A DNA stretch of 64,000 bases, taken from contig NC_013203.1 in the NCBI RefSeq assembly GCF_000024225.1, positions 434,001-498,000 of the forward strand. The letters run 5' to 3'. Shown in pieces: positions 1-64,000 of this stretch. This DNA is from Lancefieldella parvula DSM 20469 (lineage in GTDB: Bacteria > Actinomycetota > Coriobacteriia > Coriobacteriales > Atopobiaceae). Position 1 is the first letter of the stretch. Every line of letters begins with the position of its first letter. Made by a program: the position numbers and the translations under genes. The notes under the pieces were generated by a model that saw only the letters and a program-made list of their open reading frames with translations, ran no database searches and had not been told where the DNA came from.

Positions 1-2952
1 CAGCGTGTGGCTATTGCTCGTGCGTTGGTAAATGATCCAGAGATTCTACTGGCAGATGAGCCAACAGGTGCTCTTGACTCTTCAACGTCTGTACAAGTTA
101 TGGATCTGCTCAAAGAGGTAGCACAGGACCGTCTGGTCATCATGGTTACCCATAACCCTGAGTTAGCTCATCAGTATGCAACTCGTATTGTTGAGCTGGC
201 AGATGGTCAGATAACTGCTGACTCAGATCCATTTGATGTTGCAAGCGTTGCTCGTCGAGAAGCTAAGCCTTCTCGTAAAACCTCCATGTCGCTTTTAACT
301 GCATTGGGTCTCTCGTTTAATAACCTTATGACCAAAAAGGGTCGTACGCTTATGACGGCGTTTGCGGGTTCTATTGGCATTATTGGTATTGCGGCAATTC
401 TGGCGCTAGCAAATGGAACAAACGAATATATTAAAAAGATTGAGGAGGATACGCTTTCAATGTATCCTCTGACTATCTCTGAGCAGGCTGTTAATATTTC
501 TTCGTTTATATCGGGAAGTGGAAGTAGTTCTGACTCGGCTGACTCTCAAGGTCAAAGTGTCCAGAGTGAGATGACACAGAATCAGAAAAATGCAGAAGCT
601 GCAAAGTTAGAAAATCAGCCTGCTGAAGGTGCTATCCCTACAAATAACAGACTGGGAATGCGGGCGGAAAGTATTGGTTCTAATGATTTGACCAGCCTGA
701 AGGCATTTCTCGACAAAAATGGTGATGACATTAATACGTATGCCAGCGCTATTACGTATGGTTATTCTGTCAGTCCCTTTATTTACCTGCCCGCAGGTGC
801 TGATTCCAACTCTTCTGATCCTGTTCAGGTTCAGCCAGACGTTACCTTTTCCAAGGTATCTCCTAAGATTCCGTCATATAATCCGCTTGCTTCTTTTGTG
901 AGTACTACACTTTTTAATGAGCTTCCGGATAATCCTTCTATTTACGAAGATAGCTACACTGTTCGTGCTGGTAGATGGCCCACTGCTTGGAATGAAGCTG
1001 TTTTGGTATTGCGTCCAAATGGCACCATAGATGACTTTTTGGAGTACACACTTGGCCTACGTGACTATGCTGGTCTGCGCTCTACCGTTGATAAAATTGC
1101 AAATGGAGAATCCGGCACTATTGAAGAGTCCAATAGCAGGTACACCTACGAACAGCTGATGTCCCCAACGTTTAAGCTGGTTATGCCCAATCAACGTTAT
1201 GTATGGGACGGTAATCTTGGTGTCTGGACGGATAAGTCCGACGATCAGACGTACATGAATGATCTCATTTCCAATGCGCCTGACCTGCATATTGTTGGTG
1301 TTGTTCAGGCAAAAGATCCAACAACTACAGGAGCGCTTTCTGAAGGTATTTACTACACGCCGCAACTGACTCAGAAGATGATTTCTGACGCAAAAGCTTC
1401 TCCTATTGTTCAGGATCAGATGAATCGCCCAGATGTTGATGTTTTCACAGGTAAGACCTTTGAGGACGAGAAGAACGGTCAAACTTCAGAGGGACTTTCA
1501 ATTGGTTCCCTCATTTCCGTTGATTCAAATGTGCTGTCTTCGGCGTTTAACTTTAATCCACAAGCATTGAGCTTCTCGTCAATTAATCTGTCCGGTTTGG
1601 ATATGTCCTCGCTTGACCTTTCTGACGTGCAGTTACCTGCTTTTGATCCCTCGCAGCTTAATCTGTCTGATAGCGATGTTCTGTCTTCCGTCACATCTTC
1701 ACTTGATCCATCTGCGTTAGCCGCAGCTTTCCCAGAGCTCTCCGCAGCAGACATTCAGCAGATTCTTTCTGGCATTACCGTTAACTTCAAACCAGGCGGA
1801 CAGGCTGCTATTTCTTCTCTCATGGGTACTATTGCTCTTGGTTGGAATTCTTGGAGCGCAGCTAATCCTGGTAAGACCATGGCTGACTATCTTGCCACAG
1901 ATCAGGTACGCACTCAGATTGTGAACACTGTTTCTTCTGCGATTGATACTGATGATTTGCAGAAACAGTTGGTTACTGCTTTGGCAAATAAGTTGGGCAC
2001 CAATCCAGACCTTCCAAGTGTCCAAGCTGAGGTTTCTCAGCGACTTATGAGCGCGTATCAATCACAGATTGCAAGTGCACTTTCTGCAGCTATTACGCGT
2101 GCTATGAGTGCTTACGTGCAGTCCGCGCTAACCAGTGTAATGACTCAAGTGGCCTCGAGAATGCAAAATCAGATTGCAGGCGCTTTAAATTCAGCTATGC
2201 AGGGCGTTATGGCAAATATGTCCAATGCCATGCAGATAGATAAAGCAACGCTGGCAAGTGCTTTTAAGCTCAATGCTGATCCGTCGCAGCTGACAGCCAT
2301 TGCTGCGTCAATGCTTAGAGCGAAACCTGCTACGTATGAGTCAAATCTTACCAAGATGGGATATGCGGACCTTAATAAGCCCACGTCAATTAATATTTAT
2401 CCTAAAGATTTTGCAAGCAAAGAGAAGATTGTTGAAATTCTTAACAAGTATAATGCGGATGCAAAAGCTGCTGGCGAAGAGTCTAAGGTGGTTACGTATA
2501 CCGATCTTGTTGGCGCTCTGATGAGTTCCGTCACGCTGATTGTTGACATGATCTCGGCGATGCTGATTGCATTTGTATCTATCTCGCTTGTTGTTTCTAG
2601 CATAATGATTGGCATTATTACGTTTATCTCGGTGCTTGAGCGCAAAAAGGAGATTGGTATCTTGCGTTCTATTGGTGCTTCCAGGCGAGATATTGCCAAT
2701 GTATTTAACGCAGAGACGTTTATTGAAGGTCTTATTTCTGGTGTTATGGGTATTGCCATTACACAGATGCTTATTTTGCCCGCAAATGCCGTGGTAAAAG
2801 CTATGTTTAACGTAGATAATTTGGTTGTTTTGCCACTTAACGGTGCACTCATTTTGATTATGATTAGTGTTGTGCTGACGCTTCTTGCAGGTCTTATTCC
2901 TGCAGGTAGAGCAGCTAAGTCTGATCCAGTTCAGGCGCTTAGAAGCGAGTAG
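1..2952 (+). CDS. MacB-like ABC exporter, ATPase-permease fusion (5' truncated)
   Basis: The frame is open from base 1, so the start lies outside the window. The first ~70 residues are the end of an ABC ATPase: QRVAIARAL just after the signature, Walker [13 protein letters not shown] and switch-region MVTHN. An FtsX/MacB-type permease follows. It has one membrane segment near residue 110-135, a very large extracytoplasmic region of about 700 residues rich in Ser/Gln/Ala (including SLD/LDL repeats), and three C-terminal membrane segments. The [13 protein letters not shown] loop between segments is the usual permease coupling motif. MacB/LolD-type systems use periplasmic or extracellular mechanical transmission to export peptides, drugs or lipoproteins; the substrate here is unknown. 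The outer domain is far larger than in standard MacB (about 650 aa in total). Confidence 0.87.
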
Positions 2953-3020
2953 TCCATCACTGAAGTGTGTTGCCTGACGAGAAGAACGTCTAGCCGTACG
3001 GTATTACCTCACAAGAAAAT

Positions 3021-3046
3021 CCCTGTCATGTATATGCATGACAGGG
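3021..3046. terminator. Bidirectional rho-independent terminator
   Basis: A perfect 10-bp stem (CCCTGTCATG / CATGACAGGG) with loop TATATG lies between convergent genes. CTTTTA follows on the plus side and AAAAT precedes it, giving a U-run on the minus transcript. Confidence 0.85.
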
Positions 3047-3075
3047 CTTTTACGTTGCTGGTATTACGAGCGAAT

Positions 3076-6033
3076 TTAATTCACCTGATCGCCAAAGAGG
3101 TCAACAACCTTAAGATCAAGCTTGGAAGCTTCAATGGCGTCTTTTGCACCAAAGACAACAACCGAGAGGTCATCATGGCTTTGAGGTATAGTGTTTCCTA
3201 GCTCTTTGATGTCTTCAACCTGGGCGTGAAGGATCTTCTCGCGAAGTTTAAGAAGACGCTCTGGATCACGATGGTTGAAGTATTCAATGTCCTGTCTGCG
3301 AGCAAGCATACGAGCGGGAACAGGAGCGTCAACGCCAGCAACAGAGGCAACTACGTAGCCCTCAAACTCGTCCTGGTCTGGAGTCCATTTAGAGAGCCAA
3401 CTACCCGCACCAACATAGCGGTCAAGGGTTGCATCAAGCGAGGGATCTCGATAGGAGACAAAGCTCTGCAAGCCAGCGATGGAGTTTCTGAACATGACGC
3501 CATAAGCGCCGCCCTTGACGCGGACCTCGTTCCACAGGTAGTCAAGGCCCAAAACTTTGGTAGCAATAAGCCAGTCACCCTGCTGTTCATTGGTTGCATG
3601 GGCAACGTTTGGATAGGAGAGACCAACATAAGAGACATTTGATGGAATGATATATGCCACGCGCTGTAGTTTGCCCTCAGGGACAACAAGCGTTGACCTT
3701 GCGCTGTCGGCTTGCGATTCATTACTTTTCTTGAGGTTGAGATCTCCTGCCACTTTCCAGAATGCGTCTCGACTTTGCATGGAGCCAGTAAAGCTGACGG
3801 TAACGTTATCTACGCGGAAAATTTTGTGGGTTAGTGCATCTAAGTCTTTTGCAAGCTGAGGAGCACGCTGATTCCAGTTGGAAAGCAGGTTTTTTAGGTA
3901 CTCGTAGAAGCCAACACCCGCCAGCGCATCATTTACGCGACTAGCGGCAGAATACGAGGTCAAAGCCTTATTTTGCGCAGCTGTATGACCAGCACCTACA
4001 AAGTACTGCTCTTGCGCAATACGACGCTGAGTCAGGATGTTTTTTAGACGGTTTAGGTCATCAAAACGCGTGCTGGACCAGACCTCAGAAGGAATGCTTG
4101 CAAGTTCTTCGGTTTTCTCGGTGAGTGCACTAGCTGCAACAATAAAAGCAGGGTATGCCTGGTCAAGTGTGTCTTGATCGTAGATATCTGTGAAGAACGA
4201 GAGATGACCAAGGTTGCTCTCAATAAGAATATCCAGCTCAGATGCAGTGTGAGCAGCTGTATCAAGCTTGCCCAGTACCTCAGCAAGAACACCAACAAGC
4301 GGCAGTTCCTCAAAGGTAACCGCGTGAGTCAAATCAAAATAATGGTAGACGTAGTCAATGCCGTGAGTGTCCAGCTCGTGTGCAACGCAAGGCAGGGGAG
4401 CCTTAACTTCAAAGCCAGCAGGGCGCTCTCTACCTGCACCAATATCACTGAGCGAGAGGGACGGAAGCTTGGCAAGATCTTCTGGAGCGTCAGGTGTTTC
4501 TTGCTCCAGACGGAGCGCCTCAACTTCTGCACGAATCTTCTCGACGTCTTTATCGGTAAGTGTGGAGCGAAGCTGTTCCAGCTCGGTGGCTTCTTCTTGG
4601 GCATCTCCCTCGTCTGTGGGAACAAGCTCGACCTGAGCTGCATGTTTGCTATTGCAGATAAGCTCTAGCAGCAGCTTCTCAAAGCCCCTTTGAGCTGCAA
4701 GTTCTTTGACGTAAGCAATGGCGTCCTCGTAGCGGATGTAGTCTAGAGGGCGCGCATCGTCGTAGAGCCAGCTTGAAAGCGAACGCAGCGTGTATTCAAT
4801 ACCGTTTGAGTAAGGCTGATCATTTTCGCGCAGGTTAAACTCTGCAAGTGCAATGGAAGCGCTGAGCTTCTTTTGATTAATGCCTTCGGTAGCAATTTTT
4901 TGGCAGGTTGATTCTACAAGCTCACGGAACTTTTGAGCTGCACCCTTTTTAAGACCTTTGAGCTGCAAGAAGAGCATAGGTTGTGCAAGATCATCGGAAA
5001 GGTAGTAGCTAAAATCATCACCTAGCTCTGCGTCAAGAATTGCGCGTTTGAGCGGAGATTCATTGGAGCCCATGAGGGTATCAAACAGGATATCTGCTGC
5101 CATCATTTTGTTGCGCTGGTCTGGTGTTCCAAGTACGTAGCCTAGGCCAACGCTGGAGTTGTCGGCTGTGGTGTTCATGTGGATCTGGCAAGGCTTGGGC
5201 AGCACGGGTGTCTGTAGGTTAAGCGGATTTGGAGCACCTGCATCGCGTTTCTCGGCAGCTGCAAACCTCTGGGCAATAAAAGAGAGCTCACGCTCGCAAT
5301 CAAGATCGCCATAGAGGAAGGTGTAGCTGTTAGAGAGGTCATAGTGGCGAGCGTGGGCGTCCAGGAAGTTCTCGTAGGTGAGCTTAGGGATTGCGCGAGG
5401 CTTGCCGCCGGACTCTTTACCGTAGGCAGTGTCAGGGAAGAGAGCTTCGCTGACAGAATCATAGAGCACGCGATCAGGATTAGAGAGTGCGCCTTTCATC
5501 TCGTTAAAGACAACACCGTTATAACTCAGATTTCCCTGGTCATCAGCCTCTAGGTGCCAGCCTTCCTGTTCAAAGATGCGCTTGCGTTTATAGATTGCAG
5601 GGTGCAAGACGGCGTCTAGGTACACACTCATAAGGTTTTCCAGGTCAGCTACGTTAGTGCTAGCCACAGGGTAAACCGTTTTGTCAGGGTAGGTCATCGC
5701 GTTCAAGAATGTCTGCATAGAGGTTTTGAGCAGGTTAACAAAAGGCTCCTTAACAGGATAGGCATCGGATCCGCAGAGAACCGAGTGCTCCAGGATGTGG
5801 AAGACGCCCGTGTGATCTACAGGAGGTGTCTTAAACGCAATAGCAAATGAGCGATTGTCGTCGTCACAGGCAAACCACATAAGGCGTCCGCCCGTGGGAA
5901 CGTGCTTGAAAATGTATGCATAGCCAGAAATCTCGTTAACCCACTCAGCCGAGATTATCTCAAAGCTTTTGTCTTCTGCATGAAGCGTGCCAACAGAAAA
6001 CGCGCTGTCCATCTGTAAATATTTGGATGTCAT
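3076..6033 (-). CDS. M16C family zinc peptidase (presequence-protease/insulinase-like)
   Basis: About 985 residues. The N-terminal domain has the inverted zinc motif HILEH, with the distal Glu in VVFNEMKGALSNPD about 75 residues later, as in PreP/Cym1-type M16C peptidases. Length and the two-halved clamshell architecture fit that family, which degrades unstructured peptides. There is no signal peptide, so it is probably cytosolic. The frame stays open to an ATG at 6108. I prefer 6033 (MTSKYL) because homology-like sequence begins soon after and the 25-residue extension has no ribosome site, though the site before 6033 is also weak. It stands alone between a convergent terminator and a divergent transporter. 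Confidence 0.9.
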   Translation of the reverse strand: MTSKYLQMDSAFSVGTLHAEDKSFEIISAEWVNEISGYAYIFKHVPTGGRLMWFACDDDNRSFAIAFKTPPVDHTGVFHILEHSVLCGSDAYPVKEPFVNLLKTSMQTFLNAMTYPDKTVYPVASTNVADLENLMSVYLDAVLHPAIYKRKRIFEQEGWHLEADDQGNLSYNGVVFNEMKGALSNPDRVLYDSVSEALFPDTAYGKESGGKPRAIPKLTYENFLDAHARHYDLSNSYTFLYGDLDCERELSFIAQRFAAAEKRDAGAPNPLNLQTPVLPKPCQIHMNTTADNSSVGLGYVLGTPDQRNKMMAADILFDTLMGSNESPLKRAILDAELGDDFSYYLSDDLAQPMLFLQLKGLKKGAAQKFRELVESTCQKIATEGINQKKLSASIALAEFNLRENDQPYSNGIEYTLRSLSSWLYDDARPLDYIRYEDAIAYVKELAAQRGFEKLLLELICNSKHAAQVELVPTDEGDAQEEATELEQLRSTLTDKDVEKIRAEVEALRLEQETPDAPEDLAKLPSLSLSDIGAGRERPAGFEVKAPLPCVAHELDTHGIDYVYHYFDLTHAVTFEELPLVGVLAEVLGKLDTAAHTASELDILIESNLGHLSFFTDIYDQDTLDQAYPAFIVAASALTEKTEELASIPSEVWSSTRFDDLNRLKNILTQRRIAQEQYFVGAGHTAAQNKALTSYSAASRVNDALAGVGFYEYLKNLLSNWNQRAPQLAKDLDALTHKIFRVDNVTVSFTGSMQSRDAFWKVAGDLNLKKSNESQADSARSTLVVPEGKLQRVAYIIPSNVSYVGLSYPNVAHATNEQQGDWLIATKVLGLDYLWNEVRVKGGAYGVMFRNSIAGLQSFVSYRDPSLDATLDRYVGAGSWLSKWTPDQDEFEGYVVASVAGVDAPVPARMLARRQDIEYFNHRDPERLLKLREKILHAQVEDIKELGNTIPQSHDDLSVVVFGAKDAIEASKLDLKVVDLFGDQVN

Positions 6034-6228
6034 AAGCTGCCAATCTATACGAAAACTTACGTGAGCAGTAATGCCGTTTTTGGACCATCTTGTCCCTTCC
6101 AGAGCCATTTAAAGACTTGAGACTCTATACGGAGTAGGTCAAGAAGAATTTTTGTTATTGTGATACTACCGTGACATAGAAAAAGTGACGCTTGTATCCG
6201 TATTTTGTAATGAAAGATTTATACCCAG

Positions 6229-7224
6229 ATGAATGATTTCATTTCTAGTGAGAGTAGTGTGGAGCCCTCTAAAATCACAGACGGTGCAAAGACTGCAGTA
6301 GAAGATGAAGTACTTGGCAGCGATGATGCTGAAATAACACCTGATAACAAAAAGAAAATTTACCGAGGAATGTTGTTTGTCCTGATTGGAGGGGCTTCCT
6401 GGGGTGCATTTGGAACAGCTGCAAAATATCTGTTAGATACCTATCACGTTGATCCGATGTGGTTGATTGATATTCGTGAGCTTTGTGCCTGCTGGTTATT
6501 CTTGGGAACTGCTTTTGCGTTTGATAGAAAAAATCTCATGACCGTTATTAGGCAGCCAAAAGAGCTGGCAAAGATTTTTGTGGTTAGTTTGTTTGCTATT
6601 CTTTTCTCTCAAGTTGCTTATATTTATGCAGTTAATGCTACTAATTCTGGAACTGCAACCATCATGCAGTCGTTGGGCATGTTGGGCGTTTTGGCCTTTG
6701 TCTGCGTGGTTGGCAGGCGTTGGCCTCGACGCCGTGAGATTCTTGGCATTGTTTTGGCGCTTATTGGCACCTATCTTTTGGTAACAGGAGGAAATCCTGG
6801 CAAGCTCAACCTGCCAACTGCAGGTATTTTCTGGGGTGTTATGTGTGCTTTTGCTCAGGCAGCTCTTTCTATTTTACCCAAGCCTCTGATGGAGAAGTGG
6901 GGTAGCTTTACTGTTAACGGATTAGCGTTTCTGTTTTCTGGCATGCTTATTGCCGTGTTTTATCAGCCTTGGAATCATATGCCTCAACTGGACGCCTTTG
7001 GCGTCTTGCTCGTAGTTATTGGTGTGTTTGTGGGAACCTTTTTGGCGTACGGCCTCTACCTGCAGGGCGTTAAGGATGCAGGTTCGCTCAGAGCTGTCCT
7101 TCTTGGTACTGTCGAGCCCCTTATGGCAACTATTACCACGGTATTGGTGCTTGGAACCACCTTTAGCATCGCCGACCTTATCGGTTTTGCTCTCATTCTT
7201 GCGATGGTCGTGCTCACCGCTTAG
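6229..7224 (+). CDS. EamA/DMT-superfamily permease
   Basis: 331 residues with about ten hydrophobic segments in two EamA repeats, after a ~45-residue hydrophilic, acidic N-terminus. The opening GGASWGAFGTAAKYLL and the central VNATNSGTATIMQSLGMLGVL are typical of RhaT/YdcZ-like drug-metabolite exporters. It is an inner-membrane transporter whose substrate cannot be inferred. The ribosome site before 6229 is poor; an internal ATG at 6370 starts exactly at the first membrane segment and is an alternative start. It ends 86 nt before a strong shared terminator. Confidence 0.85.
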   Translation: MNDFISSESSVEPSKITDGAKTAVEDEVLGSDDAEITPDNKKKIYRGMLFVLIGGASWGAFGTAAKYLLDTYHVDPMWLIDIRELCACWLFLGTAFAFDRKNLMTVIRQPKELAKIFVVSLFAILFSQVAYIYAVNATNSGTATIMQSLGMLGVLAFVCVVGRRWPRRREILGIVLALIGTYLLVTGGNPGKLNLPTAGIFWGVMCAFAQAALSILPKPLMEKWGSFTVNGLAFLFSGMLIAVFYQPWNHMPQLDAFGVLLVVIGVFVGTFLAYGLYLQGVKDAGSLRAVLLGTVEPLMATITTVLVLGTTFSIADLIGFALILAMVVLTA

Positions 7225-7250
7225 CCGCGTATGCAACGCTTTTCCGTCTG

Positions 7251-7273
7251 GCGAGAAACCCGTCCACTCCAAG
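7251..7273. repeat. Intergenic repeat copy A
   Basis: GCGAGAAACCCG-TC-CACTCCAAG recurs at 25212-25235 with GTG in place of TC in the middle. Both copies are intergenic and begin inside a TTCTCGC-type motif. Confidence 0.5.
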
Positions 7274-7310
7274 CTCAACCTAACCTACAAGTTCCTCTGC
7301 ACCCGACAAC

Positions 7311-7339
7311 AAAACCCCGCAGCTAAACTGCGGGGTTTT
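7311..7339. terminator. Bidirectional rho-independent terminator
   Basis: A perfect 12-bp stem AAAACCCCGCAG / CTGCGGGGTTTT with loop CTAAA. It has A and T tails on opposite sides, and so serves both the DMT permease and the convergent wall-hydrolase gene. Confidence 0.93.
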
Positions 7340-7370
7340 AACGTTCTTTAAAGACTATATAGCCAGAAGC

Positions 7371-8444
7371 TTAAATAAGTTCCATCTGCGTAAGAACTGC
7401 AGAGTACCAGCCGTTCGGATTTGCTGGGTTGTACTTTGCAGCGCCAGAAACAGAAAGCCTTCCGCCATAACCAGCAGCAAGACCAGCTGTATGATCCCAA
7501 ATAGCTTCTTCCCAGCTGCTCCAGCTTTCAGAACCCCAACCCCATGCGTTGTAGGAAAGGAAGTTATACCTTCCCTTTGTACTCTCAACTGCAGAAATAG
7601 CAGGTGAAAAACGTGGATCTACACCGTAGGCCCATGCAGCCTCAGCAAAGGTTGAACCATAGCCGGCAAGAGGAGAGCCAGAAAGATATGCATCAATTCG
7701 CGCGCCCCAAGAGCTTACAAAGTTGGTCTTATCGCTTGACCAGTCAACATTTTCTGCTGAAGGAGTTGATGGGGTAGTGACCTCAGTGGTGTTACCAGAA
7801 GCATTGGTAAAGGTTGATTCAGCAGAAGCTTCTTTGAGTGCTTCTGCAGCAGCGGCTGCTTCTGCTGCTGCTTGTTGAGCTTGCTCTGCCTGTAGTTTCT
7901 CTCTTGTTGCAATTGCTTCGTTCATAGCATCCTCAGCAGCCTTCTTCTGTTCTTCTGCCTCTGCCATCTGCGCATTTAAAGATGACTGAGTATTAGAAAG
8001 CTCTTTGCTTAGGTCAACCAGATGGTTGATAGCATCTGAATTTTTGTTTTGGATAATTTCAAGATACTGAACAACAGCAATCAAATCATTAAAGTTATCT
8101 GCTGATAAAAGTAGATCAATAATTCCCATGGAGCCTTGCTGCATGCGGTACATAGCTCTAATAGACTCTGCAGCTCTAATACGCTGCTCTGGGAGTTGCT
8201 GTTCAATTTCTGCAATGCGTGCCTCATTATCTGCAATCTGTTTTTGCAGTTCAGCTACGCGCTGGTTGGCAGCATCGTAATCAGAATTTGTCTGCTCTAC
8301 CTTGGCCTGGAGCTCTTCAAGAGTCTCTGCTTGAGCCTTTGAGACGCCAAACAAAAAGGTATTAACAACAAGCACTGTTGCGAGAAGTGCTGTCATAAGG
8401 CTAGAGCATGAAGGTAAGCGTCTGTGACGCATATGGTTGTTCAA
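7371..8444 (-). CDS. Secreted coiled-coil protein with lysozyme-like C-terminal domain
   Basis: A signal peptide (hydrophobic MTALLATVLVVNTFLF, then KAQA-ET) is followed by ~180 residues of coiled coil (PcsB/RipA-like, LEELQAKVEQ..), an Ala/Glu-rich linker and a ~115-residue C-terminal domain. That domain carries FSPAISAVESTKG and WGWGSESWSSWEEAI, the pattern of GH73/SLT-like glucosaminidases in which the Glu of AVEST is the probable catalytic acid. It is likely a peptidoglycan hydrolase acting at division. I chose TTG at 8444 because GGAGG sits 6 nt upstream; ATG 8432 (MRHRRLP) is the alternative, and the ATG at 8483 lacks a site. About 357 residues. Confidence 0.82.
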   Translation of the reverse strand: MNNHMRHRRLPSCSSLMTALLATVLVVNTFLFGVSKAQAETLEELQAKVEQTNSDYDAANQRVAELQKQIADNEARIAEIEQQLPEQRIRAAESIRAMYRMQQGSMGIIDLLLSADNFNDLIAVVQYLEIIQNKNSDAINHLVDLSKELSNTQSSLNAQMAEAEEQKKAAEDAMNEAIATREKLQAEQAQQAAAEAAAAAEALKEASAESTFTNASGNTTEVTTPSTPSAENVDWSSDKTNFVSSWGARIDAYLSGSPLAGYGSTFAEAAWAYGVDPRFSPAISAVESTKGRYNFLSYNAWGWGSESWSSWEEAIWDHTAGLAAGYGGRLSVSGAAKYNPANPNGWYSAVLTQMELI

Positions 8445-8516
8445 ATCGACCTCCGCGATTGGGGGCTTCCAATTAGTACGCATTTAGTACCGTCCGCTTA
8501 TTATTAGCTTCAAGCA

Positions 8517-8541
8517 TGAGGTCAGATAACACTTGACCTCA
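8517..8541. promoter_or_regulatory. Perfect 8-bp inverted repeat in a divergent intergenic region
   Basis: TGAGGTCA-N9-TGACCTCA lies between the divergent wall-hydrolase gene and uppP. It has no T-run, so an operator-like site is more likely than a terminator. Confidence 0.4.
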
Positions 8542-8738
8542 AAAATGCGCATAATCGCTTCTCTCCGCTCGTGCAAGGGTGTCAATTCTACCTGTTTTTG
8601 GCTTCAAATGCCAACTTTGCAGAAAACAAGGCACTTTTAATGTAGTAAAGTCGTTAAGTAAAATCGTGAACGGTAGAAAAAGAAAGGGCGAACGGATTAC
8701 GTACAATAGGTTTGTAATCAGTTCCCGAGGAGGTTTTA

Positions 8739-9671
8739 GTGGAGTCAGCAATTTTATGGATTGAAGCGCTTAAATCAGCGTTGTTTGGCGTAGTTGAGGG
8801 TATTACCGAGTGGCTACCTATCTCATCAACAGGTCATATGTTGCTGCTTAATCAGTTTCTACCACTCAACGTCTCTGAAGATTTTTGGAATATGTTTCTG
8901 GTAGTTATTCAGCTTGGCGCAATTCTTGCTGTTTGTGTAGGATTCTTCCACAAGCTCAATCCCTTCTCGCCAAAGAAATCTAAGGAAGAGAAGCGTTCTA
9001 CCTGGAAGCTCTGGGCAAAAGTGGTGGTTAGTTGCGTTCCTGCTGCAGCGATTGGCCTGCCGCTCAACGATTTTATTGAAGAGCACCTTGGAAGTCCTTT
9101 TGTTATCGCCGCAACTCTTATCTTTTACGGCATTATTTTTATTTTGCTTGAGCTACATCGCGAGAAGGTCGCCGCAACGGTAAAGGTTGAGGCACCTCGC
9201 GGAAAGCACATGCGTCCAGATGCTGGCGCATCCCTTAAGGCTTCTTCTGCCGACGATCTTGCTCGTGTAAAAGATATTGATAATCTGGACTGGAAGACCG
9301 CGCTTGGTATCGGCGTTTTCCAGGTACTTGCAATTGTTCCAGGTACTTCGAGGTCTGGCGCAACTATTCTTGGCGGTTTGGCGCTTGGTTGCTCTAGAGC
9401 AGTTGCCGCTGAGTTTACGTTCTTCTTGGCCATTCCAACTATGGCTGGCGCTTCTGCTTTAAGGCTTGTGCGCTACTTTATGAAGGGAAATACTTTCACT
9501 ACTCCTGAGGCACTTATTTTGAGTGTTGGTTGCCTAGTTGCCTTTATCGTGTCTCTTATTATGGTTCGTGCGCTCATGGGATATGTCCGCAAGCACGATT
9601 TCAAGCCTTTTGGTGTTTACCGAATTATCTTGGGTATTGCTGTGATTGCATATTTTCTGTTGGTTAAGTAG
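8739..9671 (+). CDS. uppP: Undecaprenyl-diphosphatase UppP (BacA)
   Basis: Dephosphorylates undecaprenyl diphosphate to recycle the lipid carrier for peptidoglycan synthesis; overexpression gives bacitracin resistance in many species. Diagnostic motifs are EGITEWLPISSTGHMLL (residues 20-36) and PGTSRSGAT (about 203-211). It is a polytopic membrane protein of 310 residues. It is longer than the usual ~270 because of a hydrophilic insert of ~45 residues (near residues 140-185) before the second repeat. The start is GTG, decided by GAGGAGG at 8727-8733. A single-gene unit ending in a strong hairpin. Confidence 0.95.
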   Translation: MESAILWIEALKSALFGVVEGITEWLPISSTGHMLLLNQFLPLNVSEDFWNMFLVVIQLGAILAVCVGFFHKLNPFSPKKSKEEKRSTWKLWAKVVVSCVPAAAIGLPLNDFIEEHLGSPFVIAATLIFYGIIFILLELHREKVAATVKVEAPRGKHMRPDAGASLKASSADDLARVKDIDNLDWKTALGIGVFQVLAIVPGTSRSGATILGGLALGCSRAVAAEFTFFLAIPTMAGASALRLVRYFMKGNTFTTPEALILSVGCLVAFIVSLIMVRALMGYVRKHDFKPFGVYRIILGIAVIAYFLLVK

Positions 9672-9704
9672 TTTTTACTGACAAACGCTACAACATATGT
9701 GTTC

Positions 9705-9731
9705 AAGCGCGGTGAGTTTCTCGCCGCGCTT
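9705..9731 (+). terminator. Rho-independent terminator of uppP
   Basis: A 12-bp stem AAGCGCGGTGAG / CTCGCCGCGCTT (one G-T pair) with loop TTT, then TCTTATTAT. The descending arm contains TTCTCGCC, the window-wide motif. Confidence 0.85.
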
Positions 9732-9824
9732 TCTTATTATGGAGCTAATAAAAACTTGCACAATTAATGTCTGGTTATCGGGGTACACTTTTAGTCTAAG
9801 AACGATTAACACAAGGATGGCGTA

Positions 9825-12263
9825 ATGCAGATTGATCTTGAAGGTTTGAATCCTGCCCAGCACCAGGCAGTTATGACAACTCAAGGACCACTTTTGGTTC
9901 TTGCAGGAGCTGGTTCGGGTAAGACTCGCGTTTTGACATTTAGAATTGCGCATATGATTGCCGATGAAGGCGTTCGTCCTTGGCAGGTTCTTGCTATTAC
10001 GTTTACTAACAAGGCTGCAGCAGAGATGCGTGAGCGTCTTGAGGCACTGCTACCTAACAATATTCGTGGCATGTGGGTCTGTACGTTCCACGCTATGTGC
10101 GTTCGTCTGCTCAGAGAAGATGGCGATCGTCTTGGTTATGGTCCCAATTTTGCTATCTACGATGATGACGATTCAAAGCGCCTGGTAAAGGCCATTTTGT
10201 CTGATTTGGATATTGACGTTCGTCAGTTCCCACTCAATTCTATTCGTTCTAAGATTTCTGCTGCTAAAAACGCGCTTTTGTACCCCGATGATGTTGAAGC
10301 TCAGGCGGCAAGTCCTATGGATCATGTGGTGGCTCGCGTGTATCGTGCGCTCCAGACGCGCTTGGATAAGGCCAACGCTATGGACTTTGATGACCTTCTC
10401 ATTAAGGCGTTTGAGCTGCTCTCTAAGTATCCTGACGTGCTTGCCAAGTATCAGGAGCGTTTTCGCTACATTAACGTTGACGAGTATCAAGATACTAACG
10501 GTGTCCAATACGCAATTACCAAGCTCTTGGCGTCTAAGTATCGCAACCTTATGGTTGTTGGCGATGATGACCAGTCCATCTATTCATGGCGTGGCGCAGA
10601 TATTAAAAATATCTTGGCGTTTGAGAAAGACTATGAGGAAGCAGTTGTTGTTAAGTTGGAGCAAAACTATCGCTCAACTGGTCATATTCTAGCTGCTGCT
10701 AACGCTGTTGTTGCGCATAATTCTCACCGTAAGCCAAAGCGCCTTTTCACCGATGAAGGTGATGGCGAGAAAATCCAGGTGTATCAAGCATCTGATGAGC
10801 GTGATGAGGGTGCATGGATTGGTTCTGAGATAGAAAAACTGCATGATAAGGGCATGTCATACGATAGCATTGCCGTGTTCTATCGTACTAACGCACAGTC
10901 TCGTATTCTCGAGGATATGCTGCTGAGAGCCGGTGTTCCTTATAAGATTGTCGGCGGCACTCGATTCTTTGATCGTGCAGAGATTAGAGACGTTATGGCA
11001 TACCTTAAGGTTGTCGTAAACCCTGATGATGATATGGCTGCGATGCGCGTTATTAATACACCTCGTCGTGGTATTGGTGCAACCAGCATTCAGAAGATTC
11101 AGACATACGCACTGCATAATGGCTTGTCGTTTTTCTCGGCATGTGAAGCATGTGTGATGGAGGAAAGTCTTCTTACCGCAAAAGTAAGAAATGCATTGGT
11201 AGAGTTTACGTCTGCTATTGAGCATGGTCGTCATATTGACGGAGAGCTTGACGAGGTTGTTGAGGCAATCATTGATCGTTCGGGTCTCATTCGTGCGCTT
11301 GAAGCAGAGCATACCATTGAGGCTGATGGACGTATCGAGAACATTCGAGAGTTCTTTGGTGTTGCGGCAGAGTTTGACGAGTCTCACGATGATGTTGAAG
11401 AGACGCTTGAGAGTTTACAGCAGCTCAGAGAAGCGGGAGTACTTGACGCACAGGATGCTGCTTCATTGAATGCTACTGGTTTTAATGCTGCTACTGGTAC
11501 GCTTTCTAGTGTTGCTGTTTCGCCAACTCCTACTTCTCAGGAAGAGAATCTACATCCTCAGGTTGTGGCGGAGAAGCTCCCTGCATTTATGGAATGGCTG
11601 GCGCTTCGATCAGACCTGGATAGTATGGATGGTTCTACCTCTGCGGTAACGCTCATGACTATTCATTCTGCAAAGGGTTTGGAATTCCCAGCAGTATTTG
11701 TTGCTGGCATGGAAGAAGGTATCTTCCCACACGCAAATTATGAGGCAGAGGCAGCTCAGCTAGAAGAAGAACGTAGGCTTGCGTATGTTGCTATTACGCG
11801 TGCGCGCAAACGTCTTTATTTGACGTATGCGTCTACGAGAAGAACGTATGGTTCTGTTCAGGCAAATCCAGTATCGCGTTTTGTCGGAGAAATTCCTCAG
11901 GAGCATGTTAAAGCTATTGGTGTTGGTTCTGCAGGCTTTTCTGGTGTTGGCTGGGCAAAGCGTGGAGATCGACATGGTACTTTTGGCTCTGGGCGTGGTT
12001 CAGAGGTCTATGGTGGAAACGTTTTTGGTTCCCGTACGCGCTCTACTGGAGGCTCTCAAGCCCCACGTCCAGCTCCTATTCAGAAAGATCCAGTTCGTGC
12101 TTCTGCAAGTTTTGCTGTGGGAGATCAGGTCTCTCACAAGACCTTTGGTCCAGGCATTGTTTTAGCAGTTCAGGGCGATACTATTGAGGTTAAATTTACG
12201 CGTACTAATAAGACAAAGAAGCTTATGAAGGGCTTTGCTCCGATAGTCAAAATTGAGGGATAG
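9825..12263 (+). CDS. pcrA: ATP-dependent DNA helicase PcrA/UvrD
   Basis: SF1A 3'-5' helicase, 812 residues, for nucleotide-excision repair, rolling-circle replication and clearing RecA filaments. It shows Walker A GAGSGKT (28-34), TFTNKAAAEMRER (motif Ia), DEYQDTN (motif II, near 218), GDDDQSIYSWRGA (motif III), HSAKGLEFPAVFVAG (motif V) and AITRARKRLY (motif VI). The C-terminus has the Gly/Ser-rich linker and Tudor-like VSHKTFGPGIVL segment of PcrA. AAGGA precedes the ATG. It is followed two nucleotides after its stop by mscS, so it probably leads a pcrA-mscS-mtnN operon. Confidence 0.96.
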   Translation: MQIDLEGLNPAQHQAVMTTQGPLLVLAGAGSGKTRVLTFRIAHMIADEGVRPWQVLAITFTNKAAAEMRERLEALLPNNIRGMWVCTFHAMCVRLLREDGDRLGYGPNFAIYDDDDSKRLVKAILSDLDIDVRQFPLNSIRSKISAAKNALLYPDDVEAQAASPMDHVVARVYRALQTRLDKANAMDFDDLLIKAFELLSKYPDVLAKYQERFRYINVDEYQDTNGVQYAITKLLASKYRNLMVVGDDDQSIYSWRGADIKNILAFEKDYEEAVVVKLEQNYRSTGHILAAANAVVAHNSHRKPKRLFTDEGDGEKIQVYQASDERDEGAWIGSEIEKLHDKGMSYDSIAVFYRTNAQSRILEDMLLRAGVPYKIVGGTRFFDRAEIRDVMAYLKVVVNPDDDMAAMRVINTPRRGIGATSIQKIQTYALHNGLSFFSACEACVMEESLLTAKVRNALVEFTSAIEHGRHIDGELDEVVEAIIDRSGLIRALEAEHTIEADGRIENIREFFGVAAEFDESHDDVEETLESLQQLREAGVLDAQDAASLNATGFNAATGTLSSVAVSPTPTSQEENLHPQVVAEKLPAFMEWLALRSDLDSMDGSTSAVTLMTIHSAKGLEFPAVFVAGMEEGIFPHANYEAEAAQLEEERRLAYVAITRARKRLYLTYASTRRTYGSVQANPVSRFVGEIPQEHVKAIGVGSAGFSGVGWAKRGDRHGTFGSGRGSEVYGGNVFGSRTRSTGGSQAPRPAPIQKDPVRASASFAVGDQVSHKTFGPGIVLAVQGDTIEVKFTRTNKTKKLMKGFAPIVKIEG

Positions 12264-12265
12264 CC

Positions 12266-13048
12266 ATGATGTTGATGCATGACGGTTTGATTTTGGACCT
12301 CACTCCACAAGATTTTATTTTCAAGGCAGTTATTTTTGTAGTGGTATTTTTCATTGCATTTTTGATTGAGCATTTTGCTGTAAAGCTTTCAAAAAAGGCC
12401 TTGGATTCATCCAAACTGCCGTCGGCTTCTATTTTTGTTAACATAATTCGTGGAATTATCTGGGCATTTGCTATTCTCGCCGTATTGCAGCCTGTTTTTG
12501 GCATTCAACCAACAGCGTTTGTAACTGCTTTGGGAGTCACATCCATTGCCTTTTCCTTTGGTCTGCAGGACACTATTTCTAACCTGGTAGGCGGTCTGGG
12601 CCTTATGCTGGGAGGTGTGGTCAAGCCAGGAGATCAGGTAAGCATCGGAAACATTTCTGGCGAGGTCATCGACATGAACTGGCGCACTACTATTGTGCGT
12701 GACCGTGGCGGTAAAGTGGATATCATTCCTAACTCTGTGCTCAATAAAACAGCACTTGTACATCGTACTAGGTGGGATGTGACTGAGGTTCCCGTAACCA
12801 TTGTGCTTAAACCATCGGCAGATTTAGACGTAGTAACTCAAGAAATTATCGAAACAATTAAAGAAACCGTTGCGTCTCAGCTTGATAGAACATTTCCTAT
12901 TGAGGTTGAGGCTGCAAGCATTGCTGACACTGGCATTACCGTTATTATTCACGTACACATTAAAGATGACGCGAATGATATGAGTGTACGAGACAAAATT
13001 GTAAGAGCCCTGGCTGGTTCCAGTTGGCTTGCGGGAGTAGGAGCCTAA
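12266..13048 (+). CDS. Small-conductance mechanosensitive channel (MscS family)
   Basis: 260 residues. Three predicted membrane segments are followed by the conserved pore-lining helix/beta region (FGLQDTISNLVGGLGLMLGG) and the cytoplasmic beta domain (VKPGDQVSIGNISGEV.. TTIVRDRGGKVDIIPNS). It is the core MscS fold without the large N-terminal domains of MscK/YbiO. It releases osmolytes on hypo-osmotic shock. It starts two bases after the pcrA stop with GAGGG 6 nt upstream, and its stop is one base before the mtnN start region, so it is translationally coupled. Confidence 0.92.
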   Translation: MMLMHDGLILDLTPQDFIFKAVIFVVVFFIAFLIEHFAVKLSKKALDSSKLPSASIFVNIIRGIIWAFAILAVLQPVFGIQPTAFVTALGVTSIAFSFGLQDTISNLVGGLGLMLGGVVKPGDQVSIGNISGEVIDMNWRTTIVRDRGGKVDIIPNSVLNKTALVHRTRWDVTEVPVTIVLKPSADLDVVTQEIIETIKETVASQLDRTFPIEVEAASIADTGITVIIHVHIKDDANDMSVRDKIVRALAGSSWLAGVGA

Positions 13049-13049
13049 C

Positions 13050-13748
13050 ATGAAAATTGGAATTATTGGAGCCATGGAACCAGAGATTGCATTGCTAAAA
13101 GAGCAGATGACTATTGAGCGCACTTATGAGCAGGCTCATATGCAATTTGTTGAAGGTCTTTTGGGAGAAGTTCCTGTAGTTGTTGTTCAGTCGGGGATCG
13201 GCAAGGTCAACGCTGCGGCATGTACACAGATTCTGATTGATACGTTTGCTGTAACGCATGTTATAAATACTGGTATTGCAGGACTTCTTAGTCCTGAACT
13301 GCAGGTAGGGGATATTGTTATTTCTTCTGATTTAGTTCAACACGACATGAACGTTGGTCCTCTTAATTATGCAGCTGGTCAAATCCCGGGTCTTCCGGTT
13401 TTCTCGTTTAAAGCAGATGAGAGTCTTGTTGAGCATGCTCTTACGTCAGTGCAGGAAGTAGCTCCTGAGTTGCAGGTTATTTCTGGTCGTGTTGCCTCAG
13501 GAGATCAGTTTGTAAGTTCATCAGAACTTGCTGACCACATTTACACAACGTTTGGTGCTGATTGCTGCGAGATGGAAGGCGCTTCAATTGCTCAGGTTGC
13601 TTGGCTTAACCATACGCCTTTTGTAGTAATTAGACTCATGTCTGATAAGCCCGGCACTACTTCAAGTGTTGATTATTTGACGTTTGAGCGTGAGTCGTCT
13701 GAGCGTTCTGCTCAAATTACTGCGGCTATCATCAAGAAGCTTTCTTAA
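13050..13748 (+). CDS. mtnN: 5'-methylthioadenosine/S-adenosylhomocysteine nucleosidase
   Basis: 232 residues, PNP/UDP phosphorylase superfamily. It hydrolyses MTA and SAH to adenine plus thioribose or ribosylhomocysteine (methionine salvage and the activated-methyl cycle, with AI-2 precursor supply if LuxS is present). Family landmarks are IGAMEPEI at the N-terminus (Glu 12), QSGIGKVNAA, INTGIAG, the MEGAS substrate-binding motif and RLMSDKPG. It is the last gene of the pcrA-mscS-mtnN run, with a GGAG site inside the end of mscS. No strong hairpin follows. Confidence 0.95.
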   Translation: MKIGIIGAMEPEIALLKEQMTIERTYEQAHMQFVEGLLGEVPVVVVQSGIGKVNAAACTQILIDTFAVTHVINTGIAGLLSPELQVGDIVISSDLVQHDMNVGPLNYAAGQIPGLPVFSFKADESLVEHALTSVQEVAPELQVISGRVASGDQFVSSSELADHIYTTFGADCCEMEGASIAQVAWLNHTPFVVIRLMSDKPGTTSSVDYLTFERESSERSAQITAAIIKKLS

Positions 13749-13898
13749 TAATTTGGATAACTCTTAATTTTCATAAGAGGGATTACTAAGTGTAAGAAAT
13801 AACTTGCGCTGATTTTGCTATTCAAATGTTTTTAAACATGGTTAAACGATATTTCGATTATCATTGTCCCGTTATGAAAGTGGTTTGAAAGGTACTAA

Positions 13899-14948
13899 AT
13901 GATAACCCTCGGACACTTTTTTGAGATGATAGTTGCCAATCCGTTTTTGGCCCTTGTCATTGTCCTTGTTTTTGGATGCATCTTTGTAAATGGTGCAACC
14001 GATGCGGCTAATGCTATTGCAGAGGCTGTTGGAACTCGTTCAATCAAAGTTAATAATGCAATTATCATGAGTGTTGTATGCAACTTTATTGGTTTGGTGG
14101 CTATGTGCCTCATTTCAACTGCAGTTGCAGATACAATCTTGGGCATGGTTGACTTTGGTAGTAACGATCATGAGGCTCTTGTTGCTCTTGCTGCAGGTTG
14201 TGTAGGTATTGTTACCTGGGCAGTGGGAGCCTGGGCTTTAGGTATTCCAACTTCTGAGTCACATGCACTTATTGCTGGTCTTACTGGTGCAGCGCTTGCT
14301 ATCCATGGTGATTTTGGCGCTGTTAACTGGGGCGAATGGAGCAAGGTTTTAATTGGTCTGTTTTTTTCAACCACACTAGGCTTTGCTGCTGGTTGGATTA
14401 TTGTTAAAGCAATTAATAAGCTTTGCGTCAATGTTAATCGACAGCATGCTGATGAAATGTTTGGTCATTTGCAGGTTGTTGGCTCAGCCTTTGTTGCAGC
14501 CATGCATGGTGCACAGGATGGCCAGAAATTTATGTCTATTGCTATGCTTGCAATTGCGCTTTCCGCTGGGCACGGAGTTGCTGGCGCAGATGCATTCCCG
14601 CTTTGGTTACAGGTACTTTGCGCTGCTCTCATGTCTATTGGCACTGCAATTGGCGGAAGAAAGATTATTAAAAAAGTCGGAATGGAAATGGTAAAGCTTG
14701 AGCGTTACCAGGGCTTTGCTGCGTCCTTCTCGGCGTCTGCATCTCTGTTGCTTTCCACGCTGACTGGTCTTCCTGTTTCAACAACTCATACAAAAATGAC
14801 CGCCATGATGGGTGCGGGCGCGGCAAAAAATATTCGTTCAGTTAACTGGGGTGTTGCAAAAGAAATGGTTGCAGCATGGGTATTCACCTTCCCTGGCTGC
14901 GGACTTATTGGTTTTCTTTTTGCAAAACTGTTCCTGATGATTTTCTAA
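13899..14948 (+). CDS. pit: PiT family inorganic phosphate transporter
   Basis: 349 residues, about ten membrane segments. The two PiT signature repeats are present: VNGATDAANAIAEAVGTRSI near residue 30-50 and the second half AAMHGAQDGQKFM, with GLPVSTTHTKMTAMMG near the C-terminus. It imports phosphate (usually as a metal-phosphate complex) using ion gradients. AAAGG lies upstream. A DUF47 gene starts 60 nt downstream, the standard pit-DUF47 pairing, so the two are probably co-transcribed. Confidence 0.94.
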   Translation: MITLGHFFEMIVANPFLALVIVLVFGCIFVNGATDAANAIAEAVGTRSIKVNNAIIMSVVCNFIGLVAMCLISTAVADTILGMVDFGSNDHEALVALAAGCVGIVTWAVGAWALGIPTSESHALIAGLTGAALAIHGDFGAVNWGEWSKVLIGLFFSTTLGFAAGWIIVKAINKLCVNVNRQHADEMFGHLQVVGSAFVAAMHGAQDGQKFMSIAMLAIALSAGHGVAGADAFPLWLQVLCAALMSIGTAIGGRKIIKKVGMEMVKLERYQGFAASFSASASLLLSTLTGLPVSTTHTKMTAMMGAGAAKNIRSVNWGVAKEMVAAWVFTFPGCGLIGFLFAKLFLMIF

Positions 14949-15007
14949 GTACGTATAACTATCTTTTACAAGTTCTATTTGAACCACTCAAATTTATTGG
15001 AGGATTC

Positions 15008-15628
15008 ATGCTAGGTAAGCCAAAAGAGGACGTCTTCTACACCATGTTTCGTGAGTTTGGCGACAAAATTGTAGAAACCGCTGAAGAGTACGCGGTCATT
15101 ATGGAAGGCTATCCTGAGACTGCTGCACGTATTCCTCAGATGAAGGTTTATGAGCGTGAGTGTGACGAGAAGGTCCAGCACATTATGAAAGAGCTTTACG
15201 CGTCCTTCGTTACTCCCTTTGAGCGTGAAGACATCTCAGATTTGGCACTTCGTCTTGACGACATTGTTGACGGAATGAACTCTGTTGCAGAGCGTCTTGA
15301 TCTCTTTAACGTTGACGACACTCGTAAAGAGGCCATGCAGCTTGCTGAGCTTACTCTTCGCGCATGCAAAACGGTTCAGGAGATGCTGAGTATTCTGAGC
15401 GATTACAAAAAAGATCCTACCGTTATGGAGAAGGCCATTGCTGTTGGACACGTTGAGGACGAGGGTGACCTTATTTACCACAATGCTCTCTCTCGTTTGT
15501 TCCGCGATGAGATGCCTGGCCGTCACACTGTTGCTTGGCTTCGTATTTTTGATCGTATGGAGACAGTTTTAGATTCTTGTGACGATGCAGCAGGAGTTGT
15601 TCGCTCTGTTGTTATGAAGAATGCCTAA
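15008..15628 (+). CDS. DUF47/PhoU-like protein paired with Pit
   Basis: 206 residues, all-helical, PhoU-like. Such proteins are usually encoded next to PiT transporters and are thought to modulate them. The start is ATG 15008 (MLGKPKED) with GGAGG 5 nt upstream; the frame extends to 14876 inside pit but that part is not homologous. E/D-rich helix repeats (IPQMKVYERECDEK, ALRLDDIVDGMNSVAERLDL) carry the metal-binding pattern of the PhoU fold. It ends before a strong terminator. Confidence 0.9.
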   Translation: MLGKPKEDVFYTMFREFGDKIVETAEEYAVIMEGYPETAARIPQMKVYERECDEKVQHIMKELYASFVTPFEREDISDLALRLDDIVDGMNSVAERLDLFNVDDTRKEAMQLAELTLRACKTVQEMLSILSDYKKDPTVMEKAIAVGHVEDEGDLIYHNALSRLFRDEMPGRHTVAWLRIFDRMETVLDSCDDAAGVVRSVVMKNA

Positions 15629-15660
15629 GTTCGTTTCTTGTAGACGATATATAAAGACTA

Positions 15661-15689
15661 AAAACTGCCTTCCACCGGGAGGCAGTTTT
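15661..15689 (+). terminator. Rho-independent terminator of pit-DUF47
   Basis: A 13-bp stem AAAACTGCCTTCC / GGGAGGCAGTTTT with loop ACC (one G-T pair), followed by a T-run. Confidence 0.93.
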
Positions 15690-15751
15690 TATATTCTATT
15701 TTTGTCTGGTATTGGGGTTAAACTGTTTATATAAAAGAAAGTGGAGGTGCT

Positions 15752-16447
15752 ATGAGCGGCTTCAAGCGTTTTTGCTACATACTCTATGTTTTAGCAAGTG
15801 TATTTGTGTTTTTAGCTCTTGCATTGACGTGGTTTGGTTCTTGGACTCATCAGGCAACCAGCCTCTTGTTTACCAAGCCATACCTTATTGCTCTTAACGT
15901 TTGTGCAGCTATTAGTATCTTTGGTCTTATTGTGGTTCTGTTTAGAGCTCTATTCATTAGAAAGACTGTAAAACTTATTGTTGCAACTGTTGAGGGCGGA
16001 ACAATTTCCGTTACTAAAGACGCTATTTCTTCCCAAGCAGCACATATCATTGAAGAAGACGGAACTTGCCTTGCGCACCGTGTTAACGTGAAGATTTCTA
16101 AGAATAATTCTGTATCTGTACAGGTTGATATTCTTCCTAAAGAGCCTGTCGATGTCACCGCAAAGGGTTCTGAGTTCTATAGCGCTCTTCAGTCTGGTCT
16201 TGCTATTGTGTGTGGACCTTGTGTTTCTGACATTAATCTCTCTTTTATTAAGCCAAGTTCCTTCTCGCCAAAAGATGAAGAAGGTACGTCTCTACTTCAG
16301 TCAAAAGATGTTGTAGCAAAATCAGAGATTGTAGAAGAGCAAGCTTGTGACCAACTTTCTGAACAGGCCTCTGCACAGCAGACTGGTAAAGACATTCGGT
16401 TGAGCATTTCAGAGCCAGAGGCAAAGGAGGTCAAAGATAATGGATAA
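15752..16447 (+). CDS. amaP: AmaP-like envelope stress membrane anchor
   Basis: 231 residues. Two N-terminal membrane helices (about 8-30 and 46-68) precede a soluble domain (ATVEGGTISVTKDAI.. VNVKISKNNSVSVQVDIL) that resembles the Asp23 fold, as in staphylococcal AmaP (alkaline-shock membrane anchor). The last ~50 residues are a polar, low-complexity tail. GTGGAGG precedes the ATG. It overlaps the DUF2273 gene by 8 nt and is followed by an Asp23-family gene, the classic anchor-DUF2273-Asp23 set. Its likely role is to tether the Asp23 protein to the membrane. Confidence 0.8.
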   Translation: MSGFKRFCYILYVLASVFVFLALALTWFGSWTHQATSLLFTKPYLIALNVCAAISIFGLIVVLFRALFIRKTVKLIVATVEGGTISVTKDAISSQAAHIIEEDGTCLAHRVNVKISKNNSVSVQVDILPKEPVDVTAKGSEFYSALQSGLAIVCGPCVSDINLSFIKPSSFSPKDEEGTSLLQSKDVVAKSEIVEEQACDQLSEQASAQQTGKDIRLSISEPEAKEVKDNG

Positions 16448-16682
16448 AAGCTTTTTTCAAAAGATGCAGGAGCAGTGCAAAAAATACGTCCTTGATCATC
16501 CTGGTGCTATTATTGGCGGATTTGCAGGTCTTTTGTTTGCAATTCTTTTGTTTACATTTGGTCTTTTTAAAATGCTAATTGTTGTATTGTTTGTACTGGT
16601 AGGAGTTGCTATTGGTCAGATTTTTGACGGAAAAGCAACTATTTTGGCAAAGATTCGTTCTTTATTCACGGATAGAAACTAG
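16440..16682 (+). CDS. DUF2273 small membrane protein
   Basis: 80 residues with two hydrophobic helices around GAIIGGFAGLLFAILLFTFG and MLIVVLFVLVGVAIGQIFDG, the DUF2273 signature. It sits between amaP and the Asp23-family gene with AAAGGAGG upstream and an 8-nt overlap with amaP. Its function is unknown, but the family always occurs with Asp23 proteins. Confidence 0.85.
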   Translation: MDKSFFQKMQEQCKKYVLDHPGAIIGGFAGLLFAILLFTFGLFKMLIVVLFVLVGVAIGQIFDGKATILAKIRSLFTDRN

Positions 16683-16695
16683 ATAGGAGAGAGCT

Positions 16696-17184
16696 GTGGC
16701 AGAAGAGCTTACTAATTCACAAGAGACCACCTCTGAAGAAATTATTCCTGCGGAAGAAACAACAGATGTTCTCTCCGATGCAGATCTCGAGGATACAGAT
16801 TCCCTTACTTTCTCTGGTGGAGTTGTTGAGAAGATTGTCTCACTGGCCTTGCGTGATGTTCCTAATGTAGTGGGTGCTCGTGGGAATTGGCTTAACAGGG
16901 TTCAAGACGTACTTGGTGCATCTGATACGGCTAAAGGTGTCACTGTTGAAGTATTGCCTGATAGTTCGCTAAATGTCACCGTTTCTGTTCTTATTAAATA
17001 TGGCTCTTATGCTCCTCAGATTTTTGAAGACGTTAAGCATACGATTGTTGAGAAAATTACAGGTATGACAGGACTTGAAGTTTCTGGTGTTAGCCTGCGT
17101 ATAGAAGATGTTTTGACTGACGAGGAATATGACCGCCTAAAACAGCGTCCGGAAGAGCCTGAACAGTTAGATAAAGAAGAGTAA
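16696..17184 (+). CDS. Asp23/Gls24 family envelope stress protein
   Basis: 162 residues. An acidic, Glu/Thr-rich N-terminus (~35 residues) is followed by the Asp23 domain (GGVVEKIVSLALRDVPNVVG.. VTVSVLIKYGSYAPQIFEDVKHTIVEKI.. VSGVSLRIEDVL). The start is GTG with AGGAGAG upstream, 13 nt after the DUF2273 stop. It is a membrane-associated cell-envelope homeostasis protein working with the two upstream gene products. Confidence 0.92.
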   Translation: MAEELTNSQETTSEEIIPAEETTDVLSDADLEDTDSLTFSGGVVEKIVSLALRDVPNVVGARGNWLNRVQDVLGASDTAKGVTVEVLPDSSLNVTVSVLIKYGSYAPQIFEDVKHTIVEKITGMTGLEVSGVSLRIEDVLTDEEYDRLKQRPEEPEQLDKEE

Positions 17185-17307
17185 AGCACACTAAAGTTTA
17201 TACTGTTTTACGCCTTTATATTAATTGTTTGTCAGAAGATCAATTTCTTGTTTTAACTGGGAATGTTTACGTTCGCCGAATTTGCCAACCGTTTATCCAA
17301 TAAGAGT

Positions 17308-17339
17308 GTTCTTCTCGCCATGGGATGTAAGAGAAGAAC
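17308..17339. other. Inverted repeat GTTCTTCTC / GAGAAGAAC
   Basis: Perfect 9-bp arms (17308-17316, 17331-17339) separated by 14 nt, upstream of the APH-like gene. The left arm runs into a full TTCTCGCCA motif. There is no T-run. Confidence 0.45.
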
Positions 17340-17396
17340 GACAATACTACTAAGTAGATAGTGAGTATCTGCATGAGTACCTTATTGGAGGTTGTT

Positions 17397-18161
17397 ATGG
17401 AGCTCAAAGCTGATAAAAAAGTAATCGTCGAGCGTAATAACAAGGTTGTGTATGACAACGGAGACACAGTCGTTAAGGTGTTCAGCGGAAGCAAACCTTC
17501 TGCTGATATTTTGAATGAGGCTTTAAACCTCACTCGTGCTGAGCAGGCCGGTATTAACGTTCCATCTCTTGTAGAGATTAGTAAGGTTGGTAATTGCTGG
17601 GCCATTTCAACTAGAAAAGTTGAGGGTAAAACAATAAGGCAGCTTATTGAAGAGCATCCAGAAAAAGAGGATGAGTATCTCAATAAGTTTGTTAATATCG
17701 AGCTGGCTATTCATGCACATAAAGCACCACTTCTGACTCGTCAAAAAGATAAGTTCACCCGAATGATTAACAGCATTCCAGACATTCTTGATGAGGCTAC
17801 AAGGTATGAGCTCCTGCTTAAGCTTGATGGCATGAAGCCTCATACTAAGGTCTGTCACGGTGACTTTGTACCTTCTAATGTTATTCTCGCTGAAGATGGC
17901 GCTCCCGTAATTCTTGACTGGGCACACGCAACTCAGGGCAATGGTGCTGCAGATTGCGCTACAACGTATCTGCATTTGCTTCTTCATGGTGATGAAGAGC
18001 TTGCCGAGAAATACATCAATCTTTATTGCACCAAGCAGGGATGCACGCGTCAGTATGTAAACGAATGGCTTGGCATTATCGCTGCAGCAGAGCTTGCACG
18101 CGGTCGTGTGAAAGAAACAGAATTCCTGCTTAAGTGGGTAAATGTTTTTGATGCAATGTAA
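17397..18161 (+). CDS. Aminoglycoside-phosphotransferase/choline-kinase-like protein
   Basis: 254 residues. The Brenner-type motif HGDFVPSNVIL and a DFG-equivalent ILDWAHA mark the APH/CHK kinase-like fold. Small N-lobe residues (VVKVFSGSK) and Glu-rich helices precede them. It is probably a small-molecule or sugar kinase; no specific antibiotic substrate can be claimed. ATG 17397 is chosen for GGAGG 6 nt upstream over the in-frame ATG at 17361. It is monocistronic, with a terminator just downstream. Confidence 0.82.
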   Translation: MELKADKKVIVERNNKVVYDNGDTVVKVFSGSKPSADILNEALNLTRAEQAGINVPSLVEISKVGNCWAISTRKVEGKTIRQLIEEHPEKEDEYLNKFVNIELAIHAHKAPLLTRQKDKFTRMINSIPDILDEATRYELLLKLDGMKPHTKVCHGDFVPSNVILAEDGAPVILDWAHATQGNGAADCATTYLHLLLHGDEELAEKYINLYCTKQGCTRQYVNEWLGIIAAAELARGRVKETEFLLKWVNVFDAM

Positions 18162-18189
18162 TTGGTTACAAGCACTTTAAACTAGCGTA

Positions 18190-18213
18190 GAAGAGCCTCG
18201 TCAGGGGCTCTTC
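18190..18213 (+). terminator. Rho-independent terminator
   Basis: GAAGAGCCTC / GGGGCTCTTC stem (one T-G pair) with loop GTCA, followed by TTTTATT. Confidence 0.88.
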
Positions 18214-18354
18214 TTTTATTACACTTCTTGCTTCCAAATAAAGAAATCACTGAGTTAGACAAGTTGGGACTCAAAGAGCTTTTGGGTTAGTGTTTGTCAA
18301 ATTAAGAGCACACGATTAGAACATGTTCATTTGAGAGATTGTTAAACAATTTAT

Positions 18355-18382
18355 TTGATGTTAGCGATATCCACGCTATAAT
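18355..18382 (+). promoter_or_regulatory. Sigma70-type promoter of the thi transporter operon
   Basis: TTGATG (18355-18360), a 16-nt spacer and TATAAT (18377-18382). This places transcription initiation at the first bases of the TPP riboswitch. Confidence 0.75.
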
Positions 18383-18389
18383 AATTTTA

Positions 18390-18511
18390 ATGGGGAGCTG
18401 GGAAATGGCCCGGCTGAGAGGCAGCACCTAATACTGCGACCCAAGAACCTGATCTGGGTAATGCCAGCGTAGGGAGCAAATGCCGTCCTTACGCACTATA
18501 AGAAGGAGGGC
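18390..18511 (+). promoter_or_regulatory. TPP riboswitch (thi box) with Shine-Dalgarno-masking hairpin
   Basis: The aptamer (18390-18479) has the THI-box pieces: GGGGAGC, CTGAGAGG, GACCC, GAACCTGATCTGGGTAATGCC and GCGTAGGGAGC. Downstream, GCCGTCCTT (18482-18490) can pair with AAGGAGGGC (18503-18511, one mismatch). The latter contains the Shine-Dalgarno sequence of the next gene, whose ATG is at 18514. There is no U-tract, so control is most likely translational: bound TPP would favour the masking hairpin. Confidence 0.95.
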
Positions 18512-18513
18512 AT

Positions 18514-19287
18514 ATGAAAAAACTTTCTCAGTTTGCACTACAAGTCATATCCCTTACTTCTTTTCTTGCACTTTGGCAGCTTGTTATTGTTGTGGGAATT
18601 ATTCCAAATTATCTAGTCCCAACTCCTATTCAGGTTGTATTTGCGCTGGTTAAGGATTTTCAGCTTCTTATGACACACACAGGAATCACGCTTCTAGAAT
18701 CCTTTGTTGGTCTTGCTATTGGCGTACTTATCGGCTTCTTGCTTGCGGTCTTTATGGACTTCTTCAAAACGCTGGACAAATTACTTTCTCCACTTATCAC
18801 CATTTCACAGACTATTCCTGTTGTGACCATTGCCCCGCTTCTGGTGCTCTGGTTGGGATACGGTCTTTTGCCCAAGATTGTTCTTGTAGCTATTTCAACG
18901 TTTTTCCCTATTACCGTGGCATTGAACTCAGCATTTAAAGCGATTGATCCTGATATGGTTGATCTGATGACCACCATGGGAGCCACTCGTATGCAGGTTT
19001 TTTGGCACGTCAAGTTGGCAGCTGCTGCACCACAGTTTTTCTCGGGGCTAAAAATGAGTGTGACTTACGCCGTAATTGGTGCAGTAATCGCAGAATGGCT
19101 GGGAGGCGATGCTGGTCTTGGCGTCTACATGACGCGCGTTAGAAAGGCGTTTGCCTACGACAGGATGTTTGCGGCAATCGTGGTGGTTTCTGCATTGTCG
19201 CTGGTGTTGATGAAGCTTGTAGAGCTTATTCAAAAGTGTGCGCTTCCTTGGGATACGTCTCAAAACGTCAAAGAATCTGCAAAATAG
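18514..19287 (+). CDS. thiX: Thiamine-precursor ABC transporter permease (ThiX-like)
   Basis: 257 residues, six membrane segments. SsuC/TauC-type permease with the EAA-like loop MTTMGATRMQVFWHVKLAAAAPQFFSGLK. It is the first gene after the TPP riboswitch, followed by an NMT1/THI5-like binding lipoprotein and an ATPase. That is the ThiXYZ arrangement, proposed to import the pyrimidine precursor formylaminopyrimidine/HMP. Assignment to thiamine precursors comes from the riboswitch plus the binding-protein family, not from the permease itself. Confidence 0.88.
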   Translation: MKKLSQFALQVISLTSFLALWQLVIVVGIIPNYLVPTPIQVVFALVKDFQLLMTHTGITLLESFVGLAIGVLIGFLLAVFMDFFKTLDKLLSPLITISQTIPVVTIAPLLVLWLGYGLLPKIVLVAISTFFPITVALNSAFKAIDPDMVDLMTTMGATRMQVFWHVKLAAAAPQFFSGLKMSVTYAVIGAVIAEWLGGDAGLGVYMTRVRKAFAYDRMFAAIVVVSALSLVLMKLVELIQKCALPWDTSQNVKESAK

Positions 19288-19322
19288 CCTTAACAAACTT
19301 AAAGAAAGAAGTGATTAAACGC

Positions 19323-20378
19323 ATGAATGCATCAAATTGCAAGAGTATGACAAGAAAAGGCTTTCTAGCTGCGATGGGTTTCTCGACAGCAGGATTTTGC
19401 GCAGGTTGCTCGCTTGAACAACCATCTGCTCCGTCAAACGGTGGTAACAATGGCACGGGCCAAAATACTGGTGGTACTACAGAGATTACGTTTGCCCTGG
19501 ACTATACGCCAAATACCAATCACACCGGCATTTATGTAGCTCAGGAAAAGGGCTACTTTGACGAAGTAGGCCTCAAGGTAACCATTCAGCAGCCACCCGC
19601 TGACGGTGCTGATGCGTTGATTGGTGCTGGTGGTGCCCAGATGGGTGTTACCTATCAGGACTATATTGCTAATAGTCTCTCGTCATCTAATCCACTACCG
19701 TATACTGCGGTTGCCGCTATCATTCAGCACAATCTTTCGGGCATTATGAGCCGTGAAGATGATCATATTGTTCGTCCGCGTGACCTTAATAACCATACTT
19801 ACGCAACGTGGAATCTTCCTGTTGAACAGGCTACTATCAGGTCTGTTATAGAGTCTGATGGCGGAGATCCTTCAACGCTTAAGATGGTACCTTATGAGGT
19901 AGATGATGAGGTATCTGGCTTAAAAGCAAAGATGTTTGATGCTGTTTGGGTGTATGAGCAGTGGGCTGTTCAAAACGCTCGTGTTCAGAATTTTGCATAC
20001 AATTATTTTGCCTTTTCAGCTATTGATCAAAACTTTGATTACTACACGCCAGTCATTGCGGCAAACGATGACTTTGCAAAAAAGAACCCAGATGCTGTTA
20101 AAGCATTTTTGAGCGCTACCAGAAAGGGTTATGAGTTCTGTGTTTCTAATCCTGACGAGGCAGCAGAGATTCTGCTCAAAGCTGTTCCAGAACTTGATGC
20201 TGATCTGGTCAAAGCCTCTCAGAAGTTCCTAGCCTCTAAGTATATTGACGACGCTGAGAAGTGGGGCGTTATTGATTCAGCTCGCTGGCAGCGTTTTTAT
20301 AACTGGCTTAACAACCAAAAGCTACTAGAGAATAAGATTGATCCATCCGCAGGATTTACTAGTGAGTACCTTGGATAA
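19323..20378 (+). CDS. thiY: NMT1/THI5-like pyrimidine-binding lipoprotein (ThiY-like)
   Basis: About 351 residues. An N-terminal segment with a Tat/Sec-like MTRKGFLAAMGFSTAGFCAGC ends in a lipobox Cys. A Gly/Asn linker and the NMT1 domain follow (ITFALDYTPNTNHTGIYVAQEKGYFDEVGL), with GADALIGAGGAQMGV and WVYEQWAVQNAR. It is the periplasmic-type solute receptor for the thiX/thiZ transporter. ATG 19323 is preferred; GTG 19311 is an alternative in the same frame. Its end overlaps the thiZ start. Confidence 0.9.
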   Translation: MNASNCKSMTRKGFLAAMGFSTAGFCAGCSLEQPSAPSNGGNNGTGQNTGGTTEITFALDYTPNTNHTGIYVAQEKGYFDEVGLKVTIQQPPADGADALIGAGGAQMGVTYQDYIANSLSSSNPLPYTAVAAIIQHNLSGIMSREDDHIVRPRDLNNHTYATWNLPVEQATIRSVIESDGGDPSTLKMVPYEVDDEVSGLKAKMFDAVWVYEQWAVQNARVQNFAYNYFAFSAIDQNFDYYTPVIAANDDFAKKNPDAVKAFLSATRKGYEFCVSNPDEAAEILLKAVPELDADLVKASQKFLASKYIDDAEKWGVIDSARWQRFYNWLNNQKLLENKIDPSAGFTSEYLG

Positions 20379-21255
20379 GAAAATTACTGACATAACAGAA
20401 GGCGGCGCGATGGGCGCTCTTGGCGAGAAAAGCCCGGAGGCTGCACCTGCACATGAATCGCAGCAGAGCGCACCTGCGCTTGAAGCACAAAATCTTACGC
20501 TAGTCTGGGGTAACGGCCAGGTAGTTGCCAAAGATATTTCAATTGAGCTGCAACCAGGTACTATTACCTGCTTGGTTGGACGCTCGGGCTGCGGCAAGAC
20601 AACATTGCTCCACGCGCTTGCAGGACTTTTGCAGCCGCAAGAGGGAAAAGTTCTGTTGCACGGCGCTGATATTACGGGGCATCCGGGACATATTGGCTAC
20701 ATGCTCCAAAAAGATTTACTTATTCCAAGTAAGCGTATCATTGACAACGTTGCGCTTCCGCTTGAGCTGAAGGGCATCCCACGCTTTGAGGCGCGTCAGA
20801 AGGCTCAGGAGATGTTGGAGCGCGGCGGACTTGAGCGTGTGGCTCAAAGCTGGCCTCACGAGCTCTCGGGCGGCATGAGACAGCGTGTCGCGTTTCTTCG
20901 TACGGCACTTATTGGTTCAGATATTATGCTGTTGGACGAGCCTTTCTCGGCGCTTGATGCACTCACACGTCGAGAAATGCGTGCATGGCTTATGTCTTCT
21001 GTGAAAGAGTTTGGTTTTTCGGTTCTGGTTATTACACACGATGTTGATGAGGCTGTTGCGATGGCTTCTCGCATTTACGTGATGGCGGGAAGTCCCGCAC
21101 AGGGCGTGGTGACCAAGATTGTGGGTTTTGTTGAGCCTCAGGACTGCGTTGAGACAGTGGATACAGACTCAAGCCAAGATGCTGACCTAGCATCGTTTGA
21201 TCTGAGCGATGAATTTTTGGCAGCCAAGCGAGAAGTGCTTTTGTTGTTAGGGTAG
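20362..21255 (+). CDS. thiZ: Thiamine-precursor ABC transporter ATPase (ThiZ-like)
   Basis: About 297 residues. An acidic linker of ~40 residues precedes the ATPase: Walker A GRSGCGKTT, Q-loop YMLQKDLL, signature LSGGMRQR, Walker B IMLLDEP and switch VITHD. The start is ambiguous. GTG 20362 has AGGA 8 nt upstream and overlaps thiY by 17 nt, while ATG 20410 would remove most of the leader. It completes the thiXYZ operon, and a terminator follows. Confidence 0.9.
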   Translation: MSTLDKKITDITEGGAMGALGEKSPEAAPAHESQQSAPALEAQNLTLVWGNGQVVAKDISIELQPGTITCLVGRSGCGKTTLLHALAGLLQPQEGKVLLHGADITGHPGHIGYMLQKDLLIPSKRIIDNVALPLELKGIPRFEARQKAQEMLERGGLERVAQSWPHELSGGMRQRVAFLRTALIGSDIMLLDEPFSALDALTRREMRAWLMSSVKEFGFSVLVITHDVDEAVAMASRIYVMAGSPAQGVVTKIVGFVEPQDCVETVDTDSSQDADLASFDLSDEFLAAKREVLLLLG

Positions 21256-21314
21256 TTGCTTTGTACTTGTTGTTGGGGGATGTACGAGTTTCTCGCTTTA
21301 GTTTTTGATACAAA

Positions 21315-21346
21315 AAAGACGTGAAAGGTTTAACTCTCACGTCTTT
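21315..21346. terminator. Bidirectional rho-independent terminator
   Basis: A perfect 10-bp stem AAAGACGTGA / TCACGTCTTT with a 12-nt loop and A/T tails on both sides. It serves thiZ and the convergent aminopeptidase gene. Confidence 0.82.
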
Positions 21347-21390
21347 CTTGTTAGCTTGATTTGCGTGCAAGGTTTGTTTATGCGCCGCGC

Positions 21391-22812
21391 TTACTCATTA
21401 AACTCGAGGAATGCGCGATATCCACGATACGCCTCGTAGATGTCGGCCTTGTTTGCAATCTCCCAAGGTGCGTGCATAGAAAGGACGGGAACGCCACAGT
21501 CGATGACGTGCATGCCGTATTTTGCCAGCATGTATGCAATGGTTCCACCGCCACCAGCGTCAACGCGACCAAGCTCAGCGGTCTGGAACTGAACGCCAGC
21601 ATTGTCCATAATGCGACGAATTAAAGCAACGTACTCGGCATCAGCATCGTTGGAGCCGCCCTTACCGCCACTACCAGTAAACTTGTTGAATGCTAGGCCG
21701 TGACCCATAATGGCGGAGTTCTTGATTTCAAAGCTACTAGCAAAGTTAGGATCATAGCCAGCAGAAACGTCACTGGAGAGCATGTAGGAGTTAGCCATGC
21801 AGCGGCGCAGAGAAAGTGGAGACTCAAAACCGGCAAGAGCCAGAATCTCTGCCATGACATTTTCAAAGAAGAGGGAATTCATGCCAGTGGCTCCTACAGA
21901 ACCAATCTCTTCTTTGTCAGTCAGGATAGTGACAGAGGTACGAGCAGGAGCATTGCATTCGAGTTGCGCAATTAGTGAAGGGTAGGAGCAGCTGCGGTCG
22001 TCGTGTCCATAGCCCAAAATCATGGAGCGGTCAAAGCCCATGTCGCGAGCAGGACCCGCAGGAACAATCTCAAGCTCAGCGGAGAGAAGGTCTGCTTCTT
22101 CAATGCCATAGAGGTCTTTCAAGATATTGATGACGTTAGCCTTAACAGCTTCTTTTGGTTCATCGCCTTCTATATCAGCGGGTTTCTCGCCATTTTGGCC
22201 CCAAATAAGTGGACGGTTGCCAACAATGAGGTCGAGCATCTCACCCTCGATGACCTTAGAAGCAGGTTTTCCAAGCTGCTCAGCGCTCAAGTGGATGAGA
22301 AGATCGGAGATACAGAAAACAGGATCCGTTGGGTCCTCACCAATGCATACGTTTACGACGCTACCGTTTTTAAGTGCAAGAACACCGTGAATTGCCAAAG
22401 GAATAGTGACCCACTGGTACTTTTTAACGCCACCGTAGTAGTGAGTGTCAAAGGTGGCAAGCTCATTACGCTCCTCAAGAGGGTTTTGCTTGACGTCTAG
22501 GCGAGGGGAATCGATATGAGCGCCAAGGATGTTAAGTCCCTCTTCCAGGGATTTGGTGCCAATCTGGATAAAGATGACGGACTTGCCGCGAATGTCTGCA
22601 TAGACTTTATCGCCAGCTTTGAGAGTTTTACCCGCGGTAATAGCGTCAGAAAGTTTGACGTAACCTGCTGCCTCGGCAAGCTTAATGGCACTTGCGGCGC
22701 ACTCACGCTCAGTTTTGTTCTTGGAAATAAAGTTTCTGTAGCCCTCGGTAAAAGACTGGAGTTTATCTAGGTCTTGTGAGGTGTACTTTTTCCAGGCGTT
22801 TGTGGTTTCCAT
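21391..22812 (-). CDS. M18 family aminopeptidase
   Basis: About 473 residues of the aspartyl-aminopeptidase/ApeB/Lap4 family. Dinuclear-zinc motifs are GAHIDSPRLD, DKEEIGSVGATG, DVSAGYDPN and a C-terminal H-containing SMHAPWE. It is a cytosolic enzyme removing N-terminal (often acidic or neutral) residues from peptides. I take ATG 22812 (METTN) because AAAGGA then sits at normal distance; ATG 22818 has the site abutting it. A monocistronic gene facing thiXYZ. Confidence 0.93.
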   Translation of the reverse strand: METTNAWKKYTSQDLDKLQSFTEGYRNFISKNKTERECAASAIKLAEAAGYVKLSDAITAGKTLKAGDKVYADIRGKSVIFIQIGTKSLEEGLNILGAHIDSPRLDVKQNPLEERNELATFDTHYYGGVKKYQWVTIPLAIHGVLALKNGSVVNVCIGEDPTDPVFCISDLLIHLSAEQLGKPASKVIEGEMLDLIVGNRPLIWGQNGEKPADIEGDEPKEAVKANVINILKDLYGIEEADLLSAELEIVPAGPARDMGFDRSMILGYGHDDRSCSYPSLIAQLECNAPARTSVTILTDKEEIGSVGATGMNSLFFENVMAEILALAGFESPLSLRRCMANSYMLSSDVSAGYDPNFASSFEIKNSAIMGHGLAFNKFTGSGGKGGSNDADAEYVALIRRIMDNAGVQFQTAELGRVDAGGGGTIAYMLAKYGMHVIDCGVPVLSMHAPWEIANKADIYEAYRGYRAFLEFNE

Positions 22813-22913
22813 ACCCATCCTTTCTGTAGCAAACTCAGTGAGAGTTGCTGCTTGTGGTTACTATGTACATGAAAGTTTTGTTAGATGTACCGACCACTTA
22901 AATGTACCGTCAA

Positions 22914-23858
22914 CTAGTTACTTCCGGTAGAGCTGCTAGAACCAGAACTGTTAGACCCGCTGTTAGAACTGTTGCCAGAGTTAGAGTTCTGATTTGATTC
23001 AGAATTACTGCTAGAGTTGTCTGTTCCAGAATTATTGCTGGAAGAATTATCCGACGAGTTACTAGAGTTACTAGAGTTATTTGAGTCGCTTTTCTTTTCC
23101 GAGCTAGACGAGCTGTCTGAACTGGTAGTTTCTGATTTTTTGGAGTCAGAAGTCTCGGAAGAATCCTTGGAATCGGTGGACTTGCTTGATTCATCGGTTT
23201 TCTCGCTAGATGAGTTGGAGTCATCTTTTTTATCTGTCGAATTACTTGTGTCCGCAGTTTTTTCTGTCACAACTGAGCTGGTACTAACCTTTGGTCCAAG
23301 GCCAGATCCGTTGGTGATAAAGTTCAGGAACATGGCATAAAGAATGACAGCAGTAATGGTAAAAATAATCGAGAGAATGGTTACAACAGTTAGTGCTCTT
23401 GTATGCTTACGCGATACTGTTGGCGTGCGATTTACCCGCGATGGCTGTCCCGCATGAGAGGCGGTGTTGGGATAGTAATTGTGAGAAGGTGCATATTGAG
23501 GTTGAGGCATGTATTGCGTGTTCTCTAGAGTACTTTGGTTGCTGTTAGGATATACTTGCTGGTCATACTCATTATTATCACTACTGCGGAATTTGTGCGT
23601 GGAGCGCCTAATAACGTTCTGGTAAATCTGTGAAGCAAATGCTGATGCGGCAGCACCAACAGCCACGCCGATAATCGAGCCAGCAACACCAATCTGGTTT
23701 GACAACATAAATGAAGTTACCGCAGCAAGCGAGGTTGCCAAAATTTGGGTAATTGAAACGCCCTTAAAAAGGCTAGGTTTTTCGTTGCCTGCTTCATTTG
23801 TAGGTTGAGCAGGCGAAGCAAATCGAGTTTTGTCTGCATCAAAGTGCTTATAGCTCAC
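22914..23858 (-). CDS. Membrane protein with long Ser/Asn-rich low-complexity tail
   Basis: 314 residues, no recognised family. Three hydrophobic segments are visible: two near residues 33-80 (ILATSLAAVTSFMLS and GVAGSIIGVAVGAAASAFA) and one near 160-185 (ALTVVTILSIIFTITAVILY). A polar Tyr/Pro/Gln region lies between them. From about residue 200 the sequence is almost only S, N, D, T, K and G, with acidic S/D/K first and S/N/G last. The start is GTG, fixed by AAAGGAG 6 nt upstream. If the tail is outside, it is a flexible, probably glycosylated or wall-spanning stalk, but topology is inference. There are no sorting signals. Confidence 0.7.
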   Translation of the reverse strand: MSYKHFDADKTRFASPAQPTNEAGNEKPSLFKGVSITQILATSLAAVTSFMLSNQIGVAGSIIGVAVGAAASAFASQIYQNVIRRSTHKFRSSDNNEYDQQVYPNSNQSTLENTQYMPQPQYAPSHNYYPNTASHAGQPSRVNRTPTVSRKHTRALTVVTILSIIFTITAVILYAMFLNFITNGSGLGPKVSTSSVVTEKTADTSNSTDKKDDSNSSSEKTDESSKSTDSKDSSETSDSKKSETTSSDSSSSSEKKSDSNNSSNSSNSSDNSSSNNSGTDNSSSNSESNQNSNSGNSSNSGSNSSGSSSSTGSN

Positions 23859-24164
23859 AAGATGCTCCTTTCTTTGAACTGATAGCCTACCTCATTTCTG
23901 TGAAGATGTAATGTTTCGTCGCTAAATCGCAACATCAGCTGGCAAGAAGCTTTGAAAAGGTAACGTCGATGCGACGAAACCTGTTTTTTACTGTGTAGAT
24001 TTCTCGTGGAAAGCACGAGGACTTCTCGCCATTTTGACTGTGAGATTTTTTGTCAGAATGTGCGTTGGATTTCTTGCGATGTTTTGTTAAAAACGACCGT
24101 ATCAAAGGTGATGAAACAAGGTATCATTTATATGTATCAGTTTTCCGTCAAACGGAGGTTTAGC
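23859..24164. promoter_or_regulatory. Divergent intergenic region upstream of fba, with inverted repeats
   Basis: 306 nt without a gene. It holds a perfect 10-bp inverted repeat GTTTCGTCGC (23913-23922) / GCGACGAAAC (23971-23980), a short hairpin CTCGTG-GAAAG-CACGAG (24003-24019) and one TTCTCGCCA motif (24023-24031). It may be a structured leader or operator region for fba. No known riboswitch was recognised. Confidence 0.5.
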
Positions 24165-25037
24165 ATGCTTGTAAGCGCAAAAGCCATGCTCCAGAGTGCC
24201 GAGAAGGGTCACTATGGCATCGGCGCATTCAACGAGAACAACCTTGAGTGGGCCGCAGCAATCCTTGATGCGGCAGAAGAGCTTCAGTCTCCTGTCATCA
24301 TCCAGTGCACCAGCGGTGCAGCAAAGTGGCAGGTAAGCTACCGCGTTGTTGCAGATATGGTTCGCCGTCTTGTTGAGGACAAGAACATCACTGTTCCAGT
24401 TGCTCTCCATCTTGACCACGGTTCATACGAGGATGCGTTCAAGTGCATCGAGGCTGGATTTACTTCTATTATGTATGATGGTTCTCACGAGCCTAATTTT
24501 GAGACCAACCTTAAGCGTACCGAAGAGGTTGTAAAGGCAGCTCATGCAAAGGGCATTTCTGTTGAGGCCGAGGTTGGTGGCATCGGCGGCACTGAGGACG
24601 GCGTTACCGCTAAGGGTGAGCTCGCTGATCCTGAACAGTGCGCAAAGATTGCTGATCTGGGTGTTGACTTCCTTGCTTGTGGTATTGGCAACATTCACGG
24701 TATCTACCCAGCTAACTGGGAAGGTCTCTCCTTCGACCAGCTCAAGGCTATTAAGGAGCGCGTCGGTGATCTTCCACTTGTTCTTCACGGTGGTACCGGC
24801 ATTCCTGTAGAGCAGGTTCAGAAGGCCATCTCTATGGGCATCTCTAAGATTAACGTCAACACTGATCTTCAGCTTGTCTTTGCTGAAGCAACTAAGAAGT
24901 ACGTTGAGGCTGGTCTTGTTGATACCGGCAAGGGTTATGATCCTCGTAAGCTCATGAAGCCTGGTCGTGAGGCAATTGTTGAGCGTACCAAAGAGCTTAT
25001 TCGTGAGTTTGGTTCCGATGGTAAGGCTTGGAACTAA
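24165..25037 (+). CDS. fba: Class II fructose-bisphosphate aldolase
   Basis: 290 residues. Zinc-dependent aldolase of glycolysis/gluconeogenesis (FBP to DHAP and G3P). The zinc/active-site motifs are HLDHG, VEAEVGGIGG, HGGTGIP and the NVNTDLQ substrate loop; close GatY/KbaY tagatose aldolases cannot be excluded by motif alone. The start is ATG 24165 with CGGAGG 7 nt upstream; the frame runs back to 24006 but is not coding-like there. A single gene with a strong terminator and codon use typical of highly expressed genes. Confidence 0.93.
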   Translation: MLVSAKAMLQSAEKGHYGIGAFNENNLEWAAAILDAAEELQSPVIIQCTSGAAKWQVSYRVVADMVRRLVEDKNITVPVALHLDHGSYEDAFKCIEAGFTSIMYDGSHEPNFETNLKRTEEVVKAAHAKGISVEAEVGGIGGTEDGVTAKGELADPEQCAKIADLGVDFLACGIGNIHGIYPANWEGLSFDQLKAIKERVGDLPLVLHGGTGIPVEQVQKAISMGISKINVNTDLQLVFAEATKKYVEAGLVDTGKGYDPRKLMKPGREAIVERTKELIREFGSDGKAWN

Positions 25038-25092
25038 TCCTTGTGGCAAGTGCTGAGGACACGTTAGTGTGCTCTGCCTATTAGTTAAAGCG

Positions 25093-25119
25093 ACGGACCT
25101 GGATTTTCTCCAGGTCCGT
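25093..25119 (+). terminator. Rho-independent terminator of fba
   Basis: An 11-bp stem ACGGACCTGGA / TCCAGGTCCGT with loop TTTTC and a T6 tract. Confidence 0.94.
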
Positions 25120-25211
25120 TTTTTGTTGGGGGAACGCTTGGTACACTAGGCATACACCTGGTGCGCATCAAGTGCGCTTTGCAATCAACTGACCGGCGGC
25201 ACGATTTTCTC

Positions 25212-25235
25212 GCGAGAAACCCGGTGCACTCCAAG
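25212..25235. repeat. Intergenic repeat copy B with TTTCTCGCGAGAAA palindrome
   Basis: GCGAGAAACCCG-GTG-CACTCCAAG matches copy A at 7251-7273 except for the central 2-3 nt. The copy overlaps a 14-bp palindrome at 25206-25219. Confidence 0.5.
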
Positions 25236-25291
25236 ATTTTCTCGACATGCAATCGCCATCGCACAAGACAATAAACGTGCAGCTTAAACGT

Positions 25292-25744
25292 TTACTCAGC
25301 AGTAGGGTTTTCAGTGGGGGAGACGTGCATATTGCCTTCGTTGTGGGCAATGTCTGCGAGCGTCTTGCTGTCTAGGAAACTGGAGGTCATGCGGCCAAGA
25401 TCTCGCCAGATGTTGATGGTGGTACAGGACTCCATCTGTGGACACAACGTGGTATTTGTACAGTTCAGGCAGCTAGCAGGTGCTAGATTGCCTTCAGCTG
25501 CGCGAAGAATTTCACCCAGAGTATAGTCCTCAGGTTTGCGCGTGAGGCGATAGCCGCCGCCCTTTCCGCGCAGACTGTCAACATAGCCAGCCTTGTGCAT
25601 TAGGGCAATAACCTGCTCAAGGTACTTGCGTGAGATGTTTTGGCGCTCGGAAACGTCGCCCAGCGAGACCCAGCCCTCATGAACGGCTAGGTCAGCCATT
25701 GCACGGAGTGCATACATTCCCTTTGTAGAGAACATTCCGGCCAT
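25292..25744 (-). CDS. Rrf2/IscR-like iron-sulfur-responsive regulator
   Basis: 150 residues. Winged-helix Rrf2 domain: KGMYALRAMADLAVHEG, then the recognition-helix region SERQNISRKYLEQVIA and wing LRGKGGGYRL. The cluster-binding region has Cys-x5-Cys-x5-Cys (within LNCTNTTLCPQMESC), the spacing of the IscR [2Fe-2S] ligands, with a further Cys three before. It is the last gene of the suf operon and lies 2 nt after the sufU stop (ATG 25744; ATG 25735 possible), so it probably represses suf in response to cluster status. A longer ORF upstream is a sufU shadow. Confidence 0.9.
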   Translation of the reverse strand: MAGMFSTKGMYALRAMADLAVHEGWVSLGDVSERQNISRKYLEQVIALMHKAGYVDSLRGKGGGYRLTRKPEDYTLGEILRAAEGNLAPASCLNCTNTTLCPQMESCTTINIWRDLGRMTSSFLDSKTLADIAHNEGNMHVSPTENPTAE

Positions 25745-25745
25745 G

Positions 25746-26273
25746 CTACTCGCCGCCTTTTGCGTACTCGCTGTCAGCGCTGCTATCGTTCGCATTTGCG
25801 GAGTTATCCTCGGTGGTAGAAGTACCTGCTGCAGTAGAACCGTTATTGTGAGCCTCGAGCATCTCCTCAAGCGTGTGCCATGCCAGCTCGGCGCACTTAA
25901 CGCGTGCAGGCATGTGAGCGATGTCGTGCAGAATATTGGCGTCTTCCAGCTTATCAAGCACGGCCTCGTCAGTCTCTTCTCCGCGAATCATACGTCCAAA
26001 GAGTTTGCAAAGCTCAATAGCTTCTTCTGGAGTACGGTCAATCATCAGATCGCTCATGATATCAGCTGATGCCTGAGAAATTGCGCAACCACTACCAACA
26101 AAGGCAGCTTCTGCAATTTTTCCATCCTCAATGCGCACGGAAAAAGTCAGTTCATCGCCACAAGAAGGATTAACACCTGCGTGGGAGACTGTAGGATTGT
26201 CCATCTGATATTTATAATCGGGGTGAGAGACGTGGTCCATGAACTCAGCGTTATACAGGTCGTTTACTGCCAC
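25746..26273 (-). CDS. sufU: SUF iron-sulfur scaffold/sulfur-transfer protein SufU
   Basis: 175 residues. It has the three conserved Cys contexts of SufU: NPSCGDEL, GSGCAISQAS and ARVKCAELAW. These bind zinc and accept persulfide from SufS. The C-terminal ~35 residues are a polar Ser/Asn/Ala tail not found in most SufU. It starts with GTG, with 1-nt spacing to the sufS stop and GGAG upstream. Confidence 0.95.
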   Translation of the reverse strand: MAVNDLYNAEFMDHVSHPDYKYQMDNPTVSHAGVNPSCGDELTFSVRIEDGKIAEAAFVGSGCAISQASADIMSDLMIDRTPEEAIELCKLFGRMIRGEETDEAVLDKLEDANILHDIAHMPARVKCAELAWHTLEEMLEAHNNGSTAAGTSTTEDNSANANDSSADSEYAKGGE

Positions 26274-27563
26274 TTATTTCAGCTCCTTGTTTTGCTTAGT
26301 GTTGACCGCACTGCCAAAGATCTTCCAAACCTGGTTAAGACCCTCGATAAGCTGATCAATGTCGTGTTTATCGTTGTAGAATGCAACGGATGCGCGGCAT
26401 GTGCTGGACTCATGCAGTTCAATCAGAAGCGGCTCAGCACAGTGATGACCAGCGCGAATGCAAACATTATTCATGTCAAGAATGCTTGAGACGTCGTGTG
26501 GATGAACGCCGCGTACGTTAAATGCCACAGCGCCCACGTGATTTTGTCCCAGCTTAGAGCCAACAATGTCAACAAAGTCCAGCGTGCATAGTTGCTGTAC
26601 CAAGTACCTGGCGAGAAGTTCTTCTCGCTTCTCAATCTTTGCCATATCCAAGCCGTTGAGGTATTTGATAGCGGCGCCGGTAGCGTAGATACCTGCAGCA
26701 TCCTGTGTACCAGCCTCAAACTTCTCGGGTACAGGGGCCCAAACAGCGCCGGTCTCGGTGACGGAATCAATCATCTCGCCACCGGTAAGAAATGGTGGCA
26801 TAGCGTTGAGCAGCTCGGCACGACCCCAAAGCACACCAATGCCCATAGGTCCGCACATCTTATGCGCTGAGAAAGCCAACAAATCACAGTCAAGATCATG
26901 CACGTTAACAAGGATGTGAGGTGCAGATTGAGCAGCATCAACAACCATGTAGGCACCCATAGCATGAGTACGCTTAGCAATGGCTTTGATGTCATTGCGA
27001 GTTCCCAGCACGTTGGAGACGTGTGTGACAGATACAATTTTTGCGCGCTCGGTAATCTTTGATGCAATTTCTTCGGGCGTAATTTGATACTGCGAGTTCA
27101 TGCGTAGATACACCAGGTTAGCACCGGTAGCCTTGCAAATTTGCTGCCAAGGAATGATGTTTGAGTGGTGTTCCATGATGGAAATGACCACGTCATCGCC
27201 TGGTTTGAGCGCATAGCGACCAAGGCTTGAAGCAACTAGATTAAGTGCCTCAGAAGTGTTGCGCGTAAAGATAATCTGCTGACTTTCTGGCTTGTCGTTT
27301 TTATCGACAGCACCAATAAACTTTGCAATCGAAGCGCGAGCGTCCTCGATAGCTGCGGTTGCATCCACGCTCCAACGGTACAATCCGCGCAAAGCATTTG
27401 CGTTCATGGTCTCATAGAAGCGTGACTGTGCCTCAATGACTACGCGTGGACGCTGAGAAGTGGCGGCACTGTCCAAGTAAGCTACCTTGGGATTTGCTGC
27501 CAGAATTGGAAAATCTGCTTTGTAAGGGTTATCGGTAATCTGAGCAACTTCCGTGTCGGTCAT
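26274..27563 (-). CDS. sufS: Cysteine desulfurase SufS
   Basis: 429 residues, class V aminotransferase fold. YLDSAATSQRP is at the N-terminus, the PLP Schiff-base Lys is in SAHKMCGPMG (near residue 233) and the persulfide-forming Cys is in RAGHHCAEPLL (near 375), which is type II spacing. It mobilises sulfur from L-cysteine for SufBCD assembly via SufU. Its start overlaps the sufD stop by one base. The ATPase and scaffold genes lie immediately upstream on the same transcript. Confidence 0.96.
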   Translation of the reverse strand: MTDTEVAQITDNPYKADFPILAANPKVAYLDSAATSQRPRVVIEAQSRFYETMNANALRGLYRWSVDATAAIEDARASIAKFIGAVDKNDKPESQQIIFTRNTSEALNLVASSLGRYALKPGDDVVISIMEHHSNIIPWQQICKATGANLVYLRMNSQYQITPEEIASKITERAKIVSVTHVSNVLGTRNDIKAIAKRTHAMGAYMVVDAAQSAPHILVNVHDLDCDLLAFSAHKMCGPMGIGVLWGRAELLNAMPPFLTGGEMIDSVTETGAVWAPVPEKFEAGTQDAAGIYATGAAIKYLNGLDMAKIEKREELLARYLVQQLCTLDFVDIVGSKLGQNHVGAVAFNVRGVHPHDVSSILDMNNVCIRAGHHCAEPLLIELHESSTCRASVAFYNDKHDIDQLIEGLNQVWKIFGSAVNTKQNKELK

Positions 27564-28702
27564 TATGCGACACCGCCTTTGTTGGAATTTGCTTCAGAGC
27601 TGGAATTGTCGTTAGCTGCAGCTTCATCATAGTCGTGAGCAATTTCTGCGCCCAGCTCAGCCTCGCAACGCTCAACGGCCACACGGTGAGAAATCTCCTC
27701 AGGTGCGTTGATGATGGCGTCTTCAAAGAGGGCGCGTACAAACAACTGCTCTGCAGCTTGGCGAGAAAGTCCTCGAGCTGCAAGATAATCAAGCTGATCA
27801 GGAGAGACGGATCCGATAGTAGCACCGTGATTGCCAGCAACATCATCTTCATCGCAGAGAATAACAGGCATGGTCTTGTTGACAACGTCGTCGCCTAGAA
27901 TCATGACTGTTTCAATCTCGTTACCCTGGGCATCCTTTGCGCCACGAACAAGGTCGATGGTTGCACGAAGAGTCTTCTTAGCTGCTTCGTTAAGGACACC
28001 AGACTCGGTGAGCTGCGCGCGAGTAGAGGTACCACGCATACGCACTAGATGGTTGATATCAAGTGTTTCTTTATGGGTAGCGTGATAGCGATTGTTGAGA
28101 TCGAGACGGGCTCGAGCACCAACCAGGTTAGCAGTAAGGCCAAGACCAATGGTTGATCCTCCCAAAGCGTACTGTTTAACATCAACAGTAGCATCCTGGT
28201 GAATTTCGAGTCCAACACTCTCAAGGTGCTGCTGGTCTTCATTTACACCAAGCATCTCAATAAGGTGTAGCTTTGCACCAGCTTCAACAACAATGCGGGT
28301 GAGTGCTGCGCTTGTTGGGAGCGCGTTGTTGCTAGCAGCATCTGTGCTTTTCTCACCTGCAAATGCAGCGATAACTACAATTGCTTCAGCGCCTTCACGC
28401 ACAATAATGCCGGTATTTGCACACTGTTTTTGAGCAGCAGAAACCGCAACAACAATAGGTTCTTCTCGCTTGGTATGAGCGGGAACATTGTAGAAATCAG
28501 ACTTAAATACCTGAGACTCAACGTAGTCAGTAACCTCTTGACCCATTCCACACTCAATGCGCTCAAAAAGACGAGGTAGAGGCAGATACACTTTGCCTGC
28601 ATCGGCATGATTGGGGACGGTAACTGACAAAGAGTTGGCGTTTAGACGGTTCCATGTCTGAGCTGCAGGGACGTTGGCGCGATTAATCAAAACGTTATCC
28701 AT
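27563..28702 (-). CDS. sufD: Fe-S assembly protein SufD
   Basis: 379 residues, SufBD family beta-helix. Typical features are VEAGAKLHLIEMLG, the GGSTIGLGLTANL segment and the C-terminal NHGATIGSVSPDQLDYLAARGLS. It forms the SufBC2D complex on which clusters are built. It shares one base with both sufB and sufS, indicating tight translational coupling. A Ser/Asn/Ala-rich tail (~25 residues) extends past the fold. Confidence 0.94.
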   Translation of the reverse strand: MDNVLINRANVPAAQTWNRLNANSLSVTVPNHADAGKVYLPLPRLFERIECGMGQEVTDYVESQVFKSDFYNVPAHTKREEPIVVAVSAAQKQCANTGIIVREGAEAIVVIAAFAGEKSTDAASNNALPTSAALTRIVVEAGAKLHLIEMLGVNEDQQHLESVGLEIHQDATVDVKQYALGGSTIGLGLTANLVGARARLDLNNRYHATHKETLDINHLVRMRGTSTRAQLTESGVLNEAAKKTLRATIDLVRGAKDAQGNEIETVMILGDDVVNKTMPVILCDEDDVAGNHGATIGSVSPDQLDYLAARGLSRQAAEQLFVRALFEDAIINAPEEISHRVAVERCEAELGAEIAHDYDEAAANDNSSSEANSNKGGVA

Positions 28703-30120
28703 TAGCCAATCGCTCCTTCCATCTCAAGTTTAATAAGGTTATTCATCTCAACGGCGTACTCCATAGGAAGCTCTTTTGAGACAGGGTTTGCAAATCCGTT
28801 TACTACCATGGTGCGGGCTTCGGCCTCAGAGCAACCGCGGCTCATCAAATACAAAACGGTGTCGTCAGAAATACGTCCAATAGTTGCCTCATGGCCAATC
28901 TGAGCAGTTGAATTGCGGACGTCCATCTCTGGGATGGTATCAGAACGGCTGATGTTGTCTAGCATTAGCGACTGGCACGAGAACGCCACGCGAGCGTTTT
29001 CTGCCTTGCGACCAACAGTAACTGCGGAGCGGAAGGTGTTGACGCCGCCATCCTTGGAGATGGATTTAGTGTCAACGTTTGCCGAGTTGTTGGAGCCGTT
29101 AATAATCACCTTACAACCTGTATCCAGGTCCTGAGTAGCTCCTGCAAACGTAATACCAGTGAACTCGCAGTTAGAAGAATCTCCGTTCATGATGGTAGAA
29201 GGGTAGAGATACGAAACGTGGCTGCCAAAAGAGCCCGAGACCCACTCCATCTTTGCGTTACTGCCAATGATGGCGCGCTTGGTATTGAGGTTGTACATGT
29301 TCTTTGACCAGTTTTCGATGGTCGAGTAACGCAGCCGCGCACCGTCCTTAACAAAGAGCTCAACAGCTCCAGCGTGAAGGTTTGCTGCGTAGTACTTAGG
29401 TGCAGAACAGCCCTCAATAAAGTGCAGATCAGCGCCTTCCTCAACAATAATAAGCGTGTGCTCAAACTGGCCAGCACCCTGGGCATTCAGCCTAAAGTAG
29501 CTCTGAAGAGGATAGTCTAGAGTGACATTTTTAGGAACATAAACAAAAGAACCACCAGACCACACAGCATAGTGCAGTGCCGCAAACTTGTGGTCTGAAG
29601 GAGGAATCAGCTTGCCAAAGTATTCTTTAACAACGGGTTCCCACTGTGAATCGTGCAAAGCATCCTCAATGGTGGTGTAAATAACACCCTGTTCAGCAAC
29701 TTCCTCACGCATGTTGTGATAGACAATCTCAGAATCGTACTGAGCACCAACACCAGCAAGGCTCTCTGCCTCTGCTTGTGGAATGCCCAGACGATCAAAG
29801 GTATCCCTAATATCCTCAGGTACATCGTCCCAGCTATTTGCCTGCTGAGTCTTTGGCGAGACATACGTGGAGATATGGTTCAAATCCAAACCTGCAATAG
29901 AAGGTCCCCAGTTGGTGGCCATCTGGCGCTGGTGATAGGTTTCCAGGGCCGACAACCTCATCTGGAGCATCCACTCGGGTTCTTCTTTTTTCTCGGAAAT
30001 AGCACGCACAATTTCTGGTGTGAGGCCATCATCGTAGCGCTCGTAACCCTCTTCAGACTTGGTGAAGTCGTAGAGCGAGCGGTCTACGTCAGCGACCTCA
30101 GATCGCTTTTTCTCGCTCAC
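28702..30120 (-). CDS. sufB: Fe-S assembly scaffold SufB
   Basis: 472 residues, longer than SufD as usual. It includes the SufB hallmark segments YDSEIVYHNMREE, FVYVPKNVTLDYPLQSYFR, CSAPKYYAANLHAGAVEL and IGHEATIGRISDDTVLYLMSRG. It is the scaffold subunit of SufBC2D. The start is GTG, sharing its G with the sufC stop TAG. The N-terminal extension is rich in charged residues (KKRSEVADVDRSLYDF). Confidence 0.95.
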   Translation of the reverse strand: MSEKKRSEVADVDRSLYDFTKSEEGYERYDDGLTPEIVRAISEKKEEPEWMLQMRLSALETYHQRQMATNWGPSIAGLDLNHISTYVSPKTQQANSWDDVPEDIRDTFDRLGIPQAEAESLAGVGAQYDSEIVYHNMREEVAEQGVIYTTIEDALHDSQWEPVVKEYFGKLIPPSDHKFAALHYAVWSGGSFVYVPKNVTLDYPLQSYFRLNAQGAGQFEHTLIIVEEGADLHFIEGCSAPKYYAANLHAGAVELFVKDGARLRYSTIENWSKNMYNLNTKRAIIGSNAKMEWVSGSFGSHVSYLYPSTIMNGDSSNCEFTGITFAGATQDLDTGCKVIINGSNNSANVDTKSISKDGGVNTFRSAVTVGRKAENARVAFSCQSLMLDNISRSDTIPEMDVRNSTAQIGHEATIGRISDDTVLYLMSRGCSEAEARTMVVNGFANPVSKELPMEYAVEMNNLIKLEMEGAIG

Positions 30121-30887
30121 TAGTTAGCACCACCCTCATCTGTTTGGTTCTCAAAATGCTCAAAGCCCTCGTGATCAATTTGGTTGATGAGATCCGCGGG
30201 ACCGTCAGCTACCAGGTGACCCTTAACCATAACGTGAGTGCGGTCAATCTCAAGGCGCTCAAGAATGCGAGTGTTGTGAGTAATGATGAGCAGCGATCCG
30301 TCGCAGGTTTCACGGTATGCCTGGATACCTTTTGAAACAACGGATAGTGCGTCAACATCCAGACCAGAGTCAGTCTCGTCGAGAATGGCAAGTTTAGGCT
30401 GAAGCAATAGAAGCTGGAGCATCTCAACCTTTTTCTTCTCGCCACCAGAGAAGCCAACGTTAAGTTCACGCATCAAGAAGCCCTGGTCAAGCTCAAGCTG
30501 ATCAGAAATTTGACCAACGCGCTGACGGAACTGACGAGCGGTCATCTTAAGCTCGGGGCGCATCTGAGTAATGGTACGCAGGAATGAATAAAGAGGAACA
30601 CCAGGAACCTCAACAGGTGCCTGATAGGAGAGGAAGATGCCTGCAAGGGAGCGCTTATCTGCAGCAAGTTCAGTTACATCTTCGCCGTTAAAGATAAGGG
30701 AACCATCTGTAATCTTATAGGTAGGGTCACCCATAATGACACGGCCAAGTGTCGATTTACCTGCGCCGTTAGGTCCCATCAGAACATGAGCCTGGCCATC
30801 ACCAATGCTCAAATCAATTGAATGCAGGATGGATTTCTCCTCGGTACCTGCGGAAATTCCGTTTACACGGAGTAGCTCAGTTGCCAT
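30120..30887 (-). CDS. sufC: Fe-S assembly ATPase SufC
   Basis: 255 residues, ABC-type ATPase. Walker A GPNGAGKST, the SufC-specific signature FSGGEKKKVEM and Walker B AILDETDSGLD are present. It powers SufBD conformational change during cluster assembly. ATG 30887 is chosen for GGAGAGAG upstream; the frame extends to 30944 with no site. It is the first gene of the operon, downstream of the palindromic promoter region. Confidence 0.96.
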   Translation of the reverse strand: MATELLRVNGISAGTEEKSILHSIDLSIGDGQAHVLMGPNGAGKSTLGRVIMGDPTYKITDGSLIFNGEDVTELAADKRSLAGIFLSYQAPVEVPGVPLYSFLRTITQMRPELKMTARQFRQRVGQISDQLELDQGFLMRELNVGFSGGEKKKVEMLQLLLLQPKLAILDETDSGLDVDALSVVSKGIQAYRETCDGSLLIITHNTRILERLEIDRTHVMVKGHLVADGPADLINQIDHEGFEHFENQTDEGGAN

Positions 30888-31218
30888 AAATCTCTCTCCA
30901 AATATCTCTACGTGCAAGCACGTGATACGTTTGTGACTAGCCATTTGGGTAGCTCTGGTGTGAGCTGAACCTTGTGCTAGTGCGGTCTGGTGGCAAAGAT
31001 AGACATCAATGTCACTGACGACTTTGTCATACCCTAAAATCCGCTAATTCATACTAAATGGTAGGAATTAAAATGCAACCCTCATATGAGTACTTTTTCA
31101 CGTTTTCTAGAAAATAATCGGATTTTCCATAGGTTTCAAAAGTTATAAAAGCTTTTCTGTACCAGAGTTGTCTCTCACGGGTAAACTAGAAACATCTATG
31201 TTGCAACAAGGAGGATTC
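30888..31218. other. Divergent sufC/hisS intergenic region
   Basis: 331 nt. It contains the suf promoter/operator described separately. I see no T-box, riboswitch or small gene for hisS; the hisS ribosome site AAGGAGG lies at its right end. Confidence 0.6.
31045..31078 (-). promoter_or_regulatory. Candidate suf promoter overlapped by a palindromic operator
   Basis: TAATTCATAC-TAAATG-GTAGGAATTA (31045-31070) is a 10-bp-arm inverted repeat with one mismatch. Read on the minus strand, a TTGCAT -35 (31073-31078) and a TAGTAT -10 (31051-31056) flank a 16-nt spacer, so the palindrome covers spacer and -10. This is a plausible site for the operon's own Rrf2 regulator. Confidence 0.6.
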
Positions 31219-32529
31219 ATGGGTCAGAGAATTCAAGGTACCGAAGATCTTTACGGCGGCTATATGCGCTCGTGGGAGCACATGCAAGATGTTGCTCGCC
31301 ATTTGTTTGGTACTTACGGTTTTGACCGCATTGAGACTCCTGCACTTGAGCAGGTAGATACTTTTGTTCACGGTATTGGTGAGTCAACTGATGTTGTACG
31401 CAAAGAGATGTTTCGCGTCTTTTCAGGCGCTCTGCTTGATGACTTGCTAGCTGCTGGTAATGAGTCCGGTCTTAAGCCTCGTCAGCGCATGGCCATGCGC
31501 CCTGAGGGAACTGCTGGTGTGGTTCGCGCTGCTGTTGAGCATAACTTTGTGCCACAGGGCGGAACGCCTGCAAAGCTTTGGTATGCCGAGGCAATGTTTA
31601 GAGGGGAACGTCCTCAGAAGGGCCGTCTGCGTCAGTTTCACCAGGTAGGCGTTGAGTGGCTTGGAGCTTCTGATCCAGCTGCTGATGCAGAGTCCATCAT
31701 CATGTTGATGAAGTTTTACGAGCAGATGGGTTTCTCGCCAGCCAATATGAAGCTCATGATTAACTCTATGGGTGATGCGGAGTGCCGTCCTGCATATCGC
31801 GAGAAGGTCAAGCAGTTCATTCTTGATCACAAGGATCAGATGTGTGAGGACTGTCTTGAGCGTGCAGAGATTAATCCGCTGCGTGCGTTTGACTGCAAAA
31901 ATGAGGGTTGTCACGCGGTCATGAAAGATGCTCCACTGATTTCAGACAACCTGTGCGATGACTGTCGCACTCATTATGAGCAGGTCAAAGCATATTTGGA
32001 TGCTGCTGGTATTTTGTACATTGAGGATCCAACGCTTGTTCGAGGCCTGGATTACTATACGCGCACTGTCTTTGAGGTAGAAATTCCAAACGCTGGCGTT
32101 GGTGCTATCGGCGGTGGCGGTCGTTACGACGGTCTTGTTGAACTTGAAGGTGGAAAGCCAACCCCAGGCGTTGGTTTTGCTGTTGGTTTTGAACGCATCA
32201 TGCTGGCGCTGGAGGCTCTTGGTGTTTCGGCTGAACCTGCAGCTCCAAGCTGTGTCTATGTTGCTTGTGCAGGTGCTGAGCAGGCTCCTGTTGTATTTGA
32301 TGCTGTATTGGCGCTGCGTGAGGCAGGTATTAGATGCGAGGCTGATCGTACTGGTCGTTCGTTAAAGGCTCAGTTCAAGCAGGCAGATAAGATGGGCGCG
32401 GCACTTTGTGTGGTTATTGGTCCAGATGAGGTTGAAGCTGGTGTTGTAACTCTTCGTGATATGGAGTCTCATGAGCAGGTACAGGTACCTTCTGACCAGC
32501 TTGTTGCTGAGGTTAAAGCAAGACAGTAG
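31219..32529 (+). CDS. hisS: Histidyl-tRNA synthetase
   Basis: 436 residues, class II aaRS. Motif 2 (RGERPQKGRLRQFHQVGVE), the histidine-binding LVRGLDYYTRTVFEV and motif 3 (GFAVGFERIMLALE) are visible. The C-terminal anticodon-binding domain carries AGIRCEADRTGRSLKAQFKQADKMGA. A Cys-rich insert (CEDCLERAEINPL, CKNEGC, CDDC) is seen in many bacterial HisRS. ATG 31219 has AAGGAGG 5 nt upstream. Its terminator has been interrupted by an IS. Confidence 0.97.
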   Translation: MGQRIQGTEDLYGGYMRSWEHMQDVARHLFGTYGFDRIETPALEQVDTFVHGIGESTDVVRKEMFRVFSGALLDDLLAAGNESGLKPRQRMAMRPEGTAGVVRAAVEHNFVPQGGTPAKLWYAEAMFRGERPQKGRLRQFHQVGVEWLGASDPAADAESIIMLMKFYEQMGFSPANMKLMINSMGDAECRPAYREKVKQFILDHKDQMCEDCLERAEINPLRAFDCKNEGCHAVMKDAPLISDNLCDDCRTHYEQVKAYLDAAGILYIEDPTLVRGLDYYTRTVFEVEIPNAGVGAIGGGGRYDGLVELEGGKPTPGVGFAVGFERIMLALEALGVSAEPAAPSCVYVACAGAEQAPVVFDAVLALREAGIRCEADRTGRSLKAQFKQADKMGAALCVVIGPDEVEAGVVTLRDMESHEQVQVPSDQLVAEVKARQ

Positions 32530-32556
32530 TAGAAGTAGATAATAGTATTGATTTTT

Positions 32557-32569
32557 AAATCCTCCTATG
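32557..32569 (+). terminator. Left arm of the hisS terminator, split by the IS
   Basis: AAATCCTCCTATG pairs with CATGGGAGGATTT at 34033-34045 (12 of 13 plus a G-T pair), and that copy is followed by GTTTT. Removing the IS and one ATT copy restores a hairpin with loop TATTTGG. Confidence 0.7.
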
Positions 32570-32572
32570 TAT

Positions 32573-32597
32573 TTGAACTGCCTCCCATTTCTTGGAC
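32573..32597 (+). repeat. IS left terminal inverted repeat
   Basis: TTGAACTGCCTCCCA, TTT, CTTGGAC. It matches the reverse complement of 34003-34027 except at four positions. Confidence 0.85.
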
Positions 32598-32618
32598 ATA
32601 AGAAATGGGAGGTTTTTT
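32581..32618 (+). promoter_or_regulatory. IS-end hairpin: terminator plus orfA ribosome site
   Basis: A perfect 13-bp stem CCTCCCATTTCTT / AAGAAATGGGAGG with loop GGACAT is followed by T6. The 3' arm contains GGGAGG, the ribosome site for orfA (ATG 32619). Transcripts entering from hisS would fold it, terminating and/or masking the site. Confidence 0.8.
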
Positions 32619-33116
32619 ATGCGTATGGATCGTAGGGTAAAGCACGATATAGAAGTGAGAAAGAAGGCAGCCGAGCTCTTTGATGCCGGTATGGGATCTC
32701 GTGCAGTTGCAAGTACTCTTTCTGTTCCACTCCCAACTGTGAAAGTATGGCAGCATATATACCACGCGTTTGGAAGCGAGGTGCTACTGACCATGGATGG
32801 CAAGCAGGCTAAATACACCTACGAGCAAAAAGTTGCAGCAGCAAGAGCTGTCATTGAGGGCGGCATGACAAAGACTGAAGCGATGGCCAAGTTTAAGATT
32901 ATGTCTCTGGCACCACTTGAGCGTTGGTGCAGGCTCTACCGTACAGGTGGTGCAGAGGCTCTTAAGCCAAAGCCAAAAGGAAGACCTAAAGGCTCTAAGT
33001 CCAAGCCGCAAAAGCGCACCCGCGAGCAGGAACTTGAGGAGAGGTGCCTAAGGCTCGAGACCGAGGTAGCCTACTTAAAAAAATTGCGCGCCCTGGTCGA
33101 GAAAGGCGAGCTCTGA
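32619..33116 (+). CDS. IS3-family OrfA
   Basis: 165 residues. Two helix-turn-helix regions (KKAAELFDAGMGSRAVASTLSVPLPTVKVW and KVAAARAVIEGGMTKTEAMAKFKI) bind the inverted repeats. A C-terminal leucine-zipper-like coiled coil (EQELEERCLRLETEVAYLKKL) follows. Translation can slip -1 at A7 (33077-33083) into orfB. The start is ATG 32619, 6 nt after GGGAGG. Confidence 0.9.
   Translation: MRMDRRVKHDIEVRKKAAELFDAGMGSRAVASTLSVPLPTVKVWQHIYHAFGSEVLLTMDGKQAKYTYEQKVAAARAVIEGGMTKTEAMAKFKIMSLAPLERWCRLYRTGGAEALKPKPKGRPKGSKSKPQKRTREQELEERCLRLETEVAYLKKLRALVEKGEL
33077..33083 (+). promoter_or_regulatory. Programmed -1 frameshift heptamer A_AAA_AAA
   Basis: Seven A residues in phase with TTA AAA AAA TTG of orfA. 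A -1 slip continues as KKIARPGRERRAL, joining orfB. This is standard for IS3 transposase OrfAB synthesis. Confidence 0.8.
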
Positions 33117-33987
33117 CCGGGGTAAAGGCTAAGATTGTGAGTGCTTTGCGGGTCGAGGGATACTCTTTGTGCTATCTACTGGAGTGCTCAGGACTTGCAA
33201 GGGCTACCTACTACTACGCACGAGCGCACCCAGTAAAGCCAACACGCCCAGAGCTACACCGCGCGGTTGCAGAGATTTCTCGCGTACTACAAACGGATGC
33301 GGTCACAGACAGATAGCCATGTGTCTGCGCGCTGAGCTGGGTGTAAGAATCGCCGACAAGACTGTTCTTAAAATCATGCGTGAGATGGGTGTTCGCTGTA
33401 AGATACGACGTGAGACAGACTATCACCGCTATAGCTCCTATAAAGGCGTTGTCGGTAAGACCTTTGAAAACGTCATAGGACGCAACTTTTCTACCGATAG
33501 CCCGTGGAAGAAGATGGGCACCGACGTCACGGAGTTCAAGCAGGCGTGGGGTAAGGCGTACTTTGCACCCATCTATGACTTCGGGAGCAAAGAGATTGTC
33601 GCATGGAGTACAGCGAAAAATCCAAACATGGTCCAGCAAATAGCTCTTCTCGACCAACTTTTGTCAAAGATACCTGAAGGTAGGACTCCAATTCTGCATA
33701 GCGACATGGGCTGGCAGTATCAGCACAGCACATGGTGCAGACGACTAAAAGATGCAGGAGTTGTCCAGAGCATGTCCAGGAAGGGCAACTGCATAGACAA
33801 CGGTGCTACCGAGCAGGTCTTTGGCCATATGAAAGACGAGTTCTTCCGAGGAAGAACGTGGCCTAACTTTGAGTCTTTCAAGGCAGATTTGGATGCATAT
33901 GTTATGTACTGGAACACACAAAGGCGTCAGGTTAAACTAAAAGGACTGACCCCGGAGGAGTTCCGGAATCAGTCCTTGGTGGCCTAG
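33084..33987 (+). pseudogene. IS3-family OrfB transposase, frameshifted
   Basis: The catalytic DDE residues are present: MGTDVTEF, LHSDMGWQYQH and DNGATEQVFGHMKDEF. The reading frame breaks near 33291. One frame runs AEISRVLQ and stops at 33316, while the next runs TNGCGHRQIAMCLRAELGV to 33987. Restoring one A in the AAA at 33291-33293 gives a continuous VLQNGCGHRQIAM, so a single-base deletion is the simplest reading. The element is probably inactive unless it is a sequencing error or rescued by slippage. Confidence 0.85.
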
Positions 33988-34002
33988 CTCTTTATTAAAT
34001 TC

Positions 34003-34027
34003 GTCCAAGTTTTGGGACGCAGTTCAA
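34003..34027 (-). repeat. IS right terminal inverted repeat
   Basis: GTCCAAGTTTTGGGACGCAG then TTCAA, reverse-complementary to 32573-32597 at 21 of 25 positions. Confidence 0.85.
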
Positions 34028-34231
34028 TTTGGCATGGGAGGATTTGTTTTAATTTGGATAATGAAATACCGTTTATAGAATAATAAAGTCCGCTTACGAT
34101 AGTTATCAATAAGATCGGTTAAACGCGAATGTTGTAAGTTCATACTAATAATGTAGAAGTAAATTTATAAGTTAATAACTAATAAGCACCTTCATTTATT
34201 TATAAGGCAAAGATACGTTGTAGGTGAAGAA

Positions 34232-36397
34232 ATGAAAAGAGCGTACCGCTTTATTGTTTCTATCATAGTTGTCTTAATTGCACTCTCCTCGTTTTTGGTG
34301 GGAAAAGGGTTTTTAGAAATTTTTATTTCTCGAGAATTTGATGCTTGGCTTTCTAATCAGCCACAAATTTATACTTCACAGATGTCCAATGAGACAAAAG
34401 AAACGTTCGTGTCAGTTGTTCGATCTTACGCACAAACTCACAAGATGATTCTTATAACAAAAAAGACTGAATCAATTACTGAAGGACCTAGGATACTGAC
34501 GGTTGGCGTATTGTCCTCTCAAGGTAATAAAGTGAACAGCTTCAATTCTTTTGATGTTCTTGGCACTCAAGTTATAAATGGACAAAAAATTAATGAGCTG
34601 CTAGAGCATTCTCCAGAGTCATATCTTGGCTACGGAATGGATACCAACAATAAAGTTGGTGATTTACCGTATGTATTAGGTTCAGTTTATTTCAAATTAG
34701 ATCAAATTACCCCCGGCTATAATTTGGGTAATTCTTGTGCTGTTCTAGGCCTTTCTCCTGGAGAATTTGATGAGCTAGTCAGTCAGATTTCAGAGGCTAC
34801 TGGCTTACATAAAGAAAAATTTATTACTAATTATTCAGGATCAGCGGTTGAAATTGGACTGTTCTACTACGTTGCTGGGGTAACTTTTATAATCTTGAGT
34901 ATTTCGTTTTGTTTACTGACGTATTACAACTCATTACAAGAATTAAAGAAACTTGGTGTCCACGTAATGCTCGGCTGGAGTAAAAGCGATTACGTTGTAC
35001 ATCATTATTTTTTCTATTGCTCTTTGGCAGCTGTTTTACTGCCATTAGCTCTTATTTGGACAATAGTTAATTGTTCCGGATTTAATATTACTGGCAGGTT
35101 TTTACTGTTTACGTTTACCACGGCATTGCCATCAATACTTGTAGTTGTGATTTCGGTTCTAATTTCTGCTGCTCCACTTTTAACAATTCGACCCGTGGAT
35201 GCAATTTTAGGAAGACTGTCGCAAAAGGGTCTGTACATTCTAACGGCGATTATTTATGCGCTTTGTTGTGTGGTGGTTTTTGCTGGCTCAATTTATATGG
35301 ATGCTCCAATAACTATGTATTCAAATTTACTATCCACTCAAGAAAATTGGTCTATATATAAAGATTGGTATATTGTTCGAAACCACGTGGTACAAGGTAA
35401 TTTTTTCAACGGTAGACCAATGGATAAAAGTAAAGAATTATTTGATTGGTATAAAGACCATGAGCACGATAAGGGCGTCTATATTGCTCATGTAAATCAC
35501 ATAGGTGAAGCAACACTAAATGCTTATGGAATAAATTCTGCAATTTTGAAGCCATTTGATGCTCTGATTGCATCCCCTTCTTATCTAAAAGAAATTGGGG
35601 TAGCGTTAACTGATGAACAAGTTAAAAAAGCAGAGAATGGAACAAGGATTTATTTAGTTCCAAGATCGTACTCAGAAGAACAAAAATCTCTGTTGAGAGA
35701 GCTTGTATCTAGAAGCGACAAAATATTTGAGTCGGATATTGTCACGCCTTATATGCAAAATCCTTCATCTGAATTCATTGAATACGATGCTAGTGGAGGA
35801 TTTTTTACCTGGTCAACAAGTATAGATAGCCCTTCTATAAGCACAAATATAGTAGTTAAAGTAGTAACGTCAAATAATATGATTCCTAGTGAATCGGAGA
35901 GCTTAGTGGCCACTGGTCTTGATAATAGTTATATAAAATTGTCACCTGAAGCCGCTTCAAGTTTGCTAGATTCCAGTGGCATTGTAGAGCTATCTGATGA
36001 CGGTTTTGGAACACAATTTAATTCGATAGAAAGCTTTATAAAGGACTACAGAAAATCGTTACAAGAGCTCTTTCTCTTATTCGGAGTTGTAATTGTGCTT
36101 ATGTTTGCGGCTATAACAGTTATTCAAATAAGCATGATTTCAATTGTTCAGAGATTAAATGAGAGAAAAATTGCTGTTGAATGCATGTTGGGATTTGGCA
36201 TTTACAAACAATACATAAATATTTTTCTCCTAGTGAATCTCATTGCATTTGTTGGAACACTTTGCATGATTGTCATAGGCTCAACTCTTGGAATAATAAT
36301 GGGCTGCTTGATGTTATTGATTTCCAATTTGACTATCAGCATTTCTGCAAATAGAAGCACTATGAAAATTGTTCTAGAGAATCTCTCTAAGGAGTAG
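34232..36397 (+). CDS. Bacteriocin-associated (lactococcin 972-type) membrane protein, DUF1430
   Basis: 721 residues. An N-terminal membrane helix and ~190-residue outer domain are followed by a cluster of four helices (about 208-370), a second outer domain (370-610) and three C-terminal helices. This is the FtsX-like layout of the DUF1430 family, whose members pair with a lactococcin-972-type ABC ATPase, as here (ATPase starts 2 nt downstream). It likely exports or gives immunity to a bacteriocin-like peptide. It is AT-rich relative to flanking core genes. The nearest upstream DNA (34028-34231) holds no peptide gene, only IS flank. Confidence 0.8.
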   Translation: MKRAYRFIVSIIVVLIALSSFLVGKGFLEIFISREFDAWLSNQPQIYTSQMSNETKETFVSVVRSYAQTHKMILITKKTESITEGPRILTVGVLSSQGNKVNSFNSFDVLGTQVINGQKINELLEHSPESYLGYGMDTNNKVGDLPYVLGSVYFKLDQITPGYNLGNSCAVLGLSPGEFDELVSQISEATGLHKEKFITNYSGSAVEIGLFYYVAGVTFIILSISFCLLTYYNSLQELKKLGVHVMLGWSKSDYVVHHYFFYCSLAAVLLPLALIWTIVNCSGFNITGRFLLFTFTTALPSILVVVISVLISAAPLLTIRPVDAILGRLSQKGLYILTAIIYALCCVVVFAGSIYMDAPITMYSNLLSTQENWSIYKDWYIVRNHVVQGNFFNGRPMDKSKELFDWYKDHEHDKGVYIAHVNHIGEATLNAYGINSAILKPFDALIASPSYLKEIGVALTDEQVKKAENGTRIYLVPRSYSEEQKSLLRELVSRSDKIFESDIVTPYMQNPSSEFIEYDASGGFFTWSTSIDSPSISTNIVVKVVTSNNMIPSESESLVATGLDNSYIKLSPEAASSLLDSSGIVELSDDGFGTQFNSIESFIKDYRKSLQELFLLFGVVIVLMFAAITVIQISMISIVQRLNERKIAVECMLGFGIYKQYINIFLLVNLIAFVGTLCMIVIGSTLGIIMGCLMLLISNLTISISANRSTMKIVLENLSKE

Positions 36398-36399
36398 TT

Positions 36400-37053
36400 A
36401 TGTATACGTTTCTAAAGGTAGATGCTCTTAACAAGTCATTTGGAAGTAACACGGTTCTTCATAACATTTCATTTGAGATACAGAGTGGAGAGTCAGTGGC
36501 TCTTGTGGGACCTTCTGGTTGCGGAAAATCAACACTTCTTAATATCATTGGTCTTCTCGAGACTTTAGACTCAGGCATAATTAGCCTTGAAGGCAGAGCA
36601 TACCCTTCAATCAATAGCAAAAAAGCAACACTTATGAGGCGCACTGAGATCAATTATCTATTTCAATCTTTTGCTCTCATTAATGACTGGAAAGTAAGCA
36701 AAAATCTCTTATTAGCGCTTCAATACACTAAACTGTCAAAGCAGGAGCAAGAGCGTCTTATTAGAACTGCTTTGGAAAGCTATGGAATTGGCGAGAAGTA
36801 CGATGCGGTTGTAAATGAGCTTTCTGGTGGAGAAAAGCAGAGGGTAGCAATTGCTCGAGCAATGATAAAACCAGGTAATTTAATCCTTGCTGATGAACCA
36901 ACCGGATCGCTTGATAAGGCTATGGCCACTATTGTCATAGATAGTTTGCTAGACTCCGTTCACGCAAACCATAAAACGCTTCTTATGGTCACGCATGATA
37001 TGAATATTGCTCAACGTTGTGACCGAATTATTGAATTGCCAAAACATCAATAG
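36400..37053 (+). CDS. Bacteriocin-exporter ABC ATPase (lactococcin 972 group)
   Basis: 217 residues. LolD/MacB-type ATPase with Walker A GPSGCGKST, signature LSGGEKQR, Walker B LILADEPTGSLD and switch VTHD. AAGGAG lies before the ATG and the gene is separated by 2 nt from the DUF1430 membrane partner, so they form a two-component transporter. One TTCTCGCCA-type motif (36789) is within it. Confidence 0.85.
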   Translation: MYTFLKVDALNKSFGSNTVLHNISFEIQSGESVALVGPSGCGKSTLLNIIGLLETLDSGIISLEGRAYPSINSKKATLMRRTEINYLFQSFALINDWKVSKNLLLALQYTKLSKQEQERLIRTALESYGIGEKYDAVVNELSGGEKQRVAIARAMIKPGNLILADEPTGSLDKAMATIVIDSLLDSVHANHKTLLMVTHDMNIAQRCDRIIELPKHQ

Positions 37054-37128
37054 AAGCATAGGTGTAGAAAGGCGCTTCCAGTTTTAGCAATTCGTATTAC
37101 AGTCTATTACAGTCGTTAAAAAGCTGAT

Positions 37129-38562
37129 TTAAGCAACTTTTGCAGCAGGAAGGCTCTCGACGGAGTCTGCTGATTCTGTCTCCTGTACGCGTGGCCATGT
37201 GCAACTACGGACATCATCAGAGGTAAGGCCAAGCCAACGGGCACGATGACCATCAATCTTTGCTGGACGGCGATGGAGCCACAGAGAAATTCCCAGAGTC
37301 CAAAGAGGTAATAAATAGAGGAAACTTGCAGCTAAAAGACTCATAGAAGGTGCACCAATTGCAGAGAGTACCGAGATATTTGAGATGGACCACGGAACCA
37401 GTGGAGCAAGGATTACAGCGCTATTCTCGATATCCAGAGCAAGTGCACTGGAGGAGTTTTCTGCGTTCTCGCACAGGTCATTTGTCAGCATAATGGCCAA
37501 GGTCTGGTTACAAGAAACCATTGAGGTAAACATGCTGGTAATCAGAACGCCAAAGAAAGGCGTAGAGCTATCGGAGAGATCAGCTACCAGCTGACACATA
37601 CGGCGAAGCAGGCCAGTTGTCTGGAAAAGACCAGCATAGCTTGAAGAAATGGTGACAATCATCAAAACATTTGTCATAGAGAAAATGCCGCCACCGTTGA
37701 CCATGTTTGCTACGGTAGCACCTGGAGCACGAAGGCCAAAAAGCAGAATGATAGGCAGGTCGGCAAGAGGGACGCGTTGAATTGTGACGCACAGAATGCA
37801 GGCGAGTACCAGGCTGGATGTCATGGTAACAATGACATCAACTTTAAGAAGCGAGAAAACAATAACAAGAAGTGCTGGTGTAAGTGAAATCAAAGAGAGC
37901 CTAAAGGAACGGCTTAGAAGACCGGTGACATCAGGAATGGTTCCCGTATTTGCCATGAAGAAGTCCCAGGCTACGTAGATGACGCATGCCACAATAAAAG
38001 GCACCACGCTGGTACGAAGCATGCGGTTAATATTCTTAGATAGATTGGTATCGGTAAGCTGTGAAACCAGAATTGCGCTGGTAGACATAGGGGAGCAGCG
38101 ATCACCAAAGTAGCTGCCTGCAAGAACTGCACCACCAATAAAGAACTCGCTTGCTCCAATTGCTTTACCAATAGACATGCAGATGATTCCCATGGTTGCT
38201 GCGGTACCAAATGCGGTACCCAGAAGCATGGACATCATGGTGCAGAGTAAGAATGTTGCCAGAATAAAAATAGATGGAGAAATAAGAGAAGCAGAGATAC
38301 TGACAATCTCTGGAATAGTTCCAGCTGCACGCCACGCAGCGCTCATAGCACCTACAACAGCAAACAGCGCAATGATTGTTTTGACTTCCCAGACAGATTT
38401 AAAGGCAGCCATAAGGAGCTTTTTTGGAGAAATTTTGCGTGAAAGTCCGTAACCAAAAAAGAGGAAGAAACCAGCGGTCAAGATAGATGTTAGGGGGAAG
38501 GATAGGACTGTGCCTACGATGAGCATCACCGCAAAGGCACTTAGTACTATTAGTTCTACCAT
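37129..38562 (-). CDS. NhaC-family Na+/H+ antiporter
   Basis: 477 residues, about 11-12 membrane segments. The NhaC family is recognised from SYFGDRCSPMSTSAILVS and the central LLGTAFGTAATMGIICMSIGKAIG plus VSCNQTLAIML. It exchanges Na+ (or carboxylates) for protons. ATG 38562 has GGAGTGGA upstream; the frame extends to 38634, overlapping the divergent LysR promoter. It is probably regulated by the adjacent LysR protein. Confidence 0.85.
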   Translation of the reverse strand: MVELIVLSAFAVMLIVGTVLSFPLTSILTAGFFLFFGYGLSRKISPKKLLMAAFKSVWEVKTIIALFAVVGAMSAAWRAAGTIPEIVSISASLISPSIFILATFLLCTMMSMLLGTAFGTAATMGIICMSIGKAIGASEFFIGGAVLAGSYFGDRCSPMSTSAILVSQLTDTNLSKNINRMLRTSVVPFIVACVIYVAWDFFMANTGTIPDVTGLLSRSFRLSLISLTPALLVIVFSLLKVDVIVTMTSSLVLACILCVTIQRVPLADLPIILLFGLRAPGATVANMVNGGGIFSMTNVLMIVTISSSYAGLFQTTGLLRRMCQLVADLSDSSTPFFGVLITSMFTSMVSCNQTLAIMLTNDLCENAENSSSALALDIENSAVILAPLVPWSISNISVLSAIGAPSMSLLAASFLYLLPLWTLGISLWLHRRPAKIDGHRARWLGLTSDDVRSCTWPRVQETESADSVESLPAAKVA

Positions 38563-38642
38563 GCATCCACTCCAAACAAACTTCTTATGTAAATAGAGTA
38601 TGCGACTAAAATGTTGAAGTCCAACTGTTTTCAATGGTTATA

Positions 38643-38663
38643 ATTACAAGTAATTTTTGTAAT
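38643..38663. promoter_or_regulatory. LysR-type operator ATTAC-N11-GTAAT
   Basis: A perfect 7-bp inverted repeat ATTACAA-GTAATTT-TTGTAAT lies in the 116-nt gap between the divergent nhaC and lysR genes, 15 nt before the lysR ATG. It fits a T-N11-A LysR box. Confidence 0.65.
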
Positions 38664-38678
38664 ACAGTGGGAGCAAAA

Positions 38679-39620
38679 ATGAACTTTCAAACCATGGATT
38701 ATTTTGTTGCCGTTGCGGAAGAAAAGAGTTTCACCAAGGCGGCTGAGCGTTTGAGTGTGACTCAGCAAACGCTCTCGGCAAATATTGCGGCAGCAGAAAA
38801 AGAACTTGGCTCTAAGCTGCTGGAACGCACTGTTCCACTGTCTCTAACGTTTGCTGGAGAAGAATTTTTGCGTTATGCCCGTAGGTTCCAAGCTCAGCGT
38901 CGTGCAATGGATCAGGAATTTCTTGATATTGCAGGTAATGAACGAGGTCGTTTGCATGTTGGCGTCACCGCAACACGAGGTCATATCATCATGCCACGCT
39001 CTATTGCTGCTTTTCAAAAATTGCATCCAAATATCTCTATTGAGCTTGATGAGGGCGAGAACGATGAGTTAGTTGAGTGGCTATCTGAAGGCCAACTCGA
39101 CTTGATTGTTGCAACGGTTAATTCTGCATCGTATGACCTAGTCATTCAAAAATTGTTTGACGAGAAGATCGTTCTAGTAGTTTCACAAGCACTTCTTGAA
39201 TCTTTATATGCAGATAAGGTTGACTCGGTTGTCTCGCAAGTCAAGAGAACGGGAAAGCTCACGGCTTTAGAAGCTTGTCCTTTTCTAACGGTTGGTAAGC
39301 GAGACATTGCAGGTAGTTTTGCTCGCCATGCATTTGCGGCATCTGGTATTTCTCCCACCATCAAGGTTATGTCTAGGAACTCCGAGACTCTTTTGGCTCT
39401 TGCCATGAGAGGGGTTGGCGCGTGCTTCTTACCGTCGGAGCTAGTTGCCTCTTCTTACTACGACTTTGAAACTTCTGGCCTTCATATTATTGAACTGGGA
39501 AAAGAGATGTCTTACTCGGTCAGTGTTGCTTGGCGACGCACCGATCACGTTTGGAGTGCTATTGAGTCATTTGCTCAGGTTCTTTCTGAGCATCGCTACG
39601 TTGTTAAGCGAAGTGAGTAG
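38679..39620 (+). CDS. LysR-family transcriptional regulator
   Basis: 313 residues. The N-terminal winged HTH (FVAVAEEKSFTKAAERLSVTQQTLSANIAAAEKELG) is followed by the periplasmic-binding-like effector domain. ATG 38679 has GGGAG upstream. It is divergent from the NhaC antiporter with a palindromic box between them, so it most likely controls that gene and itself. Its stop is 1 nt before the pseudouridine-synthase start. Confidence 0.92.
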   Translation: MNFQTMDYFVAVAEEKSFTKAAERLSVTQQTLSANIAAAEKELGSKLLERTVPLSLTFAGEEFLRYARRFQAQRRAMDQEFLDIAGNERGRLHVGVTATRGHIIMPRSIAAFQKLHPNISIELDEGENDELVEWLSEGQLDLIVATVNSASYDLVIQKLFDEKIVLVVSQALLESLYADKVDSVVSQVKRTGKLTALEACPFLTVGKRDIAGSFARHAFAASGISPTIKVMSRNSETLLALAMRGVGACFLPSELVASSYYDFETSGLHIIELGKEMSYSVSVAWRRTDHVWSAIESFAQVLSEHRYVVKRSE

Positions 39621-39621
39621 C

Positions 39622-40362
39622 ATGGATACTCTTCAAACCAACAGTAATCTTGAGTTTTTGTATCAGGACGATTATCTACTTGCCGTAAATAAACCAGCGG
39701 GAATGATTGTTCACTCAGATGGCACTAATGAGCCCTCTTTAACCGATTTAGTTTGCGAGAAACTCTGTGCACTTGAGAGTTCAAACAAGATAGATCTTTC
39801 TCAGGTCCAAGCATTGAATCGTCTTGACAAGGAGACAACAGGAATTGTGCTCTTCTCGCTTAAAAAAGAAACGCAGCCACAGTTTGATCAACTCATCGCC
39901 TCTAAAGAACTCTCCAAAGAGTATTTGGCAGTTGTTAAAGGAGATTTTGGATTAAATAAACTGCTGATAGATAAGGCAATTGGAAAAGACCGACATGATG
40001 CTCAGAAGATGAGAATTTCCGACACAGGAAAACCCTCTCAAACGGAGGTACGTCTCATTAAAGTTGCGTCATCAGCGCAAGGCCAAATTCAAAGCTTGTT
40101 ATTGGTCAATTTGCTGACAGGAAGAAAGCATCAAATTAGAGTGCATCTCTCGTCACTTGGATTTCCTCTGGTGGGAGATGTGTTGTATGGAGGTATGTCT
40201 TCTCTGCAGCGTAAAACAAAAAAGAAGCATAGGCCGCAGCCATTAATGCTGCACGCATATAGAATTGGATTTATTCACCCAGTCACGGGCGCAAAAATTG
40301 TGATTAAAACGGATATTCCAGAGCGATTTTCTAATTTTGGTGTCCTTGAGAAGGACTTATAG
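39622..40362 (+). CDS. RluA-family RNA pseudouridine synthase
   Basis: 246 residues. The catalytic Asp lies in the motif NRLDKETTGIVLFS. AGMIVHSDG and GRKHQIRVHLSSLGFPLVGDVLYGG are conserved RluA/RluD segments. It lacks an N-terminal S4 domain and so is a short RluA-type enzyme; the rRNA or tRNA target is unknown. It begins 1 nt after the lysR stop with only a weak site, implying translational coupling. Confidence 0.92.
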   Translation: MDTLQTNSNLEFLYQDDYLLAVNKPAGMIVHSDGTNEPSLTDLVCEKLCALESSNKIDLSQVQALNRLDKETTGIVLFSLKKETQPQFDQLIASKELSKEYLAVVKGDFGLNKLLIDKAIGKDRHDAQKMRISDTGKPSQTEVRLIKVASSAQGQIQSLLLVNLLTGRKHQIRVHLSSLGFPLVGDVLYGGMSSLQRKTKKKHRPQPLMLHAYRIGFIHPVTGAKIVIKTDIPERFSNFGVLEKDL

Positions 40363-40446
40363 TCCATACTTTGAGGTAGCAACATATTTTCATTTTGTGC
40401 AATTACGTTACCCAGACGCGCATAAAGTGAACGAGGAGGGGGAGAA

Positions 40447-42042
40447 ATGCCTGGCACAATGCGAGGTGTATATACCAACCTGACTGAGATTCGCAGGAAG
40501 GTATTTAAAGAGGTTTCGACGCTTGCATACGAAAAAGCAGACAAGAGCGTCGATGAAATTGCTCGCCAGATGGAAGAGCTGCCTTATAAGATTATTCCTG
40601 GTGATATTGCAACTTACCGTGAGAGCGTCTTTTTGGAACGCGCTATTGTTGGTGAGCGTATTCGCATGACTATGGGTATGCCTATGCAGGGCGTAGACCA
40701 ACCCGAGAATATCTCTGATGGTTTAGAAGAAGCTTCTCGACCAGAGGTTTATTATCAGCCCCCTCTGATCAACATTGTTAAGTTTGCCTGCAACGCATGT
40801 GAAGACAATGTTTATCGCGTTACTAATGCTTGCCAGGGCTGTCTTGCACACCCTTGTCGAGAAATCTGTCCTAAAGAGGCAATTAGCTTTGTAGACAAAA
40901 AAGCATATATTGACCAGGAGAAGTGTATTCAGTGCGGTATGTGCTTTAAGGTTTGTCCTTATCAGGCAATCCATCACCACGTACGTCCTTGCGCCGCTGC
41001 TTGTGGCATGGACGCCATTGGCTCCGATGAGCACGGCCGCGCAGACATTGATTACGAGAAGTGCGTATCTTGTGGTCAGTGTCTTGTTAACTGTCCCTTT
41101 GGTGCAATTGCCGATAAAAGCCAAATTTTCCAAGTAATTCAGGCTATCAACGAAGGCTACACGGTTGTTCCAATTGTGGCTCCTTCGTTTGTTGGTCAGT
41201 TTGGCAAGGGTAGTGTTGGTCGTCTTCGTGAAGCCTTCAAGGAGATGGGTTTTGCTGAGGTAGAAGAGGTTGCAACTGGTGCTGACCTCTGTACCGTTCA
41301 GGAAGCAGAAGACTTTGTCAAAGAAGTTCCAGATAAGCTACCATTTATGGGTACAAGTTGCTGCCCTTCTTGGTCTGCAATGGCCAAAAAAGAGTACCCA
41401 GAGCATGCTGATGCCATCTCTATGGCACTTACTCCAATGGTTTTGACTGCTCGTTTGGTAAGAAAACAAAATCCAGAGTCTAAGATTGTCTTTATTGGAC
41501 CATGTACTGCTAAGAAACTTGAGGCACTGCGTCGGTCCGTTAAGTCCGAGGTTGATTTTGTTCTGACTTTTGAAGAGCTTGCAGGAATGATGGAGTCTAA
41601 GGGCATTGACTACACCAAGCTTGATGACGACAATTCCGACTTTGAAAATGCTTCTCATGATGGCCGTGCCTTTGCAGTTGCAGGCGGAGTCGCAGGTGCA
41701 GTAGTAAACGTCATTCATCAGAAGTACCCTGATAAAGAAGTGCCTATCATGGCTGTTGACGGTCTTGCTGAGTGTCGAGCTATGCTTAAGGATGCCGTTA
41801 AAGGTAAATATCCAGGCTATCTTCTTGAGGGTATGGCCTGTCCAGGAGGATGTGTTGGTGGCGCTGGTACTTTAAGTGCAGTTAACCGTGCTGCAGCAGC
41901 AGTTAAGCGCTATGCAAAGACCGCTTCTTCCGAATTTGCTTCTGCTAATAAGTACAATAATCTTATTCCAGAACTTGCTGGCACTGTCTCTGCCGAGGTT
42001 GAGATTGCCGAGGTTCTTGAGGTTCAGAAACCTGTTGAGTAA
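40447..42042 (+). CDS. Monomeric [FeFe] hydrogenase, group-B-like
   Basis: 531 residues. H-cluster motifs are L1 TSCCPSW (303-309), L2 GPCTAKK (351-357) and L3 ACPGGCVGG (464-472). Two ferredoxin-type [4Fe-4S] motifs lie at about 160-170 and 206-216, and a further Cys cluster at 115-141. The L2 GPC rather than MPC fits group B hydrogenases, whose role (H2 evolution or sensing) is poorly known. It would accept or donate electrons via ferredoxin in the cytosol. A very strong site GAGGAGGGGGAG precedes the ATG. No HydEFG maturation genes are in the window. Two terminators follow. Confidence 0.87.
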   Translation: MPGTMRGVYTNLTEIRRKVFKEVSTLAYEKADKSVDEIARQMEELPYKIIPGDIATYRESVFLERAIVGERIRMTMGMPMQGVDQPENISDGLEEASRPEVYYQPPLINIVKFACNACEDNVYRVTNACQGCLAHPCREICPKEAISFVDKKAYIDQEKCIQCGMCFKVCPYQAIHHHVRPCAAACGMDAIGSDEHGRADIDYEKCVSCGQCLVNCPFGAIADKSQIFQVIQAINEGYTVVPIVAPSFVGQFGKGSVGRLREAFKEMGFAEVEEVATGADLCTVQEAEDFVKEVPDKLPFMGTSCCPSWSAMAKKEYPEHADAISMALTPMVLTARLVRKQNPESKIVFIGPCTAKKLEALRRSVKSEVDFVLTFEELAGMMESKGIDYTKLDDDNSDFENASHDGRAFAVAGGVAGAVVNVIHQKYPDKEVPIMAVDGLAECRAMLKDAVKGKYPGYLLEGMACPGGCVGGAGTLSAVNRAAAAVKRYAKTASSEFASANKYNNLIPELAGTVSAEVEIAEVLEVQKPVE

Positions 42043-42068
42043 AGTCATAGTTTCAAATCAAAAGTAGA

Positions 42069-42095
42069 AACGCCGGTGCATCGCATCGGCGTTTT
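42069..42095 (+). terminator. Rho-independent terminator of the hydrogenase gene
   Basis: A 12-bp stem AAACGCCGGTGC / GCATCGGCGTTT with loop ATC (one G-T pair), then TTC. Confidence 0.9.
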
Positions 42096-42117
42096 TCAAA
42101 GCAAAAGTATTTATAAA

Positions 42118-42142
42118 AAGGGCCTGTATGTAACAGGCCCTT
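42118..42142 (-). terminator. Rho-independent terminator for the minus-strand small gene
   Basis: A perfect 10-bp stem AAGGGCCTGT / ACAGGCCCTT with loop ATGTA. On the minus strand a U-rich tract (TTTTTATAAAT) follows. Confidence 0.85.
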
Positions 42143-42157
42143 GTAATTTAAATTGTT

Positions 42158-42184
42158 AAGTAATCAATAAAATATTGATTACTT
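42158..42184. other. Perfect 12-bp AT-rich hairpin beside a stop codon
   Basis: AAGTAATCAATA-AAA-TATTGATTACTT, 4 nt from the end of the minus-strand 102-residue gene and before its terminator. It may stabilise the 3' end. Confidence 0.6.
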
Positions 42185-42188
42185 AGTA

Positions 42189-42497
42189 TTATTCAGATTT
42201 TTCATTCTTTAGTGACGCATAGAAAGTTGCATGTGAAAATACGTCTTTAATTGTTTTTCCATTAATAAAAGGAAGGGTGAGAAATTCATCTACTGTTGGA
42301 ACAAGTTCGGAACAATCTACAAAGTGATTTTTTGAGTTTCTAATGCTAGTGTCTTGAGCTCTCCATGATTCATAGTTAACATCAGTAAGATAGTAAACTT
42401 GGTTTCCGACCTGCATATACACGGAGTGATTACTGTGTAGATACTCGGCCAGATCTTCGTAAGAAATCTGCAGAACCTCGGAACTTTTTTTGCCCAT
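42189..42497 (-). CDS. Small hypothetical protein
   Basis: 102 residues, not recognised. It is soluble, mixed alpha/beta in appearance, with YLHSNHSVYMQVGNQVYYLTDVNYESW in the middle and FINGKTIKDVFSHATFYA near the end; there is no signal peptide or metal motif. GGA lies 7 nt before ATG 42497. It is transcribed on its own toward a strong terminator and is divergent from the adhesin gene. The sequence is AT-rich like the adhesin region. Confidence 0.75.
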   Translation of the reverse strand: MGKKSSEVLQISYEDLAEYLHSNHSVYMQVGNQVYYLTDVNYESWRAQDTSIRNSKNHFVDCSELVPTVDEFLTLPFINGKTIKDVFSHATFYASLKNEKSE

Positions 42498-42636
42498 GAT
42501 GCAATCCTTTCCACGTCGCTTGCGCGTAAATTATGGACGCACTTTTATAGACTATACCTCTGAATGAGGCTATATATTCAATTGTTTTTTTGTGCATTGG
42601 GTGAACGCGAGATTTTGTGTGGTGTGCGGTAAATGT

Positions 42637-42684
42637 AAATTGTACATTCTTGTAACTAATGATTTGTAAATATTGGTACAATTT
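42637..42684. promoter_or_regulatory. Inverted repeat upstream of the adhesin gene
   Basis: AAATTGTAC (42637-42645) and GTACAATTT (42676-42684) are perfect 9-bp arms 30 nt apart in the 276-nt gap between the small minus-strand gene and the adhesin. It could be a paired operator; nothing else is recognised in the gap. Confidence 0.45.
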
Positions 42685-42773
42685 ATTTACGAAAGATTTG
42701 TTTTTATAAAATAAGTCTTTGATTCTTTAAATAAAAGATATGTAAGAGTGAGCCATAGAAAGGTTAGAAGTAT

Positions 42774-44741
42774 ATGAAAAGGGTCTCAACCTCTTCTTTT
42801 ACGAGAGTAGCTGCAGTGTCATTATCTCTTCTTTTGATATTGACTCTTTTTCCTCTTAATCCTGTAAAAGCTTATGCAACAGATCCTGCAAAAGGTATAG
42901 AGGTTCGTGAAGATGCTTCTAAATTAGAGGCGAGTGTTGCAGCAGCAAAGGCAGCTGGTGTAGATGTTCAAAAAGATGATGATGTTGACAAGGGTTCTGT
43001 CGAATCGTCATCAGATATTGATGCTAAAAAGTCTGAGATTCAAGATGATTACAACAAACAATCTCAAGATTTAGATGCTATTACAGAAGAAGCTAAACAG
43101 AAGCTAGCAGACTATGCTACAAAAAAGGCTGCTTATGATACCGCCAAGGCTAAGTATGACGCAGACAAAGCTCAGTATGATGCAGACAAAGCTCAGTATG
43201 ATGCAGATATGATTGCTTATAATAAAGCTATGGCTGAGCTTGAACAGAAAAAGAACGAAGATGGCTATATGACTAAGCCATATCCGCAGCTTTTAACATT
43301 TAAATCTGAGCCAAATGCAGTACTTACTCTTTCAGGCAGAAAATATACACATGATGAGTTTAGTGCAGAAGTTAGATCTTGGAATCTTGGATCTGAGCCA
43401 TGGAGATATTCATACTTTGATGCATTAAATAATGGACAGGCTGCTAATGCAGCACGTGTTATGTTAGAAAAAGATAAGCCTTTCACTGCTACATATACAA
43501 ATTTGACTAATTCTAGCTATAACGGTAAGAAGATTTCTAAAGTTGTATATACCTATACGTATAAGGGTTCTTCGGGAGTAAACGTACCTAATAAGCTTCC
43601 AGTTGTCTTGCAAAAGGACCCTACGGTTACTATTTGGTATAACGATTTCTTCGGTGATGCTCGAATTAATGTAACTGTTAAATTTTATGATGAAGACGGT
43701 AATGTAATTGACCCAACTGGTTCATTACTGAGTTTTTCTTCATTAAATAGAGGAAATGGATCCGGTGCAGTTGATAAAGATGCAATTGAAAAGGTTGGAT
43801 ACTTTAACGGCGAATATGTGCCTATTTCAGGATCAACAATTAAACCCCATGCTGATGGCAGCGCGTATTCAGATACAAATAATGCTGAAAAAGCTTATGG
43901 TTCCAGATTTAATACAGCTGACTGGGATACACCAACTTCTCCTAAAGCATGGTATGGTGCCATTGTTGGCCGAGTAACAAGTCCTGAAATTAGTTTTGAT
44001 ATGGCCTCTCATAAGAGCGGCATTGTTTGGTTTGCTCTCAATTCGGATATTAAGGCAATTAATGTGCCCACCAAACCAGTTGAGCCAACACCACCTACAC
44101 CTCCAGCAGAAGAGCCTGAGAAGCCAACATTTAGCGCTCGATATCATTTGGACGTATTCTATGTAAAGCCTCAGTTAGAGAAGAAAGCATTAAGTGAGGA
44201 TGATAAGGATATTAATTCCAATACAGTAAAGACTAATTCTGTTGTCAAATTTGCATTGAATACTACGCCTTTTCCAGCAGGGCATGAAAAAATTGACTCT
44301 GTAGTTTTCCATGATGTATTACCCGAGGGTTATGAAGTCAATTTGGAAGACACAAAGAAGGCAAGTCCTGATTATGAAGTAAGTTACGATGAAGGTACGC
44401 GTACGCTTGTCTTTACAGCAAATGCTTCTTTGCTCAGTCAGATTAATGCTGATCCAACTAAGGAAGCTGATGTTCCTGCTCCTGTAATCGTTGGTAAAGT
44501 TACAAAAGATGGAGCTGTTTACGAAAACGACTTTGATATAGATATTAATAATACCTATACAAGAAGCTCAAATAAGGTAACGGTAAAGACACCTGAGCCT
44601 CCTAATCCGCCAAAGAAACGTAAAAAGAAGGCTAAAACTCCATATACAGGAGACGCAGGAGTATTTTCTTCTATTGCTCTTTGTACAGGATCAATAGCAG
44701 TATTAGGTGGTTCTTGGTTTATTAAGAAGAAAAAGAAATAG
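42774..44741 (+). CDS. Antigen I/II-family wall-anchored adhesin
   Basis: 655 residues. Signal peptide to about 35; Ala-rich coiled-coil repeats (KYDADKAQ units, 50-155); GbpC/Spa-type V domain (~160-440) with ATYTNLTNSSYNGKKISKVVY and the YDEDGNVID and SFSSLNRGNG segments. A Pro-rich linker (~445-470) leads to one isopeptide-type C domain (~470-610; YHLDVFYVKPQ, DVLPEGYEV, VVGKVTKDGAVYENDF). The sorting signal is TPYTG (622-626), a hydrophobic stretch and KKKKK. This matches streptococcal SspB/PAc but is less than half their length, with one A block, one C domain and no P-repeat array. Its likely role is binding salivary glycoproteins or partner bacteria. AT-rich; acquisition from oral Firmicutes is plausible. 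Confidence 0.9.
   Translation: MKRVSTSSFTRVAAVSLSLLLILTLFPLNPVKAYATDPAKGIEVREDASKLEASVAAAKAAGVDVQKDDDVDKGSVESSSDIDAKKSEIQDDYNKQSQDLDAITEEAKQKLADYATKKAAYDTAKAKYDADKAQYDADKAQYDADMIAYNKAMAELEQKKNEDGYMTKPYPQLLTFKSEPNAVLTLSGRKYTHDEFSAEVRSWNLGSEPWRYSYFDALNNGQAANAARVMLEKDKPFTATYTNLTNSSYNGKKISKVVYTYTYKGSSGVNVPNKLPVVLQKDPTVTIWYNDFFGDARINVTVKFYDEDGNVIDPTGSLLSFSSLNRGNGSGAVDKDAIEKVGYFNGEYVPISGSTIKPHADGSAYSDTNNAEKAYGSRFNTADWDTPTSPKAWYGAIVGRVTSPEISFDMASHKSGIVWFALNSDIKAINVPTKPVEPTPPTPPAEEPEKPTFSARYHLDVFYVKPQLEKKALSEDDKDINSNTVKTNSVVKFALNTTPFPAGHEKIDSVVFHDVLPEGYEVNLEDTKKASPDYEVSYDEGTRTLVFTANASLLSQINADPTKEADVPAPVIVGKVTKDGAVYENDFDIDINNTYTRSSNKVTVKTPEPPNPPKKRKKKAKTPYTGDAGVFSSIALCTGSIAVLGGSWFIKKKKK
43161..43202 (+). 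repeat. Two perfect 21-bp tandem repeats in the adhesin
   Basis: 43161-43181 and 43182-43202 are identical and encode the A-block unit ADKAQYD, with degenerate copies on both sides. Copy number could vary by slippage. Confidence 0.85.
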
Positions 44742-44765
44742 ATAAAAAGATTTTGATTGCAGTTT

Positions 44766-44795
44766 AAAGCCATTCTTCTTTTGAAGAATGGCTTT
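44766..44795 (+). terminator. Rho-independent terminator of the adhesin gene
   Basis: A perfect 13-bp stem AAAGCCATTCTTC / GAAGAATGGCTTT with loop TTTT and T6. Confidence 0.93.
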
Positions 44796-44839
44796 TTTAT
44801 ATTTGTTACTTAGGCGGAATGATTATTTCTTTATAGATT

Positions 44840-45493
44840 TTAATTGTTAAGAATCTTCTGTACCATCTCATCTGCAGTATCTACTAGTGTAGTTGCTCCT
44901 GCAGCTAGAAGTGTATCTTTATCTCTAAATCCCCAGGTAACACTAATGCATGGCATGTTGCTGTTTTGTGCTGTTTTAACATCAACTTCAGAATCTCCAA
45001 TATAAACAGCATCTTTAGGGTTAACGCCAATTTGAGCCAGAGTGTAGTGTACGGGTTCTGCATCTGGCTTTCTTTTTAAGTCATTGCGTTGTCCAAGAGC
45101 AAAGTCAAATCTTCCGGGAAAGAAATTTTTCATTAAATCTGCAATGGCAAAATTTGGTTTGTTTGAAACAACCGCACATTTGACCCCTGCCGCTTTTAGA
45201 ATGTCAATAGCATCAAGAATGCCAGGGTAGGGTACAGTATTATCTAGGCTATGGTCAGCGTAATGTTCTTTAAAGCATGCAAGTACTTGCTGATATGTTG
45301 CGTCATCTGTATCTTCTGGTACAGCATCGCGAATTAGTTTTGCAACTCCATTTCCAACCATTTGACGTACCTCATCAACAGTATAAGTAGGCATATTAAA
45401 TTGCTTGAGGGCATAATTTGTTGCCCAAGCAAGATCATCTATAGTGTTGAGTAATGTGCCATCAAGATCAAAAACAGCGGCTTTATAACTCAT
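44840..45493 (-). CDS. gph: HAD-family phosphatase, phosphoglycolate-phosphatase-like
   Basis: 217 residues. HAD motif I is FDLDGTLLNT, the cap domain is Gph/PPase-type (MVGNGVAKLIRDA), motif II is CAVVSNKP, a Lys lies in the RKPDAEP region and motif IV is VYIGDSEVDVKTAQNS. It dephosphorylates 2-phosphoglycolate or related small phosphates; substrate specificity is not provable by motif. AAAGGAG lies 6 nt before the ATG. It is divergent from the RiPP-like cluster. Confidence 0.88.
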   Translation of the reverse strand: MSYKAAVFDLDGTLLNTIDDLAWATNYALKQFNMPTYTVDEVRQMVGNGVAKLIRDAVPEDTDDATYQQVLACFKEHYADHSLDNTVPYPGILDAIDILKAAGVKCAVVSNKPNFAIADLMKNFFPGRFDFALGQRNDLKRKPDAEPVHYTLAQIGVNPKDAVYIGDSEVDVKTAQNSNMPCISVTWGFRDKDTLLAAGATTLVDTADEMVQKILNN

Positions 45494-45695
45494 TTGTACT
45501 CCTTTTGTTATAGATAGAATTATACTGAGCTTATATTCAGCTTAAAAGTAATTGGTTAAAGTATTATTCAGTATGACTGTAAGATTTTTTGTGTAAAATT
45601 TATGTATTTCTTAAACATTGTTTCATAAACGACAAAATTATTTAAAATTCAGCAAAGGAGCTCATTAGGTTTATGCTTCGAGAATGGAGAAACAA

Positions 45696-45941
45696 ATGAG
45701 TGATGATTTTCGTAAATTGGTAACCGCCCTACAATCTGATTATTCTTTAGCGATTGATTTTCTTGATGATCCTTCATGTTTTTTGAAGAATTATCAGCTT
45801 AATGAAAATGAATACAAAGCTTTAAGTACATCAGATTTTTCTTTGTTAGCAGAATTATGCGGAAGTGAGCAGGTTGCTGCCGGAGCATTATCAGGTGCGC
45901 ATTCAAGTCTTTGCACAAAGACTACTCCAGTAATTAAATGA
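45696..45941 (+). CDS. Candidate RiPP precursor peptide
   Basis: 81 residues. Residues 1-55 look like a helical leader: FLDDPSCFLKNYQLNENEYKAL follows the F..DP...L..Y.L...E..AL pattern found in LigA/Nif11-like RiPP leaders. Residues ~57-81 form a Ser/Thr-rich, Gly/Ala-containing putative core with SGAHSSLCTKTT and one Cys (73); other Cys are at 28 and 55. Its only prolines are 26 and 78. ATG 45696 is chosen for GGAG 6 nt upstream (ATG 45684 is the alternative). The stop overlaps the start of the protease gene, and a lanthipeptide-type lyase-kinase and exporter follow. Modification is inferred from context. Confidence 0.72.
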   Translation: MSDDFRKLVTALQSDYSLAIDFLDDPSCFLKNYQLNENEYKALSTSDFSLLAELCGSEQVAAGALSGAHSSLCTKTTPVIK

Positions 45942-47440
45942 GTGTTATAGAACAGTATAATTTTTATTATCTCGGGACTTGTAAATATTGCATATTTTCA
46001 AGTCCCGAAGATATATTAATCAAAGAGATATTGTTTTTTTCTGTTTCAGATAAGAAAGACTCTTATTGTGTTGTGACTGAAATGGAAGGCTGTCGTTTTA
46101 ATTTAATAGTTTATTTAAATGCATTTGGTTATATTAGTTGGAGTTTTTCTTTTAGGGTTTTGGATGTTTTTTGGGTCGGTTCACGTATTTGTTTAATGCT
46201 TGAGAATTACTTTATTATTTTTGATCCAATTTTAAAGAAACGAATGGTGCTTACATTGCCATCATATAGGATTCATAAGATTATATCTTTGGATTCATCG
46301 GAATATGTTTATTCAACTTTTTCAAAAAGTATCAATTATTGCTCTATTGTAAAACATGATATTATTATAAATAAAGATATAACTATAAAAGAGATATCAT
46401 GCTATGGAAAAGAAGTAAAAGAAAATATAGGCAATTTGAATCAAAATCAGCAAAATGCTATTGATAATTTTGTTTCAACCCTTTCAATATATGGTCAAGT
46501 AAGCTTTGTAGGAAAAATAAATAATGCGATAGTTCAATTTAAATATAATAGATTAAATACTGAAATTGTTGCTGAAGAAAAAGTTCGGTGGACAATTCCT
46601 GGATTTATACAGTCTGGGGGAATATTTAAATCCAAGTTAATTATACTTTGGTCAAATTTTTTGAATGAACCTCAATTGGCTTGTCTAGATGAAAAGCAGT
46701 ATGATAAATTTCATTTTACGAACACATCGTCAATTTCTTATTGTATTGATTCAAGCACATTACAGCCATATTATTTTGTTGGTAATAAGAAATCAAAAGA
46801 CTATGTTCTTTTTTTGCACGGGGGTCCGACTGGTCAATTTGTAAATCGTTATGATTTTCTTTATAAATGTCTCTTAGAGACAAATTGCAATCTATTGTTT
46901 TTGAATTATATTGGAAGTAGCGGATATACAAGTGAATATCAGAGTTCATTAGTTAATAGGGGAGGAAAGTTAGATGTAAAGTTAATCAAAGAGTTTATTG
47001 AAAATTTCATTAAAAATTACGAAATTAATAGATTAGTAGTAGTTGGGATGAGCTATGGAGGCTACCTGTCTATACTCCTTTCAAAGAGATTTAGTACAAG
47101 AGAATTTATCAAGTTCGTCTCTATTTCTGGATTTTGTAACGTTATGTTTCAATATTTATTTTCATCTGCTCGGAATGTCATTCTTTTATATTTATTAAAT
47201 GATTATGAGAAGAATAAGTATAGCATTGACCCAGTATATATAAATTTTTTAGATGTAAAAAATTTATCTTTTATTCATGGTCTGAATGATACTTATTGCC
47301 CTCTTGAACAGATAGAACAATTTTGCATTAAAAATAACTTCAAACTATCCATTCTTAAAAATTTGAATCATATATCAATGTCATTATTGGACAAATTGGA
47401 TGTAGCTCGCATCTTGATGAAAGAGATGGAAAATGATTAG
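45938..47440 (+). CDS. Prolyl-oligopeptidase-family (S9) peptidase, candidate leader peptidase
   Basis: 500 residues. The C-terminal alpha/beta-hydrolase domain has an HGGP oxyanion motif (294-297), nucleophile Ser372 in GMSYGGY, Asp451 in HGLNDTYC and His478 in NLNHIS. The N-terminal ~280 residues are a divergent, beta-rich region, shorter and less conserved than a standard POP propeller. POP-family enzymes such as FlaP remove leaders in class III lanthipeptide clusters, which suggests that role here. It starts 4 nt inside the end of the precursor gene. No signal peptide. Very AT-rich (one 60-nt sample is 25% GC). Confidence 0.85.
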   Translation: MSVIEQYNFYYLGTCKYCIFSSPEDILIKEILFFSVSDKKDSYCVVTEMEGCRFNLIVYLNAFGYISWSFSFRVLDVFWVGSRICLMLENYFIIFDPILKKRMVLTLPSYRIHKIISLDSSEYVYSTFSKSINYCSIVKHDIIINKDITIKEISCYGKEVKENIGNLNQNQQNAIDNFVSTLSIYGQVSFVGKINNAIVQFKYNRLNTEIVAEEKVRWTIPGFIQSGGIFKSKLIILWSNFLNEPQLACLDEKQYDKFHFTNTSSISYCIDSSTLQPYYFVGNKKSKDYVLFLHGGPTGQFVNRYDFLYKCLLETNCNLLFLNYIGSSGYTSEYQSSLVNRGGKLDVKLIKEFIENFIKNYEINRLVVVGMSYGGYLSILLSKRFSTREFIKFVSISGFCNVMFQYLFSSARNVILLYLLNDYEKNKYSIDPVYINFLDVKNLSFIHGLNDTYCPLEQIEQFCIKNNFKLSILKNLNHISMSLLDKLDVARILMKEMEND

Positions 47441-47708
47441 AAAAGTTAAAACACCGTTGATCGACTCGTTAAATCTATTCATTGAATCTTCGCATGAGAT
47501 AACAGACTACAAACTATACTATGATTTTATTGTTAAGTCTTTTTATGTAAATAGGCAAGAACGGTTCAGTTTATCTGATTTACATAGGTATTTATCAGAA
47601 AAAAATGTTAAAGACAAAAAGGAATTACTTTTAATATATATGCATAGTCTATACGTATTGGCAATAAATAAAAACTTATCAATCTATGGGAATGGTTTTA
47701 ATGTTTAG
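47433..47708 (+). CDS. Unknown small protein in the RiPP-like cluster
   Basis: 91 residues, not recognised. It is predicted helical with aromatic-rich KLYYDFIVKSFYVNRQERFSLSDLHRYLSEK. It overlaps the protease gene by 8 nt and the lyase-kinase gene by up to 23 nt, so it is expressed with them. It could be an accessory or recognition protein, or a split-off N-terminal part of the synthetase; neither can be shown here. Confidence 0.65.
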   Translation: MIRKVKTPLIDSLNLFIESSHEITDYKLYYDFIVKSFYVNRQERFSLSDLHRYLSEKNVKDKKELLLIYMHSLYVLAINKNLSIYGNGFNV

Positions 47709-48939
47709 GGCAGAGGATTACTTAAAAAATATTGAAAAAGATCAACTTGGAATTTGGGCTTATCCAAGTGATAATATTTATGATAATTTACCAACTTCTG
47801 GAATAAAAGTACATATTTCTGCAATTCCACAAAATTCTGAGTATATTTTTAAAGCAGTGTATCCTTTTTTACAAGAAAAAAATTTATTATTTAAGGTTCT
47901 TGTATCTGATCAAATTTTGATGCGAGAGAATAGTGGTGAGTTTGGTTATTCTCAATTAGGTAAATTTATAACAATTTATCCAAAATCGGAAAATGAGCTC
48001 GTTAGTATTGTTCCTGCTCTTCATATTTTAACAATTGGGTTTTCTTCAATTAGAATTCCCTCAGATTGTAGATATACGAATGATTCAATTATATATTATC
48101 GATATGGAGAGTTTAAGTCAGATGAAAATTTTATTGATAATCGATTAAGCACTTCAACTACAAAAAATTTAATCCCAGATGACTTGAAATATGTTCAGAA
48201 AGAACTTTCTATTATAAAAGAGTTCACCCCGATTAAATGTATCCGAGCGAGAGGAAAGTCATGTGTTTATCTCGGAATAATGAATTGTAATCGCAAAATT
48301 GTAATAATAAAAATGTGGAATCATATTGGTGAAGGATTAGATTATTCAGGTTTTGAATTATTTAAGCATGAATATAAGTTGTTGAAGTCATGTGAAAAGC
48401 TAAATTCTATTCCAAATATGATAGATTCATTTTATTACAAGGACTGTTATGTAATTGTCGAAGAGAACATGACTGGACATTTGCTTCAAGATTTTTTATT
48501 AAAAGAAGTTTCTAGGAAAAAAAGAAAACTTATAATGTGTGGAATAATTTCAGAGTTAGAAAAGATTGTGTGTAATGGATTTATTCCTTTTGATATTGCG
48601 CCATCAAATTTGTTATTAAAAGGGAATAAGATAAAATTAATCGATTTCGAGTTTTTTCGTTCAATTGATGAAGACTTACCAACTTACAATTTCGGAACGC
48701 CTGGATTTATGCACGATAACGTACAGCCAAGTAGGCAGTTTATTTTTTCATTAGCAATGATAGATTATTATTTACAAAATAGTGTTCAATATAAAACGTT
48801 GTTAGAAAATAATGAAGTTAATGAGGATACTAAAGACTATGTCTATAACAAGTTTAGTTTTATTTTGTCTAAAGAAAATACCACTTCGCTAGAAGACTGT
48901 CTAAGAATACTTAAAGAGTATATAGAGGAGGAAAGATAG
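47701..48939 (+). CDS. Lanthipeptide-synthetase-like lyase-kinase protein lacking a cyclase domain
   Basis: 412 residues. Residues ~30-160 match the phosphoSer/Thr lyase domain of class III/IV LanKC/LanL: the KVH motif (36-38, as in SpvC/OspF-type lyases), FKV (64-66), GKFITIYP (87-94) and YYRYG (132-136). Residues ~175-340 are a kinase: ATP-site Lys204 in VIIKMW, Glu224, catalytic FDIAPSN (297-303), metal-binding Asp315 in DFE and GTPG (332-335). Full LanKC proteins run on into a ~400-residue LanC-like domain; here the protein ends ~75 residues after the kinase core. It is expected to phosphorylate and eliminate Ser/Thr of the peptide, giving dehydroamino acids. The start could also be 47686 or 47692. 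Confidence 0.8.
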   Translation: MFRAEDYLKNIEKDQLGIWAYPSDNIYDNLPTSGIKVHISAIPQNSEYIFKAVYPFLQEKNLLFKVLVSDQILMRENSGEFGYSQLGKFITIYPKSENELVSIVPALHILTIGFSSIRIPSDCRYTNDSIIYYRYGEFKSDENFIDNRLSTSTTKNLIPDDLKYVQKELSIIKEFTPIKCIRARGKSCVYLGIMNCNRKIVIIKMWNHIGEGLDYSGFELFKHEYKLLKSCEKLNSIPNMIDSFYYKDCYVIVEENMTGHLLQDFLLKEVSRKKRKLIMCGIISELEKIVCNGFIPFDIAPSNLLLKGNKIKLIDFEFFRSIDEDLPTYNFGTPGFMHDNVQPSRQFIFSLAMIDYYLQNSVQYKTLLENNEVNEDTKDYVYNKFSFILSKENTTSLEDCLRILKEYIEEER

Positions 48940-48940
48940 A

Positions 48941-49843
48941 ATGAAATCCATTAAATTTGATGATGTATCGTATCATTATCATAATTCCGATAAAGGAATT
49001 CGGAACTTCTCTTTAGAAATCTCCAAAGGTGAATTTATAGCGGTAATTGGTAAGAATGGTGCAGGTAAATCAACTTTTTTGAATTTGGTTGCTGGACTAT
49101 TAAAGAAGTATGACGGAAAAATTACTGTTGAAGAAGAGATACCCTTTAGAGATGTTGGAGTTTGTCTACAGAAACAATCAATCGATTGGTATTTAAATGT
49201 CTTTGACAATGTGTACCTTGGTGCAAGATTAAGTGGACAAACATCTAGCGATGCTAAGATAAGCACTCATAAAATTATAAATTTACTTGGATTGTTCGAG
49301 TTTAAAGAATCTTTACCTGATGGTTTATCTGGAGGACAGCAGCAGCTCGTACAGGTTGCAAGAGCGTTAGTCCACAAACCAAATTTTCTCATTCTTGATG
49401 AGCCAACCTCCGGGTTGGACGTAATCAAAGGGGATAATTTATTTAAATATTTAAGAAAAGAATGTGATAACAGAAACTGTACAGTACTTGTTTCCTCACA
49501 TGATCTTGGTTTGTTGGAGGAGTATTGTGATCAGGTTTTATTAATTGAAGATGGTAAATTAAAATTCTTCGGTAGAATTTCCGACTTCTTTTTACAGTAC
49601 TCTTATGAAAAATTGGCACGAATTACTTTTGATGGATTGTTATCGCCTGATAATCAAAGAGATTTAATGTCTTGCTGTCCTTTTTCAATTGAAGAAAATG
49701 AAATGACAATAAGTGAAGATTATTTTCTTAAACTGCCTGTTCTTATCGGTAAGTTACAGAAGTTTGTTTCAATAAAGAATATTACTTTTAATAATTTGAC
49801 ACTGCGACAAATAATTTTGGAAGGATCTGCTAATGAATTTTAA
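48941..49843 (+). CDS. ABC transporter ATPase of the RiPP-like cluster
   Basis: 300 residues, ABC-2-type ATPase. Walker A GKNGAGKST, Q-loop CLQKQS, signature LSGGQQQLV, Walker B LILDEPTSGLD and switch SSHD are present, with a ~90-residue C-terminal extension. GAGGAGG lies before ATG 48941, one base after the lyase-kinase stop. Its last 11 nt overlap the permease gene. It probably energises export of (or immunity to) the peptide product. Confidence 0.93.
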   Translation: MKSIKFDDVSYHYHNSDKGIRNFSLEISKGEFIAVIGKNGAGKSTFLNLVAGLLKKYDGKITVEEEIPFRDVGVCLQKQSIDWYLNVFDNVYLGARLSGQTSSDAKISTHKIINLLGLFEFKESLPDGLSGGQQQLVQVARALVHKPNFLILDEPTSGLDVIKGDNLFKYLRKECDNRNCTVLVSSHDLGLLEEYCDQVLLIEDGKLKFFGRISDFFLQYSYEKLARITFDGLLSPDNQRDLMSCCPFSIEENEMTISEDYFLKLPVLIGKLQKFVSIKNITFNNLTLRQIILEGSANEF

Positions 49844-50621
49844 AAAAGAGAGTTTTGGTCTTTCATCATTTGTCATCGTTGTAGAAACAGAGCTTAATGC
49901 ACTTAAGTCAAATAAACACATAATATACAGCAGCTTATTGACTCCAATTTTGTATTATGTTTTTTATGCAATAGGAATTCAGTCAACATTTGGAGATATA
50001 TATTTTCATGGACAGTATATGTCCTTTTTATCATTTGCATTTGCTGGCATTTTGATTATGTGCTTATTTCAACAAATGAATCAAAGTGTTTATAGGTTGG
50101 TTATAGATAAGCGATGGAATATTTTGCCGATTAAACTTGAGAGTGGCATTAATCCTGAGTGTTATGTGTTGGGCATTTCAACACTTCCTTTTGTAGTAAC
50201 GCTGCTTCAATTAATAATTCTTTTGGCTATTTCAATGATTACTGGTATGCAGATAAGTCTTTGGCAAGTTATTGGTATGTTTTTGTTTCTGTGTATTTTT
50301 ATTGTATTCTGGACATCAATTTTTTCTTGTATTGCATTGCTAATTAATGATTATAAACAGCGAGATTTTATTTTGAGTGTAGTAATGACGCCTTTGATTT
50401 TTGCCGCACCACTATTTTATTCTCTTGATAATGCTCCTATGATTCTTCAAGTTATATCAAGATGTAATCCATTAACATATCAACTTGAATTAATTCGAGA
50501 TATTTTGATTGGAAATTTGGATTGGAAGATGACTTTTATTTCCATAGTGATTAGTTTACTATCACTGATTATTGCTGGTAATGTTCTTAAAAAAGTTGAC
50601 TATGCAAGTGGAGAGCATTAA
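49833..50621 (+). CDS. ABC-2 type permease of the RiPP-like cluster
   Basis: 262 residues, six membrane segments, ABC-2 fold: an N-terminal amphipathic stretch, then ILYYVFYAIG and MSFLSFAFAGILIMCLFQQ, with the conserved NPLTYQLELIRD before the last helix. It is the partner of the overlapping ATPase and the last gene of the cluster. Codon use is strongly AT-biased like the rest of 45.7-50.6 kb. Confidence 0.9.
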   Translation: MNFKKESFGLSSFVIVVETELNALKSNKHIIYSSLLTPILYYVFYAIGIQSTFGDIYFHGQYMSFLSFAFAGILIMCLFQQMNQSVYRLVIDKRWNILPIKLESGINPECYVLGISTLPFVVTLLQLIILLAISMITGMQISLWQVIGMFLFLCIFIVFWTSIFSCIALLINDYKQRDFILSVVMTPLIFAAPLFYSLDNAPMILQVISRCNPLTYQLELIRDILIGNLDWKMTFISIVISLLSLIIAGNVLKKVDYASGEH

Positions 50622-50723
50622 ATCATTTTAGCTTAGAATCAATTAGTATAAGACCAATGGACAATTGTAATATTAGAGATATTTGAGTCGTATAGAGAGT
50701 AAAATACATAACCTATGAGCAAG

Positions 50724-50742
50724 AACGTGCCGTCTACACGTT
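50724..50742 (+). terminator. Weak rho-independent terminator after the RiPP-like cluster
   Basis: A 6-bp stem AACGTG / CACGTT with loop CCGTCTA and T5, about 100 nt after the permease stop. Confidence 0.5.
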
Positions 50743-50802
50743 TTTGCCGTCTTAAAGGTGCTTTCCGATTTGGCACAGGGAAGCAAAGACGAAAGGATTG
50801 AA

Positions 50803-52629
50803 ATGGATTGTTCCGCGCAAATTACTCCAAATTATTCTGCTCACGCAGCTGTGGATCAACACAGTATGCATACACATACTTGCGGTGAGCTTCGGGCTGA
50901 GCATATCGGTCAGACCGTTACGCTTACCGGTTGGGTTTGGCGTCGTCGTGACTTTGGTGGTCTTATCTTTGTTGATCTTCGTGATCGTGAAGGCTTGACT
51001 CAAATTCTGTTTGACCCAGATGTGAATGCAGATGTATTTGCAACGGCAGAAACTATTCGTCCTGAGTGGCCTGTTTTGATTACTGGCACTGTTCAGCATC
51101 GTTCTGAGGGGCAAACTAATGAGGCGTTGGTAACCGGTGAGGTAGAGGTACTCGCTTCTAAGATTGATGTTTTGAATACCAGTGCTGTTCCGCCATTTCA
51201 AATTGAGAATCATATTGACGTAAATGAGGATCTTCGTCTGAAGTATCGTTATGTTGACCTTCGTCGTCCTCAGATGGCACAGAATCTTCGTTTACGTTCT
51301 GACTTTGCGTTTGCACTTCGCGAGGCATTCCATAAACGTGACTTTACCGAGGTAGAAACTCCAGCGCTGTTTAAATCTACCCCTGAGGGAGCTCGTGACT
51401 TTCTGGTTCCATCCAGAATGCAGGGTGGAAACTTCTATGCACTACCACAGTCTCCACAGCTGTTGAAGCAGCTGCTGATGATTGGTGGTGTTGAGCGCTA
51501 CTATCAGATTACTAAATGCTTCCGTGATGAGGACTTACGTGCGGATAGGCAGCCTGAATTTACACAGGTTGATATGGAAATGTCCTTTGTTCGTGAAGAT
51601 GATGTTATGTCAGAGCTCGAGGATATTCTCGGCGATGCATTTGCAAAGATGGGCATTGAGTTTCCAACTCCACTGCGTAAGATTCAGTACTGGGACGCTA
51701 TGGATACCTATGGCTCCGATAAGCCAGATACTCGTATTGGCATGGAACTCCATGATGTTTCTGGCGTCTTTGCGCAGTCTGGATTTAAGCTCTTTAGCTC
51801 TGCTGCAAATACCGAGGGCCAGTTTGTAAAGGCAATTAACGTTAAGGGAGCGGGTACATGGCCTCGTTCCCAAGTAGATAAACTTGCTGAGGTTGCAGCA
51901 GGCTTTGGTGCCAAGGGCCTTGCATGGGTTGCTTTCAAGGAAGACGGCTCCGTTGGTGGTCCAATCACAAAGTTCTTCTCGCCAGAAGAGCTTGAGGCTC
52001 TGCGTGCAGAGATGTCTGCTGAACCAAAAGACTTGATTCTGTTTGCAGTTGGCGGACGTCTTGAAACTGATGAGATTCTTGGTGGTATGCGCCTACATAT
52101 GGCCAGGGTACTTGAGGTACCGCGAGAAGGTCATGATTTCCTCTGGGTTGTTAATTTTCCGCTGTTCCACTGGGATGAAGAGACTCAGTCGTATGCTTCT
52201 GAGCACCAGCCTTTTACACTTCCTCGTGAGGAAGAGCTTGACCTTCTGGATACTAATCCTTTGGCTATGGGTTCGTATACGTATGATTTTGTTATGGACG
52301 GCTTTGAAGCTGGTGGCGGCGGAATGCGTATCCATAATGCTGACTTGCAGCTTAAAATTCTTGAGAAGCTTGGTTTTACTGAAGAGCGTGCAAAGGCTCA
52401 GTTTGGCTTCTTGATGGAGGCTTTAACGTTTGGTGCTCCTCCAATGGGTGGTTTTGCCCTTGGTCTTGACCGAGTATGTATGCTTTTGACAGGATCTGAT
52501 TCCATCCGTGATGTCATGGCCTTTCCAAAGACTACCTCTGGTTCTGATTTGATGTCTAGTGCTCCTTCGCCTGTTTCTAACGAACAGCTTAAGGAGGTTT
52601 CGCTTCAAACGCTTCCAAAGGAGGCATAA
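50803..52629 (+). CDS. aspS: Aspartyl-tRNA synthetase (bacterial type)
   Basis: 608 residues. The N-terminal OB-fold anticodon domain (VTLTGWVWRRRDFGGLIFVDLRDREGL) is followed by the class II core with motif 2 (CFRDEDLRADRQPEFTQVDMEMSF) and motif 3 (GFALGLDRVCMLLTG). The bacterial GAD insertion domain lies between. Its FPKTTSGSDLMSSAPS end is the bacterial AspRS signature (often FPK..SG.D.M..AP). ATG 50803 has AAAGGA 6 nt upstream. The nondiscriminating versus discriminating type cannot be judged from this window. Confidence 0.97.
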   Translation: MDCSAQITPNYSAHAAVDQHSMHTHTCGELRAEHIGQTVTLTGWVWRRRDFGGLIFVDLRDREGLTQILFDPDVNADVFATAETIRPEWPVLITGTVQHRSEGQTNEALVTGEVEVLASKIDVLNTSAVPPFQIENHIDVNEDLRLKYRYVDLRRPQMAQNLRLRSDFAFALREAFHKRDFTEVETPALFKSTPEGARDFLVPSRMQGGNFYALPQSPQLLKQLLMIGGVERYYQITKCFRDEDLRADRQPEFTQVDMEMSFVREDDVMSELEDILGDAFAKMGIEFPTPLRKIQYWDAMDTYGSDKPDTRIGMELHDVSGVFAQSGFKLFSSAANTEGQFVKAINVKGAGTWPRSQVDKLAEVAAGFGAKGLAWVAFKEDGSVGGPITKFFSPEELEALRAEMSAEPKDLILFAVGGRLETDEILGGMRLHMARVLEVPREGHDFLWVVNFPLFHWDEETQSYASEHQPFTLPREEELDLLDTNPLAMGSYTYDFVMDGFEAGGGGMRIHNADLQLKILEKLGFTEERAKAQFGFLMEALTFGAPPMGGFALGLDRVCMLLTGSDSIRDVMAFPKTTSGSDLMSSAPSPVSNEQLKEVSLQTLPKEA

Positions 52630-52674
52630 GTGAACTAAGCAACGCAAGATAGTAAGGTACATGGTGTTTTAGCA

Positions 52675-54477
52675 ATGAATGATGTTTCTGTAAAAGAAAA
52701 TAGCCCATCTGCTCGCGCTGAGTTAAAGGTTATCTTGGATCATTTTGGCGCGTATAAAAAGGATTTTGTCATGTCGGGACTCTGTGTATTCACAGAGTCC
52801 CTGCTTGAATTGATGATTCCTATACTCATGGCCCAGATTGTTGATCAGGGTATTTTGCAAGGTAACCTTCAGATTGTTTTTGTAAACGGTATTGTGATGG
52901 TTGTTTTTGCTCTTCTCGCCATGCTTGCTGGTATTGGTTATGCGCGTTACTCAGCAAAAGCGGCTATGGGACTAGGTGCTCAGCTAAGACAAGATGAATA
53001 CCGTCGTATGGAAGAGTTTGCTTTTGCAAATCTTGATAGATACGATTCATCCTCTTTGGTCACACGACTTACATCAGACGTTACTATTATTCAGAATGCC
53101 TTTGCAATGGGTACGCGCCCGTTTATGCGTGGACCAATTATGCTGGTTATGGGCTTGGTTATGGCGTTTATTATGAGTCCAGAGTTGGCAATAGTGTATT
53201 TTGCTGTTTTGCCGTTCTTGGCTATTGCACTCTTTTTTATTGTGAAGCGCGTTAGTCCTCTATACAGGGTTATGCAAGGCGCAATGGATAAGCTTAACGA
53301 GGCTCTGCAGGAAGACTTTGCCGCAGTACGCGCGATTAAGGCTTATGTTCGAGAAGGATATGTCTCTGAGCGTTTTGAAAAGGTTAATACACAGTATGCG
53401 CAGACTGCCACAAAGACTTTTGGAACTTCCGTTTTAAACCTGCCAATTTTCCAGGCTTCTATGTATGTCACCAACGTGGCCATTCTTTGGTTTGGTGGTC
53501 AAATGATTATGGCAGGTAGATTAGGAGTTGGCGAACTCACAGGATTCATGAGTTATGTCTTGCTCATCATGAACTCTCTTATGATGATTTCTGGCGTGTT
53601 CTTGCTTACTGCTCGAGCCATTACTAGTGTGCGTCGAATCGGAGAGATTCTCTCTGAAGAGCCTGCTATTGAGTCTCCACAAAATGGTTTGACTCATGTT
53701 AAGAATGGTGCAGTTCGCTTTGAAAATGTGTCTTTTAAGTACAGCTCAGATGCAGAAGAAGACGTCCTAGAAGATATTAGCCTCTCGTTTGAGCCAGGTT
53801 CTACTATTGGTATTCTTGGCGGAACAGGTTCCGGAAAAACTACGCTTATTCAGCTGATTGCTCGCTTGTACGATGCAACTGAAGGCACCGTTTTTGTTGG
53901 CGAGAATGACGTCCGCTCCTACAATCTTGTTTCACTTCGTGACGCGGTATCTGTTGTGCTTCAGAAAAATGTGCTGTTCAGCGGTACCGTCCGCGACAAC
54001 CTACTTTGGGGAGATCCTAACGCAACTGATGAGGAACTGCTTCACGCTTGCTCTATTGCGTGTGTTGATGAGTTTCTTGACAGGATTGGTGGCTTGGACG
54101 GAGACCTTGGTCAAGGTGGCGTCAATGTTTCCGGTGGTCAGAAGCAGCGTCTTTGTATTGCCCGCGCGCTTTTGAAGAAGCCAAAAATTATCATTTTTGA
54201 TGACTCAACTAGCGCAGTTGATACTGCCACTGATGCAAAGATTCGCGCAGGTCTAGCTGAACTTGCTGACATGACAAAAATCATTATTGCCCAGCGTGTT
54301 AACTCAGTTATGGACTCAGATCAGATTGTCGTTCTTGATAATGGCAGGGTTCACATGACGGGAACTCACGCAGAACTTCTCGCCAAGAGTCCTATTTACA
54401 GAGAGTTGTATGAGTCTCAGATGGGTGGTAGTCAGCTAGACATTGACGCTGCTGGTAAGGAGGTGTCACATGGCTAA
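52675..54477 (+). CDS. Heterodimeric ABC exporter, subunit with degenerate ATP site
   Basis: 600 residues: six-helix ABC transmembrane domain, then ATPase with Walker A GGTGSGKTT and signature VSGGQKQR. The residue after Walker B is Asp rather than Glu (IIIFDDSTSAVD), and the switch position is Gln (AQRVNS) rather than His. This makes it the catalytically degenerate half, as in BmrC/LmrC/TmrA-type exporters. It likely exports drugs, lipids or peptides. It is co-transcribed with its partner, which starts 8 nt before its stop. The ribosome site before 52675 is weak. Confidence 0.93.
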   Translation: MNDVSVKENSPSARAELKVILDHFGAYKKDFVMSGLCVFTESLLELMIPILMAQIVDQGILQGNLQIVFVNGIVMVVFALLAMLAGIGYARYSAKAAMGLGAQLRQDEYRRMEEFAFANLDRYDSSSLVTRLTSDVTIIQNAFAMGTRPFMRGPIMLVMGLVMAFIMSPELAIVYFAVLPFLAIALFFIVKRVSPLYRVMQGAMDKLNEALQEDFAAVRAIKAYVREGYVSERFEKVNTQYAQTATKTFGTSVLNLPIFQASMYVTNVAILWFGGQMIMAGRLGVGELTGFMSYVLLIMNSLMMISGVFLLTARAITSVRRIGEILSEEPAIESPQNGLTHVKNGAVRFENVSFKYSSDAEEDVLEDISLSFEPGSTIGILGGTGSGKTTLIQLIARLYDATEGTVFVGENDVRSYNLVSLRDAVSVVLQKNVLFSGTVRDNLLWGDPNATDEELLHACSIACVDEFLDRIGGLDGDLGQGGVNVSGGQKQRLCIARALLKKPKIIIFDDSTSAVDTATDAKIRAGLAELADMTKIIIAQRVNSVMDSDQIVVLDNGRVHMTGTHAELLAKSPIYRELYESQMGGSQLDIDAAGKEVSHG

Positions 54478-56290
54478 TCGCGCAGGAGGAGCACGTCCTC
54501 AAAATATCGGACATACCATTAGAGTGTTTGTTTCGTACTTGGGTCATGCTAAGAAACGCCTTATGTTGGTGGCACTTCTTGTTTCTATTAGTGGTTTAGC
54601 TGCGCTCCTTGGCACCTATATGATTAAGCCTGTTGTTGCTGCGGTGGGCAGGGGAGACGTAAACGCATTCACCAATCTCATTGTGTTTACGGCTGTTGTG
54701 TATGCAATTGGTGCTCTTACTAGTGTGGGTTACACGCAAATCATGGTTCGCGCTGCTCAGAGGATTGTTTTTGACATAAGACGAGACCTCTTTGAGCATA
54801 TTGAGTCGTTGCCGTTAAGGTTTTTTGACCAGCGTACGCGTGGCGATATCATGAGTTTCTTTACAAATGACGTGGATACTATTTCAGAAGCGCTCAACAA
54901 TAGTTTTGCCAATCTTGTTCTGGCGTTTATTCAGATGGTTGGTACACTTGTGCTGCTCATTGTTCTTAATTGGCAGTTGACGCTTATTACTATTCTCTTT
55001 GATGTGTTGATTGTAGTATATGCGCGTTATGCAAGTAAGCGTTCAGCTAAGCATTATTCAGTGCAACAAAAGAGCCTTGGTGTTCTTAATGGCTTTGCAG
55101 AGGAGACCATTTCTGGACTTAAGGTAGTTAAAGTCTTTAATCATGAGGATGCTAATTTTACTGATTTTCAAAAGGTGAATGAGGAGCTAAGAAGCTCTGG
55201 AACAAGCGCTCAGTCATACGCAGCCACGATGGTTCCTATTACTGTTTCTTTGACTTACATTAACTACGCAGTAGTTACCGTGGTTGGAGCACTTTTGGCT
55301 GTAAATGGACACGCTGATGTTGCAAGTCTTGCATCCTACCTGGTTTTTGTTCGCCAGGCAGCCATGCCGTTCAACCAGTTCACACAGCTCTCCAACTTCC
55401 TGCTCACTGCTCTTGCCGGTGCCGAGCGCATCTTTGCTGTTATGGAGATGACTCCCGAGGTTGATGAGGGTAAGGTTAAACTGCTTCGCGTAAGTGGCTA
55501 CGAGTCAGGTGACGAATCTTGGGCATGGGTTAAACCATCTGGCGAGAAAATCCCTCTTGCTGGAGACGTACGCTTTGATGAGGTAACTTTTGGTTACGAC
55601 GAGGGACAGACGGTTCTTGCTAACCTTTCTTTGTTTGCAAAACCTGGCCAGAAGATTGCCTTTGTTGGTTCAACAGGTGCTGGTAAAACAACTATTACCA
55701 ATCTTATTAACCGCTTTTATGATGTTCGCAGTGGCACTATCACTTATGATGGCATTCCTATTAACGATATTAAGAAGTCAGCACTTCGCTCTTCTTTGGG
55801 CATTGTATTGCAAGACACGCACCTGTTTACCGGTACCATTGCAGATAATATCCGTTTTGGTAAGTTAGATGCTACCGATGACGAAGTTATTGCTGCAGCA
55901 AAGATTGCAAACGCGGACAAGTTTATTCGCCGCATGCCTCGTGGTTACAACACTGTGCTTACTTCCGACGGTGCTAATCTTTCTCAAGGTCAACGACAGC
56001 TTCTGGCTATTGCACGTGCTGCTATTGCTGATCCTCCCGTACTTATTCTAGATGAAGCAACTTCCAGCATTGATACGCGTACTGAGGCACTTATCGAGAA
56101 GGGCATGGATGCCCTTATGGCAGGTCGTACCGTCTTTGTAATTGCTCATCGCTTATCTACGGTACGTAATGCAAATGCCATTATGGTACTTGAACATGGA
56201 CGCATTATTGAGCGCGGCACTCATGATGAGTTGATTGCTCAGCATGGTGAGTATTATCAGCTTTATACCGGCTCACGTGAACTTGAGTAG
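54470..56290 (+). CDS. Heterodimeric ABC exporter, catalytic subunit
   Basis: 606 residues. TMD plus ATPase with Walker A GSTGAGKTT, signature LSQGQRQ, canonical Walker B LILDEATSSID and switch AHRLSTV. It pairs with the upstream degenerate half-transporter to form an asymmetric exporter. ATG 54470 has AAGGAGG 6 nt upstream; the open frame extends to 54443 inside the first gene. crcB follows after 11 nt, so it may share the transcript. Confidence 0.94.
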   Translation: MANRAGGARPQNIGHTIRVFVSYLGHAKKRLMLVALLVSISGLAALLGTYMIKPVVAAVGRGDVNAFTNLIVFTAVVYAIGALTSVGYTQIMVRAAQRIVFDIRRDLFEHIESLPLRFFDQRTRGDIMSFFTNDVDTISEALNNSFANLVLAFIQMVGTLVLLIVLNWQLTLITILFDVLIVVYARYASKRSAKHYSVQQKSLGVLNGFAEETISGLKVVKVFNHEDANFTDFQKVNEELRSSGTSAQSYAATMVPITVSLTYINYAVVTVVGALLAVNGHADVASLASYLVFVRQAAMPFNQFTQLSNFLLTALAGAERIFAVMEMTPEVDEGKVKLLRVSGYESGDESWAWVKPSGEKIPLAGDVRFDEVTFGYDEGQTVLANLSLFAKPGQKIAFVGSTGAGKTTITNLINRFYDVRSGTITYDGIPINDIKKSALRSSLGIVLQDTHLFTGTIADNIRFGKLDATDDEVIAAAKIANADKFIRRMPRGYNTVLTSDGANLSQGQRQLLAIARAAIADPPVLILDEATSSIDTRTEALIEKGMDALMAGRTVFVIAHRLSTVRNANAIMVLEHGRIIERGTHDELIAQHGEYYQLYTGSRELE

Positions 56291-56301
56291 AGGCGTTTAT
56301 T

Positions 56302-56673
56302 GTGCTTGAAGCTTTAGCTGTTGCTCTTGGTGGAGCGCTTGGTAGTTTAGGTCGTTGGCAGTTGGGAGTTCTCTTTAAACAGTGGATTCCTAATCTTCCA
56401 GTTGGCACGTTTGCTGCAAATGTAGTTGCAGGTTTGATTATTGGTTTTGTGACAGGAATAGATCTTGCAAGTCTTCTTCAGCCGCAGGTAAAGCTTTTCT
56501 TAGCTGTTGGTCTTTGCGGAGGACTTTCGACTTTCTCGACCTTCTCAAATGAAACGCTTGCGTTTATTCAGGCAGGTAACTGGACTGCTGCAGGCGTGAA
56601 CATTGCGGCTAACATTATAACTTGCTTGGTTGCCGTTTTTATTGGATTGAAAGTAGCAGCTGCTGTTTCATAG
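56302..56673 (+). CDS. crcB: Fluoride channel CrcB/Fluc
   Basis: 123 residues, four membrane helices. It is recognised by ALGSLGRWQLG, GTFAANVVAGLIIGF and the Fluc signature GLCGGLSTFSTFSNE (the phenylalanines line the fluoride pore). It exports F- as a dual-topology dimer. The start is GTG with GAGGCG upstream, 11 nt after the ABC exporter gene. No fluoride riboswitch is visible upstream, consistent with it being inside an operon. Fluoride exposure fits an oral niche (inference). Confidence 0.94.
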   Translation: MLEALAVALGGALGSLGRWQLGVLFKQWIPNLPVGTFAANVVAGLIIGFVTGIDLASLLQPQVKLFLAVGLCGGLSTFSTFSNETLAFIQAGNWTAAGVNIAANIITCLVAVFIGLKVAAAVS

Positions 56674-56777
56674 CATAACCATTTAGACCTTGATATTTTG
56701 TACGTTGACTCTAGGGCACAGATTTTTCTGCTTGTTAAGCTAAAGCACGTAGGGGATTAGGGAGGTGGAATGCGTAT

Positions 56778-57623
56778 ATGATAGAGTCGTTCAATAATAC
56801 AATTGACTATATTGATACTGAGCTTGCTAATACTATTGATGAAAAGAAAATTGCCCAACTTTCGGGATATTCATTTCCATTATTTAGCAGAATTTTTTCT
56901 ATTTTGACTGATATGACGTTATCCGAATACATTCGGAATAGGAAACTGTCTCAGGCAGCCGTCAATCTCAGAAATACCAACGAGAAAGTTATCGATATAG
57001 CTATGAAGTATGGCTACGAATCAGCTGATTCATTTACAGCTGCCTTCAAAAGATTCCATGGATTTACCCCTACCGAGGTAAGGAGTGGAAAACCGTTCAA
57101 GGTTTTCTCGCGTGTTCAGTTAGCTTTAAGCATACAGGGAGGTAGAACTATGGAGGTTAAGATTCAAAGGAAGCCGGGATTTAAGATTGCTGGCATCAGT
57201 GCTCAAGAGATTGAAACTTCATTATGCAATGGCGTATGGAAAAAGTTGTTTTCAAAATGCAGTTTTGAAGAGTTGTCTAAAATTGGGAATGGTCAGAGTT
57301 TTGGCATGTGCTATGACGTAGAGAATATTAACAGCATAAACTATCTAGCTGGTTTTGATGTGACTGATGTAGACCGTGCCCAAAAGTATGGGCTCGAAAT
57401 TGTAGATATTCCCGAGGCAGAATATGCTGTTGTAAAATTGCACGGTCCTATCCCTACGTGCATTCATGATGGATGGAAGTATGTGATGGAAGTTTTCTTC
57501 CCGGAGCATGGTTATGTGCATGCTGGAACTCCTGATTTTGAAGTGTATAGCGAAGGCGATATGAATGATTCTGCCTATGAGATGGAGCTTTGGATTCCTG
57601 TTGTAAAGGCTTCGAAGGCGTAA
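56778..57623 (+). CDS. AraC-family regulator with GyrI-like effector domain
   Basis: 281 residues. The N-terminal double HTH (IAQLSGYSFPLFSRIFSILTDMTLSEYIRNRKLSQAAVNL; DIAMKYGYESADSFTAAFKRFHGFTPTEVR) is followed by a ~155-residue GyrI/SAV-type ligand domain (VKIQRKPGFKIAGISAQE). The layout resembles Rob/SoxS-linked multidrug regulators. Its neighbour on the other strand is an MFS drug pump that ends 29 nt away. A GGGAGG site sits 12 nt before the ATG. Confidence 0.9.
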   Translation: MIESFNNTIDYIDTELANTIDEKKIAQLSGYSFPLFSRIFSILTDMTLSEYIRNRKLSQAAVNLRNTNEKVIDIAMKYGYESADSFTAAFKRFHGFTPTEVRSGKPFKVFSRVQLALSIQGGRTMEVKIQRKPGFKIAGISAQEIETSLCNGVWKKLFSKCSFEELSKIGNGQSFGMCYDVENINSINYLAGFDVTDVDRAQKYGLEIVDIPEAEYAVVKLHGPIPTCIHDGWKYVMEVFFPEHGYVHAGTPDFEVYSEGDMNDSAYEMELWIPVVKASKA

Positions 57624-57652
57624 GGGTAACTGTAATATCAGAAGTTTTTATC

Positions 57653-59110
57653 TTACTTTTTTATATTTTCTTTACGAGGAAGTACAAATAATACTATTCC
57701 CATAGTAACAAGAGGAATACAAGCTACGCATACGAGTACAAAGAGTGCATTTTGAGCTCCTGCAAGGGTACTTGTTGCTATGTCAGAGGTGCCAAGTTGT
57801 GATGCGGCTACAATGCCAGAAATAATACTGGTGCCTAGTGCACCAAAGAGCTGCTGCATAGTATTGATTACAGCATTGCCGTCTGCCTTTAAGTTCTCTG
57901 GTAGGTGCTTGAGCGCAACGGTAAAGTTATTTCCTATCTGTAATGCTTGACCTATGGTAAAGATACAAAAAATACAAGCAATTAGTTCTACCGTGAGCAG
58001 GGGAGTAAACGCTAAGAAAAGGATCTCGCTAATAAGACAGAAAAGTATGCCTGTCATGATAGGTTTGCGAGCCCCTAGTTTATCGAATATCTGACCAGAA
58101 ATAGGCGCCATAACTGCACCAATTGCGCATCCTGGAAGCATTTGTGCTCCTGCGACAGTAGCACCTGCTCCTAGAGTGAGTTGAGAAAAATTAGGTAAAA
58201 GATAGGATTGACCAAGAATAATAAACTGTAGAGCAATAATGGCAAAAAGTGAAAGTACAAAGGCTTTCTCGCTAAATACGGCAAGGTCAATGAGAGGAAT
58301 TTTAGGAGATTGTTTAGAGGATTGCATTTTGTTAGGCAATGATTTAGTTAGAGATTTAAGCGAGTTCTCGTGGCGTATAAAGAGCGCGAGTGATCCAGCA
58401 AAAATTACCATTGCAAGCAAAACAGGAATGCTAAGAAGACCAAACGCGCCGGACTCGTCAATAACAAAGATAAGCGCAATAAAACTTACGGTAAGAAGTA
58501 GCCAGCCAAAGACATCAAAAGAAATAACTTCAGTCTCATGGCTCTGTTGGATTGAACTGATTCCCAGCACAAACGCTACAATCAAGAAGGGAAGAAGACC
58601 GGCAAAAATCATTCGCCAACCAAGATGTTCTGCAATCCAGCCACCAGCTGAAGGCCCTACTGCAGGAGCAACGGCGGTAACAAGCATACCAATGCCCATC
58701 ATGACGCCCATATTTTTAAGTGGAGCCTGCTCGGTAATGATGTTGAACATCAGGGGCAGCGCTAGACCGGTGCCAATTCCTTCTAAAATGCGGCCAAGCA
58801 GCAATAACATAAACGTTGGAGCAGCAAATCCGCAGAGAATGCCGCTGATATAGAAGATCATGGCTACGGTAAAAATACTTTTAGTTTTGAACCGTCTATT
58901 TAAAAATGATGACATAGGCATGATGATGGCAAGAATCAAAAGGTACGATGTGGTCATCCACTGTACTGTTGAGGTACCAATAGAAAATTCTTCCATCAAT
59001 GTCGGAAACGTCACGTTCATGGCAGTTTCTACGACAACTCCCGAGAAGGACATAATTCCTGTTGCAATTACAGAAAGAACAAGTTTTGTATTGAGCTTTC
59101 GTTCAAACAT
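57653..59110 (-). CDS. MFS multidrug efflux transporter, DHA2 type
   Basis: 485 residues, about 14 membrane segments. Motif A-like SSFLNRRFKTK, GRILEGIGTGLALPLMFNI and the motif C-like AVAPAVGPSAGGWIAEHLGWRMIF are the EmrB/QacA pattern. It exports cationic or amphipathic drugs with protons. AAAGGGG lies before the ATG. It is convergent with the AraC/GyrI-type regulator, a plausible controller. There is no TetR or EmrA partner nearby. Confidence 0.9.
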   Translation of the reverse strand: MFERKLNTKLVLSVIATGIMSFSGVVVETAMNVTFPTLMEEFSIGTSTVQWMTTSYLLILAIIMPMSSFLNRRFKTKSIFTVAMIFYISGILCGFAAPTFMLLLLGRILEGIGTGLALPLMFNIITEQAPLKNMGVMMGIGMLVTAVAPAVGPSAGGWIAEHLGWRMIFAGLLPFLIVAFVLGISSIQQSHETEVISFDVFGWLLLTVSFIALIFVIDESGAFGLLSIPVLLAMVIFAGSLALFIRHENSLKSLTKSLPNKMQSSKQSPKIPLIDLAVFSEKAFVLSLFAIIALQFIILGQSYLLPNFSQLTLGAGATVAGAQMLPGCAIGAVMAPISGQIFDKLGARKPIMTGILFCLISEILFLAFTPLLTVELIACIFCIFTIGQALQIGNNFTVALKHLPENLKADGNAVINTMQQLFGALGTSIISGIVAASQLGTSDIATSTLAGAQNALFVLVCVACIPLVTMGIVLFVLPRKENIKK

Positions 59111-59226
59111 GAATCCCCTTTATTGCCGCGTAGGCTTACTAATTCGACGGTATATCGTAGCATGAATAGAGCATTATTTTTTGTATACGCACAAAGGCCT
59201 ATATAACTAAAACTTATAGAAAAAAA

Positions 59227-59250
59227 CAGGGTGGTTTAAAAACCACCCCG
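59227..59250 (-). terminator. Rho-independent terminator of gpmA
   Basis: CAGGGTGGTTT / AAACCACCCCG 11-bp stem (one G-T pair), with an A-run at 59221-59226 that reads as U6 on the minus transcript. Confidence 0.9.
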
Positions 59251-59284
59251 TTCTGCTTAGCAATATAGCGTGTTGGCAAACAGT

Positions 59285-60046
59285 TTATTTAGCTTTGCCC
59301 TGGTTAGCAACAGCGTTAATCTTTGCTTCAATAACTGCTGGATCGCCAATATAGTGCTTGTCAACAATGTTCCAGTCCTTATCAAAGGTATATGCGCAAG
59401 GAATGCCGGTTGGGATGTTGACCTCAAGAATCTCTTCTGGAGTGAGGTGCTCAAACTGCATAACAAGAGCACGAAGGCTATTGCCGTGTGCAGCAATGAG
59501 AACACGCTTGCCAGCCTCAAGTTGTGGCTTAATCTCCTGCTCAAAGTAAGGCCATGCGCGTGCAATGGTGTCCTTCAGGCACTCTGTGTATGGAAGGTCC
59601 TCTGCTGGGACATCGCGGAACATCTCTTGAATGTGAGGATCACGCTCGTCACCTGGCTCAAGAGCTGGTGGCTGTACATCAAAGGAGCGACGCCAAATCT
59701 TTACCTGATCCTCGCCATGCTCCTTAGCAGCATCAGCCTTGTTAAGACCCTGCAGAGCGCCGTAGTGACGCTCATTGAGACGCCAAGTCTTATGAACAGG
59801 AAGCCAATTGCGATCAAGCTCATCAAGAACATGATTCAGAGTGTGAATAGCACGCTTGAGTAGGGAAGTGTAGCAAACATCAAAGTCGTAGCCAGCCTCT
59901 TTAAGAGCGCGACCGCCAGCTGTTGCTTCCTCATGACCAGTCTCGGTAAGGTCAACGTCGGTCCAACCGGTGAATAGGTTGAGCTTGTTCCACTCAGACT
60001 CACCATGGCGAACAATAACAAGGTGCATGTACTGATCTTCAGCCAT
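59285..60046 (-). CDS. gpmA: 2,3-bisphosphoglycerate-dependent phosphoglycerate mutase
   Basis: 253 residues. The catalytic phosphohistidine is in VRHGESEWN, with FTGWTDVDLTETG, RRSFDVQPPAL, the proton-donor Glu in LNERHYGALQG and the second His in AAHGNSLRALV. It interconverts 3- and 2-phosphoglycerate in glycolysis. A strong site AAAGGAAG precedes the ATG at 60046. It is preceded by a striking 15-bp hairpin (60068-60101). Confidence 0.96.
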   Translation of the reverse strand: MAEDQYMHLVIVRHGESEWNKLNLFTGWTDVDLTETGHEEATAGGRALKEAGYDFDVCYTSLLKRAIHTLNHVLDELDRNWLPVHKTWRLNERHYGALQGLNKADAAKEHGEDQVKIWRRSFDVQPPALEPGDERDPHIQEMFRDVPAEDLPYTECLKDTIARAWPYFEQEIKPQLEAGKRVLIAAHGNSLRALVMQFEHLTPEEILEVNIPTGIPCAYTFDKDWNIVDKHYIGDPAVIEAKINAVANQGKAK

Positions 60047-60346
60047 AAGGCTTCCTTTCTACGCGTTAAACTTTGTGTACCATGCGTGGTACACAAAGTT
60101 TTTGGTAATACTTTGCACACAGCTGCAAGATAAAACGCTTGCGAATAATATTTTACCGCACGCCGAAAAATACGTGCGAATCAATGTCTAAAAGATTTTT
60201 CGTAATGCGTGCACTAATTCTGACTCAAAGAGTATTTCAACTTCTTTAGCGAGAGTTTAGATTCTTCAAATAATTTATGATTTAGCGTATGTAAGTATGC
60301 AATGAGGGTATAGTATGCCTTGGTTAACAAATTGAGGAGTATCAGT
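60047..60346. other. Divergent intergenic region gpmA / small Cys-rich gene
   Basis: 300 nt. It holds the 15-bp hairpin at 60068-60101, a 6-bp inverted repeat CGCACG (60157-60162) / CGTGCG (60173-60178), and the plus-strand promoter region. No gene was found. Confidence 0.5.
60068..60101. promoter_or_regulatory. Perfect 15-bp inverted repeat upstream of gpmA
   Basis: AAACTTTGTGTACCA-TGCG-TGGTACACAAAGTTT, 22 nt from the gpmA ATG. It could be an operator, or an RNA hairpin in the leader just upstream of the ribosome site. Confidence 0.7.
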
Positions 60347-60550
60347 ATGAGTCCTATTGATATTTTGATCGTCCTTATCGTCATTGCCCTTGTTGTTCTT
60401 TGTGTTCGTTCTCAGCTTAAGAGTGCAAAAGAGGGTTCTTGCTCTGGTTGTTCTTCATCTAGCAGCTGTGGAACTCATCATGGTGGCGATGGACATTGCG
60501 GTGTTGCACAGAAAATGATTTCTGATGTCGACAAGGCTTTTGACGCTTAA
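60347..60550 (+). CDS. FeoB-associated-type Cys-rich small membrane protein
   Basis: 67 residues. One N-terminal helix (IDILIVLIVIALVVLCV) is followed by a short tail with Cys/His-rich SGCSSSSSCG and HHGGDGHC, the layout of the FeoB-associated Cys-rich/p12 family. It may bind iron or another metal at the membrane. No feoA or feoB is in the window. GAGGAG lies upstream of ATG 60347. Confidence 0.8.
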   Translation: MSPIDILIVLIVIALVVLCVRSQLKSAKEGSCSGCSSSSSCGTHHGGDGHCGVAQKMISDVDKAFDA

Positions 60551-60678
60551 TAAGTCATTTGTCACAATTTCATTAATAATTTTTGCCGTTCACCCGGTTT
60601 TGGAGAAGTGGAAACATAGCCGTAACAAGAATGTGTCATGGTAGTTATGATTCCAGTTTTCTGACCCGGGAAGGCCAT

Positions 60679-61992
60679 ATGAGTACAGATAAGAAGATTG
60701 ATTATATTCTTCGTACGGTAGAGGAGCGAGATGTTCGCTACCTGCGCCTTTGCTTTACCGATGTACTCGGCGGATTAAAAGCTCTTTCCATTTCCCCTGA
60801 GGAGCTAGAAGAGGCTTTTGTTGAGGGCATTGGTTTTGATGGCTCTAACGTTGATGGTTTTGCCTCTCAGGAGCAGTCAGATCTTCTCGCATTTCCTGAT
60901 GCAGATACGTTCCAGATTCTTCCATGGAAGACAGATGATGGTGTAGTTGCAAATGTATTTTGTGACATTCAAACTCCTCGACGCGAAGCCTTTGCAGGTG
61001 ACCCACGACTTGTGCTTAAAAATGCTTTTATTAAAGCAGAAGATCTTGGATATGTTGCAAATGTTGGTCCAAAGCTTGAGTATTTTTACTTTGTGAATGG
61101 TATTGAACCAAAGCCTATTGACCAGGCAGGATACCTTGATTTGAATTCCGCTGACCTCAGCCATAGTCTTCGTTATTCCACATCTCGTGCGCTTGAGAAT
61201 CTTTCAATTCCTGTTCAGTATTCTTTCCACGCAGCTGGTCCTGCACAAAATGGCGTCGAGCTTCGTTATGCAGAGGCACTAACCTGTGCAGATAATATTG
61301 TTACTGCTCGTTTGGTTATCAGGCATATTGCAACACTTCACGGTGTATTTGCTTCGTTTATGCCAAAGCCTCTTCAGGGTGTTCCTGGCTCAGCCATGCT
61401 TTTGAACCAATCGCTTCTTAACCACGATGGTGAGTCTCTGTTCTGGGCTCCAAAGACTGAAAATGAAGCTCACCTTTCTGAACTTGCACAGCACTACATT
61501 GCTGGTCTTATTAAGTACGCCCCTGAGTACATGCTTATTACTAATCCAACGGTTAATTCCTATAAGCGTTTTGATCGCGATGCTATTCCAGCATATGCAA
61601 CTTGGGGTCGCAAAAATCGTTCTGCCATGGTCCGCATTCCTACGCATAAGCCAGGAAAGCACGTTGCCACCCGCGCTGAACTGCGCATTCCTGATCCAAC
61701 TGCAAATCCTTATTTGGCCAATGCTGTTACGCTTATGGCTGGACTCAAGGGTATTGAAGAGGGCCTCTCGCTTCCTGAGGAGTTTGTGGGCGGAAATCCT
61801 GCCGATTATGGCGAGAAACTCCCAACTAATCTTGGAGAGGCACTTGAACGCTTCAAGCAGTCTGAGCTTCTCAAAGATGCTCTTGGCGAGCATATCTTCT
61901 CGTATCTGTGTGAGCGCAAGGCAGAGGAGTGGCGTGAGTTCTGCCTTACAGTTACCGATTGGGATACCCACAAGTACTACGCAGGCTGCTAA
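60679..61992 (+). CDS. Glutamine-synthetase-like protein with degenerate active site
   Basis: 437 residues, full-length GS type I fold: GIGFDGSNVDGF, ITNPTVNSYKRF, NRSAMVRIP and RAELRIPDPTANPYL. Compared with canonical GS, several metal and substrate ligands differ. GPEpEF is GPKLEY (Lys132 for Glu), HHEV..GQHEI is FHAAGPAQNGV (Ala185 and Gly192 for two Glu) and GSGMHCH is GSAMLLN (Leu241 for the glutamate-binding His). So it may not make glutamine; a different ligase activity or regulatory role is possible. ATG 60679 has GGGAAGG upstream. It is monocistronic with a terminator. Confidence 0.85.
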   Translation: MSTDKKIDYILRTVEERDVRYLRLCFTDVLGGLKALSISPEELEEAFVEGIGFDGSNVDGFASQEQSDLLAFPDADTFQILPWKTDDGVVANVFCDIQTPRREAFAGDPRLVLKNAFIKAEDLGYVANVGPKLEYFYFVNGIEPKPIDQAGYLDLNSADLSHSLRYSTSRALENLSIPVQYSFHAAGPAQNGVELRYAEALTCADNIVTARLVIRHIATLHGVFASFMPKPLQGVPGSAMLLNQSLLNHDGESLFWAPKTENEAHLSELAQHYIAGLIKYAPEYMLITNPTVNSYKRFDRDAIPAYATWGRKNRSAMVRIPTHKPGKHVATRAELRIPDPTANPYLANAVTLMAGLKGIEEGLSLPEEFVGGNPADYGEKLPTNLGEALERFKQSELLKDALGEHIFSYLCERKAEEWREFCLTVTDWDTHKYYAGC

Positions 61993-62354
61993 GTAAGTAT
62001 TTCGTTTGCTTTTTATGTTTTTACTTTTGAACCCTGTTCTGATTTATTCAGAGCAGGGTTTTTGTGAGAAAACATTTTGGTAAGAAGAATGTTTTACTTG
62101 CTTCTCTAAGCTATTTTTGAGCCGCTTTTTTCAAATTGTTACCGTTTTATGAACTGAAAAAATTACTTTTACCTGGTCTTTATTGGATAGAATGACTAAA
62201 TAATAGTAATTTATACAAAGAAGTTGTTCTTCTCGCCATTTTTATGCAATAAAAACGAGAATAGTATAGAAAAATATAAGTAGATTTTTCATATTTGCTT
62301 TCTATAATTCATTCCAACGAATTTCAGCTCAGATTTATTCAGGAAGAGGCAGAT
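61993..62354. other. Intergenic region before the amino-acid binding lipoprotein gene
   Basis: 362 nt. It contains the GS-like gene terminator (62030-62060) and a TTCTCGCCA motif (62230-62238) that forms an interrupted inverted repeat: TTCTCG plus TTTTTAT pairs with ATAAAAA plus CGAGAA (62249-62261). AT-rich, promoter-like DNA fills the rest, and no gene was seen. Confidence 0.55.
62030..62060 (+). terminator. Rho-independent terminator of the GS-like gene
   Basis: A 13-bp stem AACCCTGTTCTGA / TCAGAGCAGGGTT (one G-T pair) with loop TTTAT, then TTTG. Confidence 0.92.
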
Positions 62355-63206
62355 ATGAAATCTTCATTTGCAACTACAGTTAAAAAGACTGCTCTGAAGG
62401 GCGTTGCAGTTGTTTCTATGGCGTGTGCACTTATGGGCCTTATAGCTTGCTCATCACCTAAACAAGAAACTGCTCAGCAGAGCACAACTTCACAGTCCGA
62501 GTCTGGCTATACATTGGTAACTAAGGGTCATCTGACTGTTGTCGCAGAACTTGGTTTCCAACCTTTTGAGTATTTTGAAGGTAATTCAACCACTCCTGTT
62601 GGCTTTGACGTTGATCTTATTACTGAGATTGCTAAGAGACTCAACCTCGAAGTTACTTACCTGCCAAATCAGAAGTTTGACACCCTTGTTCCAACTATTA
62701 AACAGGGCGGTAAGGCAGATGTTGCTATTGCAGGTATTACCATCACTGATGAGCGTTCCCAGGAAGTAGACTTCACTACTTCTTACCTTGACTCTAATCA
62801 GTCCCTTGTTGTTAAGTCTGGCAGTACCGAGACTGAGCAGACGCTCAATGATGCCTCCAAGAAGATTGTTGTTCAGACAGGAACTTCTGGTGAGGATTGG
62901 GCTAAAGAGAACCTTCCAAATGCAACTATTGTTTCTGTAGACGACGTTGCTGCAGCAATGGCAGGAGTCCAGACTGGTCTGTATGACGCGATGGTCATTG
63001 ATCTGCCTGTTGCTTCTAATTTGATTAGCACTTCATATTCTGATCTGACAATTGCAAAAGAGATTCCAACAGGTGAGCAGTACGGCATTGCCGTTTCCAA
63101 GGACAATCCTGCACTGACTGAAGCAATTAACAAGGTTCTCGCAGATATGGAAAAAGATGGCACTATGACTGCTCTTAAAACCAAATGGTTTGGCTCTAAT
63201 ATCTAG
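62355..63206 (+). CDS. Amino-acid ABC transporter substrate-binding lipoprotein
   Basis: 283 residues, SBP family 3. A signal peptide has lipobox LIAC (Cys about 33). Then LTVVAELGFQPFEYFEG, the family signature PVGFDVDLITEIAKRLNL, ADVAIAGITITDERSQEVDFTTSY and the C-terminal TALKTKWFG follow. It captures amino acids for an ABC importer. GGAAGAGG precedes ATG 62355. A hairpin between it and the next gene would keep the binding protein in excess of the downstream product. Confidence 0.93.
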   Translation: MKSSFATTVKKTALKGVAVVSMACALMGLIACSSPKQETAQQSTTSQSESGYTLVTKGHLTVVAELGFQPFEYFEGNSTTPVGFDVDLITEIAKRLNLEVTYLPNQKFDTLVPTIKQGGKADVAIAGITITDERSQEVDFTTSYLDSNQSLVVKSGSTETEQTLNDASKKIVVQTGTSGEDWAKENLPNATIVSVDDVAAAMAGVQTGLYDAMVIDLPVASNLISTSYSDLTIAKEIPTGEQYGIAVSKDNPALTEAINKVLADMEKDGTMTALKTKWFGSNI

Positions 63207-63224
63207 TTTTATCAGCTCAATAAA

Positions 63225-63256
63225 AGTGCTTGAAGTCAGATTTGGCTTCAAGCACT
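63225..63256 (+). terminator. Intercistronic hairpin after the binding-protein gene
   Basis: An 11-bp stem AGTGCTTGAAG / CTTCAAGCACT with a 10-nt loop, then GCATTGTTTT. The tail is weak, so partial termination or 3'-end protection is likely. Confidence 0.65.
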
Positions 63257-63310
63257 GCATTGTTTTAAGCGTCAGGATTTATCGCACCTCAAGCACCAAA
63301 GGAGTATCAC

Positions 63311-64000
63311 GTGATTGCACTTTTGCACAAAACTATGTCCGGACAGCAGCTGTCCTTGTGCATATCATCAGCGAGTTTCAAGGCTGAATCTATGCCTCAG
63401 AATATGGCTCATGATTCTGCTGAGTCAAAGTGTCCGCATGTACGCGTGTATTCCTCTTTGTTTGTAGTATTTCTCGCCACGTTTCTTTTGAGTGGATTGT
63501 TCTTCATGAGCTTGAGCGTGTTTTCTGCTGAGAGTGCGTTTGCTCTCACCACAAACAAGGCAACAGCTAAGTCAAATCAGACGGAAGGTAATGGTGTTAT
63601 TGGTGGCAAAGAGACACGCTTGACCTGGGAGGGAACAGTTGAGGATGAGCAGATATCTCAGCTGACTTTGCAGCTTCCTGAGGGCTCTGATTTGCAGAGT
63701 GCAACTACTAAGGTAACCGTTCTTTCAGGTCTTACGCGCGAGAAGATCGAAGCAACTGCAAGCGTGCAAGGAACGCAGGTTGTCATTTCTTTTGCAACAC
63801 CTGTAGATGCTCAAAAGCTTATTCGCGTTGAGATTTCCGGTATGAAGTTTCCTTCTGACGGAGGCGCGTACACTGTTGAAGGAACCTATACCACTGAGCA
63901 GGGGACTCAAAAGCTTGTCTCTTCTCCTGAAATCACCGTTATTTCTAATACACCTGTTCAGGCCATTGTAAATTGGCTTGATGTTCAGCCTTGGGTTGAA
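63311..64000 (+). CDS. Secreted or membrane protein, 3' truncated by window edge
   Basis: Open from GTG 63311 (AAAGGAG 6 nt upstream) to the end of the window, 230 codons. ATG 63392 is an alternative start. A hydrophobic segment near residues 48-70 with AFA-L is a signal peptide or first membrane helix. A ~150-residue extracytoplasmic beta-type region (ETRLTWEGTVEDEQISQLTL, QLPEGSDLQ) follows. It ends in AIVNWLDVQPWVE, which could precede a permease domain. Its position behind the amino-acid binding protein suggests an importer permease with an N-terminal extension, but that is inference. Confidence 0.65.
   Translation, partial: MIALLHKTMSGQQLSLCISSASFKAESMPQNMAHDSAESKCPHVRVYSSLFVVFLATFLLSGLFFMSLSVFSAESAFALTTNKATAKSNQTEGNGVIGGKETRLTWEGTVEDEQISQLTLQLPEGSDLQSATTKVTVLSGLTREKIEATASVQGTQVVISFATPVDAQKLIRVEISGMKFPSDGGAYTVEGTYTTEQGTQKLVSSPEITVISNTPVQAIVNWLDVQPWVE

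Follow-up and report, generated by a model that had tools for sequence, protein, structure and literature searches.

Class III lanthipeptide synthetases (LanKC), such as ThurKC, PneKC, SalKC, and CurKC, combine a RamC_N lyase, a kinase and, at the C terminus of the same protein, a zinc-less LanC-like cyclase domain, the LanC domain of class IV enzymes (LanL) being zinc binding. Their clusters encode an ABC exporter and leaders with an LQ motif near the N terminus, and the usual core motif of class III peptides is S-x2-S-x(2-5)-C. Lyase-kinases excised from class III/IV synthetases other than ThurKC have been reported active. That of ThurKC, in contrast, is inactive once separated from its cyclase domain (PMC10604976), which raises the question of what the LanC domain contributes to class III dehydration and ring closure, and a family naturally devoid of this domain offers a natural test of that role. 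Such a family would, however, be invisible to current searches, since the mining of class III/IV clusters takes PF05147 as its entry criterion (PMC7268733) and thereby relies on the LanC-like domain. Some class III clusters also encode a prolyl-oligopeptidase (POP) as leader protease, as is the case for flavipeptin (FlaP; PMC10885120) and for the III_3 LanPB clusters of Streptococcus pneumoniae (PMC7268733), both of which carry a full-length LanKC.

Here, we analyzed an operon of the oral bacterium Lancefieldella parvula (positions 45696-50621, + strand, of the window, that is, the whole stretch of 64,000 nucleotides under study), in which six tightly packed genes form a lanthipeptide-like locus without a cyclase. 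The gene of an 81-aa precursor peptide (45696..45941) overlaps by 4 nt that of a 500-aa serine protease of the prolyl-oligopeptidase family (S9; 45938..47440; Peptidase_S9, 3e-11), which itself overlaps by 8 nt the gene of an unnamed 91-aa protein (47433..47708). The latter overlaps by 8-23 nt the gene of a lyase-kinase didomain protein, depending on whether this gene starts at 47701 (47701..48939; 412 aa) or at the ATG in 47686 (417 aa). An ABC transporter ATP-binding protein (48941..49843; 300 aa; ABC_tran, 2.3e-28) and an ABC-2 type permease (49833..50621; 262 aa; ABC2_membrane, 1.7e-17), whose genes overlap by 11 nt, complete the operon. A previous reading of the sequence alone (hereafter, the sequence-only reading) had described six overlapping genes: all six open reading frames are present and the overlaps are real, except that a 1-nt gap separates the lyase-kinase and ATPase genes. 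The G+C content of the operon is 29.7%, versus 44.8% in the rest of the window, and among 398 Coriobacteriia genomes, that of L. parvula is the only one with a RamC_N match.

The motifs previously named in the lyase-kinase are all found (KVHIS, FKV, YYRYG, VIIK, FDIAPSN, and DFE), and a Pfam scan of the 412-residue protein matched the RamC_N lyase (1e-28) and the kinase (Pkinase, 5.7e-14), with neither a LanC-like domain nor any other C-terminal to the kinase. Matches to the NCBIfam LanKC (2.9e-42) and LanL (8.6e-38) profiles score far under the whole-protein cut-offs. The closest solved relatives and top folds are LanKC enzymes, which also rank first, with a poor superposition, when the modeled structure (pLDDT 51) is searched with Foldseek. 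The lyase residues K41, H43, K70, K93, D127, and R139 align with K65, H67, K94, K117, D152, and R163 of ThurKC, the mutants of which show impaired or abolished dehydration (PMC10604976), and across the family alignment, no substitution occurs at the kinase residues K209, E229, D303, N308, D320, and E322. The protein thus holds the K, H, K, D, and R of a RamC-type lyase as well as the K, alphaC E, D..N loop, and DFE of a class III kinase. Two differences from ThurKC count against the reading favored below: G84 stands at the position of K108, which helps order the kinase activation loop, and no counterpart of R191 could be placed.

The absence of a LanC-like gene beside the operon, already pointed out by the sequence-only reading, extends to the entire L. 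parvula genome, in which PF05147 has no match; the same is true of the genomes of Robertmurraya korlensis, Lactobacillus kalixensis, and G903, so that the search of six whole genomes was negative in four. Judged by its sequence, the operon thus appears class III-like in its working parts, yet it lacks the cyclase that defines this class, just as it lacks the zinc-binding LanC domain of class IV. On these points, the sequence-only reading is borne out overall; by contrast, the POP protease, which it had counted as part of a new combination, is no novelty, a POP gene beside LanKC having already been described (PMC10885120; PMC7268733). Nor does the operon fit class V. Dehydration in class V lanthipeptides (cacaoidin, lexapeptide) and in thioamitides likewise relies on a kinase and a phospho-Ser/Thr lyase, and class Va clusters are devoid of LanC as well (PMC12291118), but the kinase LanK and the HopA1-like lyase LanY are separate proteins there, when a single RamC_N-kinase fusion is found here and the operon encodes no other kinase-like protein. 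In addition, LanY has no K-x-H pair (PMC9486802), and the LanX and decarboxylase that make AviMeCys in class V have no equivalent here, neither LanX nor LanD being encoded.

The L. parvula operon belongs to a family for which we found at least eight further clusters, all in Gram-positive bacteria: three lie on plasmids (Enterococcus faecium, Streptococcus salivarius, and Planococcus), and the others in Robertmurraya, L. kalixensis, and three more Lactobacillales genomes. All nine have in common a cyclase-less lyase-kinase and, just upstream, a homolog of the 91-residue protein, and in the intact members scanned, the kinase is never followed by a LanC domain. A lyase-kinase profile built from seven of the nine clusters gives 529-583 bits to full-length members and 191 bits to the next relative, a 523-aa plasmid-borne protein of Salipiger sp. 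CCB-MM3 (L042), which also has RamC_N and kinase domains with no LanC match, but adjoins a SAM methyltransferase, with no ~95-aa partner seen. No relatives appeared in two scans of viral contigs or in phage records, and among openly licensed papers, we found none on a cyclase-less LanKC family.

The conserved 91-residue protein, passed over by the sequence-only reading, is the most telling new component of the operon. Each of the eight other clusters encodes a homolog of it (~95 residues), whose gene without exception immediately precedes that of the lyase-kinase, and the 91-residue protein is a candidate cyclase, activator, or leader-binding subunit. Considered also as a possible PqqD-like RiPP recognition element (RRE), it has no Pfam or NCBIfam match and is predicted to be all-helical; Foldseek returned no significant match for its model (pLDDT 54). 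This model and that of the lyase-kinase are weak because only three sequences were admissible for structure prediction. In a profile-profile comparison, the ~95-aa family bore no resemblance to 15 LanKC proteins, several of which were truncated where the retrieved sequence ended, and the comparison thus gives no sign that the family is a detached piece of LanKC. Two further partial matches to its profile in the genomes G1397 and G1310 contain stops and have no surrounding cluster.

The precursor, which has homologs in the eight other clusters, consists of a leader with an LVTALQ motif and of a core region (...GAL-SGAHSSLCTKTTPVIK). Its start at 45696 (MSDDF...) is preferred over an in-frame ATG at 45684 (85 aa), since the homologs start with MS. 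Were the core to be SGAHSSLCTKTTPVIK, with an assumed cut site, its [M+H]+ would be 1629.863, falling to 1611.852 with one dehydration and to 1593.842 with two. An LQ lies near the N terminus of the precursor in all nine clusters, as in class III leaders, within the context [LVI][IV]xxLQ rather than a strict LxLQ. In the core, the S, H, S, and C of S..HSxxC are invariant (9/9), when the remaining core and the tail vary; the spacing is S-x3-S-x2-C in seven clusters and S-x5-S-x2-C in two, and thus differs from the class III motif in addition to holding an invariant His. The NHLP leader model matched the precursor weakly (17 bits, the cut-off being 40) and was set aside, and the idea that the core forms an X-X-His copper site at an N terminus was abandoned, two precursors (SSPWMHS and SAPWAHS) being incompatible with it. 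Among the titles listed by a literature search with the core letters SGAHS, only an unrelated abbreviation appeared.

On this basis, we favor, with a probability of about 0.62, a horizontally acquired RiPP operon, member of a conserved family, whose class III-type dehydratase without a LanC domain makes Dha, which then enters a LanC-free Ser-x-x-Cys thioether. By analogy with ThurKC, the N-terminal helix of the leader would dock on the lyase-kinase through its LQ motif. The kinase would then phosphorylate Ser/Thr of the core and the lyase eliminate the phosphate to yield Dha/Dhb, as the intact and invariant catalytic residues suggest. H-S-x-x-C would next be converted without LanC into a four-residue Dha5-Cys8 thioether, which the upstream invariant Ser may extend to a labionin-like bicycle; the ~95-residue partner may assist, or the ring may close spontaneously with the neighboring His as base. 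Finally, the POP would remove the leader and the ABC-2 transporter export the peptide. Besides the differences from ThurKC noted above, the inactivity of its excised lyase-kinase, the poor structure models, the unusual core spacing, and a tree that does not settle whether the didomain proteins arose only once count against this reading. With the cyclase of known lanthipeptides missing and a ~95-residue protein always in its place, the S..HSxxC clusters may represent a new way of making ringed peptide antibiotics, and this one small protein becomes the candidate replacement of the LanC domain.

A more ambitious proposal, possible but rather unlikely, is that the ~95-residue protein is a new lanthionine/labionin cyclase unrelated to LanC, or an obligate activator replacing LanC, and that the S..HSxxC peptides also act on the bacterial ribosome. 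The latter is hinted at by the neighbors of the exporter genes, namely an Msr-type ABC-F ribosome-protection gene in two clusters and an RlmA-type 23S rRNA methyltransferase gene in one further cluster. The two ABC-F proteins are 32% identical, when the small-protein, ATPase, and permease genes of the same two clusters are 42-57% identical, so that the ABC-F genes were perhaps recruited separately. If the hint holds, the family would provide translation inhibitors of a new kind; we know of no ribosome-targeting lanthipeptide, and these would be the first.

It is improbable that the product is a linear peptide, with Dha/Dhb but no ring, whose invariant His and Cys bind a metal or a target. Neither operon nor genome encodes a cyclase, and CcaM, a fusion dehydratase in which DUF4135 is joined to a cyclase domain of class III type, yields the linear carnazolamide with eight dehydroamino acids and no lanthionine (PMC10676384). 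However, the S-x-x-C spacing is exact in all nine precursors while the flanks vary. Moreover, a free thiol three residues from Dha tends toward spontaneous cyclization. Still less credit can be given to a main crosslink based on histidine, that is, a histidinoalanine from His4 to Dha as in noursin, and we consider it a poor candidate: LanKC_Hbt enzymes do form His-to-Dhb crosslinks (PMC10206099) and the His beside Ser is invariant in all nine precursors, but the unusual cyclase domain thought responsible in noursin is missing here, and such a crosslink would give no role to the Cys, which is just as invariant. That the lyase-kinase is a decayed LanKC, with its cyclase lost and its operon dead or repurposed, seems very unlikely. 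Three relatives are visibly decayed, through IS630 in Planococcus, an IS256-type element in Enterococcus sp. DA9, and split frames in G892; yet the frames are unbroken in the window copy and in six others, which keep the invariant catalytic residues and end at nearly the same position, the precursor core, the exporter, and the 91-aa partner have been conserved together with the enzyme, and an architecture kept in nine clusters is not a one-off truncation or a broken LanKC. Least probable of all is cyclization by a LanC-like enzyme acting in trans from another locus of the genome, an arrangement with split precedents in class I and with LanC-like domains outside the cluster in S. salivarius pSsal-NU10, G776, and G892, but disfavored by the four genomes without PF05147 and by a divergent class III cyclase-domain profile (used without positive control) that found nothing in six genomes.

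Returning to the accessory genes, the POP, present in seven of the eight other clusters, has a GMSYGG serine motif followed by HGLND and LNH, and is probably the leader peptidase. The exporter genes are conserved as well, the ATPase being 36-47% and the permease 34-40% identical to their counterparts in related clusters, and the ABC-2 permease is a candidate for export and/or immunity.

At window positions 45696-50621, six plus-strand genes of the single-contig L. parvula genome (1,543,805 bases) encode, in order, a precursor of 81 aa, a prolyl-oligopeptidase (POP)-family protease of 500 aa, a 91-aa protein, a lyase-kinase of 412 or 417 aa, an ABC ATPase of 300 aa, and an ABC-2 permease of 262 aa. 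The sequence-only reading had described these genes as overlapping, which holds at four of the five junctions but not between the lyase-kinase and ATPase genes, where a 1-nt gap is found. Its proposal that the lyase and kinase motifs resemble those of class III/IV synthetases is borne out by the Pfam matches of the protein (RamC_N, 1e-28; Pkinase, 5.7e-14) and by its nearest solved relatives, the class III LanKC enzymes, which also rank first when a low-confidence model of the lyase-kinase is used as query. The NCBIfam LanKC and LanL profiles match it partially, far under their cut-offs. By alignment, K41, H43, K70, K93, D127, and R139 correspond to K65, H67, K94, K117, D152, and R163 of the class III enzyme ThurKC, which are needed or helpful in dehydration (PMC10604976). 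All six are invariant across the alignment of the family described below, as are kinase residues K209, E229, D303, N308, D320, and E322; a glycine occupies the position of ThurKC K108, and the alignment places no counterpart of R191.

In how it works, the operon resembles the first half of a class III pathway. The suspected lack of a LanC-like cyclase was confirmed, as the Pfam scan detects no domain C-terminal to the kinase and PF05147, the LanC-like profile, finds no gene in the genomes of L. parvula, Robertmurraya korlensis, Lactobacillus kalixensis, and G903; therefore, ring closure, if it happens, is independent of any Pfam-visible LanC-type protein in at least four hosts. PF05147 does detect LanC-like domains in G776 and G892, outside the cluster, and a profile of four divergent class III cyclase domains, used without a positive control, matched nothing in six genomes.

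Searches of plasmids, genome contigs, and Lactobacillales/Bacillales genomes yielded eight further clusters, in E. faecium pKO1, S. salivarius pSsal-NU10, a Planococcus lenghuensis plasmid, R. korlensis, L. kalixensis, and three genomes from the same order as the latter (G903, G776, and G892). All eight encode a precursor and ABC transporters, and in each a gene for a homologue of the 91-aa protein (~92-114 aa) immediately precedes that for the lyase-kinase; two fused transporters replace the ATPase-permease pair in L. kalixensis, and the stretch fetched for pSsal-NU10 contains no POP gene. Full-length lyase-kinases span 412-480 aa, and a seven-sequence profile scores members at 529-583 bits against 191 for the next relative. 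These clusters are a family, not an accident. A tree groups the lyase-kinases loosely and does not settle a single origin. Since the LanC-like domain defines class III, the family is not a member of it, and it belongs to neither class IV nor class V. The earlier suggestion that no described class combines this didomain with a POP protease stands in part: no description of a cyclase-less lyase-kinase family was found in the openly licensed literature, but POP proteases alongside class III enzymes were already known (PMC10885120, PMC7268733). The family, real and conserved, is also rare and, as far as could be checked, has not yet been named; it is best described as a class III-like RiPP family that lacks a cyclase and has a new small protein as partner.

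This ~95-aa partner, the constant companion of the lyase-kinase, matches no known family in Pfam or NCBIfam, shows no resemblance to LanKC in profile comparison, and is predicted to be helical in a low-confidence model. Cut off from its cyclase domain, the ThurKC lyase-kinase has no activity, but adding the domain in trans restores it (PMC10604976), so activation by the partner is as plausible as catalysis. In all nine precursors, LQ lies close to the N terminus, in a region resembling the leader helix that docks on ThurKC. The core reads S-[GN]-A-H-S-x-x-C in seven and S-x-P-W-x-H-S-x-x-C in two; both Ser residues, the His, and the Cys never change, whereas the residues around them do. Judging from this layout, a Dha(5)-Cys(8) thioether would be expected, and a second, upstream Dha could permit extension to labionin or attack by the His.

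As regards a target, G776 (L057:11980-13431, +) and G892 (L058:3426-4904, -) each have an ABC-F gene directly after the exporter genes and co-directional with them. Their products, closest to the Msr type, score 441.6 and 403.1 bits against an NCBIfam ribosomal-protection cut-off of 380, and share only 32% identity, versus 42-57% for the small-protein, ATPase, and permease genes of the two clusters. In R. korlensis, an RlmA-type 23S rRNA guanine-N1 methyltransferase gene (L044:11590-12516, +) starts 102 bp past the permease; it is the sole copy in the genome and may be a housekeeping gene. These neighborhoods hint at the ribosome as a possible target, for part of the family only, since at the thresholds used the L. 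parvula genome has neither gene type. In the passages retrieved from a 2020 review of translation-targeting RiPPs, lanthipeptides are cited only for shared dehydration enzymes (PMC7136475).

The L. parvula operon was probably acquired horizontally, given its G+C content (29.7% versus 44.8% in the remaining window) and the detection of RamC_N, by profile search, in just one genome among 398 from the class. It is flanked by an opposite-strand HAD hydrolase gene upstream and, by reading of its sequence, an aspartyl-tRNA synthetase downstream. Two genes upstream of the operon is a gene (42774-44741, +) for a cell-surface protein of the streptococcal antigen I/II type, containing Adhesin_P1_N and GbpC domains; together with the low G+C, this neighbor may indicate gene transfer from oral streptococci.

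Three of the family's clusters are broken: by an IS630 element in Planococcus (L041:7411-8450), by an IS256-type element in a further E. faecium-type copy from Enterococcus sp. DA9 (L061:6491-7663), and by split frames in G892 (L058:6639-9641). Breakage is common among accessory bacteriocin-like loci. Elsewhere, a Salipiger sp. CCB-MM3 plasmid carries a second, separate RamC_N-kinase lineage (L042:4842-6413; 523 aa, no LanC match) adjoining a SAM methyltransferase, and the LanKC proteins of a Lactococcus (L040:4989-6836; only 615 aa) and a Carnobacterium plasmid (L039:5962-7965; only 667 aa) have a short or very divergent LanC-like end. In the pSsal-NU10 and G776 clusters, a 290-aa HTH regulator (L037:5027-5899; L057:13794-14666) is followed by a 48-50-aa ORF resembling a secreted signal peptide (6150-6296; 14647-14799), which makes quorum-sensing control possible. 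Finally, adjacent ThiF/E1-type and JAB-type peptidase look-alikes, recognized by sequence reading beside the G776 cluster (L057:28-1364), possibly form a defence module.
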